DNA of 33,781 bases from a virus: positions 1-33,781 of the IMG/VR virus record IMGVR_UViG_3300045902_000822; one strand, 5' to 3'. Under the pieces are notes generated by a model that saw only the letters and a program-made list of their open reading frames with translations, was not told the DNA's origin and searched no databases. Below, one piece after another: positions 1-33,781 of the stretch (position 1 is the first letter of the stretch; each line of letters begins with the position of its first letter). Position numbers and translations under genes: made by a program.

Positions 1-2298
1 ATGCACGCCTTTCCCATTTTCGACGGCGCCGTCCCGACCGGAACCTGGACGCCTGGTTTGCCAGGCGGCGCGGGCGGTGACGCCGCGCGGACTTCAAGGA
101 GCGGCGCCGTCGTTGCCTTGGCCGCCGCCGGCATGGTGTCCGGGGAGATCCCGGTTCCGCCCGGTAGTGGAGCGCATGAAACACCGGCGGCGGCCTCGCT
201 CTCGGGCGGAGAACGGAAGGCGGGGGGCGATTTTCCGGAGGTGCCAGCGCCGCGCGGCCCTGACGCGGCGACCGCTCCGGGTTTGTGCGCGGACGGCGCG
301 GCTGGGTTTGCGCCGTCCGCGTCGGCTCCCTCGCCGCGGGCGCTCCTGGAGCGGAACCGGCGGGCGCAACTGGTGCGGACGTTTTACGAGTTGCGGGCGG
401 CGGGGCAGGGGTTTGAGGCGGCGGCGCGGCGGATGGGGGTGGCGGTGGCGACGTTGCACGGTTACGTGAAGGCGTTCGAGGCGGGGGGCGAGGCGGCGTT
501 GACGCCGGGGACGCATCGGTGCGGGCGGCGCTCGCATCTGGCGGCGTTCGGGCTGACGGCGGAGTTCACGGCGAAGATTCGGGAGCTGGCGCTGCGGGTG
601 GAATCGGCGGAGCTGGCGTGGCGGCTGGCGGCGGAGGAGGCGGAGTGTCCGGCGGCGTTGCGGGCCTACCTGGCCGGGGCGCGGCGGATCCCGCGGTCGC
701 TGCTCAAGCTGGCGCGCGTCAATCCGCAGGTGCGGGAGCTGGGGCGCGGGGCGCGGGCCTACCAGCTCAACAGTTACGAGAGCTTCCGGGACATGACGGA
801 GGTCCTGCCGACGGGCGAGCGGGTGCAGATCCAGCCGGGGGACTGGTGGGAGCTGGACGACATGAGCGTGAACCAGCCGTTCTGGTATGAGCTGCCCGAG
901 GGGGTGGAGGCGCGGCCTGACCGGCTGGCGGAGCGGCACGGGGCGGGGCTGGGGCGTCAGGGGCTTTACGCGCTGGACGTGGCGAGCGGGAAGTGGCTGG
1001 GGCACCTCTTGATCGGCCGGCCGCGGGACGCCTACCGGGCGGAGGACATTTTGCGATTTCTGCGCGGCCTGATGACGGCGTGGGGCAAGCCGCGGCGCGG
1101 GGTGCGAATCGAGCGGGGCACCTGGCGGAGCAAGCGGATCAAGGGCCTCACGCTCGAGGCGGACGACACCTGGGCGGAGGAGGAGGTCGAGCGGGCGGGC
1201 CTGGCGGAGGGCGAGCAGCGGATCCTGGTGGCCGGGCTGCACCAGCTCGGGATCGAGGTGGTCTTCGCCTACAGCCCGCACCAGAAGGGCTTCATCGAGG
1301 GCGGCTTCCGGCAGTTGCAGAAGGTGATGGCGGCGCGGCCGCACGCGAACGTCGGGCGTTACCGGGGCGAGTTCGAGGCGGCGGCGCGGGCGTGGACGGC
1401 GGTGAAGGCCGGGGTGGCGCACCCGAGCCGGCGCGGTTTCGGGCACATCACCGAGGTGAGCGAATCGCTGGCCTGGGCGATGACGTGGCTCAACGGCCGG
1501 GAGAAGCAGGGCGCCCTCCAGCGCGGGATCCCGGACGAGCGGTGGGTGGCGGCGGAGGCGCGGTTCGGGCGGCGCGAACTGACGCGGGACGATTTGGCGG
1601 TGTTCCTGCCGGAGCGGAGCGAGCTGCGGGTGGACGGCGGGCACGTGGCCCCCGTGCGCGGCGGGCAGGTGTATCCGTTCACGGCGCCGGAGCTGTTCGC
1701 GGCGATGGGCAACGGGTTTCGGGTGGCGGTGGCTTTTGATCCCGCCGAGCCGGAGCTGGGCTGCGCGATCTGGAACGCCGAGACCTCGAGCGCGAACCGG
1801 GCGGGCTGGGCGGCCGGACAATTTCTGGGCTGGGCGGCCTACGAGGCGCCGGGGCCGCAGTTCGGTCGGGCGGCCGATGGCTCGGCGGCGGCGGAGAACC
1901 GGCGCCGCTACCGCAACTGGCACCGCACGGAGCTGCGGATCATCACGAGTTTCGGCCGGGGCGTGGCGCGCGAGGGCGCGGCCCGCGACGGCCGGGGGAC
2001 GGTCGGGAAGGTCCAAGGTCCGGGGGCCGAGGTCCAAGGTCCGGGGGCCGAGGTCCAAGGTCCAAGGTCCGAGGTCACTCCTCTTACCTCACCCCTCCTA
2101 CCTCCCCCCTCTCCCCTCGTCCCTTCCCCTTCGCGCCGGCTGTTCGACCGGCCGGAGGCCGGGACGCTGCAACGGCAGCGCAGCACCATTGCTTTGCTCG
2201 CGCAACGGGCGCGCGAGCTGTCGGACCCAACCACCCCCACGCCACGCATAGACCAGGAGGAACCCCATGCCGAGCCAGACCCAATCCCTGCAACTTGA
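1..2298 (+). CDS. MuA-like DDE transposase
   Basis: Catalyses strand transfer for integration and replicative transposition. Residues 1-110 are low-complexity and not recognisable. Residues 113-165 look like a helix-turn-helix (an alanine-rich helix, then VAVATLHGYVKAF). The RNase-H-like core spans roughly 278-440: the first acidic residue is in WELDDMS (D286 or D287), the middle position is in VRIERGTW (E371, where Asp is usual), and the last is E433 in GFIEGGF. Residues 520-600 resemble the Mu-type beta-barrel. Residues 670-691 are an in-frame tandem repeat, followed by a Pro-rich linker and a basic C-terminal helix that may contact the B protein. The start is uncertain: I used the ATG at base 1, but the gene could be open to the left or start later (for example ATG 133). 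It overlaps the next gene by 32 bases. Confidence 0.9.
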   Translation: MHAFPIFDGAVPTGTWTPGLPGGAGGDAARTSRSGAVVALAAAGMVSGEIPVPPGSGAHETPAAASLSGGERKAGGDFPEVPAPRGPDAATAPGLCADGAAGFAPSASAPSPRALLERNRRAQLVRTFYELRAAGQGFEAAARRMGVAVATLHGYVKAFEAGGEAALTPGTHRCGRRSHLAAFGLTAEFTAKIRELALRVESAELAWRLAAEEAECPAALRAYLAGARRIPRSLLKLARVNPQVRELGRGARAYQLNSYESFRDMTEVLPTGERVQIQPGDWWELDDMSVNQPFWYELPEGVEARPDRLAERHGAGLGRQGLYALDVASGKWLGHLLIGRPRDAYRAEDILRFLRGLMTAWGKPRRGVRIERGTWRSKRIKGLTLEADDTWAEEEVERAGLAEGEQRILVAGLHQLGIEVVFAYSPHQKGFIEGGFRQLQKVMAARPHANVGRYRGEFEAAARAWTAVKAGVAHPSRRGFGHITEVSESLAWAMTWLNGREKQGALQRGIPDERWVAAEARFGRRELTRDDLAVFLPERSELRVDGGHVAPVRGGQVYPFTAPELFAAMGNGFRVAVAFDPAEPELGCAIWNAETSSANRAGWAAGQFLGWAAYEAPGPQFGRAADGSAAAENRRRYRNWHRTELRIITSFGRGVAREGAARDGRGTVGKVQGPGAEVQGPGAEVQGPRSEVTPLTSPLLPPPSPLVPSPSRRLFDRPEAGTLQRQRSTIALLAQRARELSDPTTPTPRIDQEEPHAEPDPIPAT
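288..321. repeat. 12-bp perfect inverted repeat inside transposase 5' part
   Basis: The arms cgcggacggcgc (288-299) and gcgccgtccgcg (310-321) are exact reverse complements around a 10-base loop. The hairpin lies just before the first recognisable domain of the transposase. It could form in mRNA or be an inserted repeat; nothing else shows its role. Confidence 0.7.
2009..2071 (+). repeat. Three 21-bp tandem units within the transposase C-terminus
   Basis: Units start at 2009, 2030 and 2051 and share aggtccaaggtcc. The third differs in its second half. The unit is a multiple of three, so the repeat stays in frame and encodes a VQGPGAE-type heptad. A C/T-rich tract (about 2076-2140) follows and encodes a Pro/Ser/Leu linker. 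Confidence 0.85.
2255..2260 (+). promoter_or_regulatory. Strong ribosome binding site of the B-like gene
   Basis: AGGAGG lies 6 bases before ATG 2267, inside the transposase gene. It fixes the B start and is one of very few good Shine-Dalgarno sites in this window. Confidence 0.75.
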
Positions 2299-3322
2299 GA
2301 CCCACAAACTCCAGCACCTTTTCGCGGCCTACCCGGAGGAGATCCGCGACGACTGCCTCTGGCTGGGGGCCTTCCTGCGCGAGCACTGCTCGAGGAACCT
2401 GACGGCGCTGGAGACGTTGTGCCGCAAGCGCGGCTTCGACCTCCACGAGACCACGCTCAGCCGCATCCTCCGCGGCAAGCTCTTCAATGACGACGGCGCG
2501 CCGCTGCTCAAGCTCTCGCGGCTCTCGGCGCTGATCGCGGCGCTGCGCCAGGAGGACCAGCTTGCGCGGCTGGCGGGCCGCGTGGCCTTCATCGAGACGC
2601 CCACCTGGGAGAGCATCCGCGATTACGTGGACTTCAAGCGGGCGCCGGAGACGGTGTGCAAGTTCGGCCTGATCATCGGGCCGACCGGCTCGCAAAAGTC
2701 GTGCTGCGCCAAGCATTACGCGGCGCTCAACAACCACGGCGTGGTGGTCCACCTGGAGACGCCGGAGACGCCCACGATGGGGCGCTTTGTGACCAAGCTG
2801 GCGGTGAAGTATGGCGTCAGCGAGTTCCACAACATCGAGAAGAAGCGCGAGCGCATCACCGAGGCGGTGACCGACCGCTCGTGCATCATCGTGGACAACA
2901 TTCAGCGGATGTATAAGGACCGGCACGGGTGGAGCCAGCCGGTGTTCAACTTCCTCCAGCAGCTCCAGGACGACACGGGCTGCACGGTGATCCTGATCTG
3001 TGTGCCGGAGTTCGAGGCCACGCTGAGCCGGGGCGCGGACAAGGGCTACTTCGAGCAGTTCGAGGGGCGGGTGGGCGGGCGCAGCGAGTTTCTGTGGCTG
3101 CCGGCCTTCCCGCCGCGCGAGGACGTGCTGGCCATCGCCCAGGCCCTCAAGCTGCGCGACGCCGAGAAGCACCTCGACGAGCTGGAGGCCATCGCCCGCG
3201 AGCGCGGCCGGGTGCGCATCCTCTTCAACGCCCTGCAAAAGGCCACGCGCCTGGCCCACCACAAGCCGCTCACCATCCGCCACGTCCGCGCCGCGCTCAA
3301 CCGCGAGGAGGGCGACGAATGA
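2267..3322 (+). CDS. MuB-like AAA+ ATPase, target-DNA activator
   Basis: In Mu, B binds target DNA as ATP-dependent filaments, delivers it to the transposase and gives target immunity. This 351-residue protein has the expected form: an N-terminal Cro/cI-like helix-turn-helix (about 45-75, ending in TTLSRILRGK) and an ATPase domain from about 125. The P-loop is GPTGSQKS (138-145), with Gln where Gly normally precedes the Lys. The Walker B strand is CIIVDNIQ, with D210-N211 instead of Asp-Glu. The C-terminal region (about 300-351) is helical and basic, like the DNA/A-binding end of MuB. The start is set by AGGAGG at 2255. It is longer than Mu B (312 residues). The assignment rests on neighbour order as well as on the motifs. 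Confidence 0.85.
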   Translation: MPSQTQSLQLETHKLQHLFAAYPEEIRDDCLWLGAFLREHCSRNLTALETLCRKRGFDLHETTLSRILRGKLFNDDGAPLLKLSRLSALIAALRQEDQLARLAGRVAFIETPTWESIRDYVDFKRAPETVCKFGLIIGPTGSQKSCCAKHYAALNNHGVVVHLETPETPTMGRFVTKLAVKYGVSEFHNIEKKRERITEAVTDRSCIIVDNIQRMYKDRHGWSQPVFNFLQQLQDDTGCTVILICVPEFEATLSRGADKGYFEQFEGRVGGRSEFLWLPAFPPREDVLAIAQALKLRDAEKHLDELEAIARERGRVRILFNALQKATRLAHHKPLTIRHVRAALNREEGDE

Positions 3323-3357
3323 CCTCACCCGCCTCAATCCCCAACTCCCAACCGACC

Positions 3358-3612
3358 ATGAAAACCATCCCGATCACGATGCTGGGCGACCGGACCGCCA
3401 CGCCCGGCACCGGGCCGGCGGCGCCGCCGCTGACCCTGGCGCTGTTTGCGTGCCGCACGGCGGCGCAGGAGTTGCGGGCCGGCTACGCGGCGGCGCCGGC
3501 GGTGGCCGCCATCCTCCTGGCCGATCTGCTGGCCGAGCAGGAGCGCGTGGTCACCCGGCTGGAGGAGCTGTCGGTCAGCCTGGCGCGCGAGGCGCAGGGA
3601 GGTGGGCGATGA
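3358..3612 (+). CDS. Small alanine-rich early protein, unknown
   Basis: 84 residues, not recognised. The ATG at 3358 follows a C-rich spacer without a clear Shine-Dalgarno site. The first half is Pro/Thr/Gly-rich, and residues 25-78 look mostly helical, with LLAEQERVVTRLEELSVSLA suited to a short amphipathic coiled coil. The stop overlaps the next start in an ATGA, so the two are probably translated together. The place just after B is where Mu keeps small host-takeover genes, but nothing in the sequence shows such a role. Confidence 0.55.
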   Translation: MKTIPITMLGDRTATPGTGPAAPPLTLALFACRTAAQELRAGYAAAPAVAAILLADLLAEQERVVTRLEELSVSLAREAQGGGR

Positions 3613-3995
3613 GTGCGGTCACATTGAACCGCGGAGGCGCGGAGACGCGGAGCGGCAAGGGGGAAATCCCCGCGCCGCAGCGTCTCGGCGTTGAATCCGC
3701 CGCCCTCAACCTGCGCTGGCTGGAGCACGGCCCCGGCGCGGCGGTGCGGCTGCCGCTGCTCACGCTGGAGGCGCTGACGCTCGAGGCGGCCGGACGGGAA
3801 CCGGGCGGCGACTGGGCGGAGGCGGCGCTGGCGGCCGAGCGCTGCCTGGTCGAGCTGCGGGCGCAGCTCCTGCGCCGGCGGCCCAGCCCCGGCGCGCTCG
3901 AGGACGCCGCCCTGCGGGCGTGCGCGGCGCTGATGGCGCGGGTCATCCAAGGCTCCCTTGACCTCGGGGGCACGGCGACGCGGAGGGCGCGATGA
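3609..3995 (+). CDS. Small early protein with repeat-derived N-terminus, unknown
   Basis: 128 residues, not recognised. Residues about 6-30 (LNRGGAETRSG and onward) are encoded by a copy of the dispersed palindromic repeat (3626-3697), so the native protein core probably starts near residue 31. The rest is Leu/Ala/Arg-rich and helical. It has ATGA overlaps at both ends, with the gene before and with the nucleotidyltransferase after. An alternative is that the true start lies beyond the repeat, although no ATG is obvious there. Confidence 0.5.
   Translation: MSAVTLNRGGAETRSGKGEIPAPQRLGVESAALNLRWLEHGPGAAVRLPLLTLEALTLEAAGREPGGDWAEAALAAERCLVELRAQLLRRRPSPGALEDAALRACAALMARVIQGSLDLGGTATRRAR
3626..3697 (+). 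repeat. Dispersed GC-rich palindromic repeat, two-armed copy
   Basis: The left arm gaaccgcggaggcgcggaga begins at 3626. A centre around aagggggaaatcc follows, and the imperfect complementary right arm ends in gttgaatc (3669-3697). It lies entirely within a reading frame. It has the same architecture as the copy at 4701-4778. Confidence 0.75.
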
Positions 3996-4558
3996 AATCC
4001 GCGGACGCCTGGCCCCTGGCCGAATCGGTGAAGAAGGTCCTCTCGCCCTACTGCGCCCAGATCGAGGTCGCCGGCAGCCTCCGGCGCGGGCGTGATTGGG
4101 TCAACGACATCGACCTGGTCTTGCTCCCAAAAGAGGGCCAGTTGGAGCCGTTGAGGGCGCGTTGCAAGCAACGTGCAAAAGTGGTCCTGGACGGACGGCA
4201 GAACCTCATCGTGGAACTCGACGACCGCCACGTCGGGCGTATCCAGGTGGACATCTTCATCGCGCAGCCCGAGTCGCGCGACCTGCTCTCTCACACGCCG
4301 ACAAACTTCGGTTCGCTCCTCCTCTGCCGAACCGGCAGCACGGCGCACAACATCTACCTGGTCGAGCACGCCAAGCGGCTCGGCCTCACCTGGAACCCGT
4401 ATCGCGGAGTGTTCGCCACCGACGGCTCGCTGCTCGCGAGCGCGACCGAGGAGGACATTTTCCGCGTGCTGCAACTCGCTCCGATTCCGCCCGCCCTGCG
4501 CGAGCGCCCCGGCGGTGAAACCGCAAAACCCGTCAACCCTCAACCCGCCCCGAAATGA
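3992..4558 (+). CDS. DNA polymerase beta (PolX)-type nucleotidyltransferase
   Basis: 188 residues with the palm-domain signature of family X polymerases: AGSLRRG (27-33, nucleotide-binding GS motif), NDIDLVL with metal ligands D39 and D41, and IQVDIFI with the third carboxylate D87. GSTAHNIYLVEHAKRLGL (about 116-133) then matches the conserved region after the palm. The fingers and the 8-kDa lyase domain of full PolX enzymes are absent, so this is a minimal palm plus thumb-like protein. It may fill gaps or repair ends during transposition, or nucleotidylate another substrate; the sequence cannot decide. It is coupled by ATGA overlaps to both neighbours. The fold is well supported and the function is inference. 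Confidence 0.8.
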   Translation: MKSADAWPLAESVKKVLSPYCAQIEVAGSLRRGRDWVNDIDLVLLPKEGQLEPLRARCKQRAKVVLDGRQNLIVELDDRHVGRIQVDIFIAQPESRDLLSHTPTNFGSLLLCRTGSTAHNIYLVEHAKRLGLTWNPYRGVFATDGSLLASATEEDIFRVLQLAPIPPALRERPGGETAKPVNPQPAPK

Positions 4559-4821
4559 ACATCCTCCTCATCGCCATCACCCTCCTCGGCCTCACCCTGC
4601 TGCTGTTGCTCGCCTGGCTCGCCAGCCTTGCCCGCGCCGCCGAGGCGGACAACGACCCCGAGCGCGACGCCGGCTTCACCGACGACGAGATCGCCGCCCT
4701 GAACCGCGGAGACGCGGAGACGCCCAGACAGAAGGGGGCGCCGGTTTGCTCCGCGCCGCCGCGCCGCCGCGGCGAATCACTCCTCACTCCTCACGCATCA
4801 CTCAACCCCCCCACCCCATGA
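4555..4821 (+). CDS. Small single-pass membrane protein
   Basis: 88 residues. Residues 2-28 are an uninterrupted Leu/Ile/Ala segment, either a membrane anchor or an uncleaved signal. An acidic stretch (AEADNDPERDAGFTDDE) follows. The tail from about residue 49 (NRGDAETPR and onward) is encoded by a dispersed palindromic repeat (4701-4778) and by a low-complexity ctcactcctcac tract, so it is probably acquired sequence. It has ATGA overlaps on both sides. Function unknown; the small membrane proteins of phage early regions often target the host envelope, but that is only an analogy. Confidence 0.6.
   Translation: MNILLIAITLLGLTLLLLLAWLASLARAAEADNDPERDAGFTDDEIAALNRGDAETPRQKGAPVCSAPPRRRGESLLTPHASLNPPTP
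4701..4778 (+). repeat. Dispersed GC-rich palindromic repeat, two-armed copy
   Basis: The left arm gaaccgcggagacgcggaga starts at 4701. The centre contains gaagggggcg, and the right arm (4749-4778) ends in cgccgcggcgaatc. It is inside the membrane-protein gene and supplies most of its C-terminal half. Confidence 0.75.
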
Positions 4822-5375
4822 TCCGATCCCTCTCCCCCGAAGAAACCTCCGCACCCGCCGCATCGCTGGCCGACATCGAGGCCGCCACCAAACGCTACGC
4901 CGACGCCCGCGCGGCGCTGTCGGAGATCGTCGGCGAACTCAACGCCGAGATCGAGGCCGCCAAGCGCAGGCGGCTGGCCGCCATCAAGCGGTTTGTCGCC
5001 ACCTGCGCCGAGCGGCAGGCTGCCCTGGCGGCGCTCATCGAGGCCGCGCCCGCCCTCTTCGCGAAGCCGCGCACGCACGTGTTCCACGGCGTCAAGGTGG
5101 GCTTCCAGAAGGGCAAGGGCGGGATCGAGTTTGACGACGCCGACGACGTGGTCGCGCGCATCCACCGGCTCTACCCCGACGCGCACGACCTGGAGCGGTT
5201 GATCCGGGTCAAGGAGACACCGAACAAGGAGGCGCTGGCGGAGCTGCCGGCGGCGGAGCTCAAGCGGCTGGGCTGCGCGATCGTGGCGGCGGGCGACCAG
5301 GTGGTCATCAAGCCGGTGGACGGCGAGGTGGACCGGATCGTCAACGCGCTGCTCAAGGACGCGACGGAGGCATGA
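4818..5375 (+). CDS. gam: Mu Gam-like host-nuclease inhibitor
   Basis: 185 residues, close to Mu Gam (174). In Mu, Gam binds double-stranded DNA ends and shields them from host exonucleases such as RecBCD. It is the phage counterpart of Ku. The family pattern is visible: a long N-terminal helix (about 18-72, LADIEAATKRYADARAALSE then AEIEAAKRRRLAAIKRF), a beta strand (HVFHGVKVGFQKGKGGIEF, about 94-112), then DDADDVVARIHRLYP and a C-terminal ERLIRVKETPNKEAL segment. The start is ATG 4818, overlapping the previous stop. Its position after A and B agrees with Mu-like phages. The next gene starts within its stop (ATGA at 5372). Confidence 0.88.
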   Translation: MIRSLSPEETSAPAASLADIEAATKRYADARAALSEIVGELNAEIEAAKRRRLAAIKRFVATCAERQAALAALIEAAPALFAKPRTHVFHGVKVGFQKGKGGIEFDDADDVVARIHRLYPDAHDLERLIRVKETPNKEALAELPAAELKRLGCAIVAAGDQVVIKPVDGEVDRIVNALLKDATEA

Positions 5376-5875
5376 GCACGGCAGATTCACCGCGGAGGCG
5401 CGGAGACGCGGAGCCAGGGGCCAGGGCCGGGATCCGGGGGCGGGGCGTCCGCGCGCCCCTCGCCCTGCTCCTGCTCCTGCTTCTGGGGGCGGCGGGCGCG
5501 CGCGCCCAGACGCGGCACGACTGGCTGACCAACCTGTGCGAGCGCTACAACCCCGGCCTCGGCCTGACCAACCTCTACCTGCTCACGGACAAGGCCGGCC
5601 GCTGCTGGCAGGGGACCAACCTGGCGGCGGCCATCGCCGCCGGCGCCGTGCAGCAGCGGCCGCTGTTGAGCACCAACGCGCGGGCCGCCATCAACCAGCC
5701 GGCCGCCACCAGCGCGACCCTGGTCATCCAGTGGCCCGCCACGCGGACCGTCACGCTCAAGACCAACACGCTGCCGCCCCGCCCGCTGCTCAGCCCGCAG
5801 ACCTGGCCGCTGCCCGCCTGGCCGCGCCCCAACGCCCCCGTCTCCGCGCCACTGCGCCTCCGCGGTGAACCCTGA
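5372..5875 (+). CDS. Small exported or membrane-anchored protein between inverted repeats
   Basis: 167 residues, not recognised. Residues 1-25 (including SPRRRGDAEPG) come from a dispersed repeat. A hydrophobic run LALLLLLLLGAAGARA (about 30-45) looks like a signal peptide with AxA cleavage. The mature part is rich in Asn/Thr/Leu, with phrases such as TNLYLLTDKAGRCWQGTNLA. The last residues (SAPLRLRGEP) come from an inverted copy of the same repeat (5842-5869). Because the N-terminal repeat delays the signal sequence, the true start may be an alternative codon near the hydrophobic run. Function unknown. Confidence 0.55.
   Translation: MSTADSPRRRGDAEPGARAGIRGRGVRAPLALLLLLLLGAAGARAQTRHDWLTNLCERYNPGLGLTNLYLLTDKAGRCWQGTNLAAAIAAGAVQQRPLLSTNARAAINQPAATSATLVIQWPATRTVTLKTNTLPPRPLLSPQTWPLPAWPRPNAPVSAPLRLRGEP
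5386..5413 (+). repeat. Dispersed repeat, forward copy
   Basis: ttcaccgcggaggcgcggag begins this 28-base copy, near the 5' end of the exported-protein gene. It is the inverted partner of 5842-5869. Confidence 0.8.
5842..5869 (-). repeat. Dispersed repeat, reverse copy
   Basis: The reverse complement begins ttcaccgcggaggcgcagtg and matches 5386-5413 closely. It contains the GTG (5865) that can start the following gene. Confidence 0.8.
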
Positions 5876-6437
5876 CCAACCCGTGCTGACCGCCGCCCAG
5901 ATCACGCTCTACGGCCGCCGCTGGGGGGCGGTGTGCGCCGCCAACGCCTGGCGCATGGCGCGCGGGCGGCTGGCGCCCGAGGCGCGGCTGGGCGGCTCGC
6001 CCGCCCACGAGCAGGTGGCGGCCCTGGCGGAGCGGCACGCGCGGCAGATGGGCCGCAGCGTCACGGTGGACGACCTGCGGCGCGCCTGCACCGCCGCCGC
6101 GGGCGGCCGGTTCGTCTCGACTTACGACCTGACCAACAACCAGTTCACGGCGCTGCTCAACCTCTTTGCCTTGCTCATGGACCCGGAGAACTTGCAGGCG
6201 GCGATCGAACGCGACCAGCCCGAGATCGCGCAGCGGCGCCGCTACGTGGCCGCGATCCAACGCCTGGCGCCGGAGGCCTACACCCTGGAGGTGGCGCGCG
6301 ACCGCTTTGGCGGGCGCTTCACCCCGCCCCACTGGGAGGACCTGCCGATCCCGGCCCTGCACCAGCTCGCGATGACGCTCCGGCACCGCTCGCCTTCGGC
6401 CCCTCAACCTTCAACCTTAAACCGTCCCCCGGCATGA
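5865..6437 (+). CDS. Early-region protein, unknown, helical
   Basis: 190 residues from GTG 5865, which lies inside the reverse repeat copy. An in-frame GTG at 5883 would remove the repeat-encoded residues and is equally possible. Helical throughout; the most conserved-looking stretch is YDLTNNQFTALLNLFALLMDP (about 86-106). Near the end, WEDLPIPALHQLAMTLRHR (about 152-170) recalls the end of GemA-like (gp16, DUF1018) proteins of Mu-like phages, but the likeness is too weak for naming. The C-terminal PSAPQPSTLNRPPA is low-complexity. It is coupled to the next gene by ATGA. Confidence 0.6.
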   Translation: MNPDQPVLTAAQITLYGRRWGAVCAANAWRMARGRLAPEARLGGSPAHEQVAALAERHARQMGRSVTVDDLRRACTAAAGGRFVSTYDLTNNQFTALLNLFALLMDPENLQAAIERDQPEIAQRRRYVAAIQRLAPEAYTLEVARDRFGGRFTPPHWEDLPIPALHQLAMTLRHRSPSAPQPSTLNRPPA

Positions 6438-6787
6438 CGCCCCAGCTCGAGATGTTCAGCCCGGCGCATCCGCCCACGCGGCAGGAGGTGGACTGGCTGG
6501 TGGAGCGGTTGAGCGGGGCGGGCTGGCGGACGGCGGCGGAGATCCTGGCCGACGCCGGGCTGGCGGCGACCGACGCGCGCAAGCGCCGGCTGCGCCAACT
6601 GGCCGACCGCAGCGGCGGGCGGATCGGGGGCGGTCAACTGGGTTACAAGCTGGTGAGCGAGATGACGCGCGAGGAGTTCGAGCACACGCGGCGCTGGCTC
6701 AATCACCAGGCCGAGGAGATGAAGCGGCGCGTGATTGAGATGGACCGGGTGTGGTTCGCGCGCACGCCGGTGGAGGCGGGAGCATGA
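6434..6787 (+). CDS. Putative winged-helix DNA-binding protein
   Basis: 117 residues. Residues about 15-75 read as a winged helix: two helices (QEVDWLVERLSGAGWRTAAEI and ARKRRLRQLADRSGG), then a wing with GGQLGYKLV. After this a helix (REEFEHTRRWLNHQAEEMKRRVIEMDRVWF) could dimerise. Small proteins of this shape are common in phage replication regions. I infer a regulatory or replication-accessory role without direct evidence. ATGA overlaps with both neighbours. Confidence 0.6.
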   Translation: MTPQLEMFSPAHPPTRQEVDWLVERLSGAGWRTAAEILADAGLAATDARKRRLRQLADRSGGRIGGGQLGYKLVSEMTREEFEHTRRWLNHQAEEMKRRVIEMDRVWFARTPVEAGA

Positions 6788-7263
6788 AGACGCCGGACAC
6801 CCGCGCGCGCATCGAGGCCCTGCACGCCTGGTATGGGCGCAATGTGCTGCCGCTGCGGCTCACGCCGGAGGTCGAGCGCCTCTGGCTCGACTGGCTGGCC
6901 GCCGGCTTCAACGGCGGCGACCTCCGCGATGTGATCCGCTACGTGCGCCGCCAGATCAGCCTGGGCCGGCGCAACGAGGGGGCGCTCAAGCTCTCCAACC
7001 TGCTGGCCCGCTCGGAGGGCGGCGGCTTCCTCCGCTTCGAGGAGGACCTCGGCCTCGCCCGCGCGCGGGCAAACCTGAGTGTGGACCGCCGCCTCGAACC
7101 CCCGCCGGACCAACCCGCGCCGGACCAGGCGGGGCGAGCCTCCGGCGAGCCGGTGCGGCAGGCCCCGGCCTCCCCCTCCGCGTCGGCGCGCCTCCGCGGT
7201 GACCCCCTTCCACCGGCCGAGACCGCCGAGCGCCTGCGCCGTTGGAAAGAGGAAAACCTATGA
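6784..7263 (+). CDS. Early-region protein, unknown
   Basis: 159 residues, not recognised. The N-terminal 95 residues look folded and helical: ARIEALHAWYGRNVLPLRLT, then RLWLDWLAAGFNGGDLRDVI and YVRRQISLGRRNEGALKLSN. This pattern recalls small phage proteins next to replication genes. From about residue 105 the protein is Pro/Ala-rich and disordered, and it includes residues encoded by a reverse dispersed repeat (7176-7203, ASARLRGDP). The final helix ETAERLRRWKEENL returns to ordinary coding. The stop overlaps the DnaA-like gene start. Confidence 0.55.
   Translation: MKTPDTRARIEALHAWYGRNVLPLRLTPEVERLWLDWLAAGFNGGDLRDVIRYVRRQISLGRRNEGALKLSNLLARSEGGGFLRFEEDLGLARARANLSVDRRLEPPPDQPAPDQAGRASGEPVRQAPASPSASARLRGDPLPPAETAERLRRWKEENL
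7176..7203 (-). repeat. Dispersed repeat, reverse copy
   Basis: ctccgcgtcggcgcgcctcc followed by gcggtgac. It lies in the 3' part of a gene, as the other reverse copies do. Confidence 0.75.
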
Positions 7264-7580
7264 GCCAAGCCATTCATCCCTCATCCCTCATCACGCCCCC
7301 CTCCCCTCTCCCCTCGATCGAGCGGGCCGTGTGCGAGACCTTCCGCGTGACCCCCGCCCAACTGCACGGGCGGGCGCGGTGGCAGCCGCTGGCCTGGGCG
7401 CGGCAGGTGGCCATGTTCCTGGCGTGCGAGCAGGGGTTGAGTTTGGCGGCGACCGGGCGCTGGCTCGGGCGCGACCGCGCCACGGTGCTGCACGGGTGCC
7501 GCCAGGTAACCGGGCTGGTCGGGGTGGGCGACGCCGCGGCGCTCGCCGATCTTGCGCGCGTCCGCGCGCGATTGAAATGA
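7260..7580 (+). CDS. Stand-alone DnaA domain IV-like DNA-binding protein
   Basis: 106 residues. After a low-complexity start (MSQAIHPSSLITPPSPLPS) the rest matches the C-terminal DNA-binding domain of DnaA: a helix with VCETFRVTPAQLHGRARW, then LAWARQVAMFLACEQGLSLA, and the signature GRDRATVLHG (70-79), the counterpart of GRDHTTVIHA in DnaA, where Arg, Asp and Thr contact the DnaA box. There is no AAA+ domain. It could bind DnaA boxes to repress or recruit host initiation, or act as a phage regulator. ATG 7260 overlaps the previous stop. The domain call is strong; the role is inference. Confidence 0.82.
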   Translation: MSQAIHPSSLITPPSPLPSIERAVCETFRVTPAQLHGRARWQPLAWARQVAMFLACEQGLSLAATGRWLGRDRATVLHGCRQVTGLVGVGDAAALADLARVRARLK

Positions 7581-8032
7581 GCCCCGCGCGGACCAGTGAC
7601 CCGCTCATCTGGCTGCCGGCCGACCGCCGGCTGGTGCCGCTCTCCCTCTGCGCGCTGGCTTTGGGCGAGGACATGGCGGGGGCGATGGCGCGGATCGAGG
7701 ACGGCCGGCTGCCCGTGGCCTGGGACATCCGCTCGCCCGGCGCTCGCCGCCGCGAGGTGCGCGTGTGGCGCGGCGCGCTCATCGAGGCGCTCGGCCTCGG
7801 CCCCGCGTATGACCCGCGGCGGGAGCCGGAAGAGCTGGCGCTGCCCGAGCGCGATGTGCGGAGCACGGAGTTGCAGCGCTGGTGGTGCTGCGGCCAGCAG
7901 CTCATCCGCGAGCTGCGCCAGGCCGGCCTGCTGCGCGCCGTCCGCGCGCCGCTCGCGGAGACCGGCCCGAACGCCTTCTGGCTCATTGACCGCGCCAGCG
8001 CGGTGCGCTTCCTCGCGAGCCGCCGGCTGTGA
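7577..8032 (+). CDS. Last early gene, possible DNA-binding protein
   Basis: 151 residues, not recognised. The first part (LIWLPADRRLVPLSLCALAL and following) is beta/alpha, and a WRGALIEALGLG motif lies near residue 65. The C-terminal 60 residues (STELQRWWCCGQQLIRELRQ, then AFWLIDRASAVRFLASRRL) could form a small winged helix. ATG 7577 overlaps the stop of the DnaA-like gene. The stop at 8030-8032 is followed directly by the palindromic upstream element, so this gene probably ends the early operon. Confidence 0.55.
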   Translation: MSPARTSDPLIWLPADRRLVPLSLCALALGEDMAGAMARIEDGRLPVAWDIRSPGARRREVRVWRGALIEALGLGPAYDPRREPEELALPERDVRSTELQRWWCCGQQLIRELRQAGLLRAVRAPLAETGPNAFWLIDRASAVRFLASRRL

Positions 8033-8034
8033 TT

Positions 8035-8087
8035 TTCCGCGCCGCGCGGAACCGTGCCGGCGCCGCGCGGGCGCATAGTCCGCGCGG
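8035..8087 (+). promoter_or_regulatory. Palindromic upstream element, copy A
   Basis: A perfect 8-1-8 palindrome, ttccgcgc-c-gcgcggaa (8035-8051), is followed by ccggcgc and gggcgcatagt and ends 36 bases before ATG 8088. A second element with the same palindrome, the same following blocks and almost the same spacing lies before 15695. A promoter/operator for a phage regulator is the simplest reading. No sigma-70 boxes are obvious. Confidence 0.55.
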
Positions 8088-8483
8088 ATGATTGACACTG
8101 CCTTCCTGGCCAATGCCGCGGCCGGTGGCGACGCCATCGCCTGGGCCAACCTCTCCGTCGCCATCATCACCGGCGTCATCGGCGCCGCCGTGGGCGCGCT
8201 GGGGGTGTGGGCGGCCTTCCGCCGCAACCCGCCGCTGCCCGAGCAGATGCACCGCGACTTCGTCAGCCGGCTGGACTTCGACCATCAGCGCTCCCAGCGG
8301 GACGACGAGGTGCGCCGGCTGCACGAGCGGATCAACAGCTTTGAGGGGAAAATGGCGCAGATCCACCAGGATCACGAGCGCGCCCTGGGCTTGATCGAGG
8401 GGCGGCTCGACGGCATCAGCCGCAAGCTCGACGACCTGAACGACACCTCCATCGCCATGCTCAAGCAAGCCCTGGGAACCTGA
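8088..8483 (+). CDS. Membrane-anchored coiled-coil protein (Mu gp25/DUF2730-like)
   Basis: 131 residues: one transmembrane helix (about 18-44, AWANLSVAIITGVIGAAVGA onward), then a charged coiled coil from about residue 58 to 125 (RLDFDHQRSQRDDEVRRLHE and following). Mu-like phages keep a protein of this shape (DUF2730) just before the small terminase gene. It could be part of a lysis or envelope complex. It starts right after the palindromic upstream element, so it is the first gene of the second operon. The family link is made from architecture and place only. Confidence 0.6.
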   Translation: MIDTAFLANAAAGGDAIAWANLSVAIITGVIGAAVGALGVWAAFRRNPPLPEQMHRDFVSRLDFDHQRSQRDDEVRRLHERINSFEGKMAQIHQDHERALGLIEGRLDGISRKLDDLNDTSIAMLKQALGT

Positions 8484-8484
8484 C

Positions 8485-8751
8485 ATGCTGACCCCCGACC
8501 AGCGCGAGCAGCTCCGCCACGTCCTCCTCGAGGCGCTGGTGGTCCGCGCCCCGGCCGCCTACCCGCTGCGCGCCCTCCGCCGGGCCATTGCGCACGACGT
8601 GCCGTTCCCGTGCGGCGACGCCGACCTCGAGGCCGCGCTCCAGTTCCGCGTGGACGCGGGCCATCTGGCCGTGCGCTACGATGATGCCGGCTCGACGCGC
8701 TACTGGCGGGCGACCGCCGAGGGCGTGCTCGCCCACGAACGCGGCGCCTGA
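8485..8751 (+). CDS. Small winged-helix-like protein, unknown
   Basis: 88 residues beginning two bases after the previous stop. The helices (DQREQLRHVLLEALVVRAPA, YPLRALRRAIAHDV) and a C-terminal beta hairpin with DAGHLAVRYDDAGSTRYWRA read like a small winged helix, in which the last strand pair forms the wing. Such proteins occur beside the terminase genes of Mu-like phages. Function not known. Confidence 0.55.
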   Translation: MLTPDQREQLRHVLLEALVVRAPAAYPLRALRRAIAHDVPFPCGDADLEAALQFRVDAGHLAVRYDDAGSTRYWRATAEGVLAHERGA

Positions 8752-8781
8752 CGATCGCCATCCATCAACCCGCCCCCGCCC

Positions 8782-9327
8782 ATGAAAACGAAACTCCTCC
8801 TCTTCGGCTTGCTGACGCTGGCGCTGGCCGCCGGCTGCACCCAATTGGACCGCGCCTACCGGCGGGAGGTCGCCGTCGTCAAACCCGCGACCGTCACGAC
8901 CAACCAGGTCCTCGTCACCAACCTGGTCGTCACCGCCGGGGGCACCAACCTGGTCGTCACGCCGGTGCTGACCGTCACCACCCACCCGCCGGTGCTCGTG
9001 ACCAACCTCGTGGAGATCCCCGCCGTGCGCGGCGGGATCGAGGTCGTGTCGGGCGTGGCCGGCGGCGCCGGGATCCCGTTCGCCGGCGCGGGCGCGCTGC
9101 TGCTCGGCTGGGCTTACAGCGCCTATGCCGCCTTCCGCAACCGCCGTCTCGCCACCGCGCTGGTCACCGGCATCGAGGCCGGGCGGAAGATCCTCCAGGA
9201 GACGCCCGAGGGGCAGAAGCTCGACGGCCGGGTCAAGGACGCCCTCATCGAGCACCAGGAGATCGCCAGCGTCCTCCACGCCGCCAGCCGCCTGGTCAAC
9301 ACCTACACCGCCAACACGGTCAAGTAA
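8782..9327 (+). CDS. Putative lipoprotein with internal hydrophobic segment
   Basis: 181 residues with a textbook lipoprotein signal: MKTKLLLFGLLTLALAAGC, lipid-bearing Cys19. Residues 30-78 repeat TNQVLVTNLVV-like Thr/Val units, probably an extended beta region. Residues about 92-115 (AGIPFAGAGALLLGWAYSAY) are hydrophobic enough to cross a membrane, and the C-terminal 60 residues are helical. With the membrane protein at 8088 it might form a lysis or spanin-like pair, but no endolysin is next to it. The start is ATG 8782 after a C-rich leader. Confidence 0.6.
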   Translation: MKTKLLLFGLLTLALAAGCTQLDRAYRREVAVVKPATVTTNQVLVTNLVVTAGGTNLVVTPVLTVTTHPPVLVTNLVEIPAVRGGIEVVSGVAGGAGIPFAGAGALLLGWAYSAYAAFRNRRLATALVTGIEAGRKILQETPEGQKLDGRVKDALIEHQEIASVLHAASRLVNTYTANTVK

Positions 9328-9336
9328 GGGCCGGCC

Positions 9337-10017
9337 ATGTCCGCACCCCCCGAGCACGCCGGCCAGGGCAAGATCGCCCGGCTCCCCTTCGCCCTCCGCG
9401 AGGAGCTCAACCAGCGCCTGCTCGACGGCCAGAGCGGCCGCAAGATTCTCGGCTGGCTCAACGCCCGACCCGAAGTCATCGCCATTCTCGCCGAGGAGTT
9501 CGGCGGCCTGCGCATCACCGATCAGAACCTCAGCGAGTGGCGGAAGACGGGCCATGCGAAATGGCGCGCGCGCCGCCAGCGGCTCGACGCCACGCGCGAG
9601 CTGGCGCACACCGCCGTCAAGCTCGCCGAGGCCGGCGGCGCCAGCCTGAGCGAGGGGGCCGCGGCCCTGGCCAGCGGCCGCGTGCTCGAACTGCTGGAAA
9701 CCCTCGCCGACCAGCAACAGACCGACCCCGAGGCCTTCACGGGACTGGTGGCCGCCCTCAAGACGCTCCGCAGCGAGGACAACAAGTCCCGGATGATCCG
9801 CGTGCAGCAGGACCGCCTGGGCGTGGACCGCCAGCGCCTCCGCCAGCTCGAGGAGCAGCTCGCCCTGGCCCGGCAGAAGTTCCAGCGCGAGACCTGCGAG
9901 TTGTTCCTGCGCTGGCGCTCGGACGAACGCACGCGCGCCATCGCCGACGGCCCCGGCTCCAACGACGAGAAGGTCGAACAGCTCGGGCGCGCGATGTTCG
10001 GCGACCTGTGGCAGTGA
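9337..10017 (+). CDS. Small terminase subunit (Mu gp27 / DUF3486-like)
   Basis: 226 residues. The N-terminus reads KIARLPFALREELNQRLLDG, then GWLN and ITDQNLSEWRKTGHAKWRAR, the helix-turn-helix pattern of Mu gp27-type small terminases that recognise the packaging start. The central part (about 85-190) is a long helical oligomerisation region, and the C-terminal end (DEKVEQLGRAMFGDLWQ) is probably the large-subunit contact. It lies directly before the large subunit, with one base between genes. In transposable phages this complex cuts near the left end and packages by the headful. Confidence 0.85.
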   Translation: MSAPPEHAGQGKIARLPFALREELNQRLLDGQSGRKILGWLNARPEVIAILAEEFGGLRITDQNLSEWRKTGHAKWRARRQRLDATRELAHTAVKLAEAGGASLSEGAAALASGRVLELLETLADQQQTDPEAFTGLVAALKTLRSEDNKSRMIRVQQDRLGVDRQRLRQLEEQLALARQKFQRETCELFLRWRSDERTRAIADGPGSNDEKVEQLGRAMFGDLWQ

Positions 10018-10018
10018 C

Positions 10019-11578
10019 ATGAGCGCCGCCCTCAAACTCCGACCCGCGCAGCGGCGCTTCCACCGCTTTGTGGACGCCCACCGGATCTCGGCCTTCCTCG
10101 CCCGACGGCAATACGGCAAGACCACGACCGTCGCCGGCATCGCCCTGAAAAAGATGATGCGCGCGCGCGGGCACACGGTGGTCTTCGGCTCGGCCAAGCT
10201 CTCCCTCTCCCGCGAGATCGTCCGCAAGGAGGCGCAGATCATGCAGGCCGCGCTGGGCGGGCTGCGCGCGCAGGCCGCCGCCCGGCTCCGCGTGACCGAG
10301 GACGGCCGGCCGGTCCCGCCCGACATCAGCGCCGATGATTTCGCCGGCATCTTCGAGGCCCAGCGGCTGGAGTTCCGCTTCTACCACTCCAACTCCGAGT
10401 CCGACTACTCGCGCACCAAAGTCGTCGCGCTCCTGCCCGACACCGTGGGCGAAACGGGCGACCTGATGCTCGACGAGGTCGGGCGCGTGAAGAATTTCCG
10501 CGAGGTGTGGGAGGCCGTGAAGCCGATCATCGCCTCCCACCCCGAGTTCCGCTGCACGCTCACCACGACCCCGCCGCCGGACGACACGCACTACAGTTTC
10601 GAGTTGCTCGCCCCGCCCCTCGGGCTGGAGTTCAAGCCCGAGCCGGAGGGCAACACCTACGTCTCCGAGCTGGGCGTCCACGTCCTCCGCGTGGACGCCT
10701 TCGACGCGGCCGCCGGCGGGGTGCCGCTCTACGACGACAACACCGGCGAGGCGCTCACCCCGGAGGAGCACCGCCGGCGCGACCCCGACAAGGAGGCCTG
10801 GGACCGCAATTACGGCGTGAAGTTCGTGGTGGGCGGCACGGCCGCCTGCGGCCTGGTGCCGCTGGACACCGCCCAGCGCCGCGGCATCGGCCAGTGCGCC
10901 TGCTTTGTCATCGGCGACGACGGGGAGTTTGAGCGCGCCCTGCTCTGGCTGGCCGCCCGGCTCGGCGCCGGCCCGGTCGGCCTGGGCGTGGACTGGGCGA
11001 CCACGGAAAAGGCCGTGAGCAACCCGACCGCGGTGGCCGTGGTCGAGCGCGAGGGCGCCGGCTTCCTCGTCCGCGCGCTCTTCGTCTGGAAAACCGCCGA
11101 CCCGGATCTGGCCGAGGACCGGCTGGTGCGCATCGTCGAGACGGTCAACGCGCGCCCGGCGGGCGGCCGCGCCCGGCGGCTGTGCCAGGATTTCACAAGC
11201 GAGAAGTATTTCGGCCGGCGCATCAAGCAGCGCCTGGCCGGGCTGGTGCCGGTCGAGAACATCGTCGCCTCGGAGACCGTCGCGCTGCCCGGCGGCGAGA
11301 AGATCACCCTCAAGCAGCTCACCGGCGCGCAGTATGTCGCCGCGCTGGAGGACAACGCGCTGACGCTGCCGCCCGAGCGCTACGTGCGCGAGGACCACCG
11401 GCTGCCCCGGCGCGAGAGAGGCACCTTTGCCTGCGAGCCGGACGCGCAGGGCCGCCACGGCGACACCTTCGACGCCGGCAAGCTCGGCGTCCACGCCCTG
11501 GTCGCCAAGGGCGGCCCCGCTCAGGTCCTCGCCCGCCAGCCCGTCGGCGGGACGCAACTGGCGGAGGTGCTGGCGTGA
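10019..11578 (+). CDS. Large terminase subunit (Mu gp28-like)
   Basis: 519 residues with both packaging-motor domains. The ATPase has a P-loop-like ARRQYGKTT (28-36, Lys34) and Walker B DLMLDE (148-153, catalytic Glu153). The RNase-H-like nuclease begins with GLGVDWATT (Asp325), has an acidic LCQDFTSE around 385-392 and ends with GDTFDAGKLG (Asp485). The P-loop form RQYGKT is typical of Mu gp28 relatives. It starts one base after the small subunit gene. The motor translocates DNA into proheads through the portal encoded next. Confidence 0.92.
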   Translation: MSAALKLRPAQRRFHRFVDAHRISAFLARRQYGKTTTVAGIALKKMMRARGHTVVFGSAKLSLSREIVRKEAQIMQAALGGLRAQAAARLRVTEDGRPVPPDISADDFAGIFEAQRLEFRFYHSNSESDYSRTKVVALLPDTVGETGDLMLDEVGRVKNFREVWEAVKPIIASHPEFRCTLTTTPPPDDTHYSFELLAPPLGLEFKPEPEGNTYVSELGVHVLRVDAFDAAAGGVPLYDDNTGEALTPEEHRRRDPDKEAWDRNYGVKFVVGGTAACGLVPLDTAQRRGIGQCACFVIGDDGEFERALLWLAARLGAGPVGLGVDWATTEKAVSNPTAVAVVEREGAGFLVRALFVWKTADPDLAEDRLVRIVETVNARPAGGRARRLCQDFTSEKYFGRRIKQRLAGLVPVENIVASETVALPGGEKITLKQLTGAQYVAALEDNALTLPPERYVREDHRLPRRERGTFACEPDAQGRHGDTFDAGKLGVHALVAKGGPAQVLARQPVGGTQLAEVLA

Positions 11579-11603
11579 GCGGCCCTCCGGCCTCCACACT
11601 CCC

Positions 11604-13286
11604 ATGAACACCCTCGATCACATCCAGGCCACGGTCGGCAAATGGCTCGCGAAGCTGTCGCGACGGCCGCTGCCCGCGCCCACGGCCGCGCGCGGCCGCG
11701 CCAGCCTCACCGCCGATTTCGTCGCCGCCTGCCTCGCCGCCGCCGAGGCCGGCCGGCCCCGCGAACTGCTCAGCCTTTACCGCGACGTGCTCCTCGATTC
11801 GCACGTCCAGGCCGAGTTCTCCAAGCGCGCGCTGGCCGTGCTCGGCGATCCGCACCAGGTCATCGCGTTCGACAAGGAGAACGCGCAGGACGTGGCGGCG
11901 GCCGAAGCCGTCCGCGCGATGATCCACGAATGCGAAAACTGGCTGGACGGCGTCGGCCACCTGCTCAAGGGCGCCCTCTGGCCGGTGGTGGTGCTGGAAA
12001 AGGTGTTCGCGCCCGCGCCCCGCGGCACCGGCCTGCGTTACGTGCTGCGCCGGCTCGAGCCGGTGGATGACGCGCAGCTCGACCTCGAACAACTGTCACC
12101 GCTCCGCCTCAACGAACTCATCGCCCCCCGCGGCCTCGCTTCGGATTCCCTCGCCCCGCGCCGCGGGGAGCGGGGGGACGAGATGGACGCGGCGCCGGAC
12201 ATTTGGGAGAGCAACGTGCGCCTCTGGCCGGTGAACGAATCGGGCTACGTTCGCCAGTCGTATCTCGACTCGCAGTTCCTCGATCCCGCGCGCCATCTGG
12301 TCCACCGCGGGCACGTGCTAGGCCTGCCCGATTGCTGGGGCGGCCCCATGCGCTCGATCCTGTTCTGGTGGTTGCTCGGCACGATGGACCGCGCGTGGTG
12401 GGCGCGCTTCCTGGAGAAGTTCGGCACGCCCTTCATGGTCGGCAGGACCAACGCCAGCGACACCGCGAGCGTCACGCTGCTGGAAAACGCCTTCGCGCTG
12501 GCGACGCGGCTCGGCGGACTCGTCGTGGACCACGACACCGTCATTGAACTGGAAGAAGCGAACACGCAGGGCGGCGGCGAGGCGTTCGAGCGGTTCAAGC
12601 TCCACGCCAACCGCGAGATCTCCAAGCTCATCACGGGCGGCGACCTGAGCGCGGAGGGCAAGTCCACCGGCCTCGGCTCCGGCGTGGCGGCGCTCCAGGG
12701 CCAGGTGCGGCAGGACATCCGGCAGTTCGACCAGGCCCGGCTCGCCTTCACCCTGAGCCGGCAGCTCTTCGCCCAGTTCCTCGCCATCAACGGCCTTCCC
12801 GGCCGCGCGCCCAAGATCGTCTGGGGCGGCGAGAGCGGCGAGGAATCCAGGGCGACCGCCGACCTGCTCACCGGCCTGCACAACGCCGGCTTTGAGCCGG
12901 CCGACGAGGCGCTCGCCGCCTTGAGTGAGAAGGTCGGCTTCACCCTCCAGCGCAAGGCACCGGAGCCGCGGCCCGGCCTGGGCGCCATCGCGGGATTGGG
13001 CGCGACGCCGCCGGCGCGGTTGACCCATCCGAGCGACGCGGTCGCGCGCCGGAAATCCGCGGCGCTGGCCGCCGCGTTCAAGGGCAGCCTGGCGCCGGTC
13101 CGCCAGATCGTCCTCGCCAGCACCTCGCCCGAGGACGCGGAGCGGCGGCTCGCCGCTTTCTACGCCGACTGGAACGCCGAGCGCGTCGCCGCCGTGGTCG
13201 AGGAGGCGCTGCAAGTCGCCGCGGCGGCCGGCGCCGCCGCCGCCGCCCCGTCACCGCGGCGGCGCGGGGGCGCGGCGCCGGACTGA
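11604..13286 (+). CDS. Portal protein (Mu gp29 / DUF935-like)
   Basis: 560 residues. Expected features of the DUF935 portal family: SLYRDVLLDSHVQAEFSKRALAVL (about 55-78), a long helical/beta body with WWLLGTMDRAWWARFLEKFG and GTPFMVGR (about 250-282), KLITGGDLSAEGKSTGLGSG (about 345-364) and RQLFAQFLAINGLPGRAPK (about 386-404). Twelve copies form the ring through which DNA is packaged and the tail attaches. The last residues (SPRRRGGAAPD) are encoded by a dispersed repeat after an alanine run. ATG 11604 was chosen because the conserved N-terminal region starts just after it. The next gene starts 15 bases after the stop. Confidence 0.9.
   Translation: MNTLDHIQATVGKWLAKLSRRPLPAPTAARGRASLTADFVAACLAAAEAGRPRELLSLYRDVLLDSHVQAEFSKRALAVLGDPHQVIAFDKENAQDVAAAEAVRAMIHECENWLDGVGHLLKGALWPVVVLEKVFAPAPRGTGLRYVLRRLEPVDDAQLDLEQLSPLRLNELIAPRGLASDSLAPRRGERGDEMDAAPDIWESNVRLWPVNESGYVRQSYLDSQFLDPARHLVHRGHVLGLPDCWGGPMRSILFWWLLGTMDRAWWARFLEKFGTPFMVGRTNASDTASVTLLENAFALATRLGGLVVDHDTVIELEEANTQGGGEAFERFKLHANREISKLITGGDLSAEGKSTGLGSGVAALQGQVRQDIRQFDQARLAFTLSRQLFAQFLAINGLPGRAPKIVWGGESGEESRATADLLTGLHNAGFEPADEALAALSEKVGFTLQRKAPEPRPGLGAIAGLGATPPARLTHPSDAVARRKSAALAAAFKGSLAPVRQIVLASTSPEDAERRLAAFYADWNAERVAAVVEEALQVAAAAGAAAAAPSPRRRGGAAPD
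13251..13275 (+). repeat. Dispersed repeat, degenerate forward copy
   Basis: tcaccgcggcggcgcggggg and following bases. It forms the very end of the portal gene. Confidence 0.6.
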
Positions 13287-13301
13287 CCGCCGGCCCCCCG
13301 C

Positions 13302-14609
13302 ATGTCCCTCACGCTCCAGTTCGGCCAGCCTCACGAGGAGGCCGCGCGCCTGATCGAGGGCAAGGCGCCCGTCGCCCGCGAGGTCTTCGACGGCCTGCTG
13401 CCCGAACTGCGTGGGCGCGCCTTCACCATCACCGGCATCGAGGGCGCAGCGGCGCTGCAACGGGTCCGCGACGAGATCGCCACCGTGCCGCGGGGCGCGA
13501 CGTGGGCCGAGGCCAAGGAGCAGATCGTCGCCGTGCTCGAACCGTGGCTGGGCGAGGAACCGGGACCGGACGGCGGGCAGACCCCGTCCGAGCGGAGGGC
13601 CGAGCTGCTCCTGCGCACGCACGCCTTCCAGGCTTTCCAGGCGGGCAACTGGCGCGTGGCGCAGGAAGACGAGGACACCACGCACCTGCAATACCTCGCG
13701 ACCGAGGACGACCACGTGCGCGACTCGCACCTCGCGCTCAACGGCGTCATCCTGCCCAAGGACGACCCGTTCTGGGACGCGCACTTCCCGCCGTGGGAAT
13801 GGGGCTGCCGCTGTCGCGTGCGTCCGATCAACCCCGATCTGCTGGCCGAGGCGCGAGCCGCCGATGACGACCGCGCGCCGGACGAACGCCTGGTCCTCGA
13901 GGGACCGGCGCTCGACCAGCTCCGCAATGGCACGCTCTTGCGCGGGGGCCGGCGTTACGACGTGACACCGTCCCGCGACCGCGGGACCGCGGGCGCCGCC
14001 TTCCAGTGGCACCCCGACGACCTGCGCCTGCCGCTGGACCAGCTCAAGGAGCGTTACGATCCCGAAGTGTGGTCCGCGTTCGAGTCGTGGGCGAAGGGTC
14101 AGGAAGCTATTCCCAGGCAGACGGTTTTGGAGTGGGGGAATTTCGAGCCGGTGCCGGCTGCTACGCTTGCCAATGAGGAGAGTCACTCGCGCCGCCTGGT
14201 GCATGAAGTCGCCAGCGTTTTCGACGCCCGCGGAGACCCAATCATACGAGCCCGCAGTCAGGGGGCAAAAATCGTGTTCTCGGAGGCTGAAAAGGCCGCC
14301 CTGCCCGGCGGGGTGCTGACGCACAACCACCCCGACCAGCAACCCCCCTCGCTGTATGACTATTCACTGTTCGTCCAAAGCGGCCTGCGGGAACTGCGCG
14401 TCGTCGTTCGCGAGGGGGTCTGGACCGTGAAGCCGCCGCCGGGAGGCTGGGGAGAAACCCACGCGGAGCGGCGTGCGGCCTGGCTGCGCCTCTCGCCGGA
14501 ACTTCAGGCGCTAAGTCTCGATATTTTCAGCGACCCGTTACGGGGTCGCAAGCTGGCGGAAGAGTTTGCGCGTCGCACGGGTGCGGGTGTAACGTATCAT
14601 CCGAAGTGA
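13302..14609 (+). CDS. MuF-like head morphogenesis protein with extra C-terminal HNHP domain
   Basis: 435 residues. The MuF/SPP1 gp7 domain occupies about 100-175: LRTHAFQAFQAGNWRVAQED, then DDHVRDSHLALNGVILPKDDP and the hallmark WEWGCRCRV (Cys169, Cys171). MuF proteins sit at the portal and may travel with the DNA. From about residue 267 a second domain follows, with VFDARGDPIIRARSQG and then LTHNHPDQQPPSLYDYSLF (His341, His343, Ser350, Asp353), resembling the metal site of JAB/MPN proteins (HxHP, Ser, Asp). Three 60-base rows I counted in this part (14101-14280) are each 60% GC, against 68-70% in two rows upstream, so it may be a later addition. The stop overlaps a small downstream gene (GTGA). 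Confidence 0.87.
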   Translation: MSLTLQFGQPHEEAARLIEGKAPVAREVFDGLLPELRGRAFTITGIEGAAALQRVRDEIATVPRGATWAEAKEQIVAVLEPWLGEEPGPDGGQTPSERRAELLLRTHAFQAFQAGNWRVAQEDEDTTHLQYLATEDDHVRDSHLALNGVILPKDDPFWDAHFPPWEWGCRCRVRPINPDLLAEARAADDDRAPDERLVLEGPALDQLRNGTLLRGGRRYDVTPSRDRGTAGAAFQWHPDDLRLPLDQLKERYDPEVWSAFESWAKGQEAIPRQTVLEWGNFEPVPAATLANEESHSRRLVHEVASVFDARGDPIIRARSQGAKIVFSEAEKAALPGGVLTHNHPDQQPPSLYDYSLFVQSGLRELRVVVREGVWTVKPPPGGWGETHAERRAAWLRLSPELQALSLDIFSDPLRGRKLAEEFARRTGAGVTYHPK

Positions 14610-14818
14610 ATCGCGAGCGCATTTACGACGGGTCCGTGCTGGCCGGCTGGGAGACTCCCACTGCCGCTGGCGTATGCCCCGACGACCCGGCTGAGCGGGC
14701 GCGCTGGGGCTGGCGCCAGGATGACGAGGGCCGCTGGTATCGCGAAGTGCCGGCGGGCGCGGACTGGACCAAGCCGCCACTCCCCGAAGTCCACGATGCC
14801 CCCGCCCCCGGCCAATAA
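14606..14818 (+). CDS. Small protein coupled to the MuF gene, unknown
   Basis: 70 residues from GTG 14606, whose last two bases are part of the MuF stop, so translation is probably coupled. It is Trp-rich and acidic: SVLAGWETP, RARWGWRQDDEGRWYREVPA, DWTKPPLPEV. It is not recognised and has no membrane segment. The tight coupling to the variable MuF C-terminal domain would suit an immunity partner or chaperone, but there is no direct evidence; it may simply be a small morphogenesis gene. Confidence 0.6.
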   Translation: MNRERIYDGSVLAGWETPTAAGVCPDDPAERARWGWRQDDEGRWYREVPAGADWTKPPLPEVHDAPAPGQ

Positions 14819-15038
14819 CTCTCAGATCTCCGCCCTGCGCGCCCCCGGCCGCCCCGGCCGGCCTTTCCCCCACCCGGCCGGCAAACCCCGCTGCAATGCG
14901 CTGCAATGCGCGGGAGCGGCCTTCCCTGTCGCCCGCGCCGGCCAGCCAAAAGCCAAAAAGGGCCCGGCGGCGTGGGCCCGGCACCCCGCCCCCCTCACTC
15001 CGTGCCACCGCGCCTCTGCGGTGAACCCTCGCCCATGA
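14796..15038 (+). CDS. Doubtful small basic protein
   Basis: 80 residues, from ATG 14796 to TGA 15036-15038, the stop overlapping the next gene start in ATGA as many genes here do. The product is basic and Pro/Ala-rich (SALRAPGRPGRPFPH, then GQPKAKKGPAAWARHP), with no recognisable fold. Its C-terminal end is encoded by a reverse dispersed repeat. Otherwise 14819-15034 is a 216-base gap with a 10-base tandem repeat and a weak hairpin. I list it because of the overlap pattern; it may not be expressed. Confidence 0.3.
   Translation: MPPPPANNSQISALRAPGRPGRPFPHPAGKPRCNALQCAGAAFPVARAGQPKAKKGPAAWARHPAPLTPCHRASAVNPRP
14891..14910 (+). repeat. Tandem 10-base direct repeat
   Basis: ctgcaatgcg occurs twice in a row, in the gap after the MuF partner gene. 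It could be an operator half-site pair; nothing else supports this. Confidence 0.6.
14998..15028 (-). repeat. Dispersed repeat, reverse copy (degenerate)
   Basis: ctccgtgccaccgcgcctct followed by gcggtgaacc, ending just before the gpG-like start at 15035. Confidence 0.65.
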
Positions 15039-15532
15039 TCACCGTCACCCTCCAGGACAACCAGGTCACCGCCCTGCTCGACCGCGCCCGCGCGGCCGCC
15101 AAGTCCCCCCGCCCGATCCTCCGCGCGATGGGCACGACGTTGAAATCCATCACCGAGGGAACCTTCAACAGCGTCGGCGCCGAATACCGCCCCGCGCCCT
15201 GGCCGGCCAAGCGCGACGGCACGCCGAGCAACCTCCAATCGCAAAACCCGGTCCTCTCCAAGAGCTTTTTCCTCACCGTCACCGATGACGCGGCCATCGT
15301 CTCCAACCCGACGCGCTACGCGGCCATCCACCAGTTCGGCGGCGTCATCAAGCCGCGCGAGAAAAAGGCGCTGCACTTCGTCGTCAACGGGATGCACTTC
15401 ACGGTCCAGAGCGTGACGATGCCGGCGCGGCCGTTCTTCCCGGTCACGCCCGCCGGCCAGTTCTCGCCGCGCGCGGCCGAGCGGATCACGGCCGCCGGCG
15501 GCCGCGCGCTCCAACGGCTGCTGGACAAGTAG
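15035..15532 (+). CDS. gpG-like virion morphogenesis protein
   Basis: 165 residues matching the Mu gpG / phage virion morphogenesis family: an N-terminal helix (NQVTALLDRARAAA), a central IVSNPTRYAAIHQFGGVIKP (about 89-108), MPARPFFPVT (about 129-138) and a C-terminal helix. Members act late in head completion and tail joining. The start is ATG 15035, right after a reverse dispersed repeat. The stop at 15530-15532 is followed directly by a long hairpin, so transcription may end here. Confidence 0.85.
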   Translation: MITVTLQDNQVTALLDRARAAAKSPRPILRAMGTTLKSITEGTFNSVGAEYRPAPWPAKRDGTPSNLQSQNPVLSKSFFLTVTDDAAIVSNPTRYAAIHQFGGVIKPREKKALHFVVNGMHFTVQSVTMPARPFFPVTPAGQFSPRAAERITAAGGRALQRLLDK

Positions 15533-15596
15533 GGTGGGGCGAGGCTCCGCCGGGCCGGGTCGGAAAGTTCACGGCTCGACGGAGTCTCGCCCCACC
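15533..15596 (+). terminator. Long hairpin after the gpG-like gene, possible terminator
   Basis: Arms 15533-15552 and 15577-15596 pair over 20 positions with two mismatches around a 24-base loop. It starts at the base after the stop codon. There is no T-run after it, so intrinsic termination is uncertain; it may be a chromosomal-type palindrome that was captured. Confidence 0.5.
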
Positions 15597-15597
15597 G

Positions 15598-15625
15598 CTC
15601 CGCGTCTCCGCGCCTCCGCGGTAAA
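15598..15625 (-). repeat. Dispersed repeat, near-perfect reverse copy
   Basis: ctccgcgtctccgcgcctcc then gcggtaaa. It lies between the hairpin and upstream element copy B and is the one copy clearly outside any likely gene. Confidence 0.85.
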
Positions 15626-15642
15626 ACCCGCCCCGCCTGAAT

Positions 15643-15694
15643 TTCCGCGCGGCGCGGAACCCTTTCCGGCGCGGCGGGCGCACACTGGCGCCCG
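15643..15694 (+). promoter_or_regulatory. Palindromic upstream element, copy B
   Basis: A perfect 8-1-8 palindrome, ttccgcgc-g-gcgcggaa (15643-15659), is followed by ccggcgc and gggcgcacact and ends 35 bases before the TTG start at 15695. It parallels copy A at 8035. Probably the promoter/operator of the head operon. Confidence 0.55.
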
Positions 15695-16699
15695 TTGAAC
15701 AACGGCGCACCAACCCTCGCGGACTTCCCGCTCGTCGCCTGCCGCATCGCCAACGGCGCGCTGGCCGCCGACCCGCTCCCGCAGCGGCTCAAGCTGCTCA
15801 ACTGGGGGCGCAACGACTCGACCAAGGGGCCGGTGCTCCTGGACGAGATCTCCGCCCAGGCCCTCGCCGCCAACCAGCGCGCCCTTGGCTTCGACCGCGT
15901 CGCCCTCGACTACGAGCACAACACCGTGCCCGGCACCCCGGAATACGAGCGCACCCGCGAGCCGCGCGACGTGGCCGCCTACGGCACGCCCGTGGTGATC
16001 CCCGGCGACGGCCTTTACCTGGAAAACCTCCAGTGGACGCCCAGCGGCCGGGCGAGCGCCAAGAACTACGCCGACCTGTCGCCCGCGCCCTCTCGCGATG
16101 CCGAGGGCCGCGTGGTGTTCCTGCACTCGGCCGCGCTCGTGCGCAACGGCGCCGTGTTCGACCTCTCCTTTTTCTCCGCCACCCCAACCCCCAAAGCCAT
16201 GACCGACACCCTCACCCTTGCCGACCTCGCCACCGCCCTCGGACTCGACGCCCAAGCGCCCAGGGCCGACGTGCTCACGAAACTCTCCGCCGCCCTCAAG
16301 CCGGCCCCCGTGGACCTCACGCCGCTCACCGCCCGCATCGAGACCATTGAGAAAGCCAGACCGTCCGGCGGCGCCGGCGTGACGCTCGAAGCGTTCGCCG
16401 CGCTCGAGGCGCGGGTGAAAGACATCGAGGCCGCGCGCACCACGGACCAAACCGCCGCCGAGCAGCGCGAGCGCGAGGCGCTGATCGCCGAGGCGACGCG
16501 CGAGGGCAAGCTGATCCCGCTCACTGCCGAGCAGATCAAGACCGTGCCGCTCGACACCTTCAAGGCGCTCGTCGCCGGCCTGCCGAAAAACGTCGTGCCC
16601 CTGCACGCGCGCATCAAGCCGGTCGAGGGCGCCAGGCCCGGCGCCGAACTCAAGGGTTTCGCCCGCGCGCTGGCCGCCCATCAGGCCGAATCGAAGTAA
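15695..16699 (+). CDS. Mu gpI-like head maturation protease with C-terminal scaffold
   Basis: 334 residues. The N-terminal half is the I-type phage protease (PF10123 kind): FDRVALDYEHNTV (about 65-77, the conserved Asp-Tyr-x-His), then RDVAAYGTPVVIPGDGLY, GRASAKNYADLSPA and LHSAALVRNGAVFDL. From residue about 169 the protein is charged and helical, as expected of a scaffold cleaved out during head maturation. The start is TTG 15695, 35 bases after a palindrome that has the same spacing to the start at 8088. The first real gene of the head operon. Confidence 0.85.
   Translation: MNNGAPTLADFPLVACRIANGALAADPLPQRLKLLNWGRNDSTKGPVLLDEISAQALAANQRALGFDRVALDYEHNTVPGTPEYERTREPRDVAAYGTPVVIPGDGLYLENLQWTPSGRASAKNYADLSPAPSRDAEGRVVFLHSAALVRNGAVFDLSFFSATPTPKAMTDTLTLADLATALGLDAQAPRADVLTKLSAALKPAPVDLTPLTARIETIEKARPSGGAGVTLEAFAALEARVKDIEAARTTDQTAAEQREREALIAEATREGKLIPLTAEQIKTVPLDTFKALVAGLPKNVVPLHARIKPVEGARPGAELKGFARALAAHQAESK
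16199..16699 (+). CDS. Possible internal scaffold product nested in the protease gene
   Basis: The in-frame ATG 16199 begins MTDTLTLADLATALGL, exactly at the junction between the protease domain and the helical scaffold part, and gives 166 residues. Mu (I/Z) and lambda (C/Nu3) make their scaffold from such internal starts. No good Shine-Dalgarno site lies in front, but most starts here lack one. Confidence 0.5.
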   Translation: MTDTLTLADLATALGLDAQAPRADVLTKLSAALKPAPVDLTPLTARIETIEKARPSGGAGVTLEAFAALEARVKDIEAARTTDQTAAEQREREALIAEATREGKLIPLTAEQIKTVPLDTFKALVAGLPKNVVPLHARIKPVEGARPGAELKGFARALAAHQAESK

Positions 16700-16726
16700 C
16701 CGACCCAACCCCGACCCCACATCACC

Positions 16727-17665
16727 ATGCCCAACCTCACCCTCCTCGAAGTCGCCAAGCTCAACGGGACCGACAAAGTCGTCGGCCTGATTGAGGAGAA
16801 CCTCACCTACGCGCCCGAACTCAAGGTGTTCCCCGCGCGCACCATCCGCGGCACCTCCTTCTACACCGTCAAGCGCACCGGCTTCCCCTCGGTCAGCTTC
16901 CGCTCGGCCAACGAGGGGGTGACGCCGGGCAAGTCCACCTTCGCCAAGCAGCTCGTCGAGTGCTTCATCCTCGCCTCCGCCGTGCAGGTGGACAAGGCCG
17001 TGGGCGAGGCGAGCGAGGACGGCCTGGCCGCCCTGGAGATGATCGAGGCCAACGGCGTCATGCGCCAGGCGCTCATCACGCTCGGCACGCAGATCTGGTA
17101 TGGCACCACCGCCGACGCCAAGGGCTTCCCCGGCATCAAGTCGCTGGTGGCCAAGGGCAGCGCGATCTCGGTGGACGCCGCCGGCACCACGGCGGCCACC
17201 GCCTCCAGCGTGTATGCCGTGAAGTTTGGCAACCAGGATGTGCAGATCGTCCTGGGCAACAACGCCAGCTTCGATCTCTCACCCTTCCGCGACCAGCAAC
17301 TCCTCGACTCAAACGGCAAGGCTTACGCGGGCCGCGTGGCCGACCTCACCGCCTGGACCGGCCTCGCGGTCAACAACGTCAATTGCGTGGGGCGCATCCT
17401 CAACCTCACCGAGGACAACGGCAAGGGCCTCACCGACACGCTGCTGGCGAACCTGCTGGCGAAGTTCCCCGTGGGCTACACGCCCGACGCGATCTTCATG
17501 TCGCGCCGCAGCCGGCGCCAACTCCAGGTCTCGCGCACAGTCGTGCTCCAGGGCCAGGGCGCCAGCCGGCCCAACCAACCGACCGTCTCGCCCACGCCCA
17601 CCGACTACGAGGGCATCCCGATCATCGCCACCGACAGCATCCTCAACACCGACACCATCGAATAA
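16727..17665 (+). CDS. Major capsid protein
   Basis: 312 residues, directly after the protease/scaffold gene, which is where the major capsid gene is expected. Start MPNLTLLEVAKLNG; the body has VFPARTIRGTSFYTVKRTG (about 35-53), a long helix with QLVECFILASAVQVDKAVGE (about 71-90), then MRQALITLGTQIWYG, and ends with DYEGIPIIATDSILNTD, the usual end of HK97-fold phage capsid proteins. It is closer to capsids of the BPP-1 type than to Mu T, judged by eye. ATG 16727 follows a C/A-rich leader without Shine-Dalgarno. Confidence 0.85.
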   Translation: MPNLTLLEVAKLNGTDKVVGLIEENLTYAPELKVFPARTIRGTSFYTVKRTGFPSVSFRSANEGVTPGKSTFAKQLVECFILASAVQVDKAVGEASEDGLAALEMIEANGVMRQALITLGTQIWYGTTADAKGFPGIKSLVAKGSAISVDAAGTTAATASSVYAVKFGNQDVQIVLGNNASFDLSPFRDQQLLDSNGKAYAGRVADLTAWTGLAVNNVNCVGRILNLTEDNGKGLTDTLLANLLAKFPVGYTPDAIFMSRRSRRQLQVSRTVVLQGQGASRPNQPTVSPTPTDYEGIPIIATDSILNTDTIE

Positions 17666-17691
17666 CCGGCCCACCCCAACCCCCCACACCT

Positions 17692-18096
17692 ATGTCCCGA
17701 CAAATCCAAGACGCCGCGCTGACGGTCACGAGCAACTTCCCCAACGCCGCCGGCACGGTGAACACCAACGCCATTGACCTCGGCGCCACCGCGCCGTTCC
17801 CGGTCACCGAGCGGATCACCGTGGCCATCCGCACGACCGCCGGCACGAACGCGGCCAACAACAAGAACATCACAGTCCAGCTCCAGGACTCGGACGTGAA
17901 CACCTCGGCCAACTTCACCAACATCGCCGGCGTGGCCCCGCTCATCATCCCCGAGGTCGCCGCCGGCTACGCCGCCAGCGCGCTCAACGTCGCGCTGCCG
18001 CCGGGCACGCGGCAGTTCCTCCGCGCCCAGATCAAGTGCGAGAGCGGCGGCGGCAACGCCAACGACGGCACGGCCACGGTCAAGCTGCTCTTCTAG
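17692..18096 (+). CDS. Capsid decoration / cement protein (Bbp16-like)
   Basis: 134 residues, all beta. It reads like Bbp16-type cement proteins: AALTVTSNFPNAAGTVNTNA, IDLGATAPFP, ITVQLQDSDV, LPPGTRQFLRAQIKCE and a final TVKLLF strand. Such proteins stabilise the capsid from the outside. It stands right after the major capsid gene, as in BPP-1-like phages. Twenty-six bases separate it from the capsid gene, with a C-rich leader. Confidence 0.75.
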   Translation: MSRQIQDAALTVTSNFPNAAGTVNTNAIDLGATAPFPVTERITVAIRTTAGTNAANNKNITVQLQDSDVNTSANFTNIAGVAPLIIPEVAAGYAASALNVALPPGTRQFLRAQIKCESGGGNANDGTATVKLLF

Positions 18097-18104
18097 CCCG
18101 CCCC

Positions 18105-18851
18105 ATGCCCAAGCTCTTCATCGGCCTGCCGATCTACGCCCAGGTGCCCGCCGACTTCATGGCGTGCCTCCTGGCGTTGCAGGCGTGCAAGCCGTGCGAG
18201 CTGGAGGTCCATTTCTGCCAGGGCGACGGAATCGCGCGGTCGCGCAACCAGCTCACCGCCCGGTTCCTGGGCAGCGATTGCACGCACCTGCTGTTCATTG
18301 ACTGCGACCTCATCTTCTCGCCGGAGCACGTCGCGCGGATCATCGGCCACGACGTGCCAGTGGTCGGCGGGCTGTATCCGAAGAAGCAGGAGGGCCGGGT
18401 CGAGTGGGTCATCAACGCCTGTCTCACCCCGACCGCGCCGGACGCGCGCGGCCTCCAACCCGTGCGTTACATCGGCACCGGCTTCCTCTGCGTCCAGCGC
18501 GCCGTCTTCGAGCGCATGATCGCCGCGCACCCGGAGATTGCCTTCAACGCCGACTACGGCGCGCGCGACGTGCAGCACGACCTCTGGCCCATGGGCGTCT
18601 ATCAATACCCGGACGGCTCGAGCCGCTACCTCTCGGAGGATTGGTTCTTCTGCCAGCGCTGGCTGGATCTCGGCGGCGAGGTGCTCGCCGACACGCGCGT
18701 CATCCTCAAACATATCGGCCCGGCGGTTTATCCGCTCCAGACCCAGATCGCCGACCTCTTCGGGCCGGGCGGCGCCGAAGCGCAACGCGCGGTTCCTCCC
18801 GTTCTCGCGCCCGGTGCGCCCGGCCCCTCCCCCGAACCCCAACCCGCCTGA
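18105..18851 (+). CDS. GT-A-type glycosyltransferase-like protein
   Basis: 248 residues. The N-terminal part has the nucleotide-sugar binding fold: KLFIGLPIYAQVPADF, DGIARSRNQLTARFL, and LLFIDCDLIF with a DxD at D66-C67-D68, followed by VVGGLYPKK (about 87-95). GTGFLCVQRAVFERM (about 125-139) and YLSEDWFFCQRW (about 181-192) are the acceptor-side motifs seen in GT2-like phage proteins. The final 20 residues are Pro/Ala-rich. It sits between capsid decoration and head-tail genes, so it may glycosylate virion proteins or a host surface molecule. The activity is inference. Confidence 0.75.
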   Translation: MPKLFIGLPIYAQVPADFMACLLALQACKPCELEVHFCQGDGIARSRNQLTARFLGSDCTHLLFIDCDLIFSPEHVARIIGHDVPVVGGLYPKKQEGRVEWVINACLTPTAPDARGLQPVRYIGTGFLCVQRAVFERMIAAHPEIAFNADYGARDVQHDLWPMGVYQYPDGSSRYLSEDWFFCQRWLDLGGEVLADTRVILKHIGPAVYPLQTQIADLFGPGGAEAQRAVPPVLAPGAPGPSPEPQPA

Positions 18852-18856
18852 CTCGT

Positions 18857-19264
18857 GTGGCCTACGTCGCCAAAGAGAACCTTTACGGCGAGCTGCCCGA
18901 GGCGGTTGTCACCGACGCTCTGGACGATGATCGCGATGGCGACGCTGATGATGCCGTGGCCGCCCTGGTGTGCGACGGCGCCAGCCAGGCCGTTGACAGT
19001 TACCTCCAGGTCCGCTACGCCGTCCCGCTCGACGATCCTCCCGCGCTCGTGCTGCGCGCCGCCAAGGTGTTCGCCCTGGAAACCCTCTACCACCGCCGCG
19101 AGCTCAAGGACTTCCCCTTGGCCGCCGAAGCCAAGTCGCTCCGCGAACGGCTCCAGCTCATCGCCGAGGGCAGGCTCCCGCTTGACGTGGCCACCGAGCC
19201 GGCCAACTCCCCCGGTTCCGCCCTCACCGAGCCGCTGCGCGGCAGCGGCGACGCCCTGCTCTGA
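18857..19264 (+). CDS. Head-tail connector (Mu gp36 / DUF1320-like)
   Basis: 135 residues from GTG 18857. The family pattern is clear: an N-terminal AYVAKENLYGELPEAVVTDA, then DDDRDGDADDAVAALVCDGA, a DSYLQVRYAVPLDDPPALVL segment and a helix ALETLYHRRELKDFP. The C-terminal 20 residues are disordered. DUF1320 proteins form the head-completion ring under the portal. The gene begins six bases after the previous stop. Confidence 0.85.
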   Translation: MAYVAKENLYGELPEAVVTDALDDDRDGDADDAVAALVCDGASQAVDSYLQVRYAVPLDDPPALVLRAAKVFALETLYHRRELKDFPLAAEAKSLRERLQLIAEGRLPLDVATEPANSPGSALTEPLRGSGDALL

Positions 19265-19268
19265 GGCC

Positions 19269-19817
19269 ATGCCCTCACCCACGACCAACGAGGTCATTGA
19301 CGCGCTCATGGCCCGGCTCACCGCCGCGCAATGGACCCCGGCCGGCGGCGACCCCGAGCCGGCCTTCGGCGTGGTGGCCTTCTACGAGGACGAAAACCCC
19401 GCGCGCGCCCTGGCCGGCCTGCTGGCCAACCGCAACCAGCGCGTCGCCGCCCTTTATTACGAGGGACAGGACTGGGAGACCACGGCGCTCTCGCTCAACC
19501 TCTGCCAGCAGCACCCGCTCTGGCTCTTCACCCTCTACTTCGCCGACCGCCACTGGAGCGGCCGCGACCCGCGCGCCACCCGCGGCGGCGAGGGCTTTCC
19601 GGGCGCGCACGAACTCCAGGACATCGTGGCCGACGCCCTCGCCGGCCCGCTCCTCCCCCGCGCCATGTGCGCCAAGGAGAACATGCGCTTCCTCGCCCTC
19701 AACGAGGCGGACGACAAAGGCCGCCCGAAGGATCCCCTCAGCCGCAAGGCCATCGCGCTCCAGTTGCGCGTGCTCGGCGGCTGGGTCGTCAACAAAAACG
19801 TCCCCCAACCCGCCTGA
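19269..19817 (+). CDS. Mu gp37-like (DUF1834-like) head-tail / tail completion protein
   Basis: 182 residues following the gp36-like protein, as in Mu-type genomes. N-terminal helix NEVIDALMARLTAAQ; the central region reads VVAFYEDENPARALAG, RVAALYYEGQDWETT and HPLWLFTLYFADRHW; near the end is MRFLALNEADDKGRPKDPLS. These fit a gp37-type tail terminator, but single motifs are weak and the order carries much of the weight. Confidence 0.7.
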   Translation: MPSPTTNEVIDALMARLTAAQWTPAGGDPEPAFGVVAFYEDENPARALAGLLANRNQRVAALYYEGQDWETTALSLNLCQQHPLWLFTLYFADRHWSGRDPRATRGGEGFPGAHELQDIVADALAGPLLPRAMCAKENMRFLALNEADDKGRPKDPLSRKAIALQLRVLGGWVVNKNVPQPA

Positions 19818-19821
19818 CATT

Positions 19822-20598
19822 ATGGCCATCCCCAACCTCGAAGCCCTCAAGCTCACCACCTACGCCTGGTTCGCCCGCAACGGCGCCACCGCCGATCACT
19901 CCGTCGGCACCGCCTCGCGCTCGCTCACTTCCAACGTCGCCACCCTCGTCACCGCCTCCGACCACGGCCTCTGGCCCGGCGCCTCCGTCGTCGTCGCCGG
20001 CATGACCAACACCGATTTCAACGGCACCTTCACCGTCATCTCGGTCCCCACCGCCACCTCCTTCACCTACGCCAAGACCGCCTCCAACGTCGCCTCCGGC
20101 GCCGACACCGGCGGCACCGTCTCCCTCAACGGCACCGTCTCCCGCACCCTCAAGCCGATGCCCGGCTCCGCCGCATGGATCAGCCTGGGCGACTGCCGCA
20201 AGTCCGACATTGACCCGCCCCGCGGCCAGGCCACCGAGATCTGGACGCCCCTGCTCGGCCAGCTCGTCCTCGAGGACGTGATCCGCAACAAACTCGACCT
20301 CAAGGAAATGCTCGAGTGCCAGAACGTCAGCCCGCTCTCCCTCCAGCTCGCCTACGGCACCGCCGCCCTCACCAACGCCTCCACCCAGGCCAACCCGATG
20401 GTCCTGGCCGGCGCGATCAAGGGCTTCCTCAAGACCCAGCACTACGACCAGGACAACAACCGCCGCCTCACCGTGGACCGCTTCGTCGAGCTGGAACTCG
20501 AGGGCAAGATCGAACTCGATCCCGGCAACACCGACCCGGTCATGGCCAAGTTCAACGCGCGCACCCTGCGCTCGACCCTGAACACCATCGGCTTCTAA
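19822..20598 (+). CDS. Tail tube protein with inserted beta domain
   Basis: 258 residues. The C-terminal part (from about 108, SRTLKPMPGSAAWISLGDCR and RKSDIDPP) with VLAGAIKGFLKTQHYDQDNN and a final LDPGNTDPVMAKFNARTL reads as a siphovirus tube monomer. Residues about 26-100 form a separate beta module of a kind common in phage structural proteins: VATLVTASDHGLWPGASVVV, then TDFNGTFTVISVPTATSFTY. This module may decorate the outside of the tail. No sheath gene follows. Confidence 0.75.
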   Translation: MAIPNLEALKLTTYAWFARNGATADHSVGTASRSLTSNVATLVTASDHGLWPGASVVVAGMTNTDFNGTFTVISVPTATSFTYAKTASNVASGADTGGTVSLNGTVSRTLKPMPGSAAWISLGDCRKSDIDPPRGQATEIWTPLLGQLVLEDVIRNKLDLKEMLECQNVSPLSLQLAYGTAALTNASTQANPMVLAGAIKGFLKTQHYDQDNNRRLTVDRFVELELEGKIELDPGNTDPVMAKFNARTLRSTLNTIGF

Positions 20599-20610
20599 GC
20601 CGCCCAGGCC

Positions 20611-22122
20611 ATGCCGACCGAGACCCCGCCATCCAGTCTCTCGGTGAGCGCCTCCGCGCCTGTGACCGCCCCCGCCGGCGGCCAGAGTGTGACCGCCACC
20701 GCACCCATCACGCTGGCGCCAACGCCCCAGAGCGTCAGCAGCAGCGCTGCCGTCACCGCGCCGAGCGGCGGCCAAAGCGTCGCCACCTCCTCGCCGATCA
20801 GCCAGGCCCCCGTGGCCCAGAGCGTCTCCGCCTCCTCGCCGATCAGCCAGGCCCCCGTGGCCCAGAGCGTCTCCGCCTCCTCGCCCGTCAACGCCCCCGC
20901 CGGCGGCTTCCCCGTCGGCGGTTCCGGCGACAGCGGCGGCGGTGGTGGCGGCGGGATCTCCGCGCCCGGCGCCGTCACCCTCGGCACCCCCACCGGCGCC
21001 GGCATCCCCTACACGATGCCGAGCCTCCCCACCGGCGCCGGCTCGCTCATCCTCCAGCGCGCCAGCGACGACGGCTTCGGCGAACCGGACGACAACACCT
21101 GGGCCAGCGTGGCCACCGGCCTGGCCGGCGGCGCCACCGGCACCGTCACCACCGGGACTTCGAGCACGCAGTATTTCTTCCGGGCGAAGAACACCACCGG
21201 CGGCCTCACCGGCCCCGCCAGCGCCGCCACCACCGTCGCCCTGCCCGCCGCCCCGAGCGCGCCCTCGGGCTTCTCCGACCTCAACGAGGACGTGGACGTG
21301 CAGTTCACCCTCCCCGCGCTCCCGGCTCGCGCCACCGGCTACGCCCGGCTCGAAGTCAACGTGAACAGTGCCGGCTGGACCACCGCCCAGAATACGCCCT
21401 CCCCCGGCAGTTACACCTACCAGAACGCCGCGGCCGACGTGCCGCTCCAGTTCCGGCTGGTGGCCCAGAACGTCTATGGCACCACCAACGGCAGCGCCGC
21501 CAGCCACACGCCCAGCGGCGGCATCGCCGCCCCCGGCGCCGTCACCCTCGGCACCCCCACCGGCGCCGGCATCCCCTGGACGCTCCCGGCCGTGCCCAGC
21601 GGCGCCGAAAGCCTGACCCTGGAAAAATGCGGCGACGACGACGGCGACCCCGACGGCAACTGGGTGGCCATCGCCGAGGAGCAGGCCGGCGAGGCCGAAG
21701 GCATGGACGACACCGGCGCCGATGGCGGCAGTGCCTACGGCCAGGCCGGCGCCCGGTTCCACTACCGCGCCAAGAACACCGTCGGCGGCCTCACCGGCCC
21801 CGCCACCAGCGCCGTCGCCGTGGCTCTCCCCGCCGCGCCCGCCGCGCCCACGATGGACCAGGACTCCGGCACGGCGCTCATCACCACGCCCGCGCTGCCC
21901 GCCCGCGCCTCGGGGTTCGTCAAGCTCGTGGTCGCCGGCACCGGGCCGAACAGCCCCGACGACGACTTCTTAAACGACCCACACGAGGCCCACCCCGATC
22001 CGTTGACCGAATACAGCGCCGAGGGCCGGCCCTCCGGCCAGCTCATCGAGGCCTGGCTCATCGCGCAAAACATCTACGGCGAGAGCGAGGCGGGCGCGAT
22101 CGGCTCGCTCACCATCACGTAA
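20611..22122 (+). CDS. Repetitive fibronectin-type-like virion protein
   Basis: 503 residues, thought to decorate the tail or bind surfaces. Residues 8-105 hold six or so 14-15-residue units of the SASSPISQAPVAQSV type. A Gly/Ser linker follows (about 106-117), then two modules of about 189 residues (from about 119 and about 308), each starting APGAVTLGTPTGAGIP and containing RAKNT.GGLTGPA and PALPARA phrases of FnIII-like folds. A 46-base stretch is identical between the modules (20965-21010 and 21532-21577), which points to recent duplication or gene conversion. The stop overlaps the next start by one base (TAATG). Confidence 0.7.
   Translation: MPTETPPSSLSVSASAPVTAPAGGQSVTATAPITLAPTPQSVSSSAAVTAPSGGQSVATSSPISQAPVAQSVSASSPISQAPVAQSVSASSPVNAPAGGFPVGGSGDSGGGGGGGISAPGAVTLGTPTGAGIPYTMPSLPTGAGSLILQRASDDGFGEPDDNTWASVATGLAGGATGTVTTGTSSTQYFFRAKNTTGGLTGPASAATTVALPAAPSAPSGFSDLNEDVDVQFTLPALPARATGYARLEVNVNSAGWTTAQNTPSPGSYTYQNAAADVPLQFRLVAQNVYGTTNGSAASHTPSGGIAAPGAVTLGTPTGAGIPWTLPAVPSGAESLTLEKCGDDDGDPDGNWVAIAEEQAGEAEGMDDTGADGGSAYGQAGARFHYRAKNTVGGLTGPATSAVAVALPAAPAAPTMDQDSGTALITTPALPARASGFVKLVVAGTGPNSPDDDFLNDPHEAHPDPLTEYSAEGRPSGQLIEAWLIAQNIYGESEAGAIGSLTIT
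20786..20875 (+). repeat. 45-bp tandem repeat in the virion protein gene
   Basis: Two near-identical 45-base units start at 20786 and 20831 (cctcctcgccgatcagccag onward). A third begins alike at 20876 and then diverges. Each unit encodes 15 residues. Confidence 0.85.
20965..21010 (+). repeat. 46-bp direct repeat, copy 1
   Basis: Identical to 21532-21577, 567 bases downstream and in the same frame. Marks the start of the first FnIII-like module. Confidence 0.85.
21532..21577 (+). repeat. 46-bp direct repeat, copy 2
   Basis: Identical to 20965-21010. Marks the start of the second module. Confidence 0.85.
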
Positions 22123-23306
22123 TGCCCGAGAAGAAGGAAATCTGGTTCGCGCCGCGCACGGCCGCCGGCACCGGCCGGCGCACCGACCCCTTCGCTCACA
22201 CGCTGCTCCAGGGCAAGACCGAGGAACTCCACGCCGCCGGCATCGAGCCGATCACCCGGCTGATGCCCGGCGAGTATCCCGTCACCGGCCGGCACAACGG
22301 CTGGGTGCCGCGCGGCAGCGTCTTCGGCGAGACCGGCGCCACCCTCAAGCTGGTCAACCCCGCCTACGCCGGCGGCAAGGTCGCCGTGCTCGGCACCGCG
22401 CTCAACGCCAGCCTCGACGGCGCCCGCTTCGAGAACCTCGTCATTGACTGCAACTCCGCCGCTCTCATTGACGCCCACCCCACCTGCGCCATCGCCGGCC
22501 TCGAGGTCTTCGGCACGGGCATCACCGTCCGCAACGTCACGGTGCGCGCCCCGCACGGCGTCTATGCGGCCGGCCACGAGTGTTTCGCCCTCGCGCTCTT
22601 CTGCCCGACCGGCGTGGCCGCCGACAACCCCCACAACCTCATCGAGGGCTGCGCCGTGCTCGAACCCTCCGGCGACTACGTCAACGCCTTCACCTTCGGC
22701 GGCACCATTGCCGCCGGTGTCGAATACTTCATTGGCGGCGCCCTGCTCCACTGCACCGCCACCGGCAGCTTCGCCGCCGCCGTCAACGTCGCCTGGGCCG
22801 GCCCGCTCGCCGTCACCGGCCTGCGCACCCGCGGCTGCGGCACGGTCCTCTACACCGACACCGGCGCGCTGCGGGGCCTGGCCGTGCGCCAGGGCCAGTT
22901 CCTCGACTGCGCCGGCGGCGGCATCTACCTCAACGGCTGCAACGAGGCCCTCACCGACTCGCGCAACATCGAGATCGAGGACAACCACTTCGAGCTGCGC
23001 CACGGCCACAATCTCGGCGCGATCAACGTCCGCGCCCAGCTCCGCAGCGTGCTCGGCCTGCGCGTGCGCCGCAACCTGGTGAGCAGCGCCCGCAATCGCG
23101 CCGCCCATTCGCTCGGCCAGCCCGAGAGCGGCCGCTGCGCCCACGTCGAGGAGGTCTCGCCCCACCGCGTCCGCGGCGCCGTGGCCGAGGGCAACCTGTT
23201 CGCGCCCGGCTTCGACAACCGCTGGTTTGACAACAGCCAGGCCGAGGTCTGGGCCACCACCGCCCCGGCCAGCTACACCGGCGGCTTCAGCTCGCCGGCT
23301 TACTGA
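22122..23306 (+). CDS. Parallel beta-helix virion protein (tailspike-like)
   Basis: 394 residues. The start (EIWFAPRTAAGTGRRTDPFA) matches the phage pectate-lyase-fold entry, a strand and GTG.RTDPF motif before the helix. Repeated short strands follow (FENLVIDCNSAALI, VRNVTVRAPHGVYAA, HNLIEGCAVLEPSGD, RNIEIEDNHFELRHG, LRVRRNLVS), the rung pattern of a right-handed beta helix. No catalytic residues are evident. Such proteins bind or cut surface polysaccharide. It is set before the tail chaperones and not after the tip genes. The ATG overlaps the previous stop by one base. Confidence 0.75.
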   Translation: MPEKKEIWFAPRTAAGTGRRTDPFAHTLLQGKTEELHAAGIEPITRLMPGEYPVTGRHNGWVPRGSVFGETGATLKLVNPAYAGGKVAVLGTALNASLDGARFENLVIDCNSAALIDAHPTCAIAGLEVFGTGITVRNVTVRAPHGVYAAGHECFALALFCPTGVAADNPHNLIEGCAVLEPSGDYVNAFTFGGTIAAGVEYFIGGALLHCTATGSFAAAVNVAWAGPLAVTGLRTRGCGTVLYTDTGALRGLAVRQGQFLDCAGGGIYLNGCNEALTDSRNIEIEDNHFELRHGHNLGAINVRAQLRSVLGLRVRRNLVSSARNRAAHSLGQPESGRCAHVEEVSPHRVRGAVAEGNLFAPGFDNRWFDNSQAEVWATTAPASYTGGFSSPAY

Positions 23307-23346
23307 ATCTCAAATCTCAAATCTCAAATCTCAAATCCCAAATCCC
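23306..23346 (+). repeat. Heptamer tandem repeat in the intergenic gap
   Basis: aatctca is repeated about five times, the last copies changing to aatccca, filling the gap up to the ATG at 23347. This is the only AT-rich simple repeat in the window. Confidence 0.85.
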
Positions 23347-23733
23347 ATGAACCTTCCTCCCCTCGCCGCCTTCCAGGGCGCCCCGCTCACCGTCCAGGTC
23401 CGCGCCCCCGACGGCTCGGTGCAGCCCTTTGCGTTGCAGGTGCGCGCCATCCCCGCGCGCGATTACCCGCAGTATCTCCAGGTCGTCAACGACGAGCTGC
23501 GCGCCGCCGAGTTCGTCACCGGCCAGCCGCGCGGCTGGGCCGACACCCTCACGCCCGAGAGTCTGGGTGAGCTGATCGAGCTGAGCGAGGAGATCAACCT
23601 CGGTTTTTTTTCGTGGGTGCAGCGGGCGCGGCGGCGCGCCGAGCGGCTCATGCCCGGCATGACGGAGCGGGCGGTGCGGGAGGCGATCCGTTCGGACGCT
23701 GGCTCTGCCGCGCCGCCGTCGAGTGCGGGCTGA
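23347..23733 (+). CDS. Tail assembly chaperone, short (gpG-type) product
   Basis: 128 residues. Placed between tail tube and tape measure, as tail assembly chaperones are. Beta-rich start (APLTVQVRAPDGSVQPFALQ), then a helical part (DYPQYLQVVNDELRAAEFVT and ESLGELIELSEEINLGFFSW). It contains a T8 run at 23604-23611 before the overlap with a second reading frame; shifting there gives the longer fusion. The zero-frame tail (RARRRAERLMPGMTERAVRE) is long enough to be a real domain end. The chaperone coats the tape measure during tail assembly. Confidence 0.75.
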   Translation: MNLPPLAAFQGAPLTVQVRAPDGSVQPFALQVRAIPARDYPQYLQVVNDELRAAEFVTGQPRGWADTLTPESLGELIELSEEINLGFFSWVQRARRRAERLMPGMTERAVREAIRSDAGSAAPPSSAG

Positions 23734-23927
23734 CGCCCGAGCAGGCGCTGGCCCTGCCGCCCGGCGCGCTGCGGATGCTCGAGCGCGCGGCGCAGGAACG
23801 CGCCGCCGGCCAGGCGCTGCTGGCGCACCAGGGCGTGCTGGCCGCCGTGGCGGCCGTGTGGAGCAGGAACGGCGGGAGCTTCGCCGAGCGGTTCCGGGCG
23901 GAACTGCTCAAGGCGCGGACGGACTAG
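23347..23927 (+). CDS. Tail assembly chaperone, frameshift fusion (gpGT-type)
   Basis: Product of a -1 shift at 23604-23610: 88 residues from the first frame joined to 105 residues of the second frame, total about 193. The second-frame part after the overlap is a clean helical domain (DPFGRWLCRAAVECGLTPEQ, ALALPPGALRMLERAAQERA, FAERFRAELLKA) that binds the tape measure in lambda-type systems. A GTG at 23613 could instead start this frame alone, but the residues before DPFG are Gly/Ala filler, which favours the shift. Conserved frameshifts in this gene pair are established for many dsDNA phages. Confidence 0.7.
23604..23610 (+). promoter_or_regulatory. Probable -1 programmed frameshift site (T TTT TTT)
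   Basis: The zero frame reads GGT TTT TTT TCG, so bases 23604-23610 form an ideal X XXY YYZ heptamer. A -1 slip moves ribosomes from the frame of 23347 exactly into the downstream frame, which is open to 23927. Confidence 0.75.
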
Positions 23928-24097
23928 CGGAAAAACACCTTGAAGAAGGCCCACCAAAAAAGCCAGATGGCCCCGAAGATAAGTCCCAGAATCGGGGCGC
24001 CGCCCCACACATCGAACTCCCAGCACAGCCACCCGAACAGGAACAGGGCCGGCAGGAGCACGGAGAACCCCCGGATGGCCGCCTCGGTCTTGGACAT
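23924..24097 (-). CDS. Small two-helix membrane protein on the opposite strand
   Basis: 57 residues on the minus strand, ATG at 24097-24095, TAG at 23926-23924, overlapping the end of the chaperone frame by four bases. Sequence features: MSKTEAAIRGFSVLLPALFL, then a Trp-containing loop and GLIFGAIWLFWWAFFKVF, giving two hydrophobic helices (about 11-26 and 36-54) and a basic end. An AAGG-like Shine-Dalgarno site lies about 5 bases before the ATG. The whole 187-base gap without a plus-strand gene is accounted for by this gene, which supports it. Function unknown; superinfection exclusion or an accessory holin are candidates. Confidence 0.6.
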   Translation of the reverse strand: MSKTEAAIRGFSVLLPALFLFGWLCWEFDVWGGAPILGLIFGAIWLFWWAFFKVFFR

Positions 24098-24114
24098 GAA
24101 CCTTACCTAACCCC

Positions 24115-26910
24115 ATGCCCGCGCAAAATCAAATCGCCATCGCCATCAAGGCGGACACGGCCGAGCTGGTGCGGTTGCAATCCGAGTTTGTCCGCCTGCG
24201 CGACTCCATGCGCGGCGTGGCCGGCATGACCCAACTGGGGGCGATCTTTTCCGCCGCCGGCCTCGCGGTCCACTCGCTCACCAGCCAGATCGCCGCCGCC
24301 GCCACCGGCTCCGAACGCCTCGCCGACGAGCTGGACAACCTCCGCCAGCGCCTCAAGATCAGCGCCTTTGACGCCCAGGTCTTCGGCGCCGCCCTCGCCG
24401 ACTCCGGCGCCGGCCTCGGCGCCCTCCAGACCGGCGTCACCTTCCTGACCCGCGCCCTGGCCGACGCCGCCCGCGGGGCGAAGGAACCCAACGATGCCCT
24501 CCAGCGCCTCGGCCTCTCCGCCGCGGCCCTCGCCCGCCTCCCGCTGCCCGCCCAGCTCGAGGCCATCGCCCGCGCCTTCACCGCCGCGAGTGATCCGGCC
24601 GACGCCCTCGATGCCGTGATGCAACTGCTCGGCCGCGGCTCCACCGAGCTGCTGCCGCTGCTCCGCCGCCTCGCCGCCGAGGGCTTCGCCGGCCTGAGCC
24701 AGAGCGCCCAGGCCACCCGCGGCATCCTCTCCGATGAGCTCGTGGCCGCGCTCGACGCCGTGGGCGACCGCGCCGCCGCGGCCCAGGAGCGCCTCACCAA
24801 AAACCTCGCCCGCGCCAACCTCACCCTCGCCACCTGGCGCGCCCGGCTCGTCGAGCTGGCCGCCGACCACACCCCGATCATCGAGGCGGTGAGCCTCGGC
24901 GCCGTCGGGGCCGGCCTGGGCGCGGCGATCACCCGCGCCGTGCCGCTGGCTTTGGCCGCCATTGGGCTGCCGCTCAGGTCGCGGATGTTCTCGCTCGGCA
25001 GCGTCCTCGGCCAGGCCTTCTCCGGCGCCTTTATCGTCGGCGCCGGCTACGCCATCATTCAGGGCATCACCGCCGCCGTCATCGAGGCCTCCGACCGCGC
25101 CGCCGCCCAGGTCAAGACCCAGGTGGACGCCTGGACGGCCAGCCTCGCCCGAGTCCGCGGTGTCCGCAGCGAGGAGGACCTCGCCCGCGAACGCGCGCGC
25201 CTCACCGCCGAGATCGCCGCCCTCGAAAAGCGCCGCGATGAAGTCCGCCAGCGCAACACCCAGCCCGACAGCTTCACCGAGTTCGGCGTCATCCCCGGCG
25301 GCCTCAGCCGCGAGGGCAAAGATCAGATCGCCAGCCTCGAACTGGATCTCCGCCGGCTGCGCGGCCAGCTCGCCGTCGTCAACGACGAGCGGGGCCGCGC
25401 CCTTGTGCTCGCCAACCAGGAGGCCGACGCCGCCGCCCGCAAGGCCGCCCTCGAAAAGGAGGCCGCCCTTTGGCTCAGGGAGAACCGCGCCGCCGCCGAG
25501 GACAACGCCCGCGCCTACGCCATCGGCCTGCTCCCGCTCGAGGACCAGCTCGCCGCCCTGCGCCAGATCCGCTCCGAGCTGGAGTCGCAGCAGCAGGCCA
25601 TCCTCGACGATGCCACCATCGGCGCCGACGAGCGCGCCCGCCGGCTCATCCAGTTGCGCGCCCGCCTACTGGAGATCGAGGCCAAAATCGCCCAGACCCG
25701 TCAGGCCGCCGACGCCGAGGCCGCCGGCCGCGCGAGCGCGCTGGCCACCCGCCAGGACCGCGAGAACGCCCTCCGCCTGGCCGTGCTCGAAAACCAGCAG
25801 CGCTTCCTCGCCGGCGATCCCTGGGAAAACCCCGCCCGCAAACAGGAGCGGCTCCTCGCCCTGCTCCGCGAGCAGAACGCCGAGATCGAGCGCCAGATCC
25901 GCCTCCAGCTCGAACGCCTCGCCGCCGCCGAACACGCCGGCGATGCCGATGCCGCCCAGGCCGCCCGCGAGCGCATCGAGGACCTCGATCGGCGGCAGGA
26001 CGAGACCGGCCGCGCCACCGCCACCCTGCAAAACACCAGCCCCGGCTTCGCCCAGACCCAGGGCCTCATCCAGACCAACCTCAACCCCCAGACCGGCGCG
26101 CTCATCAACCCGTGGATGGAGCTGGACACCTTCATCTCCGGCACGTTGCAGACCTCGATGAACGGACTCTCCGAGTCCATCACCGGCCTCATCACCGGCA
26201 CGCAAAGCTGGGGCGAGGTCTGGCTGCGCGTCCAGAACCAGATCCTCGCCGGCATCGTCCAGATGATCCTCGAATACACCGTCTTCTACCAGGTGCGCCG
26301 CCTGCTCGATACGCTCTTCCACCGCACCAGCCAGACCAACATCGCGGCCACCGCCGCCGTCGGGAACACCGCCGCCGCCACCACCGCCGCCACCCAGTCG
26401 GCGGCCGCCGCCACCGTGGCCGCCGCCGGCGCCCCGGCCGCCGCCGCCACCTCGATCTGGTCCTTCGGCTCCGCCGCCGGCCTCGGCCTCGCCCTCGCCC
26501 TCGCCGCCATCGGCGCCATCATCGGCGCGCTGGCCTTCGCCGAGGGCGGCATCGTCCCCGGCGCCGGCGGCCCGACCGCCGATGACCGCCTGGCCTGGCT
26601 CAGTTCGGGCGAGGGCGTCCTGACCGCCCGCGCCGTCCGCCATTATGGCGGCGCCTCGTTCGTTGCCGCCCTCAACGACCTCGCGCTCCCGGCCCGGCCC
26701 GATCCCGGCCCGGCCCTCGCCGCCGCCCTCCCCGGCGGCCTCGAACCCGCCGCCGCCCCCAACGTCAACGTCGCCGCCCCCACGCCCCAGATCTTCATCG
26801 TCCAGAGCGAGGAGGAGGCCCTGCGCGCCCTCGAAACCACCGGCGGCCGCGCCGTCATCCGCCGCATCGTCGGCCAGCAACTCCTCGACCTCGGCGTCGA
26901 AACCCGATGA
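24115..26910 (+). CDS. Tape measure protein
   Basis: 931 residues, the longest protein here, and it sets tail length. N-terminal ALVRLQSEFVRLRDSMRG-like helices; hydrophobic segments near 262-290 and 300-320 (AVPLALAAIGLPL, GAFIVGAGYAIIQGITAAVI); a long charged coiled coil from about 335 to 640; then an Ala-rich region with another hydrophobic run (about 790-818, GLGLALALAAIGAIIGALAF), FAEGGIVPGAGGPTADD (a common tape-measure motif) and a helical end. ATG 24115 has a C-rich leader. The hydrophobic parts may insert in the host membrane during DNA entry. Confidence 0.92.
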   Translation: MPAQNQIAIAIKADTAELVRLQSEFVRLRDSMRGVAGMTQLGAIFSAAGLAVHSLTSQIAAAATGSERLADELDNLRQRLKISAFDAQVFGAALADSGAGLGALQTGVTFLTRALADAARGAKEPNDALQRLGLSAAALARLPLPAQLEAIARAFTAASDPADALDAVMQLLGRGSTELLPLLRRLAAEGFAGLSQSAQATRGILSDELVAALDAVGDRAAAAQERLTKNLARANLTLATWRARLVELAADHTPIIEAVSLGAVGAGLGAAITRAVPLALAAIGLPLRSRMFSLGSVLGQAFSGAFIVGAGYAIIQGITAAVIEASDRAAAQVKTQVDAWTASLARVRGVRSEEDLARERARLTAEIAALEKRRDEVRQRNTQPDSFTEFGVIPGGLSREGKDQIASLELDLRRLRGQLAVVNDERGRALVLANQEADAAARKAALEKEAALWLRENRAAAEDNARAYAIGLLPLEDQLAALRQIRSELESQQQAILDDATIGADERARRLIQLRARLLEIEAKIAQTRQAADAEAAGRASALATRQDRENALRLAVLENQQRFLAGDPWENPARKQERLLALLREQNAEIERQIRLQLERLAAAEHAGDADAAQAARERIEDLDRRQDETGRATATLQNTSPGFAQTQGLIQTNLNPQTGALINPWMELDTFISGTLQTSMNGLSESITGLITGTQSWGEVWLRVQNQILAGIVQMILEYTVFYQVRRLLDTLFHRTSQTNIAATAAVGNTAAATTAATQSAAAATVAAAGAPAAAATSIWSFGSAAGLGLALALAAIGAIIGALAFAEGGIVPGAGGPTADDRLAWLSSGEGVLTARAVRHYGGASFVAALNDLALPARPDPGPALAAALPGGLEPAAAPNVNVAAPTPQIFIVQSEEEALRALETTGGRAVIRRIVGQQLLDLGVETR

Positions 26911-28853
26911 CCGTCTCCGGCCACATCCTGCTCGCCCACCCGCCGCACTGGCGCCAGCGGCCCAAGTGGTCCCGCCGCTGGCAGACCGGCCTCGGCGGCG
27001 GTGTCACCGGCGCCGAGGACCGCGCGGCGCTGGCCCAAACGCCCTACCGCACGCTCAGCTACCGCGTGCTCCCGGCCGATCTCCCGGCGCGCGAGCGGTT
27101 CCTGGCCGATCTCATGGCCGCCCTCAAAAGCGGCCGCGCCGCCGTCCCGCATTGGGGCCGCTCCTCGCGCCTGGCTTCCGCCGCCGCCCCCGGCGCCACC
27201 ACGCTCACCCTCACCGACACCCTCTGGCCCTGGGCGGAGGACGATTACCTCGTCTTCCTCGAGGACGGCGCGGTCACGCTGGCGCAGGTCGCGGGCGTCG
27301 CCGGCGCCGTGCTCACGCTCACTGACGCGCTGCCGCGCGGCTTCGAGTCCGGTGCGCACCTCTGGCCGCTGCTCTTCGGCACGCCCGCCGCCGAGGAGCT
27401 GACGAGCCTCACCGACCGCGTCGGCGAGATCGAACTCAAGCTCACCGAACCATCGGGCCAGGGGAGCCTCGGCGAGAGTGCCGCGTGCCCCGCGCCGGCG
27501 GCCGGCGTGGCCACCGCGAGCTTCAGCGTCTGCCCGAGCATCACCCCGAGCCTCGGCGCCGAGGAGGGCTGCCCGGCCCGGCGACGCCTCTCCTGGACCA
27601 CGCTGGCCGGCGCCGACGGTTACAAGGTCTATTCCGCCGAGACGGCGGACGGACCGTGGACGTGGGAGAGCGCCCTGACCATCGAGGAGGACGGGGTCAC
27701 GCGCTACGTCCTGCTCGACGTGCCGTTCTACTGGGGCGAGGCGAGCACGCAGAAGTTCTACTCGGTGACCGCGCTCTTTGGTGACACCGAGACCGACAAG
27801 GCCGCGCTGGCCGTCGAAAAGAACCGCCTCGAGCGCGTCATGCGCGCCGTCCAGGAGCGGCGCTGGTCCGCGCTCGATGCCGCCAACGTCAGCGCCGAAG
27901 ACCTCGACGAGTTCATCCCGTGGCCCGCCCGTGAGCATCCCTCCACGCTCGCGGCGGCCGCTTATCCGGCCAACGGCTTCTACGACGACGACCTGCGCGA
28001 CTGGGACACCGCCAACAGCCAGCCCGCCGGCACGCGCGCGGCCCAGCTCGTCAATGCCCTCCGTCTCGCCTTCACCTTCGGCAACGCCGATCCCACCGTC
28101 GTGGACTGGGTGGCACTCCGCTACGCCACCACGGGGCCGGAGGGCTGGGTCGGCCAGCACTTCGAGGCGCCCACGCTGCTGACGGCCGCCGGCCTCGGCG
28201 TCCCCGGCGTCACCACCACCACGGCCAACCGCGCCGCGCACTTCGCCGCGCTCCGCGCCGCGGTCTGCGAGCTGATCTGGCTCTGGTGCCCCGGCTACCT
28301 CGGCGACCTGGAGGCCCGCAGCATCAGCACCGACGCCGAGACCGGCTGCGCCGCCGCCCAGGCCGCCGCCAACAGCCTGTGGGCCGGCGCGGGCTGGTCG
28401 CCCACGAGCGACACCCCGATCCTCGTCCAGAGCTGGGCCTACAACACGGACGACGAGATCCAGTTCTACCTCGACGCGGTCAAGGGAGCCGGTGGCTTCG
28501 ACCTCAACAACGTGGACCGCGGCGAGGCCGTGGTGCTCGCCCGCTACGCGGCCAACTGGATTAACGACGGCTCGACGCACTACGAGGGCGCCTTCCCGGC
28601 CGAGTCGCCCGGCACGCTCGGCATCGGCATCGCCACCGGCGGCGACCCGACCTGGTATGAGACCGGCCTCGCGCCCACGTTCGGCACCGCCTGGGCCACA
28701 CCCACCTTCGGCAACCAGTCGAGCTTCAGCGGCCTGTTGCGCTGCCCGGACGACGGCGACAACGAGAACCGCGGCTGGGCGGTGGACAGTTTCATGATCG
28801 GCGTCACGCGCTCGGCCGCCGTCGAGGGCGGCGCCTGGGATCATTACGCATGA
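26907..28853 (+). CDS. Distal tail protein, large, with FnIII-like insert
   Basis: 648 residues starting in the tape-measure stop (ATGA). N-terminal region (HPPHWRQRPKWSRRWQTGLG, TPYRTLSYRVLPADLPARER) with AAPGATTLTLTDTLWPW and VLTLTDALPRGF looks like proteins after the tape measure in transposable siphoviruses, where they make the distal tail (Dit-like) ring. Residues about 222-305 (RRLSWTTLAGADGYKVYSAE) read as a FnIII-like insert. The C-terminal part (GGAWDHYA end) has IGIATGGDPTWYETG and is Asp/Trp-rich; it may bind carbohydrate. Exact family not recognised. ATGA with the next gene. Confidence 0.65.
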   Translation: MTVSGHILLAHPPHWRQRPKWSRRWQTGLGGGVTGAEDRAALAQTPYRTLSYRVLPADLPARERFLADLMAALKSGRAAVPHWGRSSRLASAAAPGATTLTLTDTLWPWAEDDYLVFLEDGAVTLAQVAGVAGAVLTLTDALPRGFESGAHLWPLLFGTPAAEELTSLTDRVGEIELKLTEPSGQGSLGESAACPAPAAGVATASFSVCPSITPSLGAEEGCPARRRLSWTTLAGADGYKVYSAETADGPWTWESALTIEEDGVTRYVLLDVPFYWGEASTQKFYSVTALFGDTETDKAALAVEKNRLERVMRAVQERRWSALDAANVSAEDLDEFIPWPAREHPSTLAAAAYPANGFYDDDLRDWDTANSQPAGTRAAQLVNALRLAFTFGNADPTVVDWVALRYATTGPEGWVGQHFEAPTLLTAAGLGVPGVTTTTANRAAHFAALRAAVCELIWLWCPGYLGDLEARSISTDAETGCAAAQAAANSLWAGAGWSPTSDTPILVQSWAYNTDDEIQFYLDAVKGAGGFDLNNVDRGEAVVLARYAANWINDGSTHYEGAFPAESPGTLGIGIATGGDPTWYETGLAPTFGTAWATPTFGNQSSFSGLLRCPDDGDNENRGWAVDSFMIGVTRSAAVEGGAWDHYA

Positions 28854-30289
28854 CCTACCTCGGCCGCCCCGTTTTCGAGTTCCCGGTCAACTGGGCCGCC
28901 GCGCCGCCGCGCAGCTTCCGCTACGACCTGCGCCCGCTCACCCTCGGCTTCGGCGGGCCGCGCTTCGCCCCGCTCCAGAGCCACGTCGTCCGCGGCTGGG
29001 AGCTGGAGCTGGTGCTCGACGGCGCCGCCGCGATCGCCGCCTTCGACACCTTCACCGCCGCGCTCAAGGGCCGGCTCAACGGCTTCTGGCTCCCCACGCC
29101 CGAGGCGGCCATGGTCATCGCCGCCGCCGTCAGCACCACGCAGTTCGACATCCAGGCGCAGGGGCTGGCTGATGCGTGGTCCGCCCACCCGGCCAAATAC
29201 CTCTGGCTCGCGAAGGACGGCGCGCAACACCAGCCCGCCCAGATCAGCAACGTCACCGACCTCGGCAACGGCCGCGAGCGCGTCACGCTCACCGCCGCGC
29301 TGGCCGCCGCCCCGGATGCCACCTGGCAGGTCAACGGCCTGGCCTACGTCCGCCTGGCCGACGACACCGAGGAGGGTGAGTTCCTCGCCGAAGGTGTCAT
29401 GCGGCGGACCCTCAAGGTCGTCGAGCTGACCACCGAATACGCCGAGATCGAGACCGGCCAGCAGCCGGTGTGGCTCTATCACTTCTGGGCCGACTACGGC
29501 GGCACGCTGGTCCACTGGCGCTTCACCTCGTATCCCGACACCCTGACCGCCGCCGGCCAGACCTGGACGGCCAGGCCGATCACGCACGGCGCCCTCCGCC
29601 AAACCCTCAAAGCCGACCGCGAGGAGGTCACGATCGAGACCGTCCACGAGAGCGGCAACCCGCTCGCCCAGTTCCTCCCCTTCACCCTCGCGCGGCCGCT
29701 CTGGGTCGAGATCCTCATGGCCGACTTCTCCGACCTCGCCACCGCCGACGTGCTCTTCACCGGCCTGGTCGGCGCGCCCGAGTTCACGGGCCGCAAGATC
29801 ACCGCCAAGGCCAGCTCGCTCCTCGATGCGCTGGGCCAGCAGCTCCCGCCCATGCTTATCCAGCAGAAGTGCAACTACCGCTGGGGCGACCCCCGCACCT
29901 GCCGCGTGGACCCGGACGACTGGAAGATCGAGGCCGTGATCACCGCGATCGAGGGCAACCTCGTCACCGTCGAGGACGCCGCCCTTACCGGCGTGGCCGC
30001 GAACTACTTCGCCCGCGGCTGGCTCAAGGTCGGCGCGGGTGCCACGCTCGAAGTCCGCGACATCCTCCAGAGCACGCCGGACGGCGACCGCGCCACGCTC
30101 GCATTGAGCTGGCCGCTGGCCCATGCCGCCGTGGACGACGAGGTCACCCTCTATCCCGGCTGCGAGCACACGCCGGCGGCGTGCGATGACTTCGACAACT
30201 TCGTCAACTACGGGGGGCACATCGTCCCCCAGACCAGCCTCAGCGTGCGGGCCTTCAAGAAGGGCGGGGGCGGAGGAGGCAAGAAGTGA
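28850..30289 (+). CDS. Distal tail / hub protein with four conserved-looking cysteines (BR0599/DUF2163-like C-terminus)
   Basis: 479 residues in two parts. The N-terminal part (1 to about 205; GRPVFEFPVNWAAAPPRSFR, GRLNGFWLPTPEA, LAYVRLADDTEEGEFL, LTTEYAEIETGQQPVWLYHF) resembles tail proteins of B3-like phages. The C-terminal part contains FADVLFTGLV-type strands and ends with VTLYPGCEHTPAACDDFDNF and NYGGHIVPQ, the BR0599/DUF2163 ending. Cys341, Cys351, Cys438 and Cys445 are spaced like the iron-sulfur ligands of lambda gpL, so the protein may hold a 4Fe-4S cluster at the tail tip. It ends in a Gly-rich tail. The next gene starts in its stop (GTGA). Confidence 0.7.
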   Translation: MTYLGRPVFEFPVNWAAAPPRSFRYDLRPLTLGFGGPRFAPLQSHVVRGWELELVLDGAAAIAAFDTFTAALKGRLNGFWLPTPEAAMVIAAAVSTTQFDIQAQGLADAWSAHPAKYLWLAKDGAQHQPAQISNVTDLGNGRERVTLTAALAAAPDATWQVNGLAYVRLADDTEEGEFLAEGVMRRTLKVVELTTEYAEIETGQQPVWLYHFWADYGGTLVHWRFTSYPDTLTAAGQTWTARPITHGALRQTLKADREEVTIETVHESGNPLAQFLPFTLARPLWVEILMADFSDLATADVLFTGLVGAPEFTGRKITAKASSLLDALGQQLPPMLIQQKCNYRWGDPRTCRVDPDDWKIEAVITAIEGNLVTVEDAALTGVAANYFARGWLKVGAGATLEVRDILQSTPDGDRATLALSWPLAHAAVDDEVTLYPGCEHTPAACDDFDNFVNYGGHIVPQTSLSVRAFKKGGGGGGKK

Positions 30290-30846
30290 GCGCCCCCTTC
30301 TTTAATTCCCCGGCCCGGCTCGATCTGCTCGCCGGCGTCCTGCGCTCCTGGCTCGGCACCCCCTTCCACGCCTACGCCCGCCTCAAGGGGGTCGGCGTGG
30401 ATTGCGTCCAGCTCGCCGGCGCCGTCTATGTCGAGTGCGGCCACCTCGACCGCTTCGAGCCGCCGCGCTACACGATGGACGGCTGGCATCACAACGAGCG
30501 CAGCGCCGTGCTCGACTGGCTGGCGGACAGCCCGCGCTTCGTCCGCTGCGACGCCGCGGCAGCCCCCCCGCCGCCCGGCTGCAAGACCTGCGGCACCGCC
30601 GCCCGTCCCCCGTCTCCCGTCTCCTGTCTGCCCGGCGACCTCGTGGTCTTCCGCCTCGGCCGCCTCGCCCACCACGTCGGCGTGGCTGCCGGCGAGGGCC
30701 GCTTCCTCCACGTCATGCAGCACGGCACGGCGGGATTCGCCGAGCTGGCCGACCCGACCTTCGGGAGGCGGTTCGAGGCCGCCTTCCGCCCGGTTAATGC
30801 CGCTCCGCGCCCCCGCGCCCCCACGGTGAACCCCGCCTCCGCATGA
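30286..30846 (+). CDS. NlpC/P60-family tail peptidase
   Basis: 186 residues from GTG 30286. The papain-like fold is clear: GTPFHAYARLKGVGVDCVQL (Cys40 nucleophile in VDC), PGDLVVFRLGRLAHHVGVAA (His130) and FLHVMQH with the third polar residue. It cuts peptidoglycan peptides (gamma-Glu to diamino acid), either in tail assembly as lambda K or during DNA entry. An unusual Cys-rich insert (PGCKTCGTAARPPSPVSCL) is encoded by a C/T-rich repeat near 30601-30632. The C-terminal 20 residues come from a reverse dispersed repeat. ATGA with the next gene. Confidence 0.88.
   Translation: MSAPFFNSPARLDLLAGVLRSWLGTPFHAYARLKGVGVDCVQLAGAVYVECGHLDRFEPPRYTMDGWHHNERSAVLDWLADSPRFVRCDAAAAPPPPGCKTCGTAARPPSPVSCLPGDLVVFRLGRLAHHVGVAAGEGRFLHVMQHGTAGFAELADPTFGRRFEAAFRPVNAAPRPRAPTVNPASA
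30803..30830 (-). repeat. Dispersed repeat, degenerate reverse copy
   Basis: ctccgcgcccccgcgccccc then acggtgaa, at the 3' end of the peptidase gene and just before the next ATG at 30843. Confidence 0.5.
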
Positions 30847-33248
30847 GCTTCCACTCCGGCAGCACCGACAAGCTCCCCGCCAAGCCCCCGCGCCTGGGCG
30901 GCTTCGAGCCGTCGCGCCTGGCCACCAACGAGCAGGCCCGCCCCGTCCCCTACCTCGCCGGCACCCAGCGCGTCGGCCTCACCTACCTCGGCCAGGCGTT
31001 CAACCTCACCGCCCGCAAGGTCAAGATGGATGTGAAGAAGTCCGACGTGACCACGGGCTACAATTACTTCGCCTCCTTCGCCGCCCTCATCGGCCACGGT
31101 CCCCTCGACAAGCTCCTGGCCGTCTATTTCGACGACGACCTCGTCTGGGAGGGTGAGCTGGAGCGCAGCGGCGATTACGTGGACTTCACCATCGAGGGCA
31201 AGGGCGACGTGCGCCTCTACTGGGGCACCGAGAGCCAGACCGCCGACACCCACCTCGCCGCCGCCGAGGCCCAGGTCGGCGAGAGACACCCGGCCTACCG
31301 CGGCCAGGCCTACCTCGTCTTCAAGCGGGTCTTCATCGGCTTCGCCCCCGTCGGCCTCGAAACCGAGGTCCGCGTGGGCAATTACGAGGTCGTGGTCGGC
31401 CGTTACCCGCAGCCGGACTGGCTCACCGCCAGCGCCAACTCGCAGCTCGACGCCAACCCCGTCGCCATCCTCAACGACTGGATCACCCACCCCCGCGCCG
31501 GTCTCGGCCTCGATCCGGACCGGCTCGACACCGACAGCCTCGAGGACGTGGCCGCCCAGCTCAACGCCGAGTGCGTCGGCCTCAGCCCCGTCGTCAATCG
31601 CCAGCAGAGCGCGCGTCAGCTCCTCGTCCAGCTCTGCGAGCACTTCGACGGCTACCTCAACACCCTGGCCGATGGCCGGCTCACCCTGGGCCTGGTGCGT
31701 GGGACCGAGCACGACACCCTCCCGGTCCTCGACGAGACCGATCTCCTGGCCGAACCCCGCGCCAAGCCCGGCGACTGGCAGGACACCGCCAACCAGATCT
31801 ACGTCAAATTCACCAACCGCCTGCGGGCCTACAAGGAGGACGCCGAGCCCGCCGACGCCTCGGCCAACCAGGAGATCACCGGCGCCATCCGGGTCCGCAG
31901 CCTCGACCGCCCCTGGATCACCCGCCCCCTCTTCGCCGCCGTGCTGGCGGCCATCGCCGCCGCCCGCGCCTCGCTCCCCACCCACACCGGCACCCTCCGC
32001 GTGCGCGCCTCGCGGATCGGCACCCTCCGCGCCGGCGACCGCTTCCTGCTCAACTACGGCCACTGGGGTTTGTGCAACCTGCCGTGCCAGATCACCGAGA
32101 TCAACCGGCCCAGCCCGAGCCGCCCCGAGGTCGAAATCAGCTACCTCCTCGACCGCTCCGACCTAAACGGGAAGTATTTCAGCCCCGCCCTCGTCGAACC
32201 GCCCCCGCCCGTCGAACACGAGCCGGAGCCGGTCACCCAGCAGGCCCTCCTCGAGCTGCCCTTCACCCCCGACCAGGCCACCCGCGCCGCCCGCCTGGCC
32301 TTCCTCGCCGCCCGCCCCACCGAGTTGACCACGCGCCTGGCCGCCCATTACCTCGCCGGCAGCAGTTACCGGCAGGTCCAGGACCAGCTCGACTTCGTTC
32401 TCCATGCGACGCTGGATGAGGATTACCCGCGGGAGACCGCGCTGATTGACGATGCGGGCGGGCTCCTACTCACCTTGGACGGCCCCGACACCGAACTGCC
32501 CGCCGGCCTGACCCTCGCCGACGCCCTCAACGACGAGCTGCTCGCCCACGTCGTCTATGCCGGCGAGACCGATCTTTACCCGGCCGTTCCCGGAACCGGC
32601 GGCACCGAGACCTACCAGGACGGTTGGGCCGAGGAACTGTTGAGCCTGTTTGACGCCCAACTCGTCGGACCGGGCCAGTATCGCGTCGCGGCCGTTCGGG
32701 GCCGCTTTGACACCGGCCGCCGCTCCCACGCCGCCGGCGCCCACGTCTTCCTCTTCCGCCGCCGCGAACTCCAGCCCTGGACCGTGGACGACTTCGCCTG
32801 GCCGGTCTTCGCCAGCCGCACCTGGAAGCTCCAGCCCTTCGTCCTCGGGGCCGGCCTCGACCTCTCCGACGCCACCCCGATCAGCCGCACGATCATCGGC
32901 CGCGGCCTGCTCCCGCTGGCGCCCGTCAACCTGCGCGGCAACGGCACCCGCGCCCCCAGCCTCGGCACCGGCCAGGACCTCGTGCTGACCTGGGACACGC
33001 GCATCGAGCGGGCGCGCGGCTGGCAGACCCTTTCCTCGGGCCTGCCACGGACCGTTTTGCAGTGGAACGTCGGCGGGAGTGCCGTATTCACCGAAACCCT
33101 TGCCGCCGGCGTGGCCACCCGCACTTTCACCGCCGCCGACCTGTTGACCCACCTCGGCAGCCTCCAGGACTTCAGCGTCCGGATCTGGCACGAGCGCGAC
33201 GGCATCACCGGCCTGGCGCGCGACCAAATCAAAATTATCAAACTATGA
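30843..33248 (+). CDS. Tail tip protein (lambda J / GTA-like host specificity)
   Basis: 801 residues. N-terminal PSRLATNEQARPVPYLAGTQ and VGLTYLGQAFNLTARKV match tip proteins of the GTA/J type, with HGPLDKLLAVYFDDDLVWEG and YRGQAYLVFKRVFIGF (about 150-170), WITHPRAGLGLDPDRLDTDS (about 212-231) and AQLLVQLCEHFDGYLNTLAD (about 258-278). The middle segment, about 440-510, is a Pro-rich linker followed by a helix. The C-terminal third is beta and probably binds the receptor. It starts in an ATGA overlap with the peptidase and follows the usual order peptidase-tip. Confidence 0.82.
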   Translation: MSFHSGSTDKLPAKPPRLGGFEPSRLATNEQARPVPYLAGTQRVGLTYLGQAFNLTARKVKMDVKKSDVTTGYNYFASFAALIGHGPLDKLLAVYFDDDLVWEGELERSGDYVDFTIEGKGDVRLYWGTESQTADTHLAAAEAQVGERHPAYRGQAYLVFKRVFIGFAPVGLETEVRVGNYEVVVGRYPQPDWLTASANSQLDANPVAILNDWITHPRAGLGLDPDRLDTDSLEDVAAQLNAECVGLSPVVNRQQSARQLLVQLCEHFDGYLNTLADGRLTLGLVRGTEHDTLPVLDETDLLAEPRAKPGDWQDTANQIYVKFTNRLRAYKEDAEPADASANQEITGAIRVRSLDRPWITRPLFAAVLAAIAAARASLPTHTGTLRVRASRIGTLRAGDRFLLNYGHWGLCNLPCQITEINRPSPSRPEVEISYLLDRSDLNGKYFSPALVEPPPPVEHEPEPVTQQALLELPFTPDQATRAARLAFLAARPTELTTRLAAHYLAGSSYRQVQDQLDFVLHATLDEDYPRETALIDDAGGLLLTLDGPDTELPAGLTLADALNDELLAHVVYAGETDLYPAVPGTGGTETYQDGWAEELLSLFDAQLVGPGQYRVAAVRGRFDTGRRSHAAGAHVFLFRRRELQPWTVDDFAWPVFASRTWKLQPFVLGAGLDLSDATPISRTIIGRGLLPLAPVNLRGNGTRAPSLGTGQDLVLTWDTRIERARGWQTLSSGLPRTVLQWNVGGSAVFTETLAAGVATRTFTAADLLTHLGSLQDFSVRIWHERDGITGLARDQIKIIKL

Positions 33249-33781
33249 GCAACCTCCGCCTGGGAACCCTGACTGGCGTCGCCGATCCGGCGACCGTCGC
33301 CGACGACAACTTCGAGGCCGTGGACCGCGCCCTCTTCACCCGCCTGCCCGACCTGGTGGGCGGTGTGGCCACCACCGTCATCGGCCCACCGGCCGCCGGC
33401 GCCCACGTCGAGAAAGAGGTATGGTGCGACGCCTACGGAGCCTGGTGGCTCTGCACCGCCGCCGGCGCCCCCGGCACCTGGAAGCAACTCACCCCCGCCC
33501 TCCTGACCGCCGATCCGGCCAGCGGCACCATCCCCACCGGCTACCTCATCGCCCGCGCCGACCTCGATGGACTGGTCAAGGTCCACGCCGGCAGCTACGT
33601 GTGGCCGGCCCGGCGGACCATCCTGGACGCCTACGCCGTGGCCGACCTGCCCTCGGCCGCCAGCCACACCAACCGCCTGGTCGTATGCCCCAATGGCAAC
33701 GCTGGCGCGTGGTGTTTGGCGGTCAGCAACGGGACCAACTGGCTTCGGGTCGTGCCCGGCGCCGCCGTGGCCGCCTCCTGA
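33245..33781 (+). CDS. Accessory tail protein after the tip, unknown
   Basis: 178 residues beginning in the tip stop (ATGA), ending exactly at the window end. Beta-rich, with short motifs typical of fiber-associated repeats: EKEVWCDAYGAWWLCTAAGAP, PGTWKQLTPALL and near the end GAWCLAVSNGTNWLRVV. Residues 10-35 (GVADPATVADDNFEAVDRAL) look like a virion attachment helix of tail fibers. Whether it is a short fiber or an adaptor cannot be told. No gene follows inside the window. Confidence 0.6.
   Translation: MSNLRLGTLTGVADPATVADDNFEAVDRALFTRLPDLVGGVATTVIGPPAAGAHVEKEVWCDAYGAWWLCTAAGAPGTWKQLTPALLTADPASGTIPTGYLIARADLDGLVKVHAGSYVWPARRTILDAYAVADLPSAASHTNRLVVCPNGNAGAWCLAVSNGTNWLRVVPGAAVAAS

Follow-up and report, generated by a model that had tools for sequence, protein, structure and literature searches.

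Changes in the tail tube and/or tape measure protein overcome the exclusion exerted by two phage membrane proteins, gp15 of HK97 and Ltp of TP-J34 (PMC10883804). SNIPE is associated at the inner membrane with the tape measure protein (PMC13190303), and Tab, from the P. aeruginosa temperate phage JBD26, targets the tape measure protein and blocks tail assembly (PMC10884400). A moron at the junction between the tail assembly chaperone and tape measure genes is already known, from HK97. Here we describe the same junction in an IMG/VR virus record of 33,781 bases and 71.6% GC, referred to as the window, where it holds a gene on the opposite strand for a 57-residue predicted membrane protein, P0001.

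P0001 resembles HK97 gp15 in being a small predicted membrane protein whose gene, in a temperate siphovirus, is placed exactly between the frameshifted chaperone and tape measure genes. However, the gp15 gene is sense-oriented with its own putative terminator, whereas that of P0001 is antisense, and gp15 has a YebO domain (PF13974, 1.2e-08), whereas P0001, with two predicted helices, does not match YebO. The two proteins gave no meaningful alignment, and we rejected P0001 as a gp15/YebO family member because no Pfam family matched it at E ≤ 1. Ltp and SNIPE offer a likeness in their action at the cell envelope, involving the tape measure protein of the incoming phage (PMC10883804, PMC13190303), and Tab in being encoded by a temperate phage and having the tape measure protein as its target (PMC10884400). 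The sequences and positions of all three are nonetheless unrelated to those of P0001; unlike P0001, Ltp is a lipoprotein, SNIPE is a GIY-YIG nuclease, and Tab, 83 residues long and encoded between the terminase genes, acts by blocking assembly. In its orientation, P0001 has counterparts in the antisense morons of lambdoid phages, such as the small gene for HK97 gp23, a "reverse moron product", which also lies opposite the late operon strand among late genes but is positioned after gene I.

The phage in the window is transposable and Mu-like: it encodes transposition proteins resembling MuA and MuB, as well as Gam and Mu-type portal and F proteins, and its tail genes are of the siphovirus type. 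Its early region also encodes a DNA polymerase beta-type thumb/palm protein (3992–4558; PF14791, PF14792), and short 7-base tandem repeats occur at or near gene ends at 23306–23344 and 2008–2076 (AATCTCA, AAGGTCC). No close relatives were found in viral and genome contigs with the tape measure, portal, MuB and tail-tip proteins as queries, and relatives were reached solely by genome search, at about 30% identity. Using the tail tip protein, we found prophage relatives (~25–35% identity) in 10 of 387 genomes across the phylum Verrucomicrobiota, the same ten all being recovered within one order, and in 27 of 252 genomes of one family. As these tail-tip relatives are prophages in Verrucomicrobiota genomes, the host of the window phage probably belongs to this phylum. 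The longer AATCTCA array is not a host signature, because it was also found in genomes of many phyla, and the scan for this pattern was used only to pick Verrucomicrobiota genomes as search centres; beyond the phylum, our search covered phages, viral contigs and exact peptides. The tail modules of the relatives are mostly ordered as chaperone, frameshift extension, tape measure, tail proteins, NlpC/P60 and tail tip. Three of these loci (L128 in genome G264, L127 in G014 and L180 in G779) contain one in-frame TGA inside the tail-tip match, reflecting decay, sequencing error or recoding. Two genomes carry prophage tail modules in duplicate (L200/L208 in G775, 99.97% identical; L192/L193 in G841, 99.4%) over 14–15 kb, as expected of replicative transposition.

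The features at the junction are listed in Table 1. The antisense frame opens with ATG at 24097 on the minus strand and ends with a stop codon at 23924, its translation being MSKTEAAIRGFSVLLPALFLFGWLCWEFDVWGGAPILGLIFGAIWLFWWAFFKVFFR; coordinates and translation agree exactly with the original prediction of a 57-residue antisense protein. That prediction also held that the gene fills a 187-base gap, and the interval from the end of the chaperone frame to the tape measure start (23928–24114) indeed measures 187 bases. At one end, the antisense stop (CTA on the plus strand) overlaps the chaperone-frame stop TAG (23925–23927) within CTAG, and at the other, the start lies 17 bases ahead of the tape measure ATG (24115). 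The ribosome-binding-like AAGG noted earlier is present 3 bases upstream of the antisense ATG, with AGG at 8 bases, and is weak. No sigma-70-like promoter and no minus-strand terminator were recognised for the gene, the promoter search having used the sigma-70 consensus, which may not be that of the host. Within the chaperone gene, the T8 run fits a putative −1 programmed frameshift; a terminator-like call at 23586–23602 coincides with this place and is probably spurious.

Table 1 Features of the chaperone–tape measure junction in the window.
Feature	Coordinates	Strand	Basis or remark
Tail assembly chaperone	23347–23733	+	phrog_1442, E = 0.0017; homologues at the same place in relatives
T8 slippery run, putative −1 frameshift, G-GT type, fusing the chaperone to the frame ending at 23927	23604–23611	+	Frame arithmetic; fused translation
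chap2, chaperone frameshift extension; adjoins the antisense gene on the left	23613–23927	+	Downstream frame kept in relatives
CTAG palindrome common to both convergent stop codons	23924–23927	.	Also in L141, L202, L166 and L198; TTAA in L165
Gene for 57-aa predicted two-helix membrane protein (antisense moron)	23924–24097	−	Open frame, codon usage, hydrophobicity, helical hairpin model
Leader, from antisense start to tape measure start; minus strand GGGGTTAGGTAAGGTTC, weak AAGG/AGG	24098–24114	−	
Tail tape measure protein, right neighbour	24115–26910	+	phrog_2854, E = 2.5e-14, and other tape measure families

The length of this frame is by itself weak evidence for a gene, because the window is GC-rich and contains 130 minus-strand open reading frames of at least 40 aa. 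In dinucleotide shuffles of the gap, a frame covering 80% of it arose in 9.2% of trials, and one with this cover and a hydrophobicity equal to that of P0001 in 0.55%. Codon usage favours the antisense frame by +0.42 bits per codon compared to 0.04 for the best plus-strand frame, the largest excess among the 130 minus-strand frames, in keeping with its earlier description as the single convincing minus-strand gene. The GC content at third positions (GC3) is 0.88 in P0001 and 0.92 in the phage's genes; as GC3 alone cannot separate the antisense frame from the plus frame with which it shares third positions, we relied on codon usage together with amino-acid content. A sense-strand gene in the gap was rejected, since this plus frame, while open in the window, contains extra stops in L165, L166, L170 and L200; another plus frame across the gap is broken in L166, L170 and L192. 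A single-sequence AlphaFold model (mean pLDDT 83) folds P0001 into a helical hairpin, with helices at residues 3–30 and 35–55, and with the hydrophobicity of both helices this is in line with the two-helix membrane protein proposed earlier. Basic residues lie near both ends (K3, R9 and K53, R57) and are missing from the loop, which by the positive-inside rule suggests that both termini are cytoplasmic. Homologues of P0001 were absent from viral contigs and INPHARED (tblastn) and from the 252 genomes of the relatives' family, where the best hits (E = 0.014) were short pieces, some with stops; nor did it match Pfam, PHROGs or PADLOC. Considering all the evidence, we regard P0001 as almost certainly a real protein-coding gene.

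Comparison with the prophage relatives revealed how closely such genes are tied to this junction. We examined 27 distinct chaperone–tape measure junctions, two further loci being near-identical copies. Thirteen junctions are closed (at most 30 bases, or overlapping), and none of these contains an antisense membrane gene. Eleven leave a gap of 114–213 bases, nine of which (the window, L141, L202, L165, L166, L170, L192, L198 and L200) are filled by an antisense open reading frame of 41–68 aa whose product has one or two strongly hydrophobic segments, predicted to be transmembrane helices. The exceptions are L138, where a sense frame fills the gap, and L204, where we saw no hydrophobic frame. 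In all nine filled junctions, the antisense start overlaps the tape measure start or sits within 20 bases of it; CATG is common to the divergent start codons in three (L165, L198, L200), and CTAG or TTAA to the convergent stops in six. Across the 527 kb of these loci, we counted 51 antisense frames of 38–75 aa with comparable hydrophobicity, of which nine begin no more than 40 bases from a tape measure start, compared to ~0.2 expected from their density.

Other genes occupy the same slot in some relatives. On the antisense strand these are a zeta-toxin-like P-loop protein (L161, oriented, 7743–8264) and a 278-aa protein (L163, oriented, 244–1080); on the sense strand, L132 (4696–5679) and L135 (3889–4872) encode a 327-aa protein that combines an Endonuclease_NS domain (PF01223) with a single membrane helix. 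The latter gene is missing from the closely related L133 and L134, and L134 and L135 reside in one genome (G232). Its slot position and membrane anchor recall SNIPE, although the nuclease domain differs. In L136, a very hydrophobic 32-aa antisense frame with a GTG start (7776–7874) lies over the end of the extended chaperone frame and may be what is left of a gene like those for the slot hairpins; because of this overlap it was left out of the counts. Among better-characterised phages with the same tail-tip type, the junction is closed to 3–9 bases in FtMidnight, KL1, Birtae and AhaSv; it is also closed in D3112, and in Fc02 it leaves 95 bases.

Two of the relatives allowed selection on the antisense frame to be measured. 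The antisense products of L141 and L202 are homologous (67% identical), and the 36 substitutions between them are distributed 8/7/21 over codon positions 1/2/3 of the antisense frame (P = 0.0018), with dN 0.25 and dS 0.83 (dN/dS ~0.3) and with indels of whole codons. This pattern indicates that purifying selection acts on the frame, which evolves as a protein. The sense frame with the same third positions shows a similar skew (dN 0.31, dS 0.68), and its counterpart contains extra stops in four other loci. L192 encodes a third, more distant homologue, 36% identical in the alignment, and its tape measure protein is 46% identical to that of L141. A profile built from the three proteins gave no strong match beyond their own junctions and the L193 copy. 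In the remaining lineages, the small slot proteins lack convincing sequence similarity and have in common their length, topology and, in most cases, a basic tail. Conservation of the frame, which the original prediction had offered as a check, is thereby borne out in part: one homologous pair is under purifying selection and has a distant homologue, while the exact protein of the window is not conserved in the sets searched. Direct selection was measured on L141/L202 only, and the support for the window's own frame is its codon usage, hydrophobicity and position.

We then considered whether the junction behaves as a moron slot, that is, whether an extra gene lies between genes that are otherwise adjacent. 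The chaperone and tape measure genes are at most 30 bases apart in 13 relatives and are separated by the antisense gene in the window and eight relatives. On a tree of 25 tail-tip proteins, which excludes L141, L202 and L140, the presence of the antisense membrane gene requires five changes, four of which are forced by well-supported branches, and the sister loci L170 and L206 differ, the former having the gene and the latter lacking it. Because of insertion at the exact junction and repeated gain and loss, we identify the junction as a moron slot, and P0001, which occupies it, is a moron in the positional sense. The moron-type reading put forward in the original prediction, which named superinfection exclusion and envelope proteins as examples of such genes, gains support from a slot, orientation, size and membrane topology that recur in eight other prophages, and from gain and loss at one junction. 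As late transcription runs the opposite way, P0001 is probably a moron expressed in the lysogen.

Of the functions considered for P0001, we judge superinfection exclusion at the stage of DNA entry to be the most likely, with a probability of roughly 45%, because HK97 gp15 and other tape-measure-targeting proteins set the precedent. The antisense gene would be transcribed from the prophage, outside late transcription, and the hairpin protein would enter the inner membrane of the lysogen, where, as with HK97 gp15, it may hinder an incoming related siphovirus from passing its DNA by way of the tape measure protein. When modules are exchanged, the exclusion factor would stay with its type of target through its linkage to the tape measure gene. 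Counting against exclusion, the near-identical pairs L200/L208 and L192/L193 show that a second copy can be present despite carriage of the gene, although replicative transposition within the cell would explain such copies. Further counterpoints are that no homologue of P0001 was found and no promoter or terminator recognised for it, that it lacks similarity to gp15/YebO, and that gp15 is sense-oriented.

Other explanations account for parts of these observations. The gene might serve lysogenic conversion of another kind, as a small membrane regulator or envelope protein altering host fitness through transport, envelope stress, lipid or the cell wall. Tiny two-helix proteins with basic tails would suit many such roles, and the slot sequences are largely unrelated between prophages and include non-membrane genes; however, the gene beside the slot is always that of the tape measure protein, at which known membrane exclusion proteins are aimed, and a general host-fitness gene would have no reason for so strict a junction preference. 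We consider this explanation the next in likelihood, possible but unlikely. Alternatively, the product might be secondary to regulatory antisense transcription, in which the late tail genes are damped in the lysogen by minus-strand RNA running through the gap or by transcripts initiated within the tape measure gene. The placement of all nine antisense starts at the tape measure start would give such an RNA a leader antisense to the tape measure translation start. RNA action would need neither the hydrophobic product, which is retained in every case, nor the codon-position-dependent substitution of L141/L202, and 13 relatives lack the antisense gene, making this explanation improbable.

A lysis function, with P0001 as a small class II-type holin or antiholin, appears less probable again. 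Class II holins have two helices, both ends inside and a basic tail, an outline shared by P0001. Holins are made late, whereas P0001 opposes the late operon and lies between tail genes, and a sense holin-like candidate at 8088–8483 (weak Pfam holin match, E = 0.057) is found ahead of the packaging genes, in the place of the holin–endolysin genes of the Mu-like phage Fc02. P0001 does not fit the gene context of a class II-type holin, among late genes and near the endolysin, as it lies on the opposite strand among tail genes. It is highly improbable that the frame is no gene at all and has stayed open by chance in GC-rich intergenic DNA; no homologue of P0001 was found and long antisense frames are common at this GC content, but the shuffles, the codon usage, the recurrence at the same junction and the selection on the homologous pair all argue for a gene.

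In the limited literature that we searched, we found no description of the antisense orientation of a gene at this junction, of its repeated filling with largely unrelated hairpins, or of the overlapping starts and stops. Annotation easily overlooks small antisense genes within the late operons of phages, and here one slot recurs in phages of a phylum whose viruses have received little study, holding membrane hairpins that often have no detectable sequence similarity. The slot hairpins are concrete, testable candidate exclusion proteins, encoded beside the tape measure protein, their presumed target and one at which several recently described defences are also directed. A broader and doubtful extension is that in Mu-like temperate phages of Verrucomicrobiota the junction is a dedicated exclusion slot, in which unrelated antisense hairpins are swapped, each specific for a tape measure class, and in which abutting or overlapping starts would make expression of the lysogenic excluder and of the late tape measure gene mutually exclusive. 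If true, the slot would constitute a tape-measure-linked self/non-self locus.
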